64,000 bases of DNA from assembly GCA_947474455.1 (NCBI GenBank), contig CANJIL010000008.1, positions 1 through 64,000 on the forward strand, given 5' to 3'. Positions 1 to 64,000 of this stretch are shown here, piece after piece. Origin of the DNA: Hyphomonadaceae bacterium. GTDB taxonomy: Bacteria > Pseudomonadota > Alphaproteobacteria > Caulobacterales > Hyphomonadaceae. The notes under the pieces were generated by a model. The model worked only from the letters and a program-made list of their open reading frames with translations. It was not told the origin of the DNA and searched no databases. Each line of letters opens with the position of its first letter. The stretch's first letter is position 1. The translations under genes were made by a program, and so were the position numbers.

Positions 1-432
1 TACATCGGTCTCGATGCGACACCGGTCACGACGGAAGAGCTCAACGAAAAGGCCAAGGCCGGCGCCATCATCGTGCCGCCACAGGCCAAGGCGTCGATGC
101 TGACTCGCGAAGTGATCTCTCAGGCGATCCGAAAGATCGAAGCGGACCGTATCCTCGAAGAGAAGATTCAGATCGACGCAATCGACCTGTACTACCGTCC
201 CGTCTACGCCGTGCGTTACAAATGGCAACAAAAAGAAGCCGTCGTCGAAGTCGACGCCGTCTCCGGCGAAACCCGCACAGGCGGCGCGACCTTTGAAGCC
301 TACATGGGCAAGTTCGTAGACCGCGACTTCCTGATCGATGCCAGCGCCGAAGCCCTGAACGCGTTCATACCGGGCGTAAACCTCGCCAAGATCATCGTCG
401 CTAAAGGCCTGAAGCTGAACGCAAAGGCTTAG
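1..432 (+). CDS. C-terminal part of an unrecognised protein (5' end outside window)
   Basis: The frame is open from base 1 to a TAG at 430-432, giving 143 visible residues; the true start lies before the window. The visible part is hydrophilic. It has a helical stretch (about residues 34-55) followed by a strand-rich segment with YYRPVYAVRYKW and a VEVDAVSGET motif, which looks like a small beta-sheet domain of the PepSY or treble-clef-associated kind. I cannot name the family. It converges on the NfeD-like gene, overlapping its stop by 4 bases. Codon use and GC at third positions fit a real gene. No function is proposed. Confidence 0.6.
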   Translation, partial: YIGLDATPVTTEELNEKAKAGAIIVPPQAKASMLTREVISQAIRKIEADRILEEKIQIDAIDLYYRPVYAVRYKWQQKEAVVEVDAVSGETRTGGATFEAYMGKFVDRDFLIDASAEALNAFIPGVNLAKIIVAKGLKLNAKA

Positions 433-902
433 GCCAACCGCACTTTCAGCAAGCCGTTCTCCGAGCCGGTGACCACGATCTGGTCACCCTCGATGATCAC
501 CGTGTCGTCCGATTGCTCAGCCAACCACACCGTATCGCCGACTTTCACCTTGCCCTGGCGTTGATCGAAACTCGTGGCCGCCTCGCCGTGCTGCCCCACC
601 ATGTTCGCGAGGCGGTCGTTGAGATGAGGATGGCTCGTCGCGCGATTGCGCAGGCCCTTGAACAGCGTCCGTCCGGAAATCACGAACGCGATTGCCGCGA
701 TCCCGAAGAACGCCATCTGCCCCTGCCACGCGCCTGCAGGCGTCGGCACGATCAAGGCGAACAGCGCCGTCAGGAATGCCCCCACGGCCACCCACAGCAG
801 GTCGAACGTGCCGACCGCCACCTCGATCGTCATAAGCACGATGCCGACGCCGACCCAGTGCCAGACCGTCAGTCCATCGAGAAAACCGCCAACACCATCC
901 AT
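429..902 (-). CDS. NfeD-family membrane protein (short form)
   Basis: 157 residues. Three hydrophobic segments (about residues 12-34, 36-53 and 60-80) are followed by a soluble domain (about 95-157) with the spaced Gly/Val pattern of the NfeD C-terminal OB fold. It lies 3 bases after the stop of the SPFH/stomatin-like gene on the same strand. Short NfeD proteins without the N-terminal ClpP-like protease domain are typically encoded next to a stomatin or paraslipin and are thought to work with it in membrane microdomain organisation or quality control. The family call is firm; the biochemical role is inferred from the pairing. ATG at 902. Confidence 0.86.
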   Translation of the reverse strand: MDGVGGFLDGLTVWHWVGVGIVLMTIEVAVGTFDLLWVAVGAFLTALFALIVPTPAGAWQGQMAFFGIAAIAFVISGRTLFKGLRNRATSHPHLNDRLANMVGQHGEAATSFDQRQGKVKVGDTVWLAEQSDDTVIIEGDQIVVTGSENGLLKVRLA

Positions 903-905
903 GGC

Positions 906-1895
906 CTAGCCTCGCGTTGCAAACGGACTTGTTCCGCCCGGCGGTCGCGGCGTGTCAGGTCCAGACGGACGTTTGACATTGTCCGTCAGCGCCTTCACAC
1001 CCTCGATCGCGCCGACCAACCCTGCGAAATCCGCAGGTACGATCACGGTGCGCTGTTGCGGCGACGACGCCAGCTTTGCGAACGCCTCCACATACTTCAG
1101 GCCAAGGAAGTAGTTGATCGCATTCACGTCGCCTTTGGCGATGGCTTCCGACACAACTTCTGTCGCCTTCGCCTCGGCTTCCGCGGCACGCTCCCGCGCC
1201 TCGGCGTCGCGGAACGCCGCCTCGCGGCGGCCTTCGGCCTCAAGAATCTGCGACTGCTTCAGGCCTTCAGCCTTCAGAATCGCAGAAGCCCTATCGCCTT
1301 CCGCTTCCAGAATCTGCGCGCGCTTCAAGCGCTCAGCCTTCATCTGCCGCGCCATCGCTTCGGTGATGTCGCCGGGCGGCGTCAGGTCCTTGATCTCAAT
1401 ACGCGTTACCTTCACGCCCCACGGATGCGTCGCCGCATCGATCACCTTCAGCAGGCGCGCATTAATGTCGTCGCGGTTCGACAAAACCTGGTCGAGGTCC
1501 ATCGAGCCGACGACGGTACGAATGTTCGTCATCGAAAGATTGCTGATTGCGCGCACGAGGTCGTTCACCTCATACGCCGCTGGCACCGGATCGACGATCT
1601 GCGTAAACACGACTGCGTCGCAGGAAACCTGCGCGTTGTCCTTGGTAATCACTTCCTGCGTCGGAATATCGAGCACGTTCTCCATCATGTTCAGCTTGTG
1701 GCCGATGCGGTCCGCAAACGGCATGATGAAGGCGAGGCCGGGCGAGAGCGTGCGTGTGTACCGCCCGAATTGTTCGACCGTGTACATGTAACCCTGTGGC
1801 ACGACCTTCACGGCGCTAAAGATCAGAACGACGCCGGCGATGACGAGCAGGACCGGAATCCACAGTCCCGCATCGTTCAAGAAATCCACCCCCAT
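906..1895 (-). CDS. SPFH/Band 7 (stomatin/paraslipin-like) membrane protein
   Basis: 329 residues from the chosen start. One N-terminal membrane segment (about residues 7-28) precedes an SPFH domain (to about 190). A long charged coiled coil follows with repeated ILEAEG/ILKAEG blocks, then a short tail rich in Pro, Gly and Thr. This is the architecture of QmcA/paraslipin proteins, which oligomerise at the inner membrane and partner with NfeD. I chose the ATG at 1895 because GGAGG sits 8 bases upstream. A longer frame starting at 1940 adds 15 residues without a comparable ribosome site. It is transcribed first in a two-gene unit with the NfeD gene. Confidence 0.92.
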   Translation of the reverse strand: MGVDFLNDAGLWIPVLLVIAGVVLIFSAVKVVPQGYMYTVEQFGRYTRTLSPGLAFIMPFADRIGHKLNMMENVLDIPTQEVITKDNAQVSCDAVVFTQIVDPVPAAYEVNDLVRAISNLSMTNIRTVVGSMDLDQVLSNRDDINARLLKVIDAATHPWGVKVTRIEIKDLTPPGDITEAMARQMKAERLKRAQILEAEGDRASAILKAEGLKQSQILEAEGRREAAFRDAEARERAAEAEAKATEVVSEAIAKGDVNAINYFLGLKYVEAFAKLASSPQQRTVIVPADFAGLVGAIEGVKALTDNVKRPSGPDTPRPPGGTSPFATRG

Positions 1896-2065
1896 CCCAT
1901 CGTCCTCCGCAATCGTGACAAGCGACTTTGTCACTAACATATATTGGAGGCAGGCGCGGGAATCACAAGCAGAGGCCTGCCCGCTGCATCTATTTCAGCG
2001 CCTGAGATGGACGTTGCCGGGCGACTGCTCCAGAAGCGATCCGGGCCAAAGGTGAGAGAGAATTC

Positions 2066-2527
2066 ATGCAGCGCGCGATCATACCGCTTTCAGCATTCGC
2101 CATCGTGATCTTCGCCTCGCCCGTTCACGCCGCCTGCCCGCCGCAGGACAAGGCGATCACTGAAGTCGCGCAGACCATGTGAGACATGTATACGGCGCTG
2201 AGGAAGGACGATCTCGACGTCTGGCGCACGGCAATCACGAAGGATTTCATCGCATTTGACGGGGGCAAGCCTTTCGACGGCGACGCCCTGTTCGACCTGA
2301 TCAAGACCAATCACGCCAAAGGCGCCGTCTACGAATGGACGGTCAACGCCCCGAAGGTCGACGTGGCGTGCGACATGGCGCTGATCACCTATCTCAACAC
2401 GGGCTCGGTGACTTCGTCCACGAGCGGCAGGCGAAACGTGTCATGGCTGGAATCTGCAACGCTGAGACACGATGGCCAACGCTGGCGCATCAGCTTCTTC
2501 CACTCGACCGTCGCGCCCCAGTCCTGA
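2066..2527 (+). pseudogene. Secreted SnoaL/DUF4440-like protein interrupted by an in-frame TGA
   Basis: An ATG at 2066 opens a frame with a good signal peptide (MQRAIIPLSAF, hydrophobic core, then AHA-type cleavage at VHA-A). It runs 38 codons to a TGA at 2180-2182 and continues in the same frame for 114 codons to 2527. The downstream part (MYTALRKDDLDVW, ITKDFIAFDGG, DGQRWRISFFHST) is typical of the NTF2-like SnoaL/DUF4440 fold. TGA could be a one-base change from TGG (Trp), since the flanking sequence reads QTM-stop-DMYTAL. Either the gene is inactivated, or translation restarts at the ATG at 2186 and gives a protein with no signal peptide. It overlaps the convergent gene at 2490-3134 by 38 bases. 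Confidence 0.7.
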
Positions 2528-3134
2528 AAAGCCGGACTACTGCGGCTTGGGTTGCTTGGGATTGGGGTTGCGCACCGTCAGGAATACAGACCACGTCGTC
2601 GATGACGAGCGCGAGCCCGGACTCGGATTGTCCGGTGATCAACTCAACCGCTCCGTGATTCTGTCTGTCGTTGCGCATGATCGAAACGACTGTCTCGTAG
2701 TCCTCATACTTCCGCGCTCGCACAGCTTCGCTCGCGGTCCAGCCATCCGGCGTCATGCAGGCGGCAACGCGCGCCGCCAGCTTCGCATGAGCATCCGTCG
2801 CCACGGCCTCGCCGCCGGTGTTTCCGAAAATCTGAACGGCCGCGCAGCTGAAGTAATTGTATGGACCGCCGCCGATCACGCCATCTCTGCTATTGCCTGC
2901 CCGATAGATCTGGCAGCCCTTGAACTCCTCAAAGCCGGCGGGATTCTTCTTGAGCCCCGGCAAGGATCCCAGCGTCTGGCCCTCCGGCACCAGTGAAAGA
3001 AAGGGACGGTCTTCTGCAGCCGCCGCAACTGCGAGGTCCAGCCCAACGCAAAGCGGGTCAGACACAGCTTGTTGCGCCACGGCCCGCGACGTCAGCACGA
3101 TTGCCAGCGGCGCCAGAAGATACGTCCGCCTCAT
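2490..3134 (-). CDS. Secreted protein of unknown function
   Basis: 214 residues with an N-terminal signal peptide (MRRTYLLAPLAIVLTSRAVAQ, predicted cleavage after AVA-Q). The mature part carries five Cys, in contexts such as DPLCVG, KGCQIY, FSCAAV, AACMTP and VVCIPD; pairing in the periplasm is possible. No family is recognised. The last 38 bases overlap the end of the broken DUF4440-like gene on the other strand, so one of the two 3' ends may be secondarily extended; the C-terminal tail here is Arg/Ser-rich and low in complexity. The gene could be real and lineage-specific. Confidence rests on the signal peptide and consistent codon use. Confidence 0.6.
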   Translation of the reverse strand: MRRTYLLAPLAIVLTSRAVAQQAVSDPLCVGLDLAVAAAAEDRPFLSLVPEGQTLGSLPGLKKNPAGFEEFKGCQIYRAGNSRDGVIGGGPYNYFSCAAVQIFGNTGGEAVATDAHAKLAARVAACMTPDGWTASEAVRARKYEDYETVVSIMRNDRQNHGAVELITGQSESGLALVIDDVVCIPDGAQPQSQATQAAVVRLFRTGARRSSGRS

Positions 3135-3158
3135 TGCCCCCTCCCCAACTCACCCGAG

Positions 3159-3641
3159 CTAAATCTGCCCGAGCATATACTCCGCAGCGCTGACCTTGAA
3201 CTCGCCCGGCGCCTCGACGTTCAGCTGCTTCACCACGCCGTCCTCGAGAAGCATGGAATAGCGTTTCGAGCGCGAGCCCATCCCGAACCCCTTGCCGTCC
3301 ATCTCCAGGCCGATGGCGCGTGCGAAATCGCCATTGCCGTCCGCCAGCATCACGACGTCGTCGCCGACCTTCTGGTCCCTGCCCCAAGCATTCATGACGA
3401 ACACGTCGTTCACCGCAACGCAGGCGATCGTGTCGACGCCCTTCCCGCGCATCTCGCCAGCCTTCTCCTTGTAGCCCGGCAGATGCCTGGCCGAGCAGGT
3501 CGGCGTGAACGCGCCCGGAACGGCGAACAGCGCCACCGTCTTGCCGCTGGTTAGTTCAGAGACAGTCATGTCGGCTGGCTTGCCGTCCTTCATCACCCTG
3601 AAGGCCGCCTCGGGCAGTTTATCGCCTACCTTGATCGTCAT
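3159..3641 (-). CDS. Peroxiredoxin, Prx5-type (redoxin domain)
   Basis: 160 residues, the full length for atypical 2-Cys/1-Cys Prx5-like enzymes. The peroxidatic motif PGAFTPTCS places Cys at residue 49, with the Thr at P(+)TxxC that activates peroxide. The following SARHLPGY segment and the VNDVFVMNAWG block are diagnostic of this family. It should reduce hydrogen peroxide or alkyl hydroperoxides in the cytoplasm, probably with glutathione or thioredoxin as donor; a second, resolving Cys (Cys 74, IACVAV) may or may not take part. The gene is transcribed divergently from the YqgE gene across a 178-base gap. Confidence 0.93.
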   Translation of the reverse strand: MTIKVGDKLPEAAFRVMKDGKPADMTVSELTSGKTVALFAVPGAFTPTCSARHLPGYKEKAGEMRGKGVDTIACVAVNDVFVMNAWGRDQKVGDDVVMLADGNGDFARAIGLEMDGKGFGMGSRSKRYSMLLEDGVVKQLNVEAPGEFKVSAAEYMLGQI

Positions 3642-3819
3642 AGGGGAGTCCTCCGAAAATCATCAAATAAGCCCGCTACGATCTAGTGTCATTTTGACCC
3701 GAAGGCGAATCCCTTCCCAGGCCTTGCCTTTTTTCCAAGCCGCCCCGTCCGATCTCCGCTTGCCTTGGCCCGCCCTAAAGCCCAGCATAGTTCACTAGAC
3801 CAACGCGGAGACGCACAGA

Positions 3820-4380
3820 GTGAAAGGCTCGCTCGCCGGCAAGTTGCTGATCGCATCCCCTGCGATCGAAGACCCCCGCTTCAGCCGGGCGGTCATCCTA
3901 GTGTGCACGCACAATGAGGAGCACGCTATGGGGATCGTGCTCAACCAGGCCAGCGACGAAGAGAATCTTTCCGAACTTCTCGACCAGCTCGGCGTCGACG
4001 GCGATGGCGCGCCGGACGATGCGCACATCCTGTTCGGCGGCCCTGTCGGCCGCGAGCGCGGCTTCGTCCTCCACTCCGAAGACTATGACAGCGACGGCGC
4101 CACGCTGAATGTCTGCGAAGGCGCCTGCCTCACCGCAACGCGAGACGTGCTCCACGCCATGACGTCAGACACACCGCCCGAAAGATTCGTACTCGCCCTC
4201 GGCTATTCCGGCTGGGGCGCAGGCCAGCTAGAGATGGAGCTGGCCGCCAACGTCTGGCTCGTCGGCATGCCGGACGTCGCCCTCGTCTACGACCCCTCAC
4301 TCGACACCAAATGGAGCCGCGCCCTCGCCCGGATCGGCGTTTCGCCCGACCGCCTGCAGGTCACAGGCGGCCGAGCCTGA
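3820..4380 (+). CDS. YqgE/AlgH (UPF0301) family protein
   Basis: 186 residues, as usual for the family. The N-terminus LAGKLLIASPAI-DPRF with VILVCTHNEEHAMGIVLNQ, then FGGPVG, and the C-terminal GYSGWGAGQLE-E--ANVWL are the three family signatures. The biochemical role remains uncertain. The fold is known from structural genomics, and AlgH has been linked genetically to regulation in pseudomonads. The start is GTG at 3820, with a GGAG about 8 bases upstream (GCGGAG). It is followed after 23 bases by a secreted phosphatase-like gene on the same strand, and the two are probably co-transcribed. Confidence 0.94.
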   Translation: MKGSLAGKLLIASPAIEDPRFSRAVILVCTHNEEHAMGIVLNQASDEENLSELLDQLGVDGDGAPDDAHILFGGPVGRERGFVLHSEDYDSDGATLNVCEGACLTATRDVLHAMTSDTPPERFVLALGYSGWGAGQLEMELAANVWLVGMPDVALVYDPSLDTKWSRALARIGVSPDRLQVTGGRA

Positions 4381-4403
4381 ACCAGCTGCACCGGAGGACC
4401 CAC

Positions 4404-4973
4404 ATGCGCTTCGTCTTGGTCGCCGCCGCCCTGCTCTTCAGCGCCCCAGCCATCTCGCAGACGCCGGTCCATTTCCCGCAGAAGCTGGCCTCCACCGAAG
4501 GCTTCCAGGGCACGATCGCAGACACCGGCCCCGCCTACGTCTCCGGCCAGCCCACCGAAGCGGCTCTCCGCAAGCTCGCAGCACAGGGCGTGAAAACCAT
4601 CATCAACCTTCGTCGGCAGTCCGAGATGGAAAATCGCCAGGAAGTTCCCTTCGACGAAGCAGCCGTCGCGAAAGAACTCGGCGTCACTTATGTCCACGTC
4701 CCCCTCGGCGGACCGGACAATCCCTACACGCCTGCAGCCGTCGAGAAAGTCGCCGCCGCGATGAAAGACGCGGACGGCAAGGTCCTTCTCCACTGCACCA
4801 TCGCCTGGCGCGCGAGCCACATGTGGGCCGCCTATCTGGTGAAGGAAAAGAACCTGTCCTACGCCGACGCGGTAAAGGCCGGCGAAGCCATCAACCTCAA
4901 CGGGTACACACCGCCAGGCGCCACCTCCACCCCACTCGAAGGCCTCCTCGGCCACGCCAAAAAGCCGGACTAG
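4404..4973 (+). CDS. Secreted DUF442 / dual-specificity phosphatase-like protein
   Basis: About 189 residues from ATG 4404, which has GGAGG 8 bases upstream. A signal peptide (MRFVLVAAALLFSAPAISQ) directs it to the periplasm. The fold resembles beta-lactamase-hydrolase-like/tyrosine-phosphatase proteins: VSGQPTEAALRKLAAQGVKTIINLR is the typical opening, and HCTIAWRAS is the nucleophile loop. The Cys-to-Arg spacing is CX4R, as in rhodanese/DUF442 members, rather than the CX5R of classic phosphatases, so sulfurtransferase or non-phosphatase activity is possible. A longer upstream frame from 4311 is an artefact inside the YqgE gene. Its TAG shares the bases CTAG with the convergent M28 remnant. 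Confidence 0.77.
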   Translation: MRFVLVAAALLFSAPAISQTPVHFPQKLASTEGFQGTIADTGPAYVSGQPTEAALRKLAAQGVKTIINLRRQSEMENRQEVPFDEAAVAKELGVTYVHVPLGGPDNPYTPAAVEKVAAAMKDADGKVLLHCTIAWRASHMWAAYLVKEKNLSYADAVKAGEAINLNGYTPPGATSTPLEGLLGHAKKPD

Positions 4974-5458
4974 CGCCTCACTTCGGCGCCGCTCCCGGTT
5001 GCGAACGCAGGGCGCGCGTCCGCCTGCGCCACGCCCTCTACCATCCGGTAGAAGAATCTATTCATGTCCCGCACCGCGCCCAAGTCGAGCGCTTGGCTCA
5101 GGTCGTCCTGCGGCCGGTGATAGCGAACCTGACACCACTCTCGATACCGCCGCTCGGCCTCCGCCCCGAGACCGAAGCCGAACATGAAGTTCATAGCCGG
5201 CACGTCCGAGCGCAGGAACGGGAAGTGGTCGGTCCACTGATTGGGATTCCGCTCCACCTCCATGTCCGGCTGGATCTCGATCCCCATTCCCCCCGCAACC
5301 TTCCGCACATTCCCCGCCAGCGTCGTGTCGTCGATCGCATGCATCGTCATGTTTTTCAGCGGAACGAGAGGCCGCAGCTGATCGAGATTGATCACGGCCG
5401 CAAGGTCCCCATTAGGCACGGTCAGGTGCGTTGCACCAGCGCCGCCTGAGATGTCCCC
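4970..5458 (-). pseudogene. Remnant of an M28-family metallopeptidase (C-terminal half only)
   Basis: The reading frame after the xseA stop codon (TGA at 5459-5461) stays open to 4970, about 162 codons. It encodes the C-terminal half of an M28 zinc aminopeptidase/carboxypeptidase: AAVINLDQLRPLVPLK, QPDMEVERN, TDHFPFLRSDVPAMNF and the VRYHRPQDD motif with the last metal-binding His. The N-terminal half, which supplies the other zinc ligands and the catalytic Glu in this family, is absent. xseA begins immediately upstream in the same frame, and no signal peptide is present. A short product could start at a GTG (5419) but cannot be an active peptidase. I read this as a 5'-deleted fossil. Confidence 0.72.
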
Positions 5459-6943
5459 TCAGAACAGGCTGCCCTGATCGCCGCCCGTCGTCCGCCGTCG
5501 AATACGCGGCCTTTGCGCGTCGGTCGACGCCGCCGTCGCCAGCGGAGCAGGCGGCTTCGGTCCACCAGAACCACCGCCAGCCGTCACCCCAACCTCGCCG
5601 TCCGCAAACCGCAGTTTGAGCGCATCGTTCTCCGCAACAGCGCCTGCCGACCGGACCAGCCCGCCATCGCCCCGCGTCACTAGCGCAAACCCCCGCGCCA
5701 GCACCCGCTGGTACGACACGGAATCCAGCACCCGCGTCTGCTCCCGCAACGCATCGCGAAGTCGCTTCATCCGCCGCCCGAGCGCCGGCTGCAGACGCCC
5801 CGCCAGCCGCCACACCTCGGCTCGCTTCGATCCAATCTCCCGCCGCAACGCCATCGGCCTCAACCCGCCGCCCACTTGATCGAACCGCGCCCGCTTCCGC
5901 GCCACCATCCGCGACAGCGACCCGCCAAACCGCTGCGAAGCCGTATCAAGCCTCTGCCGCGGCCCCTGCAGCAGCACATCCAGCCGCGGCATTCGTCCCG
6001 CCGCCGATTTCAGCTCCAGCCGCGCCCTGTCCGTCTGCCGCGTCAGGCACTTGGCCATCCGCCCGCCCAGGCTCGCCACCGCTGCAATCAGCTCCGCTCT
6101 CACCGGCAGCGCCATTTCCGCGGCGGCCGTCGGCGTCGGCGCGCGCACGTCGGATGCAAGATCGATAAGCGTAGTATCCGTCTCGTGTCCCACAGCGGAG
6201 ATCAGAGGTATCTCGCTGTCAGCTACCGCCCGCACCACGCGCTCCTCGTTGAATGGCCACAGGTCCTCGATCGACCCGCCGCCCCGCGCCACGATGATCA
6301 CATCCGGCCGCGGGATCGCCCCGCCGAGCTTCAGCGCATTGAAGCCGCGTATCCCCGCCTCCACTTCCGCCGCCGCCTTCTCCCCCTGCACCAGAGCTGG
6401 CCAGATCAACACATGCACCGGAAACCGGTCGCTCACACGATGGAGAATATCCCGGATCACCGCCCCCGTCGGCGACGTCACCACGCCGATCACGGCCGGA
6501 AGATATGGAAGCGGCTTCTTCCGCTCAGCTGCGAAAAGCCCCTCCGCCGCGAGCTTTATCTTCCGCTGCTCAAGCAGCTGCATGAGCGCGCCAAGCCCCG
6601 CCGGTCGCATCCTGTCCGCGATCAGCTGGTAGTTCGACCGCCCCGGATAGGTTGACAGCCGCCCCTCGGCCACCACCTCCAGCCCCTCCTCGGGCTTGAA
6701 CGGCAACCGTCCGGCATTGCCCTTCCACATCACCGTGTTGAGCGTCGCGCCAGCATCCTTTACATCGAAATACAAGTGTCCCGACTTCGCGAACACCACA
6801 CGCCCCAGTTCTCCGCGCACGCGCACGAACGCGTAGGCGTCCTCCACTGTTTTCTTCAGCGCATTCGCCAGCTCGGAGACCGTCTGCTCCGGCATGTTGT
6901 CGCCATGTGGCGGCGGGGTCTGCGACTCGATGAACTTATCCAT
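5459..6943 (-). CDS. xseA: Exodeoxyribonuclease VII large subunit
   Basis: About 494 residues from ATG 6943. An N-terminal OB-fold (SELANALKKTVEDAY, VRVRGELGRVV, GHLYFDVKD) is followed by the catalytic region with GVVTSPTGAVIRDI, VARGGGSIEDLWPFN and SAVGHETDTTLID. A long helical region and a C-terminal segment with RGFALVT complete the protein. XseA joins several XseB copies to degrade single-stranded DNA into oligonucleotides in mismatch repair and recombination; xseB is not in this window. In-frame starts also occur at 6991 (GTG), 6964 and 6895. I chose 6943 because GGAGG lies upstream, though 14 bases away, so the start is uncertain by up to 48 bases. The C-terminus is rich in Gly and Pro. 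Confidence 0.93.
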   Translation of the reverse strand: MDKFIESQTPPPHGDNMPEQTVSELANALKKTVEDAYAFVRVRGELGRVVFAKSGHLYFDVKDAGATLNTVMWKGNAGRLPFKPEEGLEVVAEGRLSTYPGRSNYQLIADRMRPAGLGALMQLLEQRKIKLAAEGLFAAERKKPLPYLPAVIGVVTSPTGAVIRDILHRVSDRFPVHVLIWPALVQGEKAAAEVEAGIRGFNALKLGGAIPRPDVIIVARGGGSIEDLWPFNEERVVRAVADSEIPLISAVGHETDTTLIDLASDVRAPTPTAAAEMALPVRAELIAAVASLGGRMAKCLTRQTDRARLELKSAAGRMPRLDVLLQGPRQRLDTASQRFGGSLSRMVARKRARFDQVGGGLRPMALRREIGSKRAEVWRLAGRLQPALGRRMKRLRDALREQTRVLDSVSYQRVLARGFALVTRGDGGLVRSAGAVAENDALKLRFADGEVGVTAGGGSGGPKPPAPLATAASTDAQRPRIRRRTTGGDQGSLF

Positions 6944-7009
6944 GCGGGGAGTATAGTCCTCCATGAACGCCAAGCCACCGCCGCGGATCACGGCGCGACT
7001 CGAGAGGTG

Positions 7010-7668
7010 CTAGCGTTTGACCCACACCGCCGGACCGAGCAGAGACGGCAACAACCGCTCGGGCGGTCTGTGTACAATGGAATCATGGCAACCATGCGCC
7101 TCGCACTCGGCTCGCGTTTGCTTCTCGAGCCTCGGGGCGGCTGCCGTGACGCCGAGATGATCGGGATTTGCGGAATCGTCCGCGATCAAAAGCCCCTTTG
7201 GCGACAGCAGAGGCCATGCCGCGTGCAGATCAGCTTACGCGAGGCCTTAGCGATGATTACCGCCGATGACGATCGCCGGGAGGACCTCGCGGCAATTCTT
7301 CAGCTAGTCCACCGAAGTCGCGCGTACCGCCGCGCCGCCAGCCGCGACAATGCGGGCCTTTGCCGGTTCGTAAGCGCTCTCCGCGACCAATTTCTTCCCC
7401 TTTCAGTACGCTTTGGAGTTCTGATCAGTATCATCGCCGATTTGCGGATCGACGCCGGGATAGCGCGCCATCCTTCCGGCAGGTCTCGTCAGCAGAGTTT
7501 CGGCGAGCAGCGTCTGAAAAGCGCCTATCTTGAGTACGGAGAGCAGCATGCCAGGGTGATGTTGTTCGATCACATCGCCATATCCTTTCAGGCGATCACG
7601 CCAGTTGAGAACACCGAAGCGTATGCTTCCTGTTGAAGGACAAACGACGAAAGTGCTGGAGCGTTCAT
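7010..7668 (-). pseudogene. Decayed SAM-dependent methyltransferase (Methyltransf_24 type)
   Basis: A single minus-strand frame from about 7600 down to a TAG at 7010-7012 reads like a class I methyltransferase but is cut by four stops: TGA 7403-7405, TAG 7304-7306, TAA 7247-7249 and TAA 7235-7237. Between the stops the text is well conserved: a glycine-loop relic (VLKIGAFQTLLAETLL), SAYEPAKARIVAAGG, REVLPA, GNHR and AAWPLLSPKGLLIADDS, ending HRPPERLLPSLLGPAVWV. The expected acidic IDGNHRY has become IGGNHR-stop. No frameshift is needed across these stops. The 5' end probably starts at ATG 7668 (MNAPALSSFVLQQEAY) and needs one shift near 7610. It lies upstream of xseA on the same strand. Confidence 0.72.
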
Positions 7669-7997
7669 GGAGCGCTGGAGTGTAACAATCCGCGTTAGCT
7701 TGGTCGGACAAGTCTTCAGTGTGCTATGGACAGAAGGGTTGCCATGGGCGCGGTCTTTCGCCGGAATCGGTAGACCGAGGCGTCTCCACCTGACGTAGCG
7801 GAAGCCCCCCCCCAGCGCACCGACATTCACGTAGCGACACGTTAGCGCATCGGCAGAGGGCCTAGGTCAGCTTGCCAACGAAGTTTCGCCGCTGAGCGCG
7901 TCTATCCTTCGCATTTGCCGCATTCCCAGGGAGAAAACATCATCGCCACAGTCCTCGGGAATAGACTTGGCTGCACGAAATTGCGTGCGCAACCATC
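7669..7997. other. Gap with no recognisable gene
   Basis: Between the 5' end of the methyltransferase fossil and the putative TonB-receptor promoter I find no frame with family resemblance on either strand. It contains a run of nine C residues near 7807. The region is less GC-rich than the genes around it and is probably fossil DNA that can no longer be read. Confidence 0.45.
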
Positions 7998-8025
7998 TTG
8001 GCCGTGATCAGCGATCTGCCATAGA
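7998..8025 (+). promoter_or_regulatory. Possible promoter of the TonB-receptor gene
   Basis: TTGGCC at 7998-8003 and CATAGA at 8020-8025 are 16 bases apart and lie 34 bases before the GTG start at 8060. If this is the promoter, transcription begins near 8032, which excludes the longer TTG start at 7967. This is a sequence-only match with weak boxes. Confidence 0.3.
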
Positions 8026-8059
8026 GTCCTGGAATTCCTTTGCAGGGGCGGACACTAGA

Positions 8060-10234
8060 GTGACATCGGCTAAAGCGGCTATTGCCGGTGCGCGCGCCAG
8101 TGGGTGCGTCAACTTGTCTGGAATTAGCGCGAGCCTGCGCCTGACCTTGGCGTTCGCGGGCGCCGGCTTCGGGGCCATAGTCTGCGCCGGATCGGCTTAC
8201 GCGCAGGACACCCTAGCCGCGCCCGCTGTCGAGAATGTTAGTGTTACGGAGAACGTCTACAGCCCGGATTTCTACGCCCGCTTTGCCCCCCGGTCGGCCC
8301 TGGACATGGTTCAGCAGACCCCCGGCTTCACGATCACGGAGGTCGTCGCCGGCAAGCGCGGACTCGGTCAGGGCGGCGCGAACGTGCTGATCAATTCGCA
8401 GCGGATGTCATCCAAGGCAACCAGCGCTGCAGATGCATTGAACCGGATCTCAGCTGACCGCGTTGTTCGCATCGAAGTCGTCGACGGGGCGCGTCTGAAT
8501 ATCCCGGGGCTGTCTGGCTACGTCGTCAACATCATCACGCGCGGCGGCGCCATGACCGGTCGCTGGGAATGGGCGCCTGAATTCCGCGAAGACCGGAAGC
8601 CGAAGTTCGAACGTGGCAAGGCATTCGTGTCGGGCGACATCGCAGGCTGGAACTACAGCGCCTCGTTGTTGAGCGACCAGTATGGCGACGTTTATGCAGG
8701 TACAGAGTACGCGTACAACCAGAACGTCGAACTCTTCGATGTACGGGTCGAAGACGACGAAAACTGGAACACGAAGCGCGCGGCCTCGCTCGATCTGTCG
8801 AACGAGACACTGTCGGGAATGACCACCAACCTTCACATGCTTGCATCCAGCGACGACAAGAGGCAGCGCGAGTTTTCCGATCGCACCGGGATTAACCTTC
8901 CAGATCGCTTCCGGGTCTTCCAGAAGATGGACGATGGCGACAAGATCGAACTAGGTGGCGACTTCGAATTCGGGCTTGGACCGGGCCGTCTGAAGCTTAT
9001 CGGCCTGCACCAGACGCTCAAGAACGGGCTTTACGAATCCGCCGTGACAGACTTCCTCGGCGCTCGTCCGAAGGTCGGATCCCACGTGATCACAGCGAAG
9101 GAAAGCGGCGAGGCAATTCTGCGAGGCGAATATTCGCTGCAGGTCGACAACACCGACTGGCAGGCCTCGCTCGAAGGCGCTTTCAACTTTCTCGACTCGG
9201 CCGCCGAGCTATCTACGATTTCGAATGGAAACTACGTCGTCGTGCCGGTTGCTGGGTCGACCAGCCGCGTCGAGGAACGGCGGGCAGAAGCAACGCTGGT
9301 TCATGGCCGTCCCCTGACTGACCAGCTCAGCGTGCAAGCATCGCTGGGCGTCGAATATTCGGAGCTGTCGCAAACCAGCGCGAATGGCCTGGTACGCGAG
9401 TTCGTCCGACCGAAGGGCTTTGTCGCCTTGTCCTACAATCCGGGCACGCAGTGGGACGCAACCTTCCGCGTCGAGCGTGCAGTCGGCCAGCTTGATTTCG
9501 TCAACTTTGTAACGGTTATCGGACTCAACAGCGATCAAGGTCAGACCACCGTCGGAAACCCCAACATCGTGCCCGAGCAGAGCTGGGACACCGAGCTGAT
9601 CGTCAACACCCAGATGGCCTGGTCAGGCCCTGTGAAGTTCCGCCTATTCTATCGCGCCATCGAGGACGTGAATGACCAGATCCTGGTCTCGCGCACCGTA
9701 AATCCCGATGGCTCGATCGATATTCTTGAATCAGAAGGAAACCTCGACAGCGCCGTGGACTACGGCATCGAGCTGTCCGGCACATACCCCTTGGGCGGGC
9801 TTCTCCCTGGCGCAAAGATCGACTGGCTGTATCTCCTCAGCGAGCAACGCGTCGAGGATCCGGTCGTTCCTAACCTGACGCGCATGTTCAACCGGCTCGA
9901 CTTCTCCAAGATCGACGTCAAATTCCGCCAGGACGTACCCGGCACGCCATGGGCATGGGGCGCCGAGTTTTTCCTCGCCCGCGGCTCCGGCCAGTGGCGT
10001 CTAGACCAGCGCACACACCGCATCTCGCGTCCCGGCAATCTCGACATGTACATCCAGAACAAGGATTTCTACGGCCTGGACGTGAATGTGCGGCTCATGA
10101 ACCTCCTCGACGAGGAGGATGACATCAGCCGTCTGGTCTGGAATGGCACGCGCGCGGATATGCTGGAGCTGCAGGAAAACCGCCTGCGCTATAGCGGCCG
10201 CGCCATCAAGCTTACTGTCTCCGGAAGCTTCTGA
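8060..10234 (+). CDS. TonB-dependent outer-membrane receptor
   Basis: About 724 residues. A signal peptide with a long polar lead ends at AGSAYAQ. The plug domain follows (SALDMVQQTPGFTI, QGGANVLINSQRMS, DRVVRIEVVDGA, GLSGYVVNIITRGG), then a large beta-barrel with alternating aromatic strands and a terminal Phe (KLTVSGSF), as needed for BAM-assisted insertion. The barrel contains WDTELIVNTQMAW and DWLYLLSEQRVEDP strands typical of receptors annotated only as outer-membrane beta-barrel in alphaproteobacteria. The ligand is unknown: no transporter, regulator or hydrolase lies next to it. I prefer GTG 8060 (AGGGGCGG upstream, better signal-peptide length) over TTG 7967. Confidence 0.88.
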   Translation: MTSAKAAIAGARASGCVNLSGISASLRLTLAFAGAGFGAIVCAGSAYAQDTLAAPAVENVSVTENVYSPDFYARFAPRSALDMVQQTPGFTITEVVAGKRGLGQGGANVLINSQRMSSKATSAADALNRISADRVVRIEVVDGARLNIPGLSGYVVNIITRGGAMTGRWEWAPEFREDRKPKFERGKAFVSGDIAGWNYSASLLSDQYGDVYAGTEYAYNQNVELFDVRVEDDENWNTKRAASLDLSNETLSGMTTNLHMLASSDDKRQREFSDRTGINLPDRFRVFQKMDDGDKIELGGDFEFGLGPGRLKLIGLHQTLKNGLYESAVTDFLGARPKVGSHVITAKESGEAILRGEYSLQVDNTDWQASLEGAFNFLDSAAELSTISNGNYVVVPVAGSTSRVEERRAEATLVHGRPLTDQLSVQASLGVEYSELSQTSANGLVREFVRPKGFVALSYNPGTQWDATFRVERAVGQLDFVNFVTVIGLNSDQGQTTVGNPNIVPEQSWDTELIVNTQMAWSGPVKFRLFYRAIEDVNDQILVSRTVNPDGSIDILESEGNLDSAVDYGIELSGTYPLGGLLPGAKIDWLYLLSEQRVEDPVVPNLTRMFNRLDFSKIDVKFRQDVPGTPWAWGAEFFLARGSGQWRLDQRTHRISRPGNLDMYIQNKDFYGLDVNVRLMNLLDEEDDISRLVWNGTRADMLELQENRLRYSGRAIKLTVSGSF

Positions 10235-10257
10235 GGTCAGGCCTAGGGCCTGATCTC
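10233..10257. terminator. Inverted repeat spanning both stop codons of convergent genes
   Basis: GAGGTCAGGCC (10233-10243) and GGCCTGATCTC (10247-10257) form an 11-bp stem with one G-T pair and a 3-base loop. It overlaps the TGA of the receptor gene and the TAG of the convergent small gene. No T-run follows on either strand, so it may act as a weak bidirectional terminator or RNA 3'-end stabiliser. Confidence 0.4.
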
Positions 10258-10671
10258 AAGCTCCACCTCGCGCACAACCTCCTCCGCTTTCGTCCCGCGC
10301 GACACGCGCACCAGCACGAAGCGTCCGGAGAAGCCGTAGTCGAAGGCCCATTCGCCATCGATCATCGTGAAATATGGATCGACCGTCCCTGTGTAGACGA
10401 TCGGATCGCGATGAACGCCGGGCGCCGGATGGTACAGCTTGGTGAACTTCACGCTGAGCTCCCCCCGCGCGCCCGAGATATCCGCCGACAACTCGATAAG
10501 CCCCGGATGCGCGAACGTGTTCGGCTCCAGCGTGGTGCCTGACAGCGTGCCCAGTGAATCAATGATGTGCGCCGAGAACGGCACTGGCGTCCCCGCGCCG
10601 TACCAGTACTCGCCCGACCACAATCCGGTCAGGTCGCTGTCGCGCGAATAAGCGTTGCCCCCGCCCGTCAT
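10243..10671 (-). CDS. Conserved-looking protein of unknown function
   Basis: 142 residues from ATG 10671, which has an AAGG about 8 bases upstream. No signal peptide or membrane segment is seen. The sequence opens with DLTGLWSGEYWYG and has PVPFSAHIIDS, ISGARGELSVKFTKLYH, a YTGTVD strand and FSGRFVLVRVSR. This is a pattern of about eight beta strands that resembles small lipocalin- or avidin-like barrels. I do not recognise the family with confidence. It is divergent from purD (82 bases between starts) and convergent with the TonB-receptor gene. The longer frame up to 10722 would run into the purD promoter region and has no ribosome site. Confidence 0.68.
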   Translation of the reverse strand: MTGGGNAYSRDSDLTGLWSGEYWYGAGTPVPFSAHIIDSLGTLSGTTLEPNTFAHPGLIELSADISGARGELSVKFTKLYHPAPGVHRDPIVYTGTVDPYFTMIDGEWAFDYGFSGRFVLVRVSRGTKAEEVVREVELEIRP

Positions 10672-10753
10672 GCAAAAACCTTGTCTTCTGCGCCCCGGCG
10701 GTACTAATCCGGCGCCTAGCATAACCAGCTATCAACCCGGCCGGACAATCTAC

Positions 10754-12043
10754 ATGAAAATCCTCATTGTCGGGAGCGGCGGCCGGGAACACGCCCTGGC
10801 GTGGCGCCTGAAACAAAGTCCCCGGGTCACCGAAATCGTCGCCGCCCCCGGCAATCCGGGCATCGCCGCCCTGGCCCGCTGCGAAAACGTCGCCGCCGAA
10901 AATATCGAAGCCCTCGTTAGCCTAGCCCGGCTTGAACGCCCCCACCTCGTCATCATCGGCCCCGAAGTCCCGCTGGTCATGGGCCTTGCCGACAGGCTCC
11001 GCGCCATCGACATCCCGGTCTTCGGCCCTTCTGCCCGCGCCGCCATGCTCGAAGGCTCGAAGGGGTTCTCGAAAGACTTCATGGCGAAGTATTCGATCCC
11101 CACCGCCCGCTACCGCCGCTTCGAAGCGCATCAGGCCGCCGAAGCCAAAGCCTATCTCGAAACCTTCGACGGCCCGCCCTACGTCCTGAAAGCCGACGGT
11201 CTCGCCGCCGGCAAGGGCGTCGTCATCCCTGAAACGAAGGCCGAAGCCGAAGCCGAGATCGACGCCATGCTCGGCGGCAAGTTCGGCGCAGCCTCCACCT
11301 CCCTCGTCATCGAGGAATTCATGCACGGCGAGGAAGCCTCCTTCTTCGCTCTCTGCGATGGCGAGACCGCCGTCCCTCTCGCCGGCGCACAGGACCACAA
11401 GCGCGTCGGCGATGGCGACACCGGCCCCAACACCGGCGGCATGGGCGCCTACTCGCCCGCCCCCATCCTCGACGCCGCGATGCAGAAGCGCGTGATGAAC
11501 GAGATCGTCACGCCCACCGTCAACGGCATGAAGAAGGACGGTCGGCCCTACCGCGGCGTCCTCTTCGTCGGCCTGATGATCGACCAGAAACACGGTCCAA
11601 GAGTCGTGGAGTACAATGTCCGCTTCGGCGACCCCGAATGCCAGGTCATCATGGCCCGCCTGAAGGACGACCCGCTCCCGCAACTCCTCGCCTGCGCCAC
11701 CGGCGGCCTCGCCGGCTGCGCCCGCCTCGAGCGCTTCGACGACCACGCCGTCTCTGTCGTCATGGCCGGCGCGGGCTATCCCGGCGAACCAAAGAAAGGC
11801 AGCGTCATCCGCAATCTCGAAGACGCCGGCAAGATCCCCGGCGTTATCGTCTTCCACGCCGGCACAGCGAAAAAGGGCGACGACATCATCGCCAATGGCG
11901 GCCGCGTCCTCAACGTCACCGCGACAGCCCCCACGCTGCAACAGGCCGTCACCCGCGCCTACGAAGCCGTCGACGCAATCGACTGGCCCGAAGGCTTCTG
12001 CCGCCGCGACATCGCCTGGCGGGCGCTCAGCCGAGAAGCCTGA
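10754..12043 (+). CDS. purD: Phosphoribosylamine-glycine ligase
   Basis: 429 residues, the normal size. It opens with MKILIVGSGGREHALAW (N-domain nucleotide loop), then VAAPGNPG, IIGPEVPLVMGLAD and the ATP-grasp core with KADGLAAGKGVV, EEFMHGEEASFFAL, QDHKRVGDGDTGPNTGGMGAYSP and EYNVRFGDPECQ. It catalyses the second step of de novo purine synthesis: phosphoribosylamine plus glycine plus ATP gives GAR. The start is ATG 10754; the upstream extension from 10655 is an artefact. No other pur gene lies in the window. The gene is very GC-rich, which produces long mirror frames on the other strand. Confidence 0.97.
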   Translation: MKILIVGSGGREHALAWRLKQSPRVTEIVAAPGNPGIAALARCENVAAENIEALVSLARLERPHLVIIGPEVPLVMGLADRLRAIDIPVFGPSARAAMLEGSKGFSKDFMAKYSIPTARYRRFEAHQAAEAKAYLETFDGPPYVLKADGLAAGKGVVIPETKAEAEAEIDAMLGGKFGAASTSLVIEEFMHGEEASFFALCDGETAVPLAGAQDHKRVGDGDTGPNTGGMGAYSPAPILDAAMQKRVMNEIVTPTVNGMKKDGRPYRGVLFVGLMIDQKHGPRVVEYNVRFGDPECQVIMARLKDDPLPQLLACATGGLAGCARLERFDDHAVSVVMAGAGYPGEPKKGSVIRNLEDAGKIPGVIVFHAGTAKKGDDIIANGGRVLNVTATAPTLQQAVTRAYEAVDAIDWPEGFCRRDIAWRALSREA

Positions 12044-12120
12044 CACAGCCTTCCTCTCGACCTCCGCCCCGGAACGGCTTTAAGCAGGCTATGCAATCGG
12101 TTGGCGCGACAGGGCACGAC

Positions 12121-13206
12121 ATGACCGACATCAACCCCGCCGACCTCTTCTCCGGCACGAAGGACGTCGCCGATACCCACAAGTTCGACGAGTCAAAACT
12201 CGCCGCCTGGATGGAGGCCAACGTCGAAGGCTGCAAAGGCCCGCTTGCTGTCCGCCAGTTCAAGGGCGGCCAGTCCAACCCCACCTACCAGCTCATCACG
12301 CCTACGCAGAAATACGTCATGCGCCGCAAGCCGCCCGGCAAGCTGCTGCCCTCCGCCCACGCCGTCGACCGCGAATACCGCGTCATCTCCGCGCTCGATC
12401 CGATCGGCTTCCCAGTCGCGAAGCCCTATGGCCTCTGCAAGGATGACAGCGTCATCGGCACGATGTTCTACGTGATGGACATGGTCGAAGGCCGCATCCT
12501 CTGGGACGCGACACTTCCCGGCTACACGCCCGCCCAGCGCACCGCCATCTTCGACGCCAAGCTCACCACCTTCGCCCAGCTGCACAATGTCGACTGGAAA
12601 GCCGCCGGCCTCGAAGGCTTCGGCAAGGAAGGCGACTACATCGCCCGCCAGATCCATCGCTGGACCAAGCAATACCAAGCCTCGGAAACCACGAAGATAC
12701 CGGAGATGGACAAACTGATCGAATGGTTGCCGAAGAATGTCCCCGCCGGCGAGCGCACGTCGATCGTCCATGGCGACTACCGTATTGACAACTTGATCCT
12801 GCATCCCACCGAACCGAAGGTCATCGCCGTGCTCGACTGGGAGCTCTCCACCCTCGGCGATCCGCTTGCCGACTTCACCTACCATCTGATGTCATGGGTC
12901 ATGCCCTCGAATGACCCGCAGCGCCCCGCAATCCCCGGTGTGAAGGATCTCAAGGCGCACGGCATCCCGAGCCAGGAAGAATACGTCGCCCGCTATTGCG
13001 AGCTCACTGGCCGCGCCGGCCTTCCCGACCTCGACTATTATTTCGCGTACAACGCCTTCCGCCTCGCCGGCATCCTGCAAGGCATCGTCGGCCGCGTGCG
13101 CGATGGCACAGCCAGCAGCGCAGTCGCCGCCGAGAACGAAGGCCGCGTCGCCCCCCTCGCGCAATTCGCCTACGCCTGCGCTCTGCGCGCGGGCATGCAG
13201 GTTTAG
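12121..13206 (+). CDS. APH-fold phosphotransferase (ACAD10-like N-domain family)
   Basis: 361 residues. The kinase-like fold is seen in FKGGQSNPTYQL (substrate/nucleotide loop), KYVMRRKPPGKLLPSAHAVDREY (typical of the ACAD10/11-associated branch), the catalytic loop SIVHGDYRIDN and the metal-binding VLDWELSTLGDPLADFTY. Members of this branch are annotated as phosphotransferases and are often linked to acyl-CoA metabolism; substrates are largely unknown, and drug resistance is unlikely. It lies 77 bases after purD on the same strand. ATG 12121 has AGGG just upstream; ATG 12091 would add ten residues. Confidence 0.88.
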   Translation: MTDINPADLFSGTKDVADTHKFDESKLAAWMEANVEGCKGPLAVRQFKGGQSNPTYQLITPTQKYVMRRKPPGKLLPSAHAVDREYRVISALDPIGFPVAKPYGLCKDDSVIGTMFYVMDMVEGRILWDATLPGYTPAQRTAIFDAKLTTFAQLHNVDWKAAGLEGFGKEGDYIARQIHRWTKQYQASETTKIPEMDKLIEWLPKNVPAGERTSIVHGDYRIDNLILHPTEPKVIAVLDWELSTLGDPLADFTYHLMSWVMPSNDPQRPAIPGVKDLKAHGIPSQEEYVARYCELTGRAGLPDLDYYFAYNAFRLAGILQGIVGRVRDGTASSAVAAENEGRVAPLAQFAYACALRAGMQV

Positions 13207-13293
13207 TCCGAGGCCTTTTTTCGTGATCTGCCGAGAGGGCTTGCTCTCACGGCGCGATAGCATTTCGTTATCGAACCAGCACATGAGGCTTTC

Positions 13294-13659
13294 ATGCCCA
13301 GGCATGTCTTATTGATGGCATCGCTTATGGCGCTCGCAGCTTGCGCAAGCACGCCAACCTTCGACATCGCCAAGCTGCAGCCGACGCCTGACGCCGATCA
13401 GGCCACGCTTACCGGCCGCTTCGAAGTCAACGGCCGGCAGTTCCGCCTCTATCCCGGCAGCGGCGACGCCTGCCTCGCTGGCGCGCTCACCTCGCTGGCC
13501 GGCATCCCGCCGCTCGAATACAGCAACCGCCAGATGACCCTCTCCGGCCGCCTCCTCACCGCTGGCGGCGAGGAAGCCGGCTCGCTTGCAGACCCCTGCG
13601 GCAGCGGCCTTATCCTGCTGGCAGACGAAGTCACTGTGCCGGATGCCGCGAGCAATTGA
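13294..13659 (+). CDS. Small predicted lipoprotein
   Basis: 121 residues. The N-terminus MPRHVLLMASLMALAACAS is a type II signal peptide with an LAAC lipobox (Cys 17), so the mature protein should be a membrane-anchored lipoprotein of about 105 residues. The rest contains TLTGRFEVNGRQFRLYP and QMTLSGRLLTAGGEEAG, two similar beta-rich halves, each with a strand-turn-strand (LTGRF / LSGRL), plus two further Cys (GDACLAG and DPCGSG) that could pair. No named family is recognised. It is 87 bases after the APH-fold gene on the same strand. Confidence 0.66.
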   Translation: MPRHVLLMASLMALAACASTPTFDIAKLQPTPDADQATLTGRFEVNGRQFRLYPGSGDACLAGALTSLAGIPPLEYSNRQMTLSGRLLTAGGEEAGSLADPCGSGLILLADEVTVPDAASN

Positions 13660-13731
13660 GAGCGAGCTGCAGCGTGACCGGACAAGCCGAACAGCTAGCA
13701 ATTCGCCTCACTTGGCCGCGCTCGCGCCGAC

Positions 13732-13887
13732 GTGTTCATCACGATTCTCATTCTGGCGCTTATGCTTGCGCCTTTCGTGATTTCCGTAATCGCCAATATC
13801 GGTCGCCGCTCATGGCCGGCGCGCCGGGCCGCGATCGAAGTGAAACCTCGCGCCGTGCTGGCGCAGCCGTCGCGCGTCGCTGCCTAG
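13732..13887 (+). CDS. Possible 51-residue single-pass membrane protein
   Basis: A GTG at 13732 opens 51 codons to TAG 13885-13887. Residues 1-23 are strongly hydrophobic (MFITILILALMLAPFVISVIA). A basic stretch follows (NIGRRSWPARRAA), then a short tail, which fits an N-out single-pass helix by the positive-inside rule. There is no obvious ribosome site. Its stop shares CTAG with the convergent ATP12 gene. The composition is unlikely for random sequence, but a decayed 3' end of a larger gene cannot be excluded. Confidence 0.4.
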   Translation: MFITILILALMLAPFVISVIANIGRRSWPARRAAIEVKPRAVLAQPSRVAA

Positions 13888-14630
13888 GCCAGCGCGCCGA
13901 ACCACAGGTCCAGCGCCCGCGCCTCTGCGCGATTTCGTTCCGTCCGCCGAACGGCTTCGGCGTCCTCACCCCACCGCTCGGCCTGGAACACCTCATCGAT
14001 CCGCGACAGCTCGAACGCCTCCGCCGCCGACAGCCGCCCGCGCTCTACCGCAAGCCCGAGCACTGCCGATCCGAACAGCGCGACGCCGTGCGCCAATCCA
14101 GCCAGCCGGAAAGCATCCAGCGCCGCCACATGCGTCCGCATCGCCTCCAGCGAAGCCTCCGGCTGCAATTGCGGAATGATCCCTTCAACTGCGATCAGGA
14201 CGACCCCATGTTCACTGGCAGCCCAGTCGCGCAGCGGACCCCATCCGGCCTGCTGCCGCTCCTGCAGAGCCACCGGCGCCTCCGCCAGGTGGCACACCAG
14301 ATCCGTCTCCGCATACTTGACCGCCTCAGCGGTGAAGGCGGCGTCCGCCACCCGCGCGCGATCGATCGTCATGTGGGCAAGGCGCGTGTTGAACATCGAC
14401 TGAAGGTCGATGCGCTCCTGCTGTGAACGCCATTCATCGGCAATGACATTCGCCAGCGCTTCCGTCAGCAGCGCCAGCGGATGGCCATTCGGCGTCCGCA
14501 ATGCCTTGCCGTCGAGCGCGACGCGCCACATACCGCCGTCGCTGACAACGACAACGTGCTTGTAAAAGCGCTTGGGCCGCTGATCGATCTCGCCCTTCAC
14601 GCCCCTGGCGTATTCAGGCTTGTCGCTCAT
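13884..14630 (-). CDS. ATP12-family F1-ATPase assembly chaperone
   Basis: 248 residues from ATG 14630. It opens with RPKRFYKHVVV, then WRVALDGKALRTPNGHPL, ALANVIADEWRSQ and the LLCxR-like region (here ETDLVCHLAEAPVALQERQ), all typical of ATP12. In alphaproteobacteria and mitochondria this protein holds the F1 alpha subunit during assembly of ATP synthase. The start codon overlaps the RluC stop by 4 bases (ATGA), so translation is probably coupled. It is the last gene of the htrA-rarA-rluA-crcB-rluC unit. It converges on the 51-residue ORF with a shared CTAG at the stops. Confidence 0.9.
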   Translation of the reverse strand: MSDKPEYARGVKGEIDQRPKRFYKHVVVVSDGGMWRVALDGKALRTPNGHPLALLTEALANVIADEWRSQQERIDLQSMFNTRLAHMTIDRARVADAAFTAEAVKYAETDLVCHLAEAPVALQERQQAGWGPLRDWAASEHGVVLIAVEGIIPQLQPEASLEAMRTHVAALDAFRLAGLAHGVALFGSAVLGLAVERGRLSAAEAFELSRIDEVFQAERWGEDAEAVRRTERNRAEARALDLWFGALA

Positions 14631-15658
14631 CGCACCCGCCTGGGCTTGCGCAGATCGAAGAAGTTCTCGGCGGAGTTCTCGTCGAAGCCGAGAACCTCGA
14701 ACGTCTGCTTCATGTGCGCCGGCAGGTCCGCCACGATCTCGATCGGCGGCCCACCCTTGTTCGGCAAGCGCAGCGCACGCGCATGCAGATGCAGTCCGCC
14801 GGCAAGACCCGAAGGCTCCTCGCGGTCGCACGTATACTTCTTGTCCCCGAGGATAGCCGTTCCCAACTCCGCCATGTGGAAGCGCAGCTGGTGCGTCCGC
14901 CCCGTCTCCGGCTTCAGCGCCACCCACGCCGCCTTGCGCCCGGCATTCTGCACGACAGAATACAGCGTCAGCGCATGCACCGCGCCCTTTTCATTCTGCT
15001 CGGCCGTCCGCATCTTTTCCTTGTCGCCGCCGGGCCCAGCTGACTTGATCATCCACCCCCGGATATCCCCGCTCGGAGGGTGGGGCACGCCCAGCGTCAC
15101 GGCCCAATAAATCTTGTCGAGCTCACGCGACCGGAACAGCTTGCCCAGCTGGTTGGCCGAACCGACCGTCTTGGCCAGCACCAGAACGCCCGTCGTGTCG
15201 CGATCGAGCCGGTGAACAAGGCGAGGTTTTTCGGCCGTGTCATCCACGAGCGCCCGCGACATCGCATCGATGTGCCGCGTGGTGCCAGTGCCGCCCTGAA
15301 CCGCGACGCCCGCTGGCTTGTTCAACGCGATGATCTGGTCGTCCTCATAGATCACAAGCGAGCGCATCATGTCCGCGTCGGACGGCTTCAAATGCGCACG
15401 CGGCTTCTCATTTTCATCCTCGCCCTCGCGGCCCTTCGGCGCGGTCATTGGCGGGACGCGTACGGACTGCCCGGCTTTCACCCGTGTGTTCGCCTTGGCG
15501 CGCGCGCCGTCGACGCGGATCTCGCCGGTGCGGCAGGCCTTCTCGATCTGGCCCTGCGTGAGCCCGTGAAACTTCCGCTTCAGCCAGCGATCGAGGCGCG
15601 TATCGTCCTCGTCCGCGTCGACGTTGAGATTTACGACCTGTCCGACGTTCCAGCTCAT
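14627..15658 (-). CDS. rluC: 23S rRNA pseudouridine synthase, RluC type
   Basis: 343 residues. An N-terminal S4 RNA-binding domain (TRLDRWLKRKF, QIEKACRTGEIRVDG) is followed by the catalytic domain: LNKPAGVAVQGG, the active-site loop RLVHRLDRDTTGVLVLAK with the catalytic Asp, then KPETGRTHQLRFHM and HARAL. The S4 domain and a linker of about 30 residues (PKGREGEDENEKP) favour RluC over RluA; the modified uridines of 23S rRNA (955, 2504 and 2580 in E. coli) are inferred from family knowledge. The start overlaps the crcB stop by 4 bases. The long frame to 15844 runs into crcB and is not real. Confidence 0.9.
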   Translation of the reverse strand: MSWNVGQVVNLNVDADEDDTRLDRWLKRKFHGLTQGQIEKACRTGEIRVDGARAKANTRVKAGQSVRVPPMTAPKGREGEDENEKPRAHLKPSDADMMRSLVIYEDDQIIALNKPAGVAVQGGTGTTRHIDAMSRALVDDTAEKPRLVHRLDRDTTGVLVLAKTVGSANQLGKLFRSRELDKIYWAVTLGVPHPPSGDIRGWMIKSAGPGGDKEKMRTAEQNEKGAVHALTLYSVVQNAGRKAAWVALKPETGRTHQLRFHMAELGTAILGDKKYTCDREEPSGLAGGLHLHARALRLPNKGGPPIEIVADLPAHMKQTFEVLGFDENSAENFFDLRKPRRVR

Positions 15659-16047
15659 CCAAGCACCCGCTTTGCCAAGGCGATGCCGATGGCGACAGCC
15701 GCAAGGCCGGCGAAGACAGAGCCGATTGAATATGTGGAGGCGCCCAGCCAGTCGCTGCGCTCGATCATGCGCATGGTTTCGAGCGAGTACGCCGAAAAGG
15801 TGGTGAAGCCGCCAAGCACGCCGACGCCAAGGAACAGGCGCCACGGCTCGCCTGCTTCTCCACGCGTGGAGAGCCAGCCAGCGAGCAGGCCGATCACAAG
15901 ACTGCCGGACACGTTGATCAGGAAGGTCGACAGCGGCCAGCCATCTGCCCGCACGGGGATGGCCAGCGAGACGCCGAAGCGCGCAGCGGCCCCGAGGCCG
16001 CCTCCGAGAGCTACGAGAAGGACGTTGAACATTGCGCCCCAGCGCAT
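15655..16047 (-). CDS. crcB: Fluoride channel, Fluc/CrcB family
   Basis: 130 residues with four hydrophobic segments (about 6-26, 35-60, 68-92 and 104-126). The signatures GGGLGAAARF, TFLINVSGSLVIGLL (polar-track Asn) and GVLGGFTTFSAYSLE (the Phe-box and central Na-site region) are complete. Dual-topology dimers of this protein export fluoride from the cytoplasm. No fluoride riboswitch can be placed, because the gene starts 4 bases after the upstream pseudouridine synthase. Expression therefore seems tied to the operon rather than to fluoride. An alternative ATG lies at 16032. Confidence 0.95.
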   Translation of the reverse strand: MRWGAMFNVLLVALGGGLGAAARFGVSLAIPVRADGWPLSTFLINVSGSLVIGLLAGWLSTRGEAGEPWRLFLGVGVLGGFTTFSAYSLETMRMIERSDWLGASTYSIGSVFAGLAAVAIGIALAKRVLG

Positions 16048-16051
16048 AGCC

Positions 16052-16801
16052 CTAGATGGCCTGAATGGCCAGATCTCCGGGCATTTCGAGCCCTGCGGCC
16101 GAAAGAACGGCCAGAAAATCAGCCGGCGGAGGGGCGTTAATCACGACGCGGCCCCCCGCCGTCGGATGCGGCAGATCAAGACTGGCGGCATGAAGCATAA
16201 GGCGCGGTACCGGTTCGCCTTTCAGAGTGCCCGCTCCGCCATAATACGGGTCCCCGACAATCGGCCGCCCTTCAATCGAAAGATGGACCCGGATCTGGTG
16301 CATGCGACCCGTCAGGGGTTCGACGGCGAGCAGGTGCATGGAGCCAGTCGACGCCAACACACGCCAGCGGGTGACAGCCGATTGGCTCTTCTGGTCGCCC
16401 GGCCGCGAGGCGCGCATCAGTTCAAGCCCAGGACGCGCGATATGCCGCGAAAGGGGCATGGAGAACTCGGTCACATCGTTCGGGAAGGGTGAGCCGGTGA
16501 CGAGCGCAAGATAGACTTTCGACACCAGCCGTTCGGCGAAGGCTTCACTCAGTGCCGCTGCGGCGGGTTGCGTCTTCGCGGCGACGATAACACCCGACGT
16601 CTGCGCATCGAGTCGGTGAACAAGGCGCGGACGTTTGCCATTGGACCGCGCGAAAGCGGCCATCAGGCGGTCGAGCGTGCGATCATCGACATTGCGGGTC
16701 TGTACGGGCAGGCCCGAGGGCTTGTTGAAGGCGAGCACGGCGCTGTCTTCGTGGATCACCAGCGCGCGGACATAGGCGGCGTCTTCTGCAGACACCGGCA
16801 T
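16052..16801 (-). CDS. RluA-family pseudouridine synthase without S4 domain
   Basis: 249 residues from ATG 16801. It begins almost directly with the catalytic domain (ALVIHEDSAVLAFNKPSGLPVQT), then the active loop PRLVHRLDAQTSGVIVAAKT with the catalytic Asp, the PLTGRMHQIRVHLS block and PRLMLHAASLDLPHP. The lack of an S4 domain is like RluA, which modifies 23S U746 and some tRNAs at U32; the target here is unknown. The frame stays open far upstream into rarA, and a GTG at 16834 would overlap the rarA stop by 8 bases, so the start is uncertain. It lies between rarA and crcB in the same operon. Confidence 0.87.
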   Translation of the reverse strand: MPVSAEDAAYVRALVIHEDSAVLAFNKPSGLPVQTRNVDDRTLDRLMAAFARSNGKRPRLVHRLDAQTSGVIVAAKTQPAAAALSEAFAERLVSKVYLALVTGSPFPNDVTEFSMPLSRHIARPGLELMRASRPGDQKSQSAVTRWRVLASTGSMHLLAVEPLTGRMHQIRVHLSIEGRPIVGDPYYGGAGTLKGEPVPRLMLHAASLDLPHPTAGGRVVINAPPPADFLAVLSAAGLEMPGDLAIQAI

Positions 16802-16826
16802 GGCTTCGTAGTTTCGCTTTTCACCC

Positions 16827-18134
16827 TTAGCCACCCGAACGCTCACGGCGGAGCTTTGCCCACTGTTCGAGTTTCTCGCGGATGGGGCCTTCGCGCCCGG
16901 CGCCCTTGGGCTGGTAGAATTCCTGACGCTCCATGCCGTCGGGAAAATAGTTCTGGCCCGAGAACTGACCGTCGGCGTCGTGGTCGTACTGATAGCCCGA
17001 ACCATAGCCGAGCGACTTCATCACCTTCGTGGGCGCGTTTAGAATATGGGCAGGCGGCATCAAAGAACCGGTCTCACGCGCTGCCGCCCTTGCTGCGCCG
17101 AACGCCTTGTAGGCGGCGTTCGACTTGGGGGCAGTCGCCAGATGGATGACGGCCTGCGCCAGCGCGAGTTCGCCCTCCGGCGAACCAAGACGTTCATAAG
17201 CCGCTGCGGCTTCATTGCAGATCATCAGCGCGGTTGGATCGGCAAGGCCGATGTCTTCCGAGGCTGCGCGGATCATGCGGCGTGCGAGAAACAGCGGGTC
17301 CTCTCCGCCCTCGAGCATGCGGGCGAACCAGTAGAGCGCAGCATCCGGATCGGAACCGCGCGTGGCTTTGTGCCAGGCGGAGATGAGATTGTAGTGCTCC
17401 TCGCGATCCTTGTCGTAGGCAGGCGCGCGCTTCTGGAGAGCGGTCATCAGCCCGTTGGCATCCATGGGCTGCGATCGATTCCAGGCGAAAACTTCCTCGA
17501 CGAGGTTGAGGAAGTAGCGCCCATCGCCATCAGCCATCGCCATCAGAGCAGCCTTGCCGTCTTCAGTGAGCGGCGCGGCTTTGCCCAGATACCGCTCTGC
17601 CTTCGCGAGGAGGCTTCCAAGCGCTGCATCATCCAGACGCTTCAGCACCATGACTTGCGTGCGGGACAGGAGCGCGCCGTTCAACTCGAACGAGGGGTTC
17701 TCGGTGGTGGCGCCGACCAGCGTGACCACGCCTCGCTCCACAAACGGCAGGAAGCCATCCTGCTGGGCGCGATTGAAGCGATGGATCTCATCCACGAACA
17801 GCAGCGTGCCTTTGCCGGTCGCCCGCTTGCCTTCCGCCTTCTCGAAAGCAACGCGGAGATCCTTCACACCCGAGAAAATCGCCGACAGCTGTTCGAAATC
17901 GAGGTTGGCGCGCTTGGCTAGCAGGCGGGCGATAGTGGTCTTGCCCGTGCCCGGCGGCCCCCAGAGAATCAGGCTCGCAAGCCGCCCCTTCGCCAGCATG
18001 CGCCCGATCAGGCCTTCCGGCCCAAGCAGATGCTCTTGGCCAACGACATCCTCCAGCGCTTCCGGACGCAGGCGGTCAGCCAGCGGGCGGGGCGCGTCAT
18101 CGGTAAATCCGGCTGCTTCGAAGAGATCGCTCAC
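16827..18134 (-). CDS. rarA: Replication-associated recombination protein A (AAA+ ATPase)
   Basis: 435 residues. Features in order: PLADRLRPEALEDVVGQEHLLG, Walker A GPPGTGKTT (residues 59-67), Walker B LLFVDEIHRFN, sensor 1 GATTENPSF, the arginine-bearing LLSRTQV and a C-terminal tetramerisation domain with DPDAALYWFARMLEGGEDPLF and PKSNAAYKAFGAA. RarA/MgsA acts at stalled replication forks, loosening DNA ends near the replisome together with SSB and recombination proteins. It lies 33 bases after the HtrA gene and just before a pseudouridine-synthase gene on the same strand. Confidence 0.96.
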   Translation of the reverse strand: MSDLFEAAGFTDDAPRPLADRLRPEALEDVVGQEHLLGPEGLIGRMLAKGRLASLILWGPPGTGKTTIARLLAKRANLDFEQLSAIFSGVKDLRVAFEKAEGKRATGKGTLLFVDEIHRFNRAQQDGFLPFVERGVVTLVGATTENPSFELNGALLSRTQVMVLKRLDDAALGSLLAKAERYLGKAAPLTEDGKAALMAMADGDGRYFLNLVEEVFAWNRSQPMDANGLMTALQKRAPAYDKDREEHYNLISAWHKATRGSDPDAALYWFARMLEGGEDPLFLARRMIRAASEDIGLADPTALMICNEAAAAYERLGSPEGELALAQAVIHLATAPKSNAAYKAFGAARAAARETGSLMPPAHILNAPTKVMKSLGYGSGYQYDHDADGQFSGQNYFPDGMERQEFYQPKGAGREGPIREKLEQWAKLRRERSGG

Positions 18135-18167
18135 AGAACACGATCTAGCGCGCCGGAGCCCCGGCTT

Positions 18168-19667
18168 CTAGCCGCGGAGCGACGTCTCTATGCGCTGGCC
18201 GTTGCGTTCGATGGCCAGACGCCATTCCGACCCCGGATTGGCTTCAGCTTTCTGCAGCGCCGCTTCAAAGTCCTTCTTGGTGCGAATGGTCACGCCATTG
18301 ATCTCGCGCACGATATCGCCGGGCTGGAAGCCGACATTGCGGGCGACGGTGCGGCCCGGAACGCTGTGGATCAGCATGCCGTCCTTGGCCTGGAACGGGT
18401 CGAGCCCAAGCGCGTCCGCCAGCGCCGGCGACAATTCAGCCACCTGGGCCCCCGAGAACGGATTGCGGCTGGTGACCTGCACCAGTTCCGCCTTCGACGT
18501 TCCCGGCGGAGCGGACATCCGCACCCTGATTGTCTGAGCTTGCCTGTTGCGCAGGATGCTGAGCGTAGCGGTTTCGCCTTCCGCCTTGGTCGCCGCGATG
18601 AACTTCATGCCGCGATCGTCAAACACCTCGCGGCTATCGACCGTGAGCACCACGTCGCCTTCCTTGAGCCCAGCCTTGTCGGCCGGACCGCCAGCGAAGA
18701 TTTGCGAGACCAGCACGCCCCGCGGCCGATCAAGACCCAGCGCCGCCGCCTTCTGGCTATCCACCGTTTCGCCCTTCGCGCCCAACCATGGCCGCACAAG
18801 CGTGCCACCATGCACTGCGGCGTCGACCACGCGCTTCACCATCTCGGACGGGATCGCAAAACCAACGCCGTTGGAGCCGCCGCCCTTCGAGAAGATGATC
18901 GAGTTCACGCCAAGCAAGCGGCCTTGCATATCGACCAGCGCGCCGCCGGAATTGCCTGGGTTGATCGATGCGTCGGTCTGGATGAAGGATGCATAGTCGG
19001 AAACGCCCACATCCGTGCGGGCCAGGGCCGAGACGATGCCGCTGGTGACGGTCTGTCCAACACCGAACGGGTTGCCGATCGCCAGCACGAGATCGCCCAC
19101 TGCAAGGCTCCGCGTGTCCGCAAATTCGAGCATGGGAAGACTCTGCCCGTTCGCGTCGATGCGCAGCACAGCGAGATCCGTACGCTCGTCCTTCATCACC
19201 AGTTCGGCGGGAAACTCGCGGCGGTCGTTCAACACTACGCGGAATTCCTGGCCGCCCTCGACGACGTGATTGTTGGTGACGATCACGCCGTCCTCGCCGA
19301 CGATCACGCCCGAGCCGAGCGAGTTGTCGACCTTCTGGTTCGTCGTCGGCGTGTTCCCGCAAAGGCGGGAGAAGACCGGATCGTTCGCATAGGGGCAGTT
19401 CGAACGCCGCACCGTCACGCTCGAATAGACGTTGACCACAGCCGGCGCCGTGCGCCGCACCACGGGTGCGAAGGATTGCTGGATCGCCCCTTGGGACTCC
19501 GGAACGACTCGAAGTTCCTGCGGCGCTGGATCGGGCGAGGGCCCGGCAATAGCGGCAACCGGTTGCCCACCCGGCGCGACAAGTTGGCCAACGGCAGGCG
19601 CTGCGAGCATGGCCAGTGCGGTCGCTATGGAAGCCGAAGCGACGAGAAGAACGTTCTGCCGGGTCAT
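18168..19667 (-). CDS. Periplasmic serine protease, HtrA/Do family
   Basis: 499 residues. A signal peptide (to about residue 28) leads into a trypsin-like domain with the triad His134 (TNNHVVEGG), Asp164 (RTDLAVLRI) and Ser240 (NPGNSGGAL), followed by two PDZ domains (about 290-385 and 405-495; GLKEGDVVLTV, GFQPGDIVREING). A loop near residues 88-112 carries two Cys (NCPYA and LCGNT) that may form the disulfide of the LA-loop region. Such proteins act as chaperone-proteases for misfolded envelope proteins. It heads the six-gene operon ending in the ATP12 gene. I do not distinguish DegP from DegQ. Confidence 0.94.
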   Translation of the reverse strand: MTRQNVLLVASASIATALAMLAAPAVGQLVAPGGQPVAAIAGPSPDPAPQELRVVPESQGAIQQSFAPVVRRTAPAVVNVYSSVTVRRSNCPYANDPVFSRLCGNTPTTNQKVDNSLGSGVIVGEDGVIVTNNHVVEGGQEFRVVLNDRREFPAELVMKDERTDLAVLRIDANGQSLPMLEFADTRSLAVGDLVLAIGNPFGVGQTVTSGIVSALARTDVGVSDYASFIQTDASINPGNSGGALVDMQGRLLGVNSIIFSKGGGSNGVGFAIPSEMVKRVVDAAVHGGTLVRPWLGAKGETVDSQKAAALGLDRPRGVLVSQIFAGGPADKAGLKEGDVVLTVDSREVFDDRGMKFIAATKAEGETATLSILRNRQAQTIRVRMSAPPGTSKAELVQVTSRNPFSGAQVAELSPALADALGLDPFQAKDGMLIHSVPGRTVARNVGFQPGDIVREINGVTIRTKKDFEAALQKAEANPGSEWRLAIERNGQRIETSLRG

Positions 19668-19822
19668 GGACCTACTCCGCGCTGCCGAGCCTGGCGGCGA
19701 GCATCGACTTGTCCCGTACTACGCCGGACAGGTCTATCGCCTGTGCATCGTTTGGCCAGAGCTAAGGGGCAGATTCCGGCGCAAACAAGGCTTGGACGCA
19801 GTGGGGCGCATTCGGCCCAACG

Positions 19823-19847
19823 AAAAAGGCGACCCTGGCGGGTCGCC
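19823..19847 (-). terminator. Rho-independent terminator after rplQ
   Basis: On the minus strand GGCGACCC-loop-GGGTCGCC (8-bp perfect stem, 4-base loop, 19828-19847) is followed directly by TTTTT (19823-19827). It lies 31 bases past the rplQ stop and marks the end of the whole ribosomal supercluster, separating it from the HtrA operon. Confidence 0.85.
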
Positions 19848-19878
19848 TTTCAAATCAGAATTGCCGGAGACCAGCGGT

Positions 19879-20301
19879 CTATTCGTCTGCCGCTTCAGCC
19901 ATCGCTTCGGCGCGAGCGCGGTCGTCAGCGCCCTTGGCGTCGACGTCGCGGTCAACCAGCTCAATCACCGCCAGAGGGGCGTTGTCGCCATGGCGGAAGC
20001 CGGCCTTGAGAACGCGCGTGTAGCCGCCATTGCGGGTCTTGTAGCGCTCAGCGAGCGTGTCGAAGAGTTTCACGACCACATCATCTTCCTTGAGCTGGGC
20101 GGCGGCGAGACGACGGTTCGAGAGACCGCCCTTCTTGCCGAGCGTGATCAGCTTGTCGACGACGGCCCTGAGCTCCTTCGCCTTCGGAAGCGTCGTGGTG
20201 ATCTGCTCATGGCGGATCAGCGCGCCAGACATGTTGGAGAACATCGCCTTGCGGTGCGAGGCCGTCCGGTTGAGTTTGCGAAGCGCGAAACCGTGGCGCA
20301 T
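19879..20301 (-). CDS. rplQ: 50S ribosomal protein L17
   Basis: 140 residues. [24 protein letters not shown] is the invariant opening (quoted in part), followed by [18 protein letters not shown] and [29 protein letters not shown]. The last 20 or so residues ([16 protein letters not shown]) form an acidic, Ala-rich helix, common in alphaproteobacterial L17. L17 sits at the outer rim of the peptide exit tunnel. It is the last gene of the alpha operon, 34 bases after rpoA, and is followed by a strong terminator. Confidence 0.97.
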
Positions 20302-20335
20302 TTTACTACCCGGCTCTTGTTGGAGCCGCTCCTAA

Positions 20336-21373
20336 TCAGGTGTGGTCTTCGTATTTCTTGGCGAGCTCTTCGATGTTCTCCGGCGGCCAGGACGGAACGT
20401 CCATGCCGAGGTGGAGGCCCATCGAGGCGAGCACTTCCTTGATCTCGTTGAGCGACTTACGGCCGAAGTTCGGAGTACGGAGCATTTCCGCTTCGGACTT
20501 CTGGATGAGGTCGCCGATGTAGACGATGTTGTCGTTGCGCAGGCAGTTGGCCGAACGCACCGAAAGCTCCAGCTCGTCGACCTTCTTGAGCAGCACCGGA
20601 TTGAAGCCCAGGTCCGGCTCGTCTTCGGCCGACGAAGCGGCGACTGGCTCGTCGAATGTGATGAGCAGTTGCAGCTGGTCCTGCAGGATGCGCGCAGCGT
20701 ATGCCACGGCGTTCTCCGGCGTCACCGAACCATCGGTCTGAACCTCGAGCGTAAGCTTGTCATAGTCCAGCACCTGGCCGGCGCGGGTGTCTTCAACGAG
20801 GACGCTCACGCGTTCGACCGGGGAGAAGATCGAGTCGATCGGGATGTAGCCCAGCGGGGCGTCATCCGGACGGTTGCGGTCGGCCGGTACATAACCCTTG
20901 CCGGTCGCGATGGTGAACTCCATGCGGAGCTCAGAGCCTTCGTCGAGGTGGCAGATGATGTGGTCGGGGTTGAGGATCTCGATGTCCGAGGACGTCTCGA
21001 TCTGGCCGGCTTTCACCGCCCCCCCGCCTGTGGCCTTCAGCGTCATGCGCTTGGGCGTATCCGACACCATGCGGATCGCGACGCGCTTGAGGTTGAGGAC
21101 GATGTCGGTGACGTCTTCGCGGACGCCCGGGATGGACGAGAACTCGTGAACGACGCCATCGATCTGGACGCCGGTGATGGCCGCACCCTGGAGCGAGGAC
21201 AGGAGAACGCGGCGGAGTGCGTTGCCGAGGGTCGTGCCGAAGCCGCGCTCGAGCGGCTCTATGACGAGCCTGGCTTTGCGTTGCGCGTCCCGATCATGTT
21301 CGACAACCGGACGGTTGGGGCGGATCAGGTCTTTCCAGTTTTTGTCGTTCACCGAGCCGGCGGGTTGCGCCAT
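20336..21373 (-). CDS. rpoA: RNA polymerase alpha subunit
   Basis: 345 residues. The N-terminal assembly domain has [40 protein letters not shown] and the dimer contacts. After a linker (about 240-255, rich in Ala, Ser and Glu) comes the C-terminal domain with [21 protein letters not shown] and [17 protein letters not shown], which contacts UP-element DNA and activators. It is placed between rpsK and rplQ as in most bacteria. The length is normal for alphaproteobacteria, and every key block is intact. Confidence 0.98.
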
Positions 21374-21418
21374 GGGTTTAGCCTCTTCAGTAGGTCCTGA
21401 CCGAAACGAGAAAGCGCG

Positions 21419-21826
21419 TTAGACGCGGCGGCGTTTCGGCGGACGGCAGCCGTTGTGGGGCACGGCAGTGGTGTCGTGAATGGTCGTGACGGTGAAGCCA
21501 ACGGCCTGCAGGGCGCGCAGCGCCGACTCGCGGCCCGAACCGGGACCGTGGACGAGCACTTCGAGCGTTTTCATGCCGTGTTCCATCGCCTTCTTGCCAG
21601 CGTCTTCGGCGGCGACCTGGGCGGCGTAAGGCGTCGACTTGCGCGACCCCTTGAAGCCCATCGTGCCGGCGGACGACCAGGATATGGTGTTGCCTTGCGC
21701 GTCGGTGATCGTGATGATGGTGTTGTTGAACGACGCATTCACGTGGGCGACGCCCGACGCGATGTTCTTGCGTTCCCGTTTCTTGACCCGGCCTTTGTCG
21801 CCGGCGGCAGTCGCTTCGCGAGCCAT
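21419..21826 (-). CDS. rpsK: 30S ribosomal protein S11
   Basis: 135 residues. The core [44 protein letters not shown] and the C-terminal [12 protein letters not shown] are diagnostic. The N-terminus is extended by a basic segment ([14 protein letters not shown]). S11 lies on the 30S platform next to the mRNA exit and the anti-Shine-Dalgarno helix. It is 8 bases downstream of rpsM and 45 bases upstream of rpoA. Confidence 0.97.
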
Positions 21827-21834
21827 GATCTATC

Positions 21835-22203
21835 CTACTTCTTCTTGCCGGCGATGGCCTTTGCAGGGCCTTTGCGTGTGCGGGCGTTGGTGTGGGTGCG
21901 CTGGCCGCGGACCGGCAGGCCCTTGCGGTGACGCAGGCCGCGATAGCAGCCGAGGTCCATGAGGCGCTTGATGTTCATCGCAACCTCGCGACGAAGGTCG
22001 CCTTCGACGACGAAATCGGCGTCGATCGTTTCGCGGATTTTGAGCACTTCAGCGTCCGTCAGCTGGTTCACCCGGCGCGCCGGCTCGATGCCGAGCTTCG
22101 CCGTGAGTTCCTTGGCTTTGGCCGGGCCAATGCCGTGAATGTAGGTCAGGGCGACTTCGACGCGCTTTGCGGTCGGAAGGTTCACGCCGGCGATACGGGC
22201 CAA
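21835..22203 (-). CDS. rpsM: 30S ribosomal protein S13
   Basis: 122 residues. It begins [26 protein letters not shown], with the helix-hairpin-helix-like segment, then [25 protein letters not shown] and [28 protein letters not shown]. The basic tail (KAIAGKKK) reaches toward the P-site tRNA from the 30S head. It is the first gene of its transcription unit: a clear promoter lies about 135 bases upstream, and adk ends 226 bases before it. Confidence 0.97.
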
Positions 22204-22335
22204 TTGCCTCTCCTGAACGTCCGCCGTTTCCCTTTGGGAGCGGCCAAAAACTCTGTCGAAATGCCAAAGCGACGGACATAACAGCGCTGCGCCCTAAGGC
22301 GCGGCGAAGCATTAAGCCCATCGCGGAAGCCGCCC

Positions 22336-22363
22336 TTTATAGGAGGCGAACCCCAGCCGTCAA
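22336..22363 (-). promoter_or_regulatory. Predicted promoter of the rpsM-rpsK-rpoA-rplQ operon
   Basis: On the minus strand TTGACG (22358-22363) and TATAAA (22336-22341) are separated by 16 bases. It lies in the adk-rpsM gap and resembles the boxes before rpsJ and rpsL. The resulting leader would be about 125 bases. Confidence 0.65.
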
Positions 22364-22392
22364 CCGCTTATTTCCTTTTCGTTTCAGTCCCC

Positions 22393-22424
22393 CCGGGCCC
22401 AGCAAGCGGTTGCTCTGCGCCCGG
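22393..22424 (-). terminator. Possible terminator or attenuator after adk
   Basis: On the minus strand a hairpin begins 6 bases past the adk stop: an outer pairing of CCGGG with CCCGG and an inner AGCAA/TTGCT stem over a 4-base loop, with an unpaired patch between them. There is no T-run, so complete termination is doubtful. It may let some spc transcripts read into rpsM. Confidence 0.35.
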
Positions 22425-22429
22425 ATTCT

Positions 22430-23011
22430 TCAGGCTTTTTTCGACTTGGCGTTGTCAAGAGTGTCCGCGATTGCGTCGGACACGGTTTCAACTTTCGCCA
22501 TGCCGTCTATCTCGGCCAATTTGCCCTGCCCGGCATAGACCTGCACCAGCGGCGCGGTCTGCGAGTTGTAGGCAACCAGGCGCTTTTTGAAGGCTTCCGG
22601 GTTATCGTCGGCCCGCCCTTCGTCCTCGAAACGCTTGGTAACGCGGGCGATAAGGGCGTTTTCATCGACCTTGAGACGGATGACCAAATCGACCTTCTGG
22701 CCGCGGCTGGCGAGCGACTTATCCAGCGCCTCGGCCTGCGGAATCGTGCGGGGGAAGCCGTCGAAAATGAACCCGGCGGCCATGGGGTTGTTGTCGAGCT
22801 GCTCTTCGATCAGCGCGATGACGATTTCGTCGGAAACCAGCGCGCCTGAATCCATGATTGCCGCCACCCGTTTGCCGAGTTCGGATCCCGAGGATCGCGC
22901 CGCCCGGAGCATGTCACCGGTGGACAACTGGATGAAGCCACGCTCCGCAACGAGCTTCTTGGCCTGGGTTCCCTTGCCGGCGGCTGGGGGACCGAACAGG
23001 ATCAGGTTCAC
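22430..23011 (-). CDS. adk: Adenylate kinase, short (lid-less) form
   Basis: 193 residues. The P-loop is GPPAAGKGTQ (residues 7-16), followed by QLSTGDMLRAA, the substrate block FDGFPRTIPQAEALD and VKRFEDEGRADDN. The segment between about residues 120 and 135 is short and lacks the four-Cys zinc lid found in longer bacterial enzymes, which is normal for alphaproteobacteria. It interconverts AMP, ADP and ATP in the cytoplasm. The start overlaps the secY stop by 4 bases, so translation is coupled at the end of the spc operon. Confidence 0.97.
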   Translation of the reverse strand: MNLILFGPPAAGKGTQAKKLVAERGFIQLSTGDMLRAARSSGSELGKRVAAIMDSGALVSDEIVIALIEEQLDNNPMAAGFIFDGFPRTIPQAEALDKSLASRGQKVDLVIRLKVDENALIARVTKRFEDEGRADDNPEAFKKRLVAYNSQTAPLVQVYAGQGKLAEIDGMAKVETVSDAIADTLDNAKSKKA

Positions 23012-24378
23012 TTCTTCTTACCCCCCAACCTCGACCGCTTGATCATGCCCTCATATTGGTGGCCGATCAAATGCGACTGGATTTGTGCGACCGTGTCCAT
23101 AGTGACTGATACGACAATCAACAGGGACGTGCCGCCGATGTAGAATCTTCCTGTCAAAGGATTGGTCCGCAGCAATTCTGGCAGCACGCAAACGGCAGCT
23201 ATGTAGACCGAGCCGATCACCGTCAGGCGTGTCAGTACGTAGTCAAAGTATTCCGCCGTCCGCTTGCCGGGACGGTAACCCGGAATAAAGCCGCCATACT
23301 TGCGCAGGTTCTCCGCGGTCTCTTCGGCGTTGAATACGATCCCGGTATAGAAGAAGCAGAAGAAGATGATCAGCGCAGCAAACAGGATCACGTGCAGCGG
23401 CTGGCCAACGCCCAGATAAGCGTTGATGAAGCCAAGCGTCTCGCCCCACCAGCCGGTCTGCGCGGCAGCGCCCGCGGCGTTGTTCATGCTCGCCATGGTC
23501 TGCGGCAGCATGAGAAGCGACGAGGCAAAGATCGGGGGGATGACGCCGGCCGAGTTTACCTTCAGAGGCAGGAATGACGATTCCCCGCCCACCATCCGGT
23601 TGCCCTGCTGGCGCTTTGGATAATGGATCAGTAGGCGTCGCTGCGACCGCTCGATGAACACGATGAACAGCACCATCATAACCGACAGCGCTGTAATCGC
23701 CAGGATCACGGTGAAGTCGATCGAGCCCTGATAGAGCTGCTGCCAGGTCTGCATGATGTAGTTCGGCAGCTCTGCGACGATACCCGCGAAGATGATCAGC
23801 GAGATGCCGTTGCCGACGCCCCGCGCCGTCACTTGTTCGCCCAGCCACATCACGAACACCGTGCCGCCAACCAGCGTCACGACGGTCGATGTCAGGAAGT
23901 AGATGCCCGGATCCAGAGCGGCCGACGTGCCGTCGGTCTGAACCGTGTTCAGCGAGGTCGCTACCATGAAGGCCTGCGCGAGCGCCAGAACGACGGTGAG
24001 ATAGCGCGTGTACTGGTTGATCTGCTTGCGGCCCGTCTCGCCTTCCTTCTTCAGGCGCTCGAGCGCGGGAACGGCGGTGGTCAGGATCTGCACGATGATC
24101 GAGGCCGAAATGTACGGCATCACGTTGAGGGCGAAGATCGCCATACGCTCCACGGCGCCGCCGGAGAACGTGTTCCACATGCCGAGAATGCCGCGAGAGG
24201 CCTGACCGAACTGGGCGGCGTACACTGCAGTATCAATGCCGGGAATCGGAACCTGCGTGCCGATCCGGTAGACGACCAGCGCGATGAGCGTGAACCAGAT
24301 GCGAGCCTGCAGCTCCTTCGCCTTGCTGAAGGTCGAGAAGGAAATGTTGCGAGCAAATTGCTCGGCCGCGGATACCAT
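23008..24378 (-). CDS. secY: Preprotein translocase subunit SecY
   Basis: 456 residues with ten membrane helices. Helix 1 is followed by the plug region (PGIDTAVYAAQFGQASRGILGMWNTF, quoted in part: SRGILGMWNTFSGGA). Cytoplasmic loops are rich in basic residues (ERSQRRLLIHYPKRQQG in C4 and the GGFIPGYRPGKRTAEYFD loop in C5, which docks SecA and the ribosome). It forms the SecYEG channel; secE is also in this window, secG is not. It sits between rplO and adk as in most spc operons. Confidence 0.98.
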   Translation of the reverse strand: MVSAAEQFARNISFSTFSKAKELQARIWFTLIALVVYRIGTQVPIPGIDTAVYAAQFGQASRGILGMWNTFSGGAVERMAIFALNVMPYISASIIVQILTTAVPALERLKKEGETGRKQINQYTRYLTVVLALAQAFMVATSLNTVQTDGTSAALDPGIYFLTSTVVTLVGGTVFVMWLGEQVTARGVGNGISLIIFAGIVAELPNYIMQTWQQLYQGSIDFTVILAITALSVMMVLFIVFIERSQRRLLIHYPKRQQGNRMVGGESSFLPLKVNSAGVIPPIFASSLLMLPQTMASMNNAAGAAAQTGWWGETLGFINAYLGVGQPLHVILFAALIIFFCFFYTGIVFNAEETAENLRKYGGFIPGYRPGKRTAEYFDYVLTRLTVIGSVYIAAVCVLPELLRTNPLTGRFYIGGTSLLIVVSVTMDTVAQIQSHLIGHQYEGMIKRSRLGGKKK

Positions 24379-24468
24379 TAAGCCCGCCTCCCAGATCGCG
24401 CTGCCCTCAGACCCCTCTTAGCGACGGGCTGAGAACTCACGGACGCCTGCCCTGAAACCAGAGCAGGC

Positions 24469-24951
24469 CTACTCGGCAGCCTCGACGGCAACCGGCTTCG
24501 TCACAGTAACCTTGCCGCCGGCTTTTTCCACCGCTTCGATTGCAGCTTTGGAGGCTCCGTACACGACCAGCTCAACTTTGGAGGTGAACTCGCCTTTTGC
24601 AAGGAGGCGCACGCCGTCCTTGGTGCGGCGCAGCACGCCAGCCGCCTTGAGGACGTCAGCGTCGATCGGCTTTTTGGCGTCGAGTTTGCCCGCTTTCAAG
24701 AACTCCTCGATCTTGCCCAGATTGACCTCGGCAAAGCTCTTTGCGCCGTGGGGCGTGAAGCCGCGCTTCGGCAGGCGCATGTAGATCGGCATCTGGCCGC
24801 CTTCGAAGCCGTTGATGGCGACGCCGCGGCGCGCCTTCTGGCCCTTGACGCCGCGACCCGCGGTCTTGCCCTTGCCCGAGCCGACGCCCAGGCCGACGCG
24901 CATCCGCTTCTTGCGGGCGCCTTCTTTGTCGGAGATCTGGTTCAGTTTCAT
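24469..24951 (-). CDS. rplO: 50S ribosomal protein L15
   Basis: 160 residues. The N-terminus is the glycine/lysine-rich extension [25 protein letters not shown] (shown in part: [15 protein letters not shown]), then [18 protein letters not shown] and a globular C-domain with [23 protein letters not shown]15 threads its tail into the 23S core and is needed late in 50S assembly. A 90-base gap separates it from secY; rpmD is 44 bases upstream. Confidence 0.97.
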
Positions 24952-24995
24952 CTTGCTCTCCAGGCCAGCCGCCCTCGCGGGCGACCAGCAAATTC

Positions 24996-25184
24996 CTAGT
25001 CAGTTACGACTTCGATCAGGTGCGAAACCTTGGCAATCATGCCGCGAACGGAAGGAGTGTCCTCCAATTCGCGTTCGCGCGCGAGCTTGTTGAGGCCGAG
25101 GCCGACAAGCGTCGCACGCTGCGAAGCTTCGCGACGCTGCGGGCTCTTCACCTGCTTCACGCGGAGGGTTTTCTTGGCGGCCAT
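24996..25184 (-). CDS. rpmD: 50S ribosomal protein L30
   Basis: 62 residues. [27 protein letters not shown], with the family block of basic residues before VGLGLNKL (quoted in part: [14 protein letters not shown]), then [19 protein letters not shown]30 is a small alpha/beta protein on the 50S surface. Its short length and position between rpsE and rplO support the call. Confidence 0.95.
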
Positions 25185-25200
25185 CTCAACGTCTCCTGGC

Positions 25201-25803
25201 TTACGCGACTTCGGCGTTGCCCGAGCCGTCGGTGCGGCGGGCGATGATGTCCTGCACCTTCAGGCCGCGCTTGGATGCGATCTGACGGGGCGAAGCCTGG
25301 CGCTTGAGCGCGTCGACTGTGGCGCGAACCATGTTGTAAGGGTTCGAGGAACCCGTCGACTTGGCGACGACGTCACGTATGCCGAGCACGTCGAACACCG
25401 CCCGCATCGGACCGCCGGCGATCACGCCCGTACCAGCTGGAGCTGAACGCATGATGACCTTGCCGGCACCCCACCGGCCGTGGGTGTCGTGGTGCAGCGT
25501 GCGGCCTTCGCGCAGCGGCACGCGGACCATGGATTTCTTGGCTTCCTCGGTCGCCTTGCGGATCGCCTCAGGAACCTCACGGGCCTTGCCGTGACCGTAG
25601 CCAATGCGGCCCTTCTGGTCGCCGACAACCACGAGGGCTGCGAACGCGAAGTTCTTACCGCCCTTCACGACCTTGGCGACGCGGTTGATCGCAACCAGCT
25701 TGTCGACGATCTCGGACTGTTCGCGATCATCGCCGCCATCGCGACGACGGCCACGACCACCGCGTTCACCACCACGTTCGCTACGTTCGCCTTCACGCGC
25801 CAT
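25201..25803 (-). CDS. rpsE: 30S ribosomal protein S5
   Basis: 200 residues. A conserved core ([71 protein letters not shown]) follows an N-terminal tail of about 30 residues made of RGG-like repeats ([17 protein letters not shown]). S5 helps set decoding fidelity and mRNA unwinding at the entry channel. The Arg/Gly tail is disordered and positively charged, probably RNA-contacting; such tails occur in several alphaproteobacteria. Confidence 0.97.
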
Positions 25804-25813
25804 CAGCGACTCC

Positions 25814-26164
25814 CTAGAATTTCAGACCGCCCTCACGGGCGGCATCGGCGAGCGCTTTCACGCGGCCATGGAAAATGTAGCTGCCACGATCAAAGACGAC
25901 GTCGGTGACGCCAGCCTTCTTCGCGCGGTCAGCGATGAGCTTGCCGACAGTGGAGGCATCCTCCGACTTGGAGCCGCCCTTGAAGTCTTTCTCGAGCGAC
26001 GAAGCAGCGGCCACCGTAACGCCCTTGGCGTCGTCGATGAGCTGCACCGAGATGTGCTTGGTCGAGCGGGTGACCGACAGACGCGCCTTGCCGTCCGCGA
26101 CCTTGCGGAGCTTGGTGCGGACGCGCTGGGCGCGGCGAAGCTTGTTCTTCTGATAAGCTTGCAT
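25814..26164 (-). CDS. rplR: 50S ribosomal protein L18
   Basis: 116 residues. [34 protein letters not shown], followed by [42 protein letters not shown] (shown in part: [17 protein letters not shown]), matches the 5S rRNA-binding protein L18. With L5 it carries 5S rRNA into the central protuberance. It lies 6 bases after rplF and 10 bases before rpsE. Confidence 0.97.
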
Positions 26165-26170
26165 GATCGC

Positions 26171-26707
26171 CTACTTCTTCTTGCCTTCCTTGCGGCGGAC
26201 GAATTCGCCCACCTTGCGAACGCCCTTGCCCTTGTAGGGTTCGGGGGGACGCCAGCTGCGGATTTCAGCCGCGACTTGTCCGACCGACTGCTTGTCGGCG
26301 CCGGAGATCTTGATTTCGGTCGGCTTGGCCGACGTGAACGTGATGCCCGCCGGAGCCTTGTAAACGACGGGGTGCGAGTAGCCGAGCGAGAGCTCAAGGT
26401 CCTTGCCCTTCAGGGCGGCACGATAACCGACGCCCTGAAGTTCGAGGTCCTTGGTGAAGCCGGTGGTCACGCCGGTGACCATGTTCTGGATATTGGCGCG
26501 AACCGTGCCCCACATCGCTTTCGACTTCCGCTCTTCGGGGTTACGGGCCGTGATGGTCACTTCACCATTCTCGACCTTCACGCCGACCTCGTCGGACAGA
26601 GCCATCTTGAGCTCGCCCTTCGGGCCTTTCACGGTGACCTGGCCGGACGCGACTTTGATGTCGACGCCCTTGACCGCTGCAATTGGTTTTTTTCCTACGC
26701 GAGACAT
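26171..26707 (-). CDS. rplF: 50S ribosomal protein L6
   Basis: 178 residues with the duplicated L6 fold. The first half has SRVGKKPI, VTVKGPKGEL and MWGTVRANIQNMVTGVT; the second has GVGYRAALKGKDLELSLGYSHPV and the C-terminal signature EIRSWRPPEPYKGKGVR. The usual K-I-R-R/K before PPEPYKGKG is SWRPPEPYKGKG here. L6 sits near the sarcin-ricin loop and factor-binding site. It begins 1 base after rpsH ends. Confidence 0.97.
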   Translation of the reverse strand: MSRVGKKPIAAVKGVDIKVASGQVTVKGPKGELKMALSDEVGVKVENGEVTITARNPEERKSKAMWGTVRANIQNMVTGVTTGFTKDLELQGVGYRAALKGKDLELSLGYSHPVVYKAPAGITFTSAKPTEIKISGADKQSVGQVAAEIRSWRPPEPYKGKGVRKVGEFVRRKEGKKK

Positions 26708-26708
26708 C

Positions 26709-27104
26709 TTAGCTCACCCGGCAGAGGATTTCGCCGCCGACGTTCTGGGTGCGCGCCTCGGCGTCTGACATCACGCCCTTAGGCGTGGACAGAACCGAGA
26801 TGCCCAGGCCGTTGCGGACCAGCGGCAGATCGCGAACAGCCGAATAGACGCGGCGGCCCGGTTTGGAGATGCGGCGGATTTCGGAAATGACCGGAGCGCC
26901 GTCATAGTATTTGAGCTCGATGTCGAGCTCGCGGCGGCCGTCCTTCTCCACCTCCGTGAAGCCACGGATGTAGCCCTCGCGCTGGAGCACTTCCAGCACG
27001 TGAAAGCGAAGCTTCGAGGCCGGCGACTGCACCGTCGAGCGACCGCGACGCTGGGCGTTGCGGATGCGGGTCAGGAGATCGCCAAGGGGATCGTTCATTT
27101 GCAT
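26709..27104 (-). CDS. rpsH: 30S ribosomal protein S8
   Basis: 131 residues. [19 protein letters not shown], then [29 protein letters not shown] and the C-terminal [20 protein letters not shown] are diagnostic (STxKGVM). S8 is an early 16S central-domain binder and in E. coli represses the spc operon at the rplX-rplE region; no matching site was identified here. It may start at the second Met (27098), two residues in. Confidence 0.97.
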
Positions 27105-27117
27105 CTTGATCTCTCCC

Positions 27118-27423
27118 CTACCAGCTCGACTTGACGAGGCCCGGGATCATCCCGTTGGCGCCGTACTCGCGCAGCGCGATGCGCGACATTCTGAGCTTGC
27201 GGTAGTAAGCGCGTGGACGACCCGAGATTTCGCAACGGTTGCGGACCCGGTTAGGGGCCGAGTTGCGCGGCAGCTTCGCCAGTTTGATGCGCGCGTCGAA
27301 CCGCTCTTCCAGGGGAAGACTTTCGTCGAGCGCCAAGGCTTTCAGCGCGGCGCGCTTCTTGGCGTACTGTTCCGACAGCCGTTTCCGGCGGTTGTTTTTC
27401 TCGATCGAGCTTTTCTTAGCCAT
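27118..27423 (-). CDS. rpsN: 30S ribosomal protein S14 (zinc-free form)
   Basis: 101 residues from ATG 27423; the frame stays open upstream into rplE, but [16 protein letters not shown] is the family start. The C-terminal half has [24 protein letters not shown] and [10 protein letters not shown] (quoted in part). Only one Cys is present, so this is the long zinc-independent type. It binds the 3' major domain in the 30S head. Confidence 0.97.
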
Positions 27424-27443
27424 ATCGTTTCTCTCCAGCGCGC

Positions 27444-28001
27444 CTAAGTGCGGAAGGGAAAGCCGAACTCCGTGAGGAGCGCTTTCGCTTCTTCGTTGGT
27501 GCGCGCCGTCGTGCACACAATGATATCCATGCCCCAGACCGTCTCGATGTTGTCGTAGCTGATCTCCGGGAACACGGTGTGCTCCTTGAGACCCATCGCG
27601 AAGTTACCACGGCCGTCGAACGATTTTGCGTTCAGGCCGCGGAAATCCTTCATGCGCGGGAGCGCGATCGTCGTCAGACGATCGACGAATTCGTACATGC
27701 GCTCACGGCGAAGGGTGACCTTCGCGCCGATCGTCATTCCATCGCGCAGCTTGAACGAGGCAATAGACTTGCGCGACTTGGTCTCGATCGGCTTCTGGCC
27801 GGCGATCGCCGCGAGGTCGGCGACGGCCGAGCGGATCTTCTTTGAGTCGGCGACAGCTTCGCCAACGCCCATATTGATGACGACCTTGTCGAGCGCGGGC
27901 ACCTGCATGCCGTTCGTGTAGTTGAACTGGCTCGTCAGCTTCTCGCGGATCGACGTCGTATAGAGCGTCTTGAGGCGCGGCGTATACTTGGCATCAGCCA
28001 T
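27444..28001 (-). CDS. rplE: 50S ribosomal protein L5
   Basis: 185 residues from ATG 28001. [38 protein letters not shown]-like [17 protein letters not shown] and the [14 protein letters not shown] and [16 protein letters not shown] blocks identify L5, which binds 5S rRNA and touches S13 and the P-site tRNA. Its start overlaps the end of rplX by 8 bases, so reinitiation is likely. The upstream frame to 28127 is inside rplX. Confidence 0.97.
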
Positions 28002-28323
28002 CGATTGACTCCCCGGAACGCTTGGCGAAACGCACCTTGCGGGCTTTCTCGCCTGTTCCTTCGGTTTTGAAACCCACCCGCGTGGGCTTGCCCGACGTTG
28101 GATCGACGTGGGCGACGTTGGACACATGGATCGGCGCTTCGTTGCGCTTGATCCCGCCCTGCGGATCGACCTGGCTCGGCTTCGTGTGGCGCGCCTTGAT
28201 GTTGACGCCCGAAACCAGAACGCGGCTGTCCTCAGGGAACGATTTCAGGACTTCGCCCTTGCGGCCTTTGTCCTTACCGGTGATCACGATCACCGTGTCG
28301 CCTTTGCGAATCTTGGCGGCCAT
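27994..28323 (-). CDS. rplX: 50S ribosomal protein L24
   Basis: 109 residues. A KOW motif ([21 protein letters not shown], shown in part: [17 protein letters not shown]) is followed by [35 protein letters not shown] and TRVGFK. L24 starts 50S assembly at 23S domain I and lines the tunnel exit. Its ATG shares one base with the rplN stop, and its end overlaps rplE, giving tight coupling on both sides. Confidence 0.97.
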
Positions 28324-28691
28324 TACAGGACCTCCGGCGCAAGTGAGATGATCTTCATGTGGTTCTTGGCGCGAAGTTCGCGCGGAACCGGCCCGAAGAT
28401 GCGAGTACCGATCGGCTCGTTCTGGTTGTTCACCAAGACTGCCGCATTGGTATCGAAGCGGATCACCGAGCCATCGCGGCGTTGAAGGTCTTTCGAGATG
28501 CGCACGACAACCGCGCGCTTCACTTCGCCCTTCTTCACCCGGCCCTTCGGCGCAGCTTCCTTCACCGAGACGACGATCACGTCACCGATCGAGGCGTAGC
28601 GGCGCTTCGAGCCGCCGAGCACCTTGATGCACTGGACGCGGCGGGCGCCGGAATTGTCCGCCACATCGAGATTTGTCTGCATCTGGATCAT
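28323..28691 (-). CDS. rplN: 50S ribosomal protein L14
   Basis: 122 residues from ATG 28691, the exact family length. [19 protein letters not shown], then [61 protein letters not shown] and [14 protein letters not shown]14 makes an intersubunit bridge with 16S helix 14. The start overlaps the rpsQ stop by 4 bases; it opens the spc part of the cluster, and no separate promoter is visible before it. Confidence 0.97.
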
Positions 28692-28933
28692 GCGTTCGCC
28701 CCTTTGAACGAAACGATTTCCCAACGCTTCAGCTTAGAGCGCGGCGGGCATTCCTGGATCTCGACGTGCTGGCCAACTTGCGCAGCATTGTTCGCGTCGT
28801 GAGCATGATAGCGCTTCGACTTACGAACCGTCTTCTTGAACAGCGGGTGGATGAAGGTCCGCTCGACGCGGACGACGGCGGTCTTGTCCATCTTGTTGGA
28901 GACGACCACGCCTTCCATGATTCTCTTGGGCAT
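28688..28933 (-). CDS. rpsQ: 30S ribosomal protein S17
   Basis: 81 residues. [65 protein letters not shown]: the OB-fold protein that stabilises 16S helices 7 and 11 early in assembly. It is the last gene of the S10 series and overlaps rplN by 4 bases. Confidence 0.97.
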
Positions 28934-28942
28934 CGCTGTCTC

Positions 28943-29167
28943 CTACGCCGGCTGCTTCTTGGACTTCTCGGACAGCACAGCCTCGATGCGGGCGATGCTG
29001 CGGCGGATATCGCCGACGCGAGAAGTCTTTTCCATCTGGCCGGTCGCCTTCTGGAAACGCAGGTTGAACTGTTCCTTCTTCAGCTTCGCAAGCTCGTCGC
29101 GCAGCTGATCCGCCGTCGAGGAGCGATAGCCTTCAATGTCTTTGCGGACTTGATAGAGCTTCGTCAT
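28943..29167 (-). CDS. rpmC: 50S ribosomal protein L29
   Basis: 74 residues. Two helices: [26 protein letters not shown] (the LRFQ-A-GQ motif) and [20 protein letters not shown]29 lies at the tunnel exit beside L23 and takes part in docking of trigger factor and SRP. It is only 2 bases from rplP and 9 bases from rpsQ. Confidence 0.96.
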
Positions 29168-29169
29168 CG

Positions 29170-29583
29170 TTACTCTCCCATCCGCGTGACGATCTTCGTC
29201 TTGACCGATAGCTTAGCGGCGCCGAGCAACAGAGCCTGACGCGCGATCGCATCCGGAACGCCGTCTATCTCGAACAGGATGCGGCCGGGTTTCACACGGG
29301 CCACCCAGTATTCCGGCGCCCCCTTGCCCGAGCCCATGCGGACCTCGATCGGCTTCTTGGAAACCGGAACATCCGGGAAAACCCGGCACCAGACTTTGCC
29401 GAGACGCTTCATCTCCCGAGTAAGAGCGCGGCGGGCAGCCTCGATCTCACGTGCGGTGACGCGGTTCGGCTCCAGGGCCTTGAGGCCATGGCTGCCGTTG
29501 TTCAGCGTGAAGCCGGACTTCGCGAGACCATGAATGCGGCCCTTGAAGGCCTTCCGGTATTTTGTGCGCTTGGGTTGAAGCAT
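29170..29583 (-). CDS. rplP: 50S ribosomal protein L16
   Basis: 137 residues. [83 protein letters not shown] (shown in parts: [14 protein letters not shown]). L16 contacts the elbow of A-site tRNA and is needed for late 50S maturation. It lies 13 bases after rpsC. Confidence 0.97.
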
Positions 29584-29596
29584 TGCTCTATCTCAC

Positions 29597-30313
29597 TTAC
29601 GCGCGCTGATCTTGACGCTCGCGGTCGCGGCGCGGGCGATTTTCGCCGGCTGCTTCCTGCTTGCGGTCCACAGCCATCGGATCGTGCTCCATGATCTCGC
29701 CTTTGAAGATCCAGCACTTGATGCCGATGATGCCGTAGGTCGTCTTGGCTTCTGCAGTACCGTAATCGACGTCGGCGCGCAGCGTGTGCAGCGGAACGCG
29801 GCCTTCGCGATACCATTCGGTCCGGGCGATCTCCGCGCCGCCGAGGCGGCCGGCGACCGTGAGACGGATGCCCTGGGCGCCCATCCGCATCGCCGTCTGC
29901 ATCGCGCGCTTCATGGCGCGACGGAAGGAGACGCGGCGCTCAAGCTGGCGTGCTACGTCTTCGGCGACGAGGTTCGAGTCGGTCTCCGGTTTGCGGATCT
30001 CAACGAGGTTCAAGAACACCTCATCCTTGCAGAGCTTCGAGATCTCCTTGCGCAGCGTCTCGATGTCCGCGCCCTTCTTACCGATCACCATGCCCGGGCG
30101 GGCGGTGTGAACGGTAATGCGGCACTTCTTGTGCGGACGCTCGATGATCACCTTGCTGACGCCGGCTTGCTTCAGCTTGTCCTTGATGAACTTGCGGATC
30201 TTGATGTCTTCGTGGAGCAGGCGGCCGAAGTCGGCGCTGTCGGCATACCAGCGACTGTCAGCCGTGCGGTTGATGCCAAGACGAAGCCCGGTCGGGTTGA
30301 TCTTCTGACCCAT
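29597..30313 (-). CDS. rpsC: 30S ribosomal protein S3
   Basis: 238 residues. [16 protein letters not shown], a KH domain ([27 protein letters not shown], shown in part: [16 protein letters not shown]), and the C-terminal domain with [25 protein letters not shown] and [27 protein letters not shown]3 forms part of the mRNA entry gate. It shares one base with the rplV stop. The tail is Arg/Glu/Asp-rich. Confidence 0.97.
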
Positions 30314-30711
30314 TATGCGGCCTCAGAGGTTTGAGCGACCGCGGACGTGTCGCGGAGCACGATGGTAAGCTGGGAAAACTGCTTCTCGACGCGGACGCCG
30401 CGGCCGCGCGCGCGCGCGTGCATCCGCTTCATGACCAAGTTCTTGCCCACATGGGCTTCGGCGACGACCAGGCTGTCGATATCGAGGTTGTGGTTATTGT
30501 CGGCGTTCGCGACAGCGGACTTAAGCAGCTTCAGCACGTCGGCAGCGGCGCGCTTGCGCGAGAACTCGAGCTCGGCCATCGCCTTGTCGACCTTCAGCCC
30601 ACGGATCTGCTGCGCCAGAAGGTTCAGCTTCTGACCGCTGATGCGGTACATGCGGAGCACCGCGCGGGACTCGTTAGAGGCCTGTTTCGGGGGGGCTTTT
30701 GACTTACCCAT
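30313..30711 (-). CDS. rplV: 50S ribosomal protein L22
   Basis: 132 residues from ATG 30711. [27 protein letters not shown], then [24 protein letters not shown] and the tunnel hairpin [24 protein letters not shown] (shown in part: [13 protein letters not shown]). The hairpin tip narrows the exit tunnel, the macrolide-sensitive region. The N-terminal tail KSKAPPKQ is short. The start is one base after the rpsS stop. Confidence 0.97.
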
Positions 30712-30712
30712 C

Positions 30713-31009
30713 TTACTTGGCTCCCGGCGACGGCTTGCGGGAGACTTTCTTGTCGCCGCCATGCCCTTGGAAGGTACGGGTCGGCGCGAACTCGCCGAAC
30801 TTGTGGCCGACCATCTCTTCCGAGACGTTGACCGGCACGAAGGTCTTGCCGTTGTGGACTTGGAAGGTCAGGCCAATGAAATCCGGCAGGATCGTCGAAC
30901 GGCGCGACCAGGTCTTGATCGGCGTCGAACGCGAAGCGCCTCGGGCGACTTCTGCCTTCTTCAGCAGGTAGCCGTCGACGAAAGGGCCTTTCCATACGGA
31001 ACGGGACAT
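30713..31009 (-). CDS. rpsS: 30S ribosomal protein S19
   Basis: 98 residues. [43 protein letters not shown] (shown in part: [14 protein letters not shown]), [26 protein letters not shown]: the 30S head protein that joins S13 near the A site. It lies 14 bases after rplB. Confidence 0.97.
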
Positions 31010-31023
31010 CTTGCTTCTCTCCG

Positions 31024-31851
<828 letters not shown>

Positions 31852-31863
31852 GACGCCTTATCC

Positions 31864-32163
31864 TCAGAGCCCGGTCGTCACGTCGATGGACTGGCCGTCC
31901 TTCAACGTCACGATCGCTTTCTTGACGTCCGAGCGCTTGCCCGGAACACCGCGGAAGAATTTCGATTTGCCTTTGACGACGATCGTGTTCACGCCAATCA
32001 CGTTGACGTTGAACAGGACTTCCACCGCTTCCTTGATCTGCGGTTTCGTCGCTTCGAGCGGCACGCGGAAAACGACCTTGTTCTGCTCTGAGAGCATGGT
32101 CGACTTCTCGGTGATGATCGGCGCCGTCAGGCGCGTGTAGTGGAGGGCTTTGGGAGCGGCCAT
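31864..32163 (-). CDS. rplW: 50S ribosomal protein L23
   Basis: 99 residues. [49 protein letters not shown] (shown in parts: [32 protein letters not shown]) is the family core. L23 at the tunnel exit is the main dock for trigger factor and SRP. It lies 4 bases after rplD and 12 bases before rplB. Confidence 0.97.
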
Positions 32164-32167
32164 CAGG

Positions 32168-32800
32168 TTACGCCTTCTCGGCTTCGGCGAAGCGCGCGTT
32201 CACGCCTTCGACCGCTTCACGCGACAGCACCAGCGTCTTGCGGCGCAGAACGTCATAGACGTTGAGGCCGGCGAGCGGGAGCACGTCGATGTTCGGGATG
32301 TTGCGGGCGGCCTTGGCGAACTTCTCGTTCACTTCAGCGCCGCCGATGAACAGGGCGTTCGAAATACCGAGCGCCTTGAGCTGAGCGACCAGGTCCTTGG
32401 TCTTTTGGCCATCGAAGCCATCGAGAACGATGAGCGCTTCGTCTTTCACTTTCGACGAGAGCGCGTGCTTCATAGCCAGCGCACGAACCTTTTTCGGCAG
32501 ACCGTGAGCGTGGCTGTGGGGATGCGGACCGTGGGCCACGCCGCCGCCGACGAAAATCGGAGCGTTGCGCGAGCCGTGACGGGCGCCACCCGTGCCCTTT
32601 TGCTTGTAAAGCTTCTTGGTCGTGACGGACACGTCATCGCGATTCTGCGTCGAGTGCGTTCCCGCCTGACGCTTCGACAGCTGGTAGCGAACCATGCGCT
32701 GCAGGATGTCCGAGCGGATTTCTTCGATGCCAAACACTGCGTCGGCGAGTTCGATGTCGCCAGCAGCTTGGGCGTCAAGTTTAACGACGGGGAGTTTCAT
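32168..32800 (-). CDS. rplD: 50S ribosomal protein L4
   Basis: 210 residues. The tunnel loop is [32 protein letters not shown] (shown in part: [16 protein letters not shown]); the globular part ends with [22 protein letters not shown]4 lines the exit tunnel. In gammaproteobacteria it also represses the S10 operon; the leader before rpsJ here is only about 140 bases and no homologous site is claimed. Its ATG shares one base with the rplC stop. Confidence 0.97.
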
Positions 32801-33542
32801 CAGCCCTGCCCTTCCTTAGCCTTGAGACCAGCAGGCGAAGGCGCGCCCTTGTTATCCTTGGCCTTCACGGCGTCGCGAATTTCAACCCAGCTGTTCTGGG
32901 CGCCGGGGACGGCGCCCTTGACGAGGATCAGGCCACGCTCGGCGTCCGTCCGGACGATCTCGAGGTTCTGGGTCGTGACGCGCTCGACGCCGAAATGGCC
33001 GGCCATCTTCTTGCCTTTGAACGTGCGGCCGGGATCCTGGCGCTGACCGGTCGAGCCGTGCGAACGGTGCGAGACCGACACGCCGTGGGTGGCTTCAAGA
33101 CCGCCGAAGTTCCAGCGCTTCATGGCGCCGGCGAAACCCTTGCCTTTTGTTAGGCCCGAGATGTCGACCTTCTGCCCGGAAACAAAATGGTCGGCGCTGA
33201 TCTGGGCGCCGACCTCAAGCAGCATGTCATCGGACACGCGGAATTCACGCAGGACGGCCTTCGGCTCTACCGAGGCCTTGGCGAACTGACCGCGGAGCGA
33301 CTGGTTCACGTTCTTGGCCTTGCGTGCGCCAGCGCCGAGCACAACGGCCGTGTAGCCGTCATTGGCTTTGCGCGTGCCAGTCTTCTCACCCTTCTTGGTG
33401 ACGTCGACTTCACGCTCTTCGTTCTTCTTGACGCCGATGACCTGGCAGCCTTCGAGCGACAGCACTGTCACAGGTACGTGCGCGCCGTCAGCGGCGAAAA
33501 CGCGCGTCATTCCGATTTTCTTGGCGAGGACTCCGGTGCGCA

Positions 33543-33543
<1 letters not shown>
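32800..33543 (-). CDS. rplC: 50S ribosomal protein L3
   Basis: 247 residues. [32 protein letters not shown], and the loop [47 protein letters not shown] (shown in part: [20 protein letters not shown]), which approaches the peptidyl-transferase centre. Its Gln is methylated by PrmB in many proteobacteria. The C-terminal tail beyond [18 protein letters not shown] is an alphaproteobacterial extension. Confidence 0.97.
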
Positions 33544-33860
<317 letters not shown>

Positions 33861-34008
33861 CGGGTCACCGAAACAGCGTGAAAGCAGCCTGACCAGGAAG
33901 AATCCCCCGGAGGACCGCCGCACTCGTTGAGTTTTCTCTTTTGTTTCAGTGCCTTGCGTTTATTCGGAACGGGCCCGAATACGGCCAAGGCGCTTGAAAC
34001 GAGCCGGG

Positions 34009-34037
34009 GTATTAGTCCCCCGCCCCACACACGTCAA
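34009..34037 (-). promoter_or_regulatory. Predicted promoter of the S10 (rpsJ) operon
   Basis: Minus strand: TTGACG (34032-34037), a 17-base spacer and TAATAC (34009-34014). It predicts a start near 34002 and a leader of about 140 bases before rpsJ. The match to sigma-70-like boxes and the exact spacing make this one of the stronger promoter calls here. Confidence 0.65.
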
Positions 34038-34103
34038 GCGCCCGTTTGGGGCGTGCTGGCCCAGGATGCACCAATCTCCGTAAAGTCCGACCTTAAGGGA
34101 CTT

Positions 34104-34444
34104 CTAGCGCTCGAATATCAGAGCCTGACCCTTCTGGATTTCGGTCGGCATGATGAAGTAAACCGGGTCCGGACCCGAAACGCCTCAAGATTCCCCTCGC
34201 GATGCTTGAGGCCACCGTACTGAGTCAGCGTCCCCGGCGAGGAGGGATCAGGAATTCTGATCGTCAGGCGGACGTTTTCCGCACATTCATCGACCGTGGC
34301 GCTGGCGTCCCTGAGGCTCGGCGCGTCCGCCGTGCGCTAGACCTCGCCCGCATTGCCGGAGGCGCAGCCCGCGGCGACCAGGAGCAGCGGAATCACGAGC
34401 AGGTTGCGATAGATGGCGGTCCCCTTCCCTTGCGCCAGAAGCAT
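34104..34444 (-). pseudogene. Fossil of a small lipoprotein gene
   Basis: ATG 34444 opens 35 codons with a clear type II signal peptide (IYRNLLVIPLLLVAAGCASG, lipobox VAAGC at Cys 27), then TAG at 34337-34339. The same frame continues about 50 codons with gene-like text (ATVDECAENVRLTIRIPDPS, TLTQYGGLKHREGNLEAF). A neighbouring frame then gives GPDPVYFIMPTEIQKGQALI-FER to a TAG at 34104-34106, as expected if one frameshift followed the nonsense change. The ancestral protein would be about 110 residues. It lies between the rpsJ promoter and a DUF1330-like gene. The parent family is unknown. The 35-residue lipopeptide might still be made. Confidence 0.5.
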
Positions 34445-34470
34445 CCGCGCCGCCCTCTGGAAAGGCAAGC

Positions 34471-34812
34471 TCAGTAGGGGCCAACCTCCCGGCCCTCCAT
34501 GACCATGGTCTGCGCGATGATCTTGTCCCGCCTCAGCTTCAGGGCGACGGCTTCGGGATCAGCCGCATATGCCTCCGCCGCTTCCCGGTCCCGAAAGCTG
34601 ACGACATGGAGCTCTGAGGGCGTCGTAACTCGAGGACCCGCTCCTTCCTGTTGGGTCACGGGCTGGGCGCTGTCGATCCGGCCCCTGTGCTTCGCCGTGA
34701 TCCTCGCCGCCTCCCGCTCGAACGCTTCGACAGCAGCCTCCTGCCCTGCGTGGATGCAGAGGCTGACGATGAGCACGTGCCGATCTGCCCATCTACCCAC
34801 CTCCCTCGCCAT
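34471..34812 (-). CDS. DUF1330/ABM-like small protein (start uncertain)
   Basis: 113 residues from ATG 34812. HVLIVSLCIHAGQEAAVEAFEREAARI, then ELHVVSFRDREAAEAYAADPEAVALKL (shown in part: LHVVSFRDREAAEAYAADP), is the pattern of ferredoxin-like dimeric alpha/beta-barrel proteins such as DUF1330. The function is unknown. The start is odd: the only good ribosome site, AGGGAGG (34800-34806), lies 7 bases before an ATG at 34790-34792 that is out of frame by one base. Removing one G from the following GGG would give MADRHVLIV. So either the leaderless-looking ATG 34812 is used, or a one-base insertion has hit the gene. It sits between tuf and rpsJ, which are often adjacent. Confidence 0.6.
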   Translation of the reverse strand: MAREVGRWADRHVLIVSLCIHAGQEAAVEAFEREAARITAKHRGRIDSAQPVTQQEGAGPRVTTPSELHVVSFRDREAAEAYAADPEAVALKLRRDKIIAQTMVMEGREVGPY

Positions 34813-35113
34813 CCGCAGAGCCGGGATTGCAGATAGAACGCCCGCTAGTGGCGGGCGCAAGCAACAGCTCGGGGTCGAGCCTCGGAACCATGCCATCGTC
34901 ATTGAAAACCTCCGACGTCAGCTCCGAACGCTCGTATCCTGTCTCGTCCTGCAGCCGTTAAACCATCTGACCGTCAGTATCCGGCCAGCCAGCGGACTGA
35001 GATAGCAGCCACGGGCAATCACGCGATCCCCGTTCGGATGCTGCAGCCCTGGCGAACCACAGCCCGCCCACATCGCCGCGAGCGGATCTAGCCGGATATA
35101 CCCGCCCCAAAGC
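34813..35113. other. Gap between tuf terminator and DUF1330-like gene; nothing recognised
   Basis: About 300 bases with no frame resembling a known family on either strand. An 80-codon minus-strand frame (34918-35160) runs through the tuf terminator hairpin and is rejected as a gene. No clear promoter was found for the DUF1330-like gene. Confidence 0.45.
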
Positions 35114-35146
35114 AAAACCGCCGGCGGAGCACCCTCCGCCGGCGGC
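35114..35146 (-). terminator. Strong Rho-independent terminator after tuf
   Basis: Minus strand: CCGCCGGCGGAG and CTCCGCCGGCGG pair over 12 bp with a 4-base loop (35118-35145), followed by TTTTGCTTT. It lies 27 bases after the tuf stop and ends the rpsL-rpsG-fusA-tuf operon. Confidence 0.88.
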
Positions 35147-35172
35147 TTAAATTCAGGCAAGTCAGTCTCGGA

Positions 35173-36363
35173 CTACTCGAGGATCTTCGCGACGACGCCC
35201 GAACCGACCGTGCGGCCGCCTTCGCGGATGGCGAAGCGCTGCTTCTCTTCGAGAGCAATCGGAGCGATCAGCGAGACGACGAGTTTGATGTTGTCGCCAG
35301 GCATGACCATCTCGGTGCCGGCCGGGAGTTCAACGATGCCCGTCACGTCAGTTGTGCGGAAGTAGAACTGCGGACGGTAGTTGGCAAAGAACGGCGTGTG
35401 ACGGCCGCCCTCGTCCTTGTTGAGGACGTAAACCTCGGCTTCGAACTTCTTGTGCGGCTTGACCGAGCCGGGCTTGCAGAGAACCTGGCCACGCTCGACC
35501 TGCTCGCGGTCGATGCCGCGGACGAGGATGCCGACGTTGTCGCCAGCCTGGCCCTGATCGAGCAGCTTACGGAACATCTCGACGCCCGTGCAGGTAGTTT
35601 TCTGCGTGTCGCGGATGCCGACGATTTCGAGTTCGTCGCCGACTTTCACGATGCCGCGGTCAACCTTGCCGGTGACGACGGTGCCGCGGCCCGAGATCGA
35701 GAACACGTCCTCGATGGCCATCAGGAATGGCATGTCGAGCGGACGCTCCGGCGTCGGGATGTAGTTGTCGACGGCTTCCATCAGCTTAAGGATGGCTTGC
35801 TCGCCGATTTCCGGATCACGTCCTTCGACGGCCGCCAGGGCGGAGCCCGGGATGATCGGAATGTCGTCGCCCGGGAAATCGTAGGACGACAGGAGTTCGC
35901 GAACTTCAAGTTCGACGAGCTCGAGCAGTTCCTTGTCGTCGACCATGTCGACCTTGTTCAGAAAGATCACGAGCGCCGGAACGCCGACCTGACGGGCGAG
36001 CAGGATGTGTTCGCGGGTCTGGGGCATCGGGCCGTCGGCGGCCGACACCACGAGGATGCCTCCGTCCATCTGGGCAGCACCGGTAATCATGTTCTTCACA
36101 TAGTCGGCGTGGCCAGGGCAATCGACGTGCGCGTAGTGACGGTTCTTCGTCTCGTACTCGACGTGCGCCGTGTTGATCGTGATGCCGCGGGCCTTTTCTT
36201 CGGGGGCCGCGTCGATCTCGTCATACTTTTTGGCGGTCGCGCCGCCGGTCTTGGCGAGGACGATCGTGATCGCCGCCGTCAGCGTCGTCTTGCCGTGGTC
36301 AACGTGGCCAATCGTGCCAACGTTTACGTGCGGCTTGGTGCGCGCGAATTTTTCCTTACCCAT
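35173..36363 (-). CDS. tuf: Elongation factor Tu
   Basis: 396 residues. G1 [10 protein letters not shown] (residues 19-28), switch II with [12 protein letters not shown]4 NKVDMVDD and G5 SAL are all intact, followed by the two beta-barrel domains ([37 protein letters not shown]). It delivers aminoacyl-tRNA to the ribosome with GTP. Only one tuf copy is in this window. It lies 53 bases after fusA and is followed by a strong terminator, so it is the last gene of the str operon. Confidence 0.99.
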
Positions 36364-36416
36364 CTTCTCCTACTCCGTAGATTCGATCCGCGGCCGGGGC
36401 CGCGCGTTGGGCTTCA

Positions 36417-38495
<2,079 letters not shown>

Positions 38496-38534
38496 GGGGA
38501 GCCCTCTGAATTCGTATTGCGGCGAACCGCTGGA

Positions 38535-39005
38535 TTACCAGCGGTAGTGCGAGAACGCGCGGTTGGCTTCCGCCATCCGGTGCGTGTCTTCGCGCTTCTT
38601 CACCGCCGAACCGCGGCCGTGAGCTGCGTCGAGCATCTCCGCTGCGAGACGGTCTTCCATCGTGTTTTCCGAACGGGCGCGCGCTGCGATGATAAGCCAG
38701 CGGATCGCAAGAGCCTGACGGCGCTCGGGACGAACTTCGACAGGAACCTGATACGTGGCTCCGCCGACGCGACGCGAACGGACTTCAACCGACGGCGCGA
38801 CATTGCCGAGAGCTTCGTGGAACAGTTCCGGCGCCGGGCGCTTGGATTTCGTGGCCACGGTTTCCAGCGCACCGTAGACGATCTTCTCGGCGGCAGACTT
38901 CTTCCCCTGGTACATAACCTGGTTCATGAAGCGGGTGATGACCTGATCGCCATACTGGGCGTCGGGAAGGACCTGGCGTTTTTCTGCGCGGTGGCGACGG
39001 GACAT
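38535..39005 (-). CDS. rpsG: 30S ribosomal protein S7
   Basis: 156 residues. [68 protein letters not shown] (shown in part: [14 protein letters not shown]), and [11 protein letters not shown] at the end. S7 nucleates 30S head assembly and lies near the E site. In E. coli it represses the str operon between rpsL and rpsG; the gap here is only 17 bases. Confidence 0.97.
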
Positions 39006-39022
39006 TTCTAACTCTGCTCAGC

Positions 39023-39394
39023 TTATTTCGGACGCTTCACGCCGTAATGCGAACGGCGCTTCTTGCGGTCTTTGACGCCCTGGGTGTCCAGGACGCCGCG
39101 GAGAATGTGGTAACGCACGCCCGGAAGGTCTTTTACGCGGCCGCCGCGGATCAGCACAACCGAGTGTTCCTGCAGGTTGTGGCCTTCGCCCGGGATGTAG
39201 CAGACGGCCTCGTGCTGCGTGGTGAGACGCACTTTGGCGACCTTCCGGAGAGCCGAGTTCGGCTTCTTTGGGGTCGTCGTGTAGACGCGCGTGCAGACGC
39301 CGCGCCGCTGGGGGCACCCTTTGAGCGCCGGGACCTTATTACGGGCCGGCTTGTCGTGCCGCGGCTTGCGGATCAGCTGCTGAATCGTAGGCAT
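39023..39394 (-). CDS. rpsL: 30S ribosomal protein S12
   Basis: 123 residues. [47 protein letters not shown] (shown in part: [16 protein letters not shown]) and [29 protein letters not shown] (shown in part: [11 protein letters not shown]). The two lysine-bearing loops at the decoding centre carry the wild-type, streptomycin-sensitive residues (PKKPNSA and RVKDLPG). It heads the str operon behind a leader of about 185 bases. Confidence 0.98.
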
Positions 39395-39587
39395 CTACCC
39401 TCTCGTCACACCAAATCGCCGGGCCATCTGGACCAATTCGGCGCGTCTTGCCTGCAAAAACATTTGCCGTGACAACCCGCTAGGCTGCCCCGGCCGAACT
39501 CTATAGGAGGCTTTCGCTCTCTTAGGACACATCGCCTTAACCGCGTTTGGAATAGATTCCACGGCCGGTCGGGCAATGTGAGCCGGG

Positions 39588-39616
39588 GCTATACTGGCCT
39601 CCCCTACCGGGGTCAA
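39588..39616 (-). promoter_or_regulatory. Predicted promoter of the str (rpsL) operon
   Basis: Minus strand: TTGACC (39611-39616), a 17-base spacer and TATAGC (39588-39593). The transcript would start near 39580, leaving a leader of about 185 bases before rpsL. It lies 140 bases beyond the end of the dioxygenase fossil. Confidence 0.65.
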
Positions 39617-39755
39617 GTGCGGCAAAGGTCGGAATCTGCGCCTCGCGGCGGCGTGTTCCGCCCTATGATTCCCAACCATTCCGCCGCCCCGACCAGAATC
39701 GAGTTCAGCGAGACGAACCGCCACATTCCACAGCTGAAAGGATTGGCCGGCAACG

Positions 39756-40663
39756 TCAGGCGATGTAGAGCGCCCGCGTCCAGATATTACGCCGTTCATC
39801 CGGCCGGCAATACAATCTAGGCCGATTGCTGCCGTCGGCATCTGCGATGAACCGGCCGGCCGCGATGTCATACGGTTCGCGCCAGAAAGTCCGCCATTCT
39901 CCGGTTGCGTAAGGAGTGAAATATGAACAGTCGCAGGAATAGTGGTGGGTCACCTAGCTGAGCTGGGTACGCCCGGGCTCCAAGATGGGCGAGCCGCCAT
40001 AGAACAGGTTCGCTGCCTATCTGAAGGCCTGACCTGGCGAGATCGTCGCTGTTTCGCCGCGAATGCCTGCATCCCTCGCCGCGGCGTCGACATGGCCGCC
40101 ACATCCCACCTGTCGCCACCTTGCAGGTCGGCGTTCGTAATGCCGGCAGACGATGACCGCCCCGGGGAATAGAGCAGCGGCCCGGAATCTGGGTGTATGT
40201 TCTCGAGCGCAACCCAGACCCCACACATGAATCCGGACGGAATCGAATTGAAGAAATAGGTGTCGGAGCGGGTCTCCTGCTGCGATCCGCGGGGAAAGTT
40301 CAGCATCCGAAACGCGAACGCCTCTCTTTGTTGAAGCTCGCCCAGAAAGTCCTGCGCCTTCCCGTTGACCGCAGACGCTTGAAAGCGCCGTTGAGCCGCC
40401 AGGCGTCGCGCACGCGGGTCTTGCTGATCGGCTTTGTATAGGCCGCGACCTCAGCGAGATCGTTTTCCGAGAACCCGAAATCTCGGATCAGGTAGCCTTT
40501 TTCGCGGTACTCTGTGGCTGCTTCAGCGAAATCAGGTCTGTTTCAAAGCGTCTTGGCGCGTTTCTGGTAGTCCGCCCCCGGCAGGTCAAACGATGGCGCC
40601 GCCGGAAGTTCTTCCGGCTTCCGGTCGCCCAGCCTGTCGCCGTATCGCCATCCGGCTTCTTCT
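39756..40663 (-). pseudogene. Decayed phytanoyl-CoA dioxygenase-like (PhyH) gene
   Basis: Pieces of one PhyH-family protein follow in order on the minus strand but in different frames. ELPAAPSFDLPGADYQKRAKTL is followed by a TGA (40543-40545). REKGYLIRDFGFSENDLAEV and RVRDAWRLNGAFK come next. After a frameshift come GKAQDFLGELQQREAF, MLNFPRGSQQETRSDTYFFN and FMCGVWVALENIHPDSGPLLYSPG. After another shift come IRGETATISPGQAFR, a TAG, ANLFYGGSPILEPG, a TAG (39954-39956) and CSYFTPYATGE---FWREPYDIAAGRFI to TGA 39756-39758. In this family the iron ligand motif is HxD; here it reads RSD, so the first ligand is lost. The 5' end has no start codon. Function is therefore lost. The ancestral gene was an Fe(II)/2-oxoglutarate oxygenase of unknown substrate. 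Confidence 0.8.
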
Positions 40664-40684
40664 CTCGGCTAGCCCCCCTAACGC

Positions 40685-40722
40685 AGAAAGGACGCGGGAT
40701 CCGCTTCGGGATCCTGCGTCCT
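40685..40722 (-). terminator. Terminator after rpoC
   Basis: Minus strand: AGGACGC(A)GGATCC pairs with GGATCC(C)GCGTCCT around a small loop (40689-40722; 13 pairs with one mismatch), followed by TTTCTGCGTT. It lies 26 bases past the rpoC stop and ends the rplJ-rplL-rpoB-rpoC unit. Confidence 0.75.
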
Positions 40723-40747
40723 GACTGGGTCGCAGTCTGAGGCTGCG

Positions 40748-44902
<4,155 letters not shown>

Positions 44903-44987
44903 CCTGATTTAGTCTCCCTCTTGGGGTGACCGTGGAGCCCTCGAGCTCCACGGATATGCATTGCGAAAGGCGTGACGGCGGCGACAG

Positions 44988-49097
<4,110 letters not shown>

Positions 49098-49262
49098 GTC
49101 TTGGTCAGCTCGCTTTTTCTGGGCCGCAGCATCCACCCCTGGGACCGGGACAGCGCCGTTGGACCGTTAGTATCCGGTGCGCAAAAGACGATCCGAAATT
49201 CAGACCGCCCGATAATTCTACACCACCCGTCAACCCCGTTCGCGCGCGGAGCAAAAGGCGGT

Positions 49263-49299
49263 GCGCGCCGCCGGAGGGACACACCCTCCGGCGGCGCGC
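49263..49299 (-). terminator. Perfect 16-bp hairpin between rplL and rpoB (attenuator or processing site)
   Basis: GCGCGCCGCCGGAGGG (49263-49278) and its exact complement (49284-49299) flank a 5-base loop, ending 9 bases after the rplL stop. On the minus strand it is followed by ACCGCCTTTTGC rather than a continuous T-run. The equivalent place in E. coli has a partial terminator and an RNase III site that lower rpoBC expression relative to rplJL; the same role is inferred here. Confidence 0.7.
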
Positions 49300-49307
49300 A
49301 TAAGACC

Positions 49308-49688
49308 TTACTTGATCTCGACCTTGGCGCCGGTTTCTTCCAGCTTCTTCTTGATGGTCTCGGCTTCTTCCTTCGACACGCCTTCCTTGACAGCCTTGGG
49401 AGCAGCTTCGACCAGGTCTTTCGCTTCTTTCAGGCCGAGGCTCGGCACGACTTCGCGAACGACTTTGATCACGTTGATTTTCTTGTCGCCGGCTTCCTTC
49501 AGGATGACGGTGAACTCGGTCTGGGCTTCAGCAGCCGGGGCAGCCGGACCGCCAGCGGCGGGAGCAGCAGCGGCTACCGGAGCAGCAGCCGAAACGCCCC
49601 ACTTTTCTTCGAGAAGTTTGGCGAGGTCAGCGGCTTCGAGAACGGTGAGCGAGGACAGGTCCTCGACGATTTTATCAAGTTTCGACAT
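49308..49688 (-). CDS. rplL: 50S ribosomal protein L7/L12
   Basis: 126 residues. The N-terminal dimer helix ([30 protein letters not shown], shown in part: [20 protein letters not shown]) is followed by an Ala/Pro hinge (about 34-57) and the factor-binding domain [38 protein letters not shown] (shown in parts). Several dimers on L10 recruit translation GTPases. It lies 58 bases after rplJ. Confidence 0.98.
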
Positions 49689-49746
49689 TTCAGGATTTCC
49701 TTGAGTTCGGGTGTGTGACTTCGAATTTCACGTATCGGAGCAGGTC

Positions 49747-50262
49747 TCAGGCGGCGTCCTTGTTGGCGTAAGCGCCAATGACACGAGCGAGCTGAGCAGC
49801 CGGCGCAGCCACGATTCCGGCGATCTTGGTCGCCGGAGCCTGGATGAGGCCGATGATCTTGCCGCGGAGCTGGTCCAGCGACGGCAGCGAAGCGAGTTGC
49901 TTCACGCCATTCTGGTCAAGCACCTGGTCGCCCATGAGCGCGCCAACGAGAACGAGCTTTTCGTTCCCCTTAGCGAAGTCCGCCACGACTTTTGAAGCCG
50001 CGACCGGATCGGGTGAGTAGGCGATCGCCACGGGGCCAACGAACATTGCCCCCGCCTTGTCGCCGCCACGGCCGTCCAGTGCGATTTTCGCAAGCCGGTT
50101 CTTGATGACCTTCAGAGCCGCGCCTTCGCCTTTCAGCTTCACGCGCAGATCCGTGAGCTCACGCACGGTCAATCCGGAATATTGCGTGACGACGATCACG
50201 CCGGCGTCGGCGAAGACCTTCTTATAGGCCTCCATCGCCACCGCTTTTCCAGCTTTATCCAT
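49747..50262 (-). CDS. rplJ: 50S ribosomal protein L10
   Basis: 171 residues from ATG 50262. MDKAGKAVAMEAYKKVFADAG, VVTQYSGLTVRELTDLRVKLK, KVIKNRLAKIAL and a C-terminal helix (about 130-171) that binds L12 dimers. L10 anchors the stalk and usually represses its own operon by binding the mRNA leader; a long structured leader is present here. The upstream frame to 50337 is leader sequence. Confidence 0.97.
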   Translation of the reverse strand: MDKAGKAVAMEAYKKVFADAGVIVVTQYSGLTVRELTDLRVKLKGEGAALKVIKNRLAKIALDGRGGDKAGAMFVGPVAIAYSPDPVAASKVVADFAKGNEKLVLVGALMGDQVLDQNGVKQLASLPSLDQLRGKIIGLIQAPATKIAGIVAAPAAQLARVIGAYANKDAA

Positions 50263-50615
50263 ATGCGGTCTCCAGGTTGGACGACCGGACAATCCGATCG
50301 CCCCAGGAAGCGCACGCAGGACAAGCGGCCGTTTCACCCTTTCCAGCTATCCGGAAGCGTATACGCTGCCGGACAGTTACGGAGAGAGCGCGCGGTCCGC
50401 ATGACCAACGTGCCCCCGTCCCAGGGCAGAAACGAACTCAAGGGTGTCGTCGTTAGCGACTGCGCCAACTACGCACCCTGTCCCGTCACACCCCGTCTCA
50501 TGCAGGAAATTGAGGAGCAAAACCAGATAGTTAGCTGGTTTGTATGCTTTGCTCCACCTGCAATCTTGGACGAGAAACGGGAGCGCGTATTAACGAATCT
50601 CCCGCTCAGGGGGCT
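50263..50615 (-). ncRNA. Candidate L10 autoregulatory leader of the rplJ mRNA
   Basis: About 350 bases lie between the predicted rplJ promoter and the rplJ start with no gene on either strand. In the minus-strand RNA a stem-bulge-stem forms at 50514-50555: GGAGCA/TGCTCC outside, AAACCAG/CTGGTTT inside with an 8-base loop, and an 8-base bulge on the 5' side only. A strongly asymmetric internal loop is what a kink-turn in an L10 leader would look like. L10 leaders occur at this position in many bacteria. Assignment is by position and hand folding only. Confidence 0.45.
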
Positions 50616-50644
50616 CCTATAGCCGCCCACCCGCTTTGTTGCAA
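50616..50644 (-). promoter_or_regulatory. Predicted promoter of the rplJ-rplL-rpoB-rpoC operon
   Basis: Minus strand: TTGCAA (50639-50644), a 17-base spacer and TATAGG (50616-50621). It lies between the rplA terminator and rplJ, which explains how rplJ is transcribed separately from rplKA. Confidence 0.5.
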
Positions 50645-50774
50645 GCGGGGCCTTGCTTTTTTCCCAAATGCTGATCCGGCCAATGAAAACGGCCAAAAAT
50701 CGGCGAGAAATCACCGCTGAAACGCGGGAATGAACAATGCCACATTCTTCTTCAACAAGGACGTCAGCCACACA

Positions 50775-50812
50775 CAAAACAGCGAGGCCGACGGAACTCT
50801 CCGCCGCCTCGC
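50775..50812 (-). terminator. Terminator after rplA
   Basis: Minus strand: GCGAGG-CGGCGGA pairs with TCCGTCG-G-CCTCGC (13 pairs, one bulged G, 4-base loop; 50782-50812), followed by TGTTTTGTGTG. It lies 26 bases after the rplA stop. Confidence 0.7.
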
Positions 50813-50837
50813 CTTTGTCTTGTCCGGCGGTCGCAGC

Positions 50838-51542
50838 CTACTGAGCCGGAGTCTGGGAGATGTCCGTAACGTCAATCGAGACACCCGGGCCCATGGTCGA
50901 AGAGATCGCGATCTTCTTGACGTAGGTGCCTTTCGCGCCCGACGGACGGGCCCGAACCAGCGCGCCAACGAAGGCGCGCACGTTCTTCTCGATGTCGGCT
51001 TCTGAGAACGAGGCCTTGCCCACGCCAGCGTGGATAATGCCCGTTTTCTCGGCGCGGAACTCGACCGAACCGCCCTTGGCGTCCTTGACGGCCTGGGAGA
51101 CGTTCGGGGTCACGGTGCCGACTTTCGGGTTCGGCATCAGGCCTTTCGGGCCTAGCACCTTACCGAGGCGGCCGACGAGGCCCATCATGTCCGGCGTGGC
51201 GATGACGCGGTCGAAATCGACCTTGCCGCCGTTCACCGTCTCAAACAGGTCTTCCGCGCCGACGATGTCTGCGCCGGCGGCGCGGGCTTCGTCAGCCTTC
51301 TTGTCGCGGGCGAACACGGCGACGCGCACCGTCCGGCCCGTTCCGGCCGGTAGGCTTACGACGCCGCGGACGTTCTGGTCCGCCTGTTTTGGGTCGATGC
51401 CGAGATTCACGGCGATCTCGATCGTCTCGTCGAACTTCGCTTTCGCGTTGCCCTTCACGATCTTAACGGCGTCGGTGACCTTGTAGACCTTGGTCGGGTC
51501 GACGTTCTTGCGCGCTGCAACAGTGCGTTTTCCGAGTGCCAT
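50838..51542 (-). CDS. rplA: 50S ribosomal protein L1
   Basis: 234 residues. [42 protein letters not shown] (shown in part: [20 protein letters not shown]), then [34 protein letters not shown] (shown in part: [19 protein letters not shown]) are diagnostic. L1 forms the mobile stalk at the E site and in many bacteria represses rplK-rplA. It begins 4 bases after rplK and ends before a strong terminator. Confidence 0.98.
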
Positions 51543-51546
51543 TGGA

Positions 51547-51978
51547 TCAAGCTCCCGTCACTTGCAGACCCATCGCACGGGCGGAGCCGGCGATGATCTT
51601 GGCGCCTGCGTCCACGTCGTTCGTGTTTAGGTCTTTGAGCTTCTTCTTCGCGATTTCGCGGCACTGATCCATCGTGACCGTACCGGCGCTGTCGCGGCCC
51701 GGCAGTTTCGAGCCGGACTGGATCTTCGCCGCCTGCTTCAGAAGGTAGGACGCTGGCGGTGTCTTGATCTCGAAGGTGAACGACTTGTCCTGATAATACG
51801 TGATCACCACGGGAAGGGGCGTGCCCTTCTGTTCCTGCGCGGTCCTTGCGTTGAAGGCCTTGCAGAATTCCATGATGTTGATGCCGCGCTGACCGAGAGC
51901 GGGGCCGATTGGCGGAGACGGGTTTGCCGCTCCGGCGGGAACCTGAAGCTTCAGGCTCCCCAGCAGTTTCTTCGCCAT
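51547..51978 (-). CDS. rplK: 50S ribosomal protein L11
   Basis: 143 residues. [35 protein letters not shown] (shown in part: [20 protein letters not shown]) has the Pro pair that binds thiostrepton. The C-domain has [20 protein letters not shown]-like [22 protein letters not shown]11 sits at the GTPase-associated centre and is needed for RelA activation. A short inverted repeat lies 20-42 bases upstream of its start. Confidence 0.97.
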
Positions 51979-51997
51979 GTTTCCCTCTTTGTGGCAG

Positions 51998-52020
51998 CCT
52001 GAGAGGTATTAGCCCTCAGG
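51998..52020 (-). promoter_or_regulatory. Inverted repeat in the rplK leader
   Basis: CCTGAG (51998-52003) and CTCAGG (52015-52020) pair, extended by GG/CC around a bulged A, giving an 8-bp hairpin with a 6-base loop just before the rplK ribosome site. It might be an L1-binding element, since L1 commonly represses rplKA through its leader. That role is inferred from position only. Confidence 0.35.
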
Positions 52021-52251
52021 CGGGCCTTCCCGGACCATCCGGAAAGGCGGGGGTTCGTGGTGCGGTTCGACCCAGGTCTTTGGGTCTCCTCCCACGCGAG
52101 GGGCGGCTCATACATGGTCGGGATGGCTTTGGGAAGCCGGAAATGGCTACCACCGTGCGCTGGCCGGGCGACATGGCCGCTTTCCTTGGAACGCCGCGGG
52201 ACTAGCAATCGTTATTGAGGCGAGCGTCAGCCCCACGCGAAAGGCCCAGCC

Positions 52252-52430
52252 ATGAAGAGGAACATGATCTGCCTCTGGTACAACAGGGATGCTGCGGCAG
52301 CCGCGCGCTTCTATGCGCAAGTCTTTCCCGACAGCTTGGTGGGGACGGCGCACCGCGCGCCTTCGAAGCGACGCTGGACATGGAGAAGATCGACGTCGCA
52401 GCCATAGAGGCGGCCCATCGCGGCAAGTAG
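52252..52430 (+). pseudogene. PhnB/VOC-like gene with a large internal deletion
   Basis: ATG 52252 starts with MKRNMICLWYNRDAAAAARFY and AQVFPDSLVGTAHRAP, the N-terminus of PhnB-like (3-demethylubiquinone-9 methyltransferase-like, VOC fold) proteins. Near 52350 the sequence jumps to what reads, in another frame, as RAFEATLDMEKIDVAAIEAAHRGK and a TAG at 52428-52430, the C-terminus of the same family. About 100 middle codons are missing. The original frame ends at TAG 52405-52407 after 51 codons. The junction lies at GCACCGCGCGCC. It sits in the nusG-rplK gap on the opposite strand. Confidence 0.68.
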
Positions 52431-52472
52431 CGTCGCTTCTTTGGGGACGCCGGCCGGAGCCGGCGAAAGGTC

Positions 52473-53015
52473 CTAGATCTTTTCGACCTGACCGTATTCC
52501 AGATCGACGGGCGTCGACCGGCCGAAGATCGTGACTGTCACCTTCAGGCGGCCCGTGGCTTCGTCGATCGAATCCACCGCGCCTTCGAAGCCCGAGAACG
52601 GACCTTCGTTGACCTTGATCTTCTCGCCGATCTCGAACTGGATCCGCGCGCGCGGACGTTCGGCGGCGCCGGCTTCAATCTTGCCGAGGATCTGGTCGAC
52701 CTGCTTTTGCGGCACCGGCAGGGGCTTCTTGCCGCCCTCGGCGCCGAGGAAGCCCGTGACCTTCGGAGTGTTCTTGATAAGGTGGTAGGCCTCATCCGTC
52801 ATCTGCATCTTCACCAGCACATAGCCGGGCATGTGGCGTTTCTCGACCGTGCGCTTACGGCCGCGCACGACCTCCACGACTTCCTCGGTCGGCACTTCGA
52901 TTTCCTCGATCAGGTCCGACAGGCCCTGCATTTCGGCCTGCTCACGAATGGTCGAGGCGACCTTTTTCTCGAAGTTCGAGTAAGCGTGAACGATATACCA
53001 GCGTCCGTCAGCCAT
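52473..53015 (-). CDS. nusG: Transcription termination/antitermination protein NusG
   Basis: 180 residues from ATG 53015. RWYIVHAYSNFEKKVASTI opens the NGN domain. VRGRKRTVEKRHMPGYVLVKMQMTDEAYHLIKNTPKVTGFLG (shown in parts) continues it, then a KOW domain with FEIGEKIKVNEGPFSGFEG and ATGRLKVTVTIFGRSTPVDL. NusG bridges RNA polymerase with Rho or S10. ATG shares one base with the secE stop (TGATG), so translation is coupled. Confidence 0.98.
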   Translation of the reverse strand: MADGRWYIVHAYSNFEKKVASTIREQAEMQGLSDLIEEIEVPTEEVVEVVRGRKRTVEKRHMPGYVLVKMQMTDEAYHLIKNTPKVTGFLGAEGGKKPLPVPQKQVDQILGKIEAGAAERPRARIQFEIGEKIKVNEGPFSGFEGAVDSIDEATGRLKVTVTIFGRSTPVDLEYGQVEKI

Positions 53016-53260
53016 CAGCGAGAGATCCCCGTCGTAACCCCGACCAGAAGCTTCACGATGCTGTCGGTAGCGTAGAAGAAGATCGCGGCCACCACGACCA
53101 TCACCACCACCATGATCGACGCAACCATCGTTTCCTTGCGCGTCGTCCATGTCACCTTGCGGCCTTCAGCCTGAACCTGGCTGAAGAACGTGATAGGGCC
53201 GACCCGCTTTTTCGGCGGCGTACTCGAAGCAGTCTCGGAGGTTCCGGTGGGCGTTTTCAT
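53015..53260 (-). CDS. secE: Preprotein translocase subunit SecE
   Basis: 81 residues. A conserved amphipathic helix (ITFFSQVQAEGRKVTWTTRKETM) precedes a single membrane span (about residues 48-68: IMVVVMVVVAAIFFYATDSIV), the minimal alphaproteobacterial form. It clamps SecY in the translocon. It is followed at once by nusG. No tRNA-Trp gene is seen upstream, unlike in many bacteria. Confidence 0.96.
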   Translation of the reverse strand: MKTPTGTSETASSTPPKKRVGPITFFSQVQAEGRKVTWTTRKETMVASIMVVVMVVVAAIFFYATDSIVKLLVGVTTGISR

Positions 53261-53367
53261 GAAATTCCGGGGTGTGGACGGGACCGTCTAAGGCAAAGGG
53301 GCCCTGTCGTCCATGGGTTTTGTAACGGCAGGCTGACAAGATGCGTAAGCAGGAAGCCGGGAAGCGG

Positions 53368-53386
53368 AAACCCCTAAAATAAGGGG
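53368..53386 (-). terminator. Possible terminator after secD
   Basis: Minus strand: CCCCT-TATTTT-AGGGG (53371-53386), a 5-bp stem, followed by TTT. It lies about 50 bases past the secD stop and before secE. The stem is short, so read-through into secE-nusG is likely. Confidence 0.4.
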
Positions 53387-53436
53387 CGCCCCCGCCACAC
53401 CATCCGCCCGCTCACCATTCCGGGGTCCGAGAGGGC

Positions 53437-55044
53437 CTAGATTGGTATCCACTTCGGACGGAACGTCTTCAGCCAGATGGCCATGATCCAGCGGGCGACG
53501 ATGACCGCGGTAAAGAACGAGGTAATAACGCCGATCACCAGGGTCAGGGCGAAGCCCCGCACCGGTCCCGAACCCAGGTTGAACATGACCAGCGCCGCCA
53601 CGACGTGGGTCACGTTGGCGTCGATGATGGTCGCCATCGCGTGGTCATACCCCGCCTCGACCGACGTGATCGGCGACCGCCCGTTCCGCTTCTCCTCGCG
53701 AATCCTCTCGAAAATCAGCACGTTGTAGTCAACCGCCATACCCATGGTCAGCAGGATGCCGGCAATGCCCGGCAATGTCAGCGTCGCCCCGAAGAACGAC
53801 AGTACGCCGATCATCATCACCATGTTCAGCAGCAGCGCGATCACCGCAAACACACCCAGCAGGCCGTAGGCGATGATCATGAACACGGCGACCAGCCCAA
53901 CGCCCACAACAGACGCCATCACGCCGGCACGGATCGAATCCGCGCCAAGGCTCGCGTCCACCACCCGCCGTTCGGCCACTTTCAGTCTGGCCGGGAGCGC
54001 GCCCGAGCGCAGCACGACGGCCATCTGTTCGGCTTCCTCGATCGTGAAGTTGCCCGTGATCCGCCCGCTACCGCCCGTGATGGGGCTCTGGATAACAGGC
54101 GCCGACACGATGCGGTCGTCGAGTACAATAGCGAAGCGCTGGCCCACATTCTTCTGTGTCTCGTCGCCGAAACGCTTCGCGCCCGCCGGATGAAGCTGGA
54201 AAGCGATGCTGGCGCCGCCGGTTTCGTCGAAGTCCTGACGCGCGCCGGAGAGATCCGAACCCTGGATGATCGCATCGAGATGGATCACCTCGATCTGGCC
54301 CTTGACGCTGTCGTCGGGCAACGCGACACGGTTGTTGCGCGGCTCGCCCGGCGTGTAGTCAGCGACGTTGGCGGCCGGATCGACCATGTTGAACGTGAGC
54401 ACGCCCGTCTTGGTCAGCGTGCCGATCAGCGTGTCCATTTCAGACGGATTGAGGCCCGGAACCTCCACCAGAATACGGCTGTCGCCCTGCTTCTGGATGT
54501 TGGGCTCGACAAGGCCGGAGTTGTCCGAGCGCCGCCGCACAGCCTCTATCGAGCTAGAGAGCGCATCGACCTGCAGCTTGTCGAACCTGGTGTCGGAGAA
54601 GCGCACATCGATCGCGCCATCGGCCCGTTCGGTAATGATGTAATAGTCCTGCACACCGATCGAGCCAGCCGGCGGACGGCCCAGCGTCTTGATCCGCTCC
54701 AGAGCTTGCGCCCGATCGGCCGGGTTGCGCAGCTTCACGACGACAGCATCGCCTTCCGGGTTACGGCTGGTGACCGGGATCAGCGGCGTTTCGCGCAGCT
54801 TCTCGCCAATCGCCCGGTTCACATTGCGCAGCTCGTTCTGACGCAACTCAACCGGATCGACCTCAAGCAGGATCGACGCCCCGCCCTTCAGGTCGAGACC
54901 AAGGTTCAGCGGCTTGACCGGCAGCCAGCCGATATACTGCTGGCGCTGCTGTTCATTGAGCAGGTTCGGCAGACAAGTCAGCACCCCAAGCAGCAGGGTG
55001 ATAAGGACAAGCGCGACCTTCCAAGGCGGAAAACGCAACAACAT
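53437..55044 (-). CDS. secD: Protein translocase subunit SecD
   Basis: 535 residues. An N-terminal span (about 8-28) is followed by the large periplasmic domain with LNLGLDLKGGASILLEVD and GVQDYYI. Five C-terminal spans carry the family motifs: LGADSIRAGV, GIAGILLTMGMAVDYNVLIFERIREE and GYDHAMATIIDANVTHVVAALVMFNLGSGPVRGFALTL (shown in parts). SecD uses the proton-motive force to pull substrates out on the periplasmic side together with SecF. secF, which usually follows directly, is absent here: 176 bases later secE begins. Confidence 0.96.
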   Translation of the reverse strand: MLLRFPPWKVALVLITLLLGVLTCLPNLLNEQQRQQYIGWLPVKPLNLGLDLKGGASILLEVDPVELRQNELRNVNRAIGEKLRETPLIPVTSRNPEGDAVVVKLRNPADRAQALERIKTLGRPPAGSIGVQDYYIITERADGAIDVRFSDTRFDKLQVDALSSSIEAVRRRSDNSGLVEPNIQKQGDSRILVEVPGLNPSEMDTLIGTLTKTGVLTFNMVDPAANVADYTPGEPRNNRVALPDDSVKGQIEVIHLDAIIQGSDLSGARQDFDETGGASIAFQLHPAGAKRFGDETQKNVGQRFAIVLDDRIVSAPVIQSPITGGSGRITGNFTIEEAEQMAVVLRSGALPARLKVAERRVVDASLGADSIRAGVMASVVGVGLVAVFMIIAYGLLGVFAVIALLLNMVMMIGVLSFFGATLTLPGIAGILLTMGMAVDYNVLIFERIREEKRNGRSPITSVEAGYDHAMATIIDANVTHVVAALVMFNLGSGPVRGFALTLVIGVITSFFTAVIVARWIMAIWLKTFRPKWIPI

Positions 55045-55050
55045 GGAAGA

Positions 55051-55413
55051 TCAGCTTCCCTTGGAATCGTTCGCTGGCGTAGGCGCCGACGGGTTCTTCA
55101 CCTCGACGATCATGCCGCGCACGATACGCAGCTTGCCGCCCTCGCCCGTGTCGAGAACTATCTCGTCGTCCTTCAGCGCGAAGATGCGGCCGATGATGCC
55201 GCCCTGGGTGATGACTGTGTCGCCCTTCTTCATTGCGGCGAGCATCGCGCGGTGCTTCTTCATGCGGTTGTTCTGCGGACGGATCAGCAGGAAGTAGAAA
55301 ATCACGATCATGCCGATCGGCAGCATGAGGTTCAGCAGAAGCGACTCGGGACCACCGCCTGCCGCGGCCGCCGGGGCAGCGGCCTGCTGGAAGAACATCA
55401 GGAACGACGACAT
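55051..55413 (-). CDS. yajC: SecDF-associated membrane protein YajC
   Basis: 120 residues. One membrane helix (about 26-46: LMLPIGMIVIFYFLLIRPQ) is followed by RPQNNRMKKHRAMLAAMKKGDTVITQGGIIGRIFALKDDEIVL (shown in parts: KKGDTVITQGGIIGRI), then a soluble tail. YajC associates with SecDF in the membrane. It lies 6 bases before secD. Confidence 0.95.
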   Translation of the reverse strand: MSSFLMFFQQAAAPAAAAGGGPESLLLNLMLPIGMIVIFYFLLIRPQNNRMKKHRAMLAAMKKGDTVITQGGIIGRIFALKDDEIVLDTGEGGKLRIVRGMIVEVKNPSAPTPANDSKGS

Positions 55414-55565
55414 CAGGTCTCCGTGGAATCTCTCGACGCTCCCGCCAGACCGGGGGAGCTCATGGCGGGCGGACTATATCGGGAGACGCCCCCTTGGCAA
55501 TGCACGGATATCCGGGGTCAATTCGTCTCTGGCGGGCGGTCGGTCCGAAGCGGCTGTACGAACGA

Positions 55566-56867
55566 TTACCCCCGCAGCGGCGGCAGATGCCGCGTCGGAT
55601 CGACCGGCTCCTTGCCCTTGCGCAGCTCGAAATGCACCTGCGTCGAACTGGCGTTTCCGGTCTGGCCTGCCGTCGCGATTGGTTGACCCTGCTTCACAAG
55701 GTCGCCCTCTTTCACGCGCATAGCATCGGAATGGGCGTAGGCCGTGACCCAGCCGCCGGGGTGGCGGATCAGGATCAGATTGCCGAACCCGGCAAGCTCG
55801 CTGCCCGCATAAACCACTTCTCCGCCCGCAGCCGCGCGCACTTCCGCGCCCGGCGTCGCTGAGATATTGACCCCGTCATTGCGAATCCCGTCAGCGGCCT
55901 GCCCGAAGCCCTTCAGTACATTCCCGGAAATCGGCCAGATGAAATCGTGCGCCGCCGATGAAACCGGAGGCGTCGATTTCTGAGACGCCGGAGCCGAAAC
56001 CGGCAGCGCCGGCGACGGCGCGGAGACTATCGCGGGCGGCTTGGACGCCGCCTTCACCGCAGCGACGGCGACATCGCCCGTCAGCGAGATCGGCTTGTCG
56101 TCCGCAGGATTCGCGGCCGTCGCCTTCGCCATTGGAGCTTTCGCAACTGGCGTCCTGGCGCCCGGCGGCGCAAGCGCGGCCGTCGCCTTCGCCACCACGA
56201 CAGGCGCCGCCTGCGGAGACGTCACCAGCTCCCGCAATTGCTCCCGCGCAAGCGGTGGCAACAGCAACTCATCACCCGGCCAGATCGCCCACGGCCGCGA
56301 CATGCTGTTGAGAAGCGCGAGCGAGCGCGTATCCACATTGTAGCGGCGCGAAACCGAATAAAGCGTCTCGCCCTTCTCCACGACGTGCACATTCGGCGGC
56401 GGCAGATAGACCAGGTCGCCGCGATCGAGCGCATAAGGCGGCTCCAGCGCATTGGTCTCGATCAGCGCTCGCAGGTTGACCGAATACTTACGCGAAAGAT
56501 CGTACAGCGTATCCCCGGCTTGAACTTCGATTGCCCGCGCCGCCGGATTGTCATGCGCCTGCCGCATCGCCCCGCCGGGACGCGACCCCGCCAGCGGCGT
56601 CAGGCTTTTCGCTTCCTCGACGGCGCTGGTCGCAGTCGGCGACAGGCCGACATCAACCACGCGCGGAACAGGCTCAGGGTTCACCGACGGTGCAATGGCC
56701 GGCGCAACAGGCGCAGATGCCACTGCTGCGGGCGCTGCCTTGCCCCGCGGCGCGCCGCCGCGAAAATCAATCGGCGCGGGACCAAGGGATTCCGGGTTCG
56801 ACGCACACGCCGTCAGCCCCGCCGCAGCGGAGGCCAGCAGACAGGCGCGCAGGGCAAGATTTTTCAC
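55566..56867 (-). CDS. LysM and degenerate LytM (M23) lipoprotein, NlpD-like
   Basis: 433 residues. A type II signal peptide with lipobox LTAC (Cys 21) is followed by a Pro/Ala-rich linker, two LysM repeats (about 113-156 and 161-205) for peptidoglycan binding, another Ala/Pro linker, and an M23 domain (about 312-427). The metal-site residues of active LytM enzymes are not kept: NDGVNI (330-335) has Asn where His and Asp are expected, and QVHF (410-413) lacks the first His of HxH; His 379 and His 412 remain. This pattern matches NlpD-type activators of amidases at the division site, so a non-enzymatic role in cell separation is inferred. Confidence 0.9.
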   Translation of the reverse strand: MKNLALRACLLASAAAGLTACASNPESLGPAPIDFRGGAPRGKAAPAAVASAPVAPAIAPSVNPEPVPRVVDVGLSPTATSAVEEAKSLTPLAGSRPGGAMRQAHDNPAARAIEVQAGDTLYDLSRKYSVNLRALIETNALEPPYALDRGDLVYLPPPNVHVVEKGETLYSVSRRYNVDTRSLALLNSMSRPWAIWPGDELLLPPLAREQLRELVTSPQAAPVVVAKATAALAPPGARTPVAKAPMAKATAANPADDKPISLTGDVAVAAVKAASKPPAIVSAPSPALPVSAPASQKSTPPVSSAAHDFIWPISGNVLKGFGQAADGIRNDGVNISATPGAEVRAAAGGEVVYAGSELAGFGNLILIRHPGGWVTAYAHSDAMRVKEGDLVKQGQPIATAGQTGNASSTQVHFELRKGKEPVDPTRHLPPLRG

Positions 56868-56923
56868 CTGAAAAAGTCTCCGGTCATCCGGGCGGAGAGT
56901 GCCCCGATCATGCTTACCGGAAG

Positions 56924-57574
56924 CTAAAGTTCGCGCGCCACGCCTGGTTGCAGTGCGCCAAACCTGCCTTTTTGCACCAGTGTTTCGCTAAAGCCGCCAT
57001 CCGCTAGCTTCTCCAGCCGCACGATCAGCCCCTCCCCGTCCCGCTCAACCGGCAGTACGGCCACACCCCCAACAGCCAGCTGCCGCACGATCTCCCCCGG
57101 CAAGACTGGAACCGACCCCATCAGCAGCACCCGGTCGAACAGCGTCGCCTCCGGCCACCCCGCCAGTCCGTCCGCCAGCCGCAGCTCCACCCGCGACGAC
57201 ACGCCCAAGAGATCCAGCGTTGATCGCGCCCGGTCGACCAGCGTGCGATACCGGTCGATCGAACAGACCCGCCGCGCCAGCCGGCTCAGCACGGCCGCCA
57301 CATAGCCCGACCCGCTGCCCACCTCGAGCACCGTATGCTCCCGCTGCAGCCCGAGCGCCTGCAGCATCACGCCCACCGTCACCGGCCGCGTCATCGTCTG
57401 CCCACAATCGATCGGCAGCTCTACATTCTCCCACGCATGCTCAGCGAACGGCCGCGGCACGAACACCTCGCGCGGCGTCTTCTCCAGCGCCTCGGTGAGG
57501 CGATGGTCCGTGACGCCCGACTGGCGCAGCGCCAGCACCAGCCGAGCCGCCTGAAAGCGCGGGTCGTCGGTCAT
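56924..57574 (-). CDS. pcm: Protein-L-isoaspartate O-methyltransferase
   Basis: 216 residues. VTDHRLTEALEKTPREVFVP, then CGQTMTRPVTVGVMLQALGLQ (the QT--xP loop) and the SAM-binding HTVLEVGSGSGYVAAVLSRLA. It starts repair of isoaspartyl residues in aged proteins by methylating them with SAM. Its start overlaps the surE stop by 4 bases, a pairing common in proteobacteria, where both are linked to stationary-phase survival. Confidence 0.95.
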   Translation of the reverse strand: MTDDPRFQAARLVLALRQSGVTDHRLTEALEKTPREVFVPRPFAEHAWENVELPIDCGQTMTRPVTVGVMLQALGLQREHTVLEVGSGSGYVAAVLSRLARRVCSIDRYRTLVDRARSTLDLLGVSSRVELRLADGLAGWPEATLFDRVLLMGSVPVLPGEIVRQLAVGGVAVLPVERDGEGLIVRLEKLADGGFSETLVQKGRFGALQPGVAREL

Positions 57575-58344
57575 TCCTCCGTCACCCTGAACGCCTTCGC
57601 CAGCTCCGTGCGATAGGCATGATGCGTCATGTCGATATGCAGCGGCGTCACCGAAACGCGGCCCTCATAGACCGCGCGCAGATCCGTTCCCTCCGGCGGC
57701 TTCGACGGTTTCGCCGTATACCCGATCCAGTAGTAGTCTGCGCCGCGCAAGTCCGTCCGCTTCTCCAGCGTCGACACCGCTTCGTCGCGAAAACCCTGGC
57801 TAGTTACCTCGACGCCGCCTACATCGCCCGGCAGCCGGTCTGGAAAGTTCACGTTCATCACGCAGTTCCGCGGCCATCCGCTTTTCAGCAAAGCCTTCAG
57901 CACACGCGGCCCCCACAGCCTGCCCGTCTCCCACGGCACAGGCTCGCCGCGCCGGTAGTTCCGCGCCTGGCTGAAAGCGATCGACGGAATCCCGAGATGC
58001 ATCCCCTCGATCGCCGCCGCCACCGTGCCCGACTGGCTGGTATCCTCCGCGATATTCTGCCCGCGATTGACGCCGGACAGGATCAGGTCCGGCGGACTGT
58101 CCGCGAGAATGTCCTTCACCGCCAGCAGCACTGCATCCGCCGGCGTCCCCTGCACCGCATAGCGTTTCGGACTTTCCTCCCGCACCCGCACCGGCGCGTT
58201 CAGCGTCACCGCCCGCGCCTTGCCCGACTGCTCCTCATGCGGCGCCACGATCCAGATGTCGGCGGACACCGATCGCGCAATCTCCTCCAGCACCGTCAGC
58301 CCCGGTGCAAAAACACCATCATCATTGGTAAGCAGAATGCGCAT
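57571..58344 (-). CDS. surE: 5'-nucleotidase SurE
   Basis: 257 residues. MRILLTNDDGVFAPGL holds the metal-binding Asp pair (residues 8-9), then APHEEQSGKARAVTL, SGVNRGQNIAEDTSQSGTVAAAIEG and MNVNFPD. SurE removes phosphate from nucleoside monophosphates and short polyphosphate in a divalent-metal-dependent way. It is cotranslated with pcm and lies 41 bases after an uncharacterised gene. Confidence 0.97.
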   Translation of the reverse strand: MRILLTNDDGVFAPGLTVLEEIARSVSADIWIVAPHEEQSGKARAVTLNAPVRVREESPKRYAVQGTPADAVLLAVKDILADSPPDLILSGVNRGQNIAEDTSQSGTVAAAIEGMHLGIPSIAFSQARNYRRGEPVPWETGRLWGPRVLKALLKSGWPRNCVMNVNFPDRLPGDVGGVEVTSQGFRDEAVSTLEKRTDLRGADYYWIGYTAKPSKPPEGTDLRAVYEGRVSVTPLHIDMTHHAYRTELAKAFRVTEE

Positions 58345-58385
58345 GCGCCCTGCCTCTACTGATCAGGCGGCAGAGTCAAATCTGC

Positions 58386-58934
58386 TCATGCGATATGCAC
58401 GCGCTCGAGGATCGTGAATGGTGGGATCTCGTCGTCGAAGCCCATCTCGTCGTGACGGAACCCCGTGATGTCCTCCGCCAGGTTCAGGGGAATATCGAAC
58501 GCCGCGTTGAACTCCGCGCCGGTCGCATCCGCCTCCGCCTGCACCGCCATCAGCTCCTCGCTGATAGGCCCGAACGCCTCGGGAAGCTGGCCGTCCACGC
58601 CAAGGTTCCGCTCCGCCGCCGACCCGTCATGGAAGACCGACCACATCTGCTTGCCGTCCTTCCACTCCATGGCGAGGCTTGTTGAGGTTTCCTCGTGCAC
58701 GATGGCGCCCACCAGCCGCGCCCCAACTGACCACCCCGCCAACTTCGCGGGCTCCAGCAGAGCCAGCTGTTCCGTCACCACGACATACCAGCCCCCCGGC
58801 AGCTCGCCGCCTGTATGCTCCGCCTCGAAATACGTATCCGCCTCACCCGTATCGACAAACCCCACACGCTCCAGCAGTTCTTCAGGCTCAATGCCCTGAA
58901 CCGCGAACCACGCGAGCGAAATGCCGGAGGTCAT
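58386..58934 (-). CDS. Conserved protein of unknown function
   Basis: 182 residues. It begins [26 protein letters not shown] and has [51 protein letters not shown] and [16 protein letters not shown] (shown in parts). I recall similar proteins in diverse bacteria, opening MS-GISL-WFAVKG and ending with a GF-HDE motif, but no function is known to me. It is acidic, with no signal or membrane segment. Its start overlaps the serS stop by 4 bases, so it is probably translated with SerRS. Confidence 0.82.
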
Positions 58935-60427
58935 CCAATAACCTCCAGGCCGCCCATGTAGGGGACCAGCGCCTTCGGCACGCGGATGCGCCCGTCCGCC
59001 TCCTGGTAATTCTCCAGCACAGCCACCAGCGTCCGCCCCACCGCGAGCCCCGATCCGTTCAGCGTATGCACGAATTCAGGCTTCGGTTTGGGATTGTCCC
59101 CGCTCGGAGCCTCGCGATAGCGCGCATCCATCCGCCGCGCCTGGAAATCCCCGCAATTCGAGCACGAGGAAATTTCCCGATAAGTGTTCTGCGACGGCAG
59201 CCACACTTCGAGATCGTAGGTCTTGCGCGCCCCAAACCCCATATCGCCCGCGCACAGCAGCATGGTGCGATACGGCAGCTCCAGCCGCTCGAGAATCCCC
59301 TCCGCACACCGCGTCATCCGCTCCAGCTCGGCATCGCTGTCTTCCGGCTTCACAATGGACACCAGCTCCACCTTGATGAACTGGTGCTGACGGATCATGC
59401 CTTTGGTGTCACGCCCTGCGCTACCGGCTTCCGATCGAAAGCAGGGTGTTGCCGCAGTCATACGCATCGGCAACGTGGACAAGTCGAAGATTTGATCACG
59501 CACGATATTGGTGAGCGACACCTCAGCTGTGGGAATGAGATAACGTGTCGATTCCAAACTCGGCCGCATAGCGTCCTTGAGTCCACCCGACCCAATCGAG
59601 TTGCCCGTAAGGAACATGCGCCGGCCGCCTTGCTTATGCGAGCCTTCTAACTCCACGGCTCGAGGGCCTTTGAATATGACTTCAACTACTCCCGGCTGGC
59701 CTTCAACCGCGACGACGTCGAATTCGTCATCGGAGAGTTGGTCGTCAGTCTTTGCGACAAAAAGATCCTGCGCAAATTTGGGAAGCTGGCCTGTGCCGTA
59801 CATTGCATATGGTCGAACCATTAGAGGAACCGCCGTTTCCGAATATCCATTCTCCCCCGTCTGCACATCGAGCATGAACGCCGCGAGCGCTCGCTCCAGA
59901 CGTGCAAGCGGCCCCCTCAGCACCACGAAACGCGCGCCGCTCATCCGGGCCGCCGCTTCGAAGTCCATCATCTTCAGGCCTTCGCCGAGATCGGCGTGAT
60001 CCTTCGGCGTGAAGGGGAACTGTCGCGGCGCGCCCACCGTACGCATCACCTTGTTGCCATGCTCGTCCGCGCCATCCGGCACATCGTCAAGCGGCAGGTT
60101 CGGCAACCGCGCCAGCAGATCGTCCCGCCTGGCGATCGCTTCCCCCTCCAGCCGACCCGCCTCCTCGATGGTCGTCTTGGCCTGCGCCACATCCGCCATC
60201 AGCTGCGCCGCCAGCGCCTCGTCCTTCGACGCCTTCGCCTTGCCGATCTCCTTCGACTTCGCATTGCGCGCCGCCTCGGCCTGCTCCTTGGCGAGAATTT
60301 GCTTCCGCACCTCCGCATCGAGCGCGAGGATCTCCTTCACCGTCGCCGCGCCATCCACTGACGGCCGCCGCGACCACGCCTTCGCGTAGGTCTCAGGCGT
60401 CTCGCGAATGGCGCGTATATCGTGCAT
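58931..60427 (-). CDS. serS: Seryl-tRNA synthetase with an internal insertion
   Basis: 498 residues, about 70 longer than usual. The N-terminal antiparallel coiled coil (about 30-105) binds the long arm of tRNA-Ser. The class II core has motif 1 ([16 protein letters not shown]), motif 2 ([24 protein letters not shown]) and motif 3 ([18 protein letters not shown]). Between DLFVAK (about residue 226) and [15 protein letters not shown] (293 on), where other SerRS have only a few residues, there are about 67 extra residues in frame ([27 protein letters not shown]). The region 59341-59880 is near 50-55% GC in hand-counted 60-base samples against about 70% in the flanks, suggesting a recombined segment. 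Confidence 0.95.
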
Positions 60428-60530
60428 GTCAGGCCCTCGGGTTTCCCGTGCGGTCTAGCCTGATGCGCCCCCGCCGCGCAATTCCAACGGGCGGACTGTC
60501 ACGGTTTTGCGACGGCCGCCTGCGGCAGCG

Positions 60531-61460
60531 TCATTCCCCGGCCGGCAACGTCCCCACGGGGGGCGCCGCGACGGCCGCAGCGGCCCGGCGCTTCGCTTCT
60601 TCCGCTGCTTCGCGCCGGGCTTCTTCTTCCTCGCGCTTGGCCTCGGCCGCCTCACGACGCTTGCGCCCGGCCTCGATCCCGGCGGCCGACCAGATGCCGC
60701 TCTCGTATAGGATCGCCAGCGGCACCGACAGCAGCAGCCAGCTGAACGGGTCGGGCGGCGTCATGATCATCGCGACGATCACGATGGCGCAGAATGCGAA
60801 CTTCCGCCCCTTGCGCAGCGAACTCGCAGAAACCACGCCGGCCCGCGCCAGCAGCGACAGCACGATCGGCAACTGGAATGCAAACCCGAAACAGGTCAGG
60901 AGCGAGATCGAAAGGTCATAGTATTCTTTGACCTTCGGAAGGTAGACCACCTTCACATTGTTGCCCTGCAGCTCCTGGCTGAACGAGAGGTCCATGAACA
61001 CTGGCAGCACGTAGAAATAGACCATCGCCCCGCCTGCCGCGAACAGCACCGGCATCACGAACAGGAACGGCATCACCGCCGAGCGTTCGTTCTTGTAGAG
61101 GCCGGGGGCGACGAACCCGTAGATCTGGTACGCCACATACGGAAAGCCGACCGCCAGCGCGATGACGAAGCAGAGCTTCAGCTTCACGAACACCATTTCG
61201 AGCGGCGCGTTGGTGATCGCCTCGAACGGCTGGTCCGGCGGGCGGCCGGCCCGGATGGCCGCATCATGCAGGGGCGACAGCAGGATCTTCAACCCGTCAT
61301 CGGCAATGAACCACGCGAACAGGAACAGCAGCCCCACCGCGATGAAGATGCGCATCAGCCGGGTGCGTAGCTCGACCAGATGGTCCATCAGCGGCGCCCG
61401 GCTCGCCTCGACCTCATCGACCGGCGGCGTCGTGCTGGCAGTGGCGGGCTTGTTGGCCAT
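60531..61460 (-). CDS. tatC: Twin-arginine translocase subunit TatC
   Basis: 309 residues with six membrane segments. PLMDHLVELRTRLMR is the conserved N-terminal start, then FVKLKLCFVIALAVGFPYVAYQIYGFVAPGLYKNER (shown in part: AYQIYGFVAPGLYKNER) holds the conserved Pro and Glu-region signal-binding site. Helices 5 and 6 end near residue 255. Beyond lies a tail of about 50 residues rich in Arg, Glu and Ala (RKRREAAEAKREEEEARR), predicted coiled coil on the cytoplasmic side. The start shares one base with the tatB stop. Confidence 0.96.
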   Translation of the reverse strand: MANKPATASTTPPVDEVEASRAPLMDHLVELRTRLMRIFIAVGLLFLFAWFIADDGLKILLSPLHDAAIRAGRPPDQPFEAITNAPLEMVFVKLKLCFVIALAVGFPYVAYQIYGFVAPGLYKNERSAVMPFLFVMPVLFAAGGAMVYFYVLPVFMDLSFSQELQGNNVKVVYLPKVKEYYDLSISLLTCFGFAFQLPIVLSLLARAGVVSASSLRKGRKFAFCAIVIVAMIMTPPDPFSWLLLSVPLAILYESGIWSAAGIEAGRKRREAAEAKREEEEARREAAEEAKRRAAAAVAAPPVGTLPAGE

Positions 61461-62050
61461 CAGGCAGGCGTATCCTGCTTCACCGGCGCCAGTCGAACAT
61501 CTTCGTCCGGCACGATATGCACGCCAAGAATCGACGCATCATAGGGCGCGGCTTCGACATGGCCGTTCAAGCCATGCCCATTTGCGCCGTTCACGGCCTC
61601 CGGTTCAGGGAGCCCGCCGCCAATGCTGTGAGCTTCTCCGGTGTCGTAGCCCGGATGATCCGGAGACAGGCCGGAATAGGACGGGATCGCCGGGGTTGCC
61701 GCAGCTGCAGCGGCTGCGCTCGCCGCAGCTGGGTGGGTTGGCGCCGGAACCGGCGCCATGGCGGCGTTCACATCCTTCTCGATGTCGAGCCGATCTTCCT
61801 CAAACTCACGCTTCAGGTCATCGAGCCCGGTATGCGCCTTGAGGTTCGCCACCTCTTTGCGCAGCTCCTCAAGCTCGGCCTGCCGGCCAAGCTCGTCGAA
61901 CCCTTGTTTGAACTCGAAGGCCATGGATCGCATTTTGCCGGTGAAGCGCCCGAACTTGCGCATCATCAAAGGCAAATCCTTCGGGCCGATGACAACAATC
62001 GCCAGCAGCGCAAAGATCACCATTTCTTCGAAGCCGATGCCAGGCATCAT
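61460..62050 (-). CDS. tatB: Sec-independent translocase protein TatB
   Basis: 196 residues. IGFEEMVIFALLAIVVIGPKDLP is the membrane helix plus hinge (IGPKDLP), then the amphipathic helix MMRKFGRFTGKMRSMAFEFKQGFDEL (shown in part: RKFGRFTGKMRSMAFEFKQG) and an acidic, Ala/Pro-rich tail (about 90-196). With TatC it forms the receptor for folded twin-arginine substrates. It lies 65 bases after tatA. Confidence 0.95.
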   Translation of the reverse strand: MMPGIGFEEMVIFALLAIVVIGPKDLPLMMRKFGRFTGKMRSMAFEFKQGFDELGRQAELEELRKEVANLKAHTGLDDLKREFEEDRLDIEKDVNAAMAPVPAPTHPAAASAAAAAAATPAIPSYSGLSPDHPGYDTGEAHSIGGGLPEPEAVNGANGHGLNGHVEAAPYDASILGVHIVPDEDVRLAPVKQDTPA

Positions 62051-62115
62051 GGCCAGGACGCTCCTTTACGGAGACGAGGGGAAAACCAGGCCTGCCGTCC
62101 CCGCAGGCGAACCGG

Positions 62116-62346
62116 TCAGACCTTCGCCTTGTCCTTCTCGGGCGTCACATTGATCGGCTCGTTGACCAGCGCGCCGGACGTGGTCTGGCTCGTGTCGACT
62201 TCGCCTTCCTTCAGCCCCTTGCGGAAGCTTTTGATGCCCTTGGCCATATCGCCCATCATCGCTGAAATCTTTCCGCGGCCGCCGAAAACCAGCAGCAGGA
62301 TTGCGAGGATAATGATGATCTCGAGCGGACCGAGACGTGAAAACAT
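62116..62346 (-). CDS. tatA: Sec-independent translocase protein TatA
   Basis: 76 residues. LGPLEIIIILAILLLVFGGRGKI is the short membrane helix with the FG hinge, then the amphipathic helix SAMMGDMAKGIKSFRKGLKEGE (shown in part: MAKGIKSFRKGLKEG) and a short acidic tail. It oligomerises to form the Tat pore. It is the first tat gene after scpB, with a 146-base gap between them. Confidence 0.95.
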   Translation of the reverse strand: MFSRLGPLEIIIILAILLLVFGGRGKISAMMGDMAKGIKSFRKGLKEGEVDTSQTTSGALVNEPINVTPEKDKAKV

Positions 62347-62492
62347 ATTCCCTACTCCGGTGCGCCGTTTCCGGCGGATTCAGGGGGCGCTAGGCCGCCC
62401 TGTTGATAGCCCACGTCTGGACAACGTAACCCTTGGGGCAGGACTCTGCAAATGTTGCGCGGCCTGAGCCGGACACGATTGCATTAACCAGA

Positions 62493-63290
62493 TCAGCCCC
62501 GGTCTTCTGCCCCTTCGAGGAAGTCGGGCTGGAATTCCCGGTCGTCAAGCGGGTCCTCGCCCAGGAGATCGCCTGTTTCGGGGTCTCGCGGCGGGCCGGC
62601 GAACTCGAAATCGCGGGGAATCTCCGCGCTGAGCAGGCCCGCTGCCTTCAGGTCGTCCCGGCCCGGCAGGCTGTCGATGGCGTCGAGCCCGAAGTGAACG
62701 AGGAACGACTCAGTGGTTCCAAATGTCACAGGCCGCCCCGGCGTCCTGCGCCGCCCGCGCGGCCTCACCCAGCCTGCCTCCATCAGGATGTCCAGCGTGC
62801 CGGTCGACACCGCCACCCCCCGCACATCCTCGATCTCCGCCCGGGTCACTGGTTGGCAGTACGCAATAATCGCCAGCGTCTCCAGCGCCGCACGCGACAG
62901 AGGCCGTGGCTGCTCGCGCGTCTCCTCGAACAGGAAGGCGAGATCGGGCGCTGTCTGGAACCGCCACTTGCCGGCCAGCTCCACGAGCTGCACCCCCTTG
63001 GCGGCATACGCCGCTTTCAGCTTCAGCAGCACATCCCCCGACTCAATGCCCGGCGGCAGCGCCTCCGCCAGCATAGTCGCGTCAATCGGCTCATCAGACG
63101 CGAATAGGATCGCCTCCGCCCGGCGGAGGGCATCAGCCAAACGCTCAGGATCCGGCTTCGCGGGCGCTTCGGGTTTCGGCGCGGACGCCTCAACGACCGG
63201 AGCCAGCTGCCCTTTGCGCGCCTTCGCCAGCTTGGCGACGGCTTTGCGCATGTCGTCCAGTTCGGGTGGTTTGTCCGCCTCGCCGCTCAT
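62493..63290 (-). CDS. scpB: Segregation and condensation protein B
   Basis: 265 residues. Two winged-helix domains (about 45-215): RRAEAILFASDEPIDATMLAEALP, KGVQLVELAGKWRFQTAPDLAFLF, PLSRAALETLAIIAYCQPVTRAEIEDVRG (shown in parts: ALETLAIIAYCQPVTRAEIE) and GRPVTFGTTESFLVHFGL. It works with ScpA and Smc in chromosome condensation. The start overlaps the scpA stop by 4 bases. The acidic C-terminus is longer than in minimal ScpB. Confidence 0.94.
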   Translation of the reverse strand: MSGEADKPPELDDMRKAVAKLAKARKGQLAPVVEASAPKPEAPAKPDPERLADALRRAEAILFASDEPIDATMLAEALPPGIESGDVLLKLKAAYAAKGVQLVELAGKWRFQTAPDLAFLFEETREQPRPLSRAALETLAIIAYCQPVTRAEIEDVRGVAVSTGTLDILMEAGWVRPRGRRRTPGRPVTFGTTESFLVHFGLDAIDSLPGRDDLKAAGLLSAEIPRDFEFAGPPRDPETGDLLGEDPLDDREFQPDFLEGAEDRG

Positions 63291-64000
63291 TCGGCCGCCT
63301 TCAATCGTTCGCGCGCCTTGCGCACATAGACGTCGGAGAAGAGCTGGTCCTGCCGCAGCTCGACCGCGTTGTCCTTCGTCAGCTCCAGCGCCGCGGAGAA
63401 AAAGCTGGCGACCTCCGACCGGCGCGGGGCTTCCTTCGATTCCGCGTCATCGGCATGCATCGACTGGATCGAAGCCCACTCCAGCAGCTCCGGCACAAGC
63501 GCCGCCAGATAGCGGCGCGCAGTATCCAGTGGAACCACCGGCTGGCGCTTGATGACATGTGTCCTGAGCTTCACCTTCCGCCCGTTGATATCGCCAAACG
63601 CCTTGAGGATGTCGTGCAGCGTATTGTTCCACAGCGGCTTGCGGACGATCTTCGCAAGCTGCGGATCACCGCGCGGAAACACATCGCGTCCGTCGATTTG
63701 CCCGTCATAGAGGTCGTTCACGGACGTCCGCATTGCGTCGAGCCTGCGAAGGCGGAACGCCAGCCGCCCCGCGATGGCTTCAGGGTCGATTTCATCCTCG
63801 TCCTTCTTCTCGGACGGCAGCAGCAGCTTCGACTTGAGATAGGCCAGCCACGCCGCCATCAGCAGATAGTCGGCCGCGAGATCGATCTTCCGCTCCCGCG
63901 CCTCCCGGATGTAGGCGAGGTACTGGTCGGCCAGCTTCAGGATGGAGAGCTTCGCAAGATCAACTTTGTGCCGCCGCGCCAGGTCAAGCAACAGGTGGAG
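63287..64000 (-). CDS. scpA: Segregation and condensation protein A (5' end outside window)
   Basis: Visible residues begin LHLLLDLARRHKVDLAKLSILKLADQYLAYI, the Smc-head-binding N-domain with its first residues missing; the frame is open to base 64000. DYLLMAAWLAYLKSKLLLPS follows, then a linker and a C-terminal winged helix (AAALELTKDNAV-like: SAALELTKDNAVELRQD). ScpA bridges Smc heads with ScpB. The few missing codons should be just past the window edge. Confidence 0.93.
   Translation of the reverse strand, partial: LHLLLDLARRHKVDLAKLSILKLADQYLAYIREARERKIDLAADYLLMAAWLAYLKSKLLLPSEKKDEDEIDPEAIAGRLAFRLRRLDAMRTSVNDLYDGQIDGRDVFPRGDPQLAKIVRKPLWNNTLHDILKAFGDINGRKVKLRTHVIKRQPVVPLDTARRYLAALVPELLEWASIQSMHADDAESKEAPRRSEVASFFSAALELTKDNAVELRQDQLFSDVYVRKARERLKAAE

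Follow-up and report, generated by a model that had tools for sequence, protein, structure and literature searches.

The stretch of DNA to the left of a TonB-dependent-receptor-like gene is very probably a lineage-specific pseudogene of a class I SAM-dependent methyltransferase of the Methyltransf_24 kind, which was probably acquired horizontally and decayed mainly by substitutions. We consider this the best reading because the stretch has true homology to methyltransferases, contains all three kinds of stop codon, has lost conserved residues, and lies at a site that is empty in the readable relatives. These same findings bear out the original prediction, which described the stretch as a methyltransferase fossil. 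All coordinates refer to the window, i.e. the whole stretch of 64,000 nucleotides that was analysed. The frame of the pseudogene and its stops, with codons counted from 7711, are as follows.

7711 down to 7010, minus strand: frame of the methyltransferase pseudogene, with four internal stops and then a terminal TAG
7403 to 7405, minus strand: internal stop TGA, codon 103
7304 to 7306, minus strand: internal stop TAG, codon 136
7247 to 7249, minus strand: internal stop TAA, codon 155, directly after the residues GNHR
7235 to 7237, minus strand: internal stop TAA, codon 159
7010 to 7012, minus strand: terminal TAG, in the same frame as the four internal stops
7666 to 7668, minus strand: ATG at the 5' end given by the original prediction, in a frame that differs from the body and not established as the old start

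Reading of the frame reproduced the four predicted internal stops of three types (TGA, TAG, TAA and TAA) in a single minus-strand frame. It had also been claimed that there is no shift across these stops. This holds for the body of the pseudogene, where one frame runs through all four stops, but not for the 5' end at 7668. Because the ATG at 7668 sits in another frame, the claim concerns the body only, and a start at this position would need one shift. The codon-usage score over positions 7541–7660 was about 0.02 in the frame of this ATG and −0.16 in the body frame, a difference too small to decide between them. Judged from the sequence, frameshifts may have occurred near either end of the pseudogene, neither end being backed by the profile described below.

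For the homology tests, the pseudogene was translated with its stops masked as X and compared with Methyltransf_24, as the original prediction had suggested, and similarity was found. The Pfam search of the masked reading matched Methyltransf_24 (PF13578) over residues 120–179 (22.1 bits, E = 2.8e-4) as the sole family at E up to 1, and a search of the whole genome with PF13578 matched the same region (23.6 bits, E = 2.1e-4). Both scores are significant by E-value yet lie below the curated cut-off of the family (26.3 bits), as decay would lead one to expect. When the six frames of 6957–7955 were compared with Pfam, a methyltransferase appeared in the pseudogene frame only; one frame matched Rotamase_3 (E = 0.35) and four frames matched nothing. 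The regions backed by these and the following comparisons are:

7175 to 7354, minus strand: Pfam Methyltransf_24 match, positions 44–104 of the family
7127 to 7564, minus strand: part of the pseudogene backed by a pairwise match, residues 50–195 (146 codons)

The best relative outside the own genome was locus L007 in a genome of the same class (G155), with 31% identity over residues 50–195 (E = 1.1e-7 for G155); in this class-level search, 12 of 385 genomes, the own genome included, matched at E up to 0.01. L007 was used as a lead to 27 plasmid records, and its family is annotated as 'class I SAM-dependent methyltransferase' in plasmids of Azospirillum, Nostoc, Niveispirillum and Rhizobium. 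A profile of nine intact methyltransferases found via L007, with L007 itself left out, matched the pseudogene with 22.9 bits (E = 2.3e-6), whereas the best of 1000 shuffles reached 3.6 bits. Among the matches listed, there was none to the remaining two minus frames, to the plus frame or to the sequence in reverse. Against this profile, the first 135 residues alone scored no better than their own shuffles, and the last approximately 35 residues were without support. The predicted coherence from the glycine loop to the C-terminus thus stands for residues 50–195 in the pairwise comparison, but support for it ends at residue 197 or so, beyond which most family-conserved columns are gone. A second profile, made from 21 fragments of the genus's own Methyltransf_24 loci (two of them trimmed to 51 and 61 residues by a frame rule), gave the pseudogene 1.7 bits, and six shuffles scored higher. 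This failure counts against kinship with the genus's own Methyltransf_24 members. AlphaFold prediction of the read-through and one relative yielded a mean pLDDT of 37, and provided no evidence in either direction.

The sub-cut-off Pfam score, the N-terminal 135 residues and the 21-fragment profile all speak against the pseudogene reading. The first of these would also fit a chance match of a non-coding stretch, as would the observation that multi-stop frames elsewhere reach E-values of 0.006–0.009 by chance with the same query. However, the E-value of the best relative and the large distance between the profile score and the 1000 shuffles are hard to reconcile with chance, and the codon-position pattern of GC content is found in the same frame as the methyltransferase reading. 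We therefore regard a chance match as extremely improbable. Over positions 7010–7618, GC by codon position was 0.67/0.47/0.66, compared with 0.60–0.71/0.41–0.51/0.74–0.82 in seven intact genes of the window. Such a pattern points to a coding frame whose third position has eroded, or whose ancestor had a lower third-position GC.

Eighteen alignment columns are identical in at least nine of ten intact members of the family. The pseudogene keeps 10 of these 18 columns, and the lost ones include E61, G67 and D150. In the SAM loop (E-x-G-x-x-x-G), E61 has been replaced by K and G67 by T, while G63 is kept. Furthermore, the acidic residue D150 before GNH has become G, in agreement with the original observation that the acidic residue before GNHR had changed. 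The reading hence lacks two marks of a working class I methyltransferase, namely a complete SAM-binding loop and an acidic residue ahead of GxH. With the SAM-loop E, its second G and the D ahead of GNH gone, the encoded protein would be crippled even if no stop had arisen. A pseudogene is a frame with homology to a gene that inactivating changes have broken, and the four stops and the lost conserved residues are such changes.

These results also bear on two alternatives in which the gene would be functional. In the first, the gene is kept alive by stop-codon recoding or readthrough, which would agree with one coherent frame spanning all four stops. A recoded gene, however, would have one stop reassigned consistently. 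As the original prediction argued, the presence of all three stop types (TGA, TAG and TAA) inside the frame makes recoding unlikely. In addition, the standard code gives intact frames for the neighbours xseA and purD; readthrough, in turn, would yield a crippled enzyme. The probability of this alternative is accordingly minimal. In the second, the gene is intact and its stops arose as errors of assembly or sequencing, a reading against which the loss of conserved residues and the low third-position GC both argue. Moreover, four substitutions without an indel are not the usual pattern of sequencing or assembly errors, and we consider this explanation highly improbable.

An intact copy elsewhere in the own genome, which the original prediction proposed to look for, was searched for and not found. 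No protein relatives of the pseudogene were detected in 104 other genomes of the family, and no related DNA in 40 relatives save a 25-base match in G020. Viral contigs, phages, solved structures and NCBIfam contained no intact relatives, and neither did plasmids, including in a search at E up to 1. Profiles based on two-sequence alignments picked up 165 stretches in genome contigs, none of which was confirmed, and a second search of this kind picked up 370 stretches, with one confirmed (AP024683.1, Geminicoccaceae KatS3mg117). Searches at the order and phylum level matched 22 and 8 of 398 genomes, respectively, the own genome included, and E-values outside the own genome ranged only from 3.2e-4 to 0.01. 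Some of these matches were taken as background, with stops inside and a position across other open frames (L111, L014 and L016 were examined). No close intact relative was found in the genomes, plasmids, phages and viral contigs searched, and therefore substitutions, in-frame indels and the order of events are not directly readable.

The pseudogene lies in DNA that is special to the lineage of the window, between two genes that occur next to each other in its sister genome G012.

5459 to 6991, minus strand: xseA, exonuclease VII large subunit, the intact left neighbour (Pfam E = 2.9e-101)
6957 to 7819, no strand: extra DNA of about 0.86 kb without counterpart in the sister G012 (alignment up to 6956, similarity again from 7820)
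7967 to 10234, plus strand: TonB-dependent-receptor-like gene, the right neighbour, with weak Plug and OMP_b-brl_3 matches below their cut-offs and with relatives in the genus; its true start is perhaps downstream of 7967

The alignment with G012 agrees up to 6956, and the intergenic DNA at 7820–8028 scores 65, compared with at most 39 in 200 shuffles. The interval 6957–7780 scores 25 against G012, which is no better than shuffles. The gene xseA is present in all 15 genomes of the genus, and 14 stretches around xseA or the receptor were compared, from 13 of the 14 relatives; G010 was left out because its xseA match is split over two contigs. Twelve of the 14 relatives were readable at the site, with G003 unreadable because its contigs end there, and the pseudogene was absent in all 12. 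In G012 and G008, the gene next to xseA is the TonB-receptor-like one, and extra DNA of such length is missing. In ten other relatives the receptor is missing and purD comes next, with a relative of the frame at 10243–10722 before purD in eight of them. Judging by this distribution, gain in the lineage of the window is the simplest reading, and loss in the other lineages is a possibility.

The interval between xseA and purD (window 6957–10240; L083–L092) varies across the genus. It holds the TonB-receptor-like gene in G000, G012 and G008, an open frame of 240 residues (BON-like by eye) in G001 and G006, and a different frame of 191 residues in G005, and it is almost empty in the others. The wide gaps beside xseA in G001, G006 and G005 showed no significant match to the pseudogene. 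Since these gaps hold other, unrelated open frames, the site appears to take up DNA repeatedly, and the interval behaves like an insertion-prone site. The frame at 10243–10722 (minus strand, 159 residues) beside purD has no Pfam match, and its start overlaps the long purD frame; relatives occur at the same site in 11 of the 14 genus stretches examined, and it is a conserved protein without an assigned function. An inverted repeat of 12 bases, perfect in sequence (CTCCATGAACGC), is located at 6959–6970 and 7661–7672; one arm lies close to the left end of the extra DNA, and the other covers the ATG at 7668. A mobile element based on this repeat was considered and is unproven: a repeat as long was present in 10 of 300 shuffles and in 3 of 90 window stretches, and a second copy of 6957–7300 was not found in the genome. 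The Rfam search of 6900–8200 returned no family.

The opposite strand of the pseudogene is open as well.

6776 to 7636, plus strand: open frame opposite the pseudogene, sharing its register exactly and also that of xseA, and taken to be a shadow frame; no Pfam match

This frame runs antisense through the start of xseA and through the pseudogene. It might represent a case of overprinting, in which the plus frame has become a new gene, either at full length or with a later start within the extra DNA. Selection on this gene would keep the stretch free of frameshifts and of TTA, CTA and TCA, and the minus-strand stops would do no harm, being read as leucine or serine in the plus frame. In line with this, the plus frame shares the register of the pseudogene and stays open over the 193 codons examined, in which the methyltransferase frame is without TTA, CTA and TCA, and the supported span has no frameshift. 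The lack of these three codons is somewhat low under neutrality (P of about 0.24 to 0.01 given at least four stops, for K of 0.1 to 0.3), and the joint neutral probability of at least four stops and none of these codons is 0.002–0.022 (K of 0.05–0.4). However, TTA, CTA and TCA are also missing from 27 of 84 windows of 193 codons taken from intact genes, so that openness can be inherited. The plus frame belongs to no Pfam family and has one borderline match only (E = 0.0036, 48 residues) in the 104 other genomes of the family, no sigma-70-like promoter or terminator was found in 6900–8100, and the frame also passes antisense through the start of xseA. Overprinting is therefore very unlikely. 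The frame is long because xseA and the pseudogene happen to share their register, and the decayed methyltransferase gene is the reading that we retain.

We used a neutral-decay model for GC-rich genes to evaluate how unusual decay without a shift would be; the mutation biases in this model, and the figure of 85% for indels that shift the frame, are our own assumptions. About four stops in 193 codons would be reached at roughly 0.3–0.5 substitutions per site, and with a log-uniform prior the modelled median was 0.25–0.40 substitutions per site (5–95% range of about 0.09–0.9). In the portion of PMC4978911 used here, the indel/substitution ratio in mutation accumulation was 0.30/2.92 = 0.10 in Agrobacterium tumefaciens and 0.37/2.00 = 0.185 in E. 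coli. For a modelled gene of 240 codons with four stops, the probability that at least 146 codons remain shift-free was 0.21, 0.039, 0.0055 and 0.001 at ratios of 0.02, 0.05, 0.10 and 0.185, respectively. Four stops hence predict frameshifts, and the value of 0.0055 at a ratio of 0.10 argues against neutral decay. The original prediction called loss by substitutions alone unusual; this was right in direction, but the effect is moderate (0.1–21%, depending on the indel rate) and applies to the recognisable stretch only. Indels concentrate in repeats, and readers notice frames that stay readable; for these reasons the pattern is not inexplicable. According to the model, four stops without a shift would be uncommon, not extraordinary.

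In the sequence of events that we propose, a methyltransferase gene of the Methyltransf_24 kind probably arrived by horizontal transfer. Together with some flanking DNA, it would have been inserted between xseA and the TonB-receptor-like gene after the split from the sister G012. Selection would then have been lost, followed by presumably neutral decay, mainly through substitutions. This decay would have produced four nonsense changes, the loss of SAM-loop and active-site residues, and a lower third-position GC. A functional enzyme is predicted to be absent.

Of five annotated plasmid loci examined for the nearest intact family, three adjoin glycosyltransferase or exopolysaccharide genes and two have no neighbour within the stretch that was taken, while four further loci are without annotation there. 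Because of these three loci, our guess is that the ancestor perhaps methylated a sugar or polysaccharide. For the annotation, the result is mostly a clean one: what fills the gap to the left of the TonB-receptor-like gene is a decayed gene, with no unusual coding system. On a small scale, it also illustrates how a gene of a GC-rich bacterium can decay through several hits without a frame shift; where sequence is poor in repeats, indels may be rarer than one would expect from genome-wide ratios in mutation accumulation.

Compared with known systems, the pseudogene shares with the class I SAM-dependent methyltransferases of Methyltransf_24 the motif order LxIGxF, GxD, (D)GxH, DL, PxGLL and DD, and its second half matches the profile. 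It differs from PF13578 in its four internal stops, its replaced SAM-loop E, second G and D before GxH, and its score below the cut-off. The L007 family is its best pairwise relative, including the NPxxLGVTAA stretch of L007. In contrast to the pseudogene, whose end past residue 197 or so is unmatched, members of this family are intact, with 262–312 residues in the open frames read. With respect to the mode of decay, the pseudogene resembles those of Salmonella, in which nonsense mutation is a common route of inactivation (131 of 346 single-mutation cases in the portion of PMC2916853 used here); from this fraction, we calculated that four nonsense hits without an indel would have a probability of about 2% if hits were independent. 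Conversely, more than one inactivating mutation was present in only 32 of 378 Salmonella pseudogenes in the same portion of that survey (PMC2916853), whereas the pseudogene described here has four stops.
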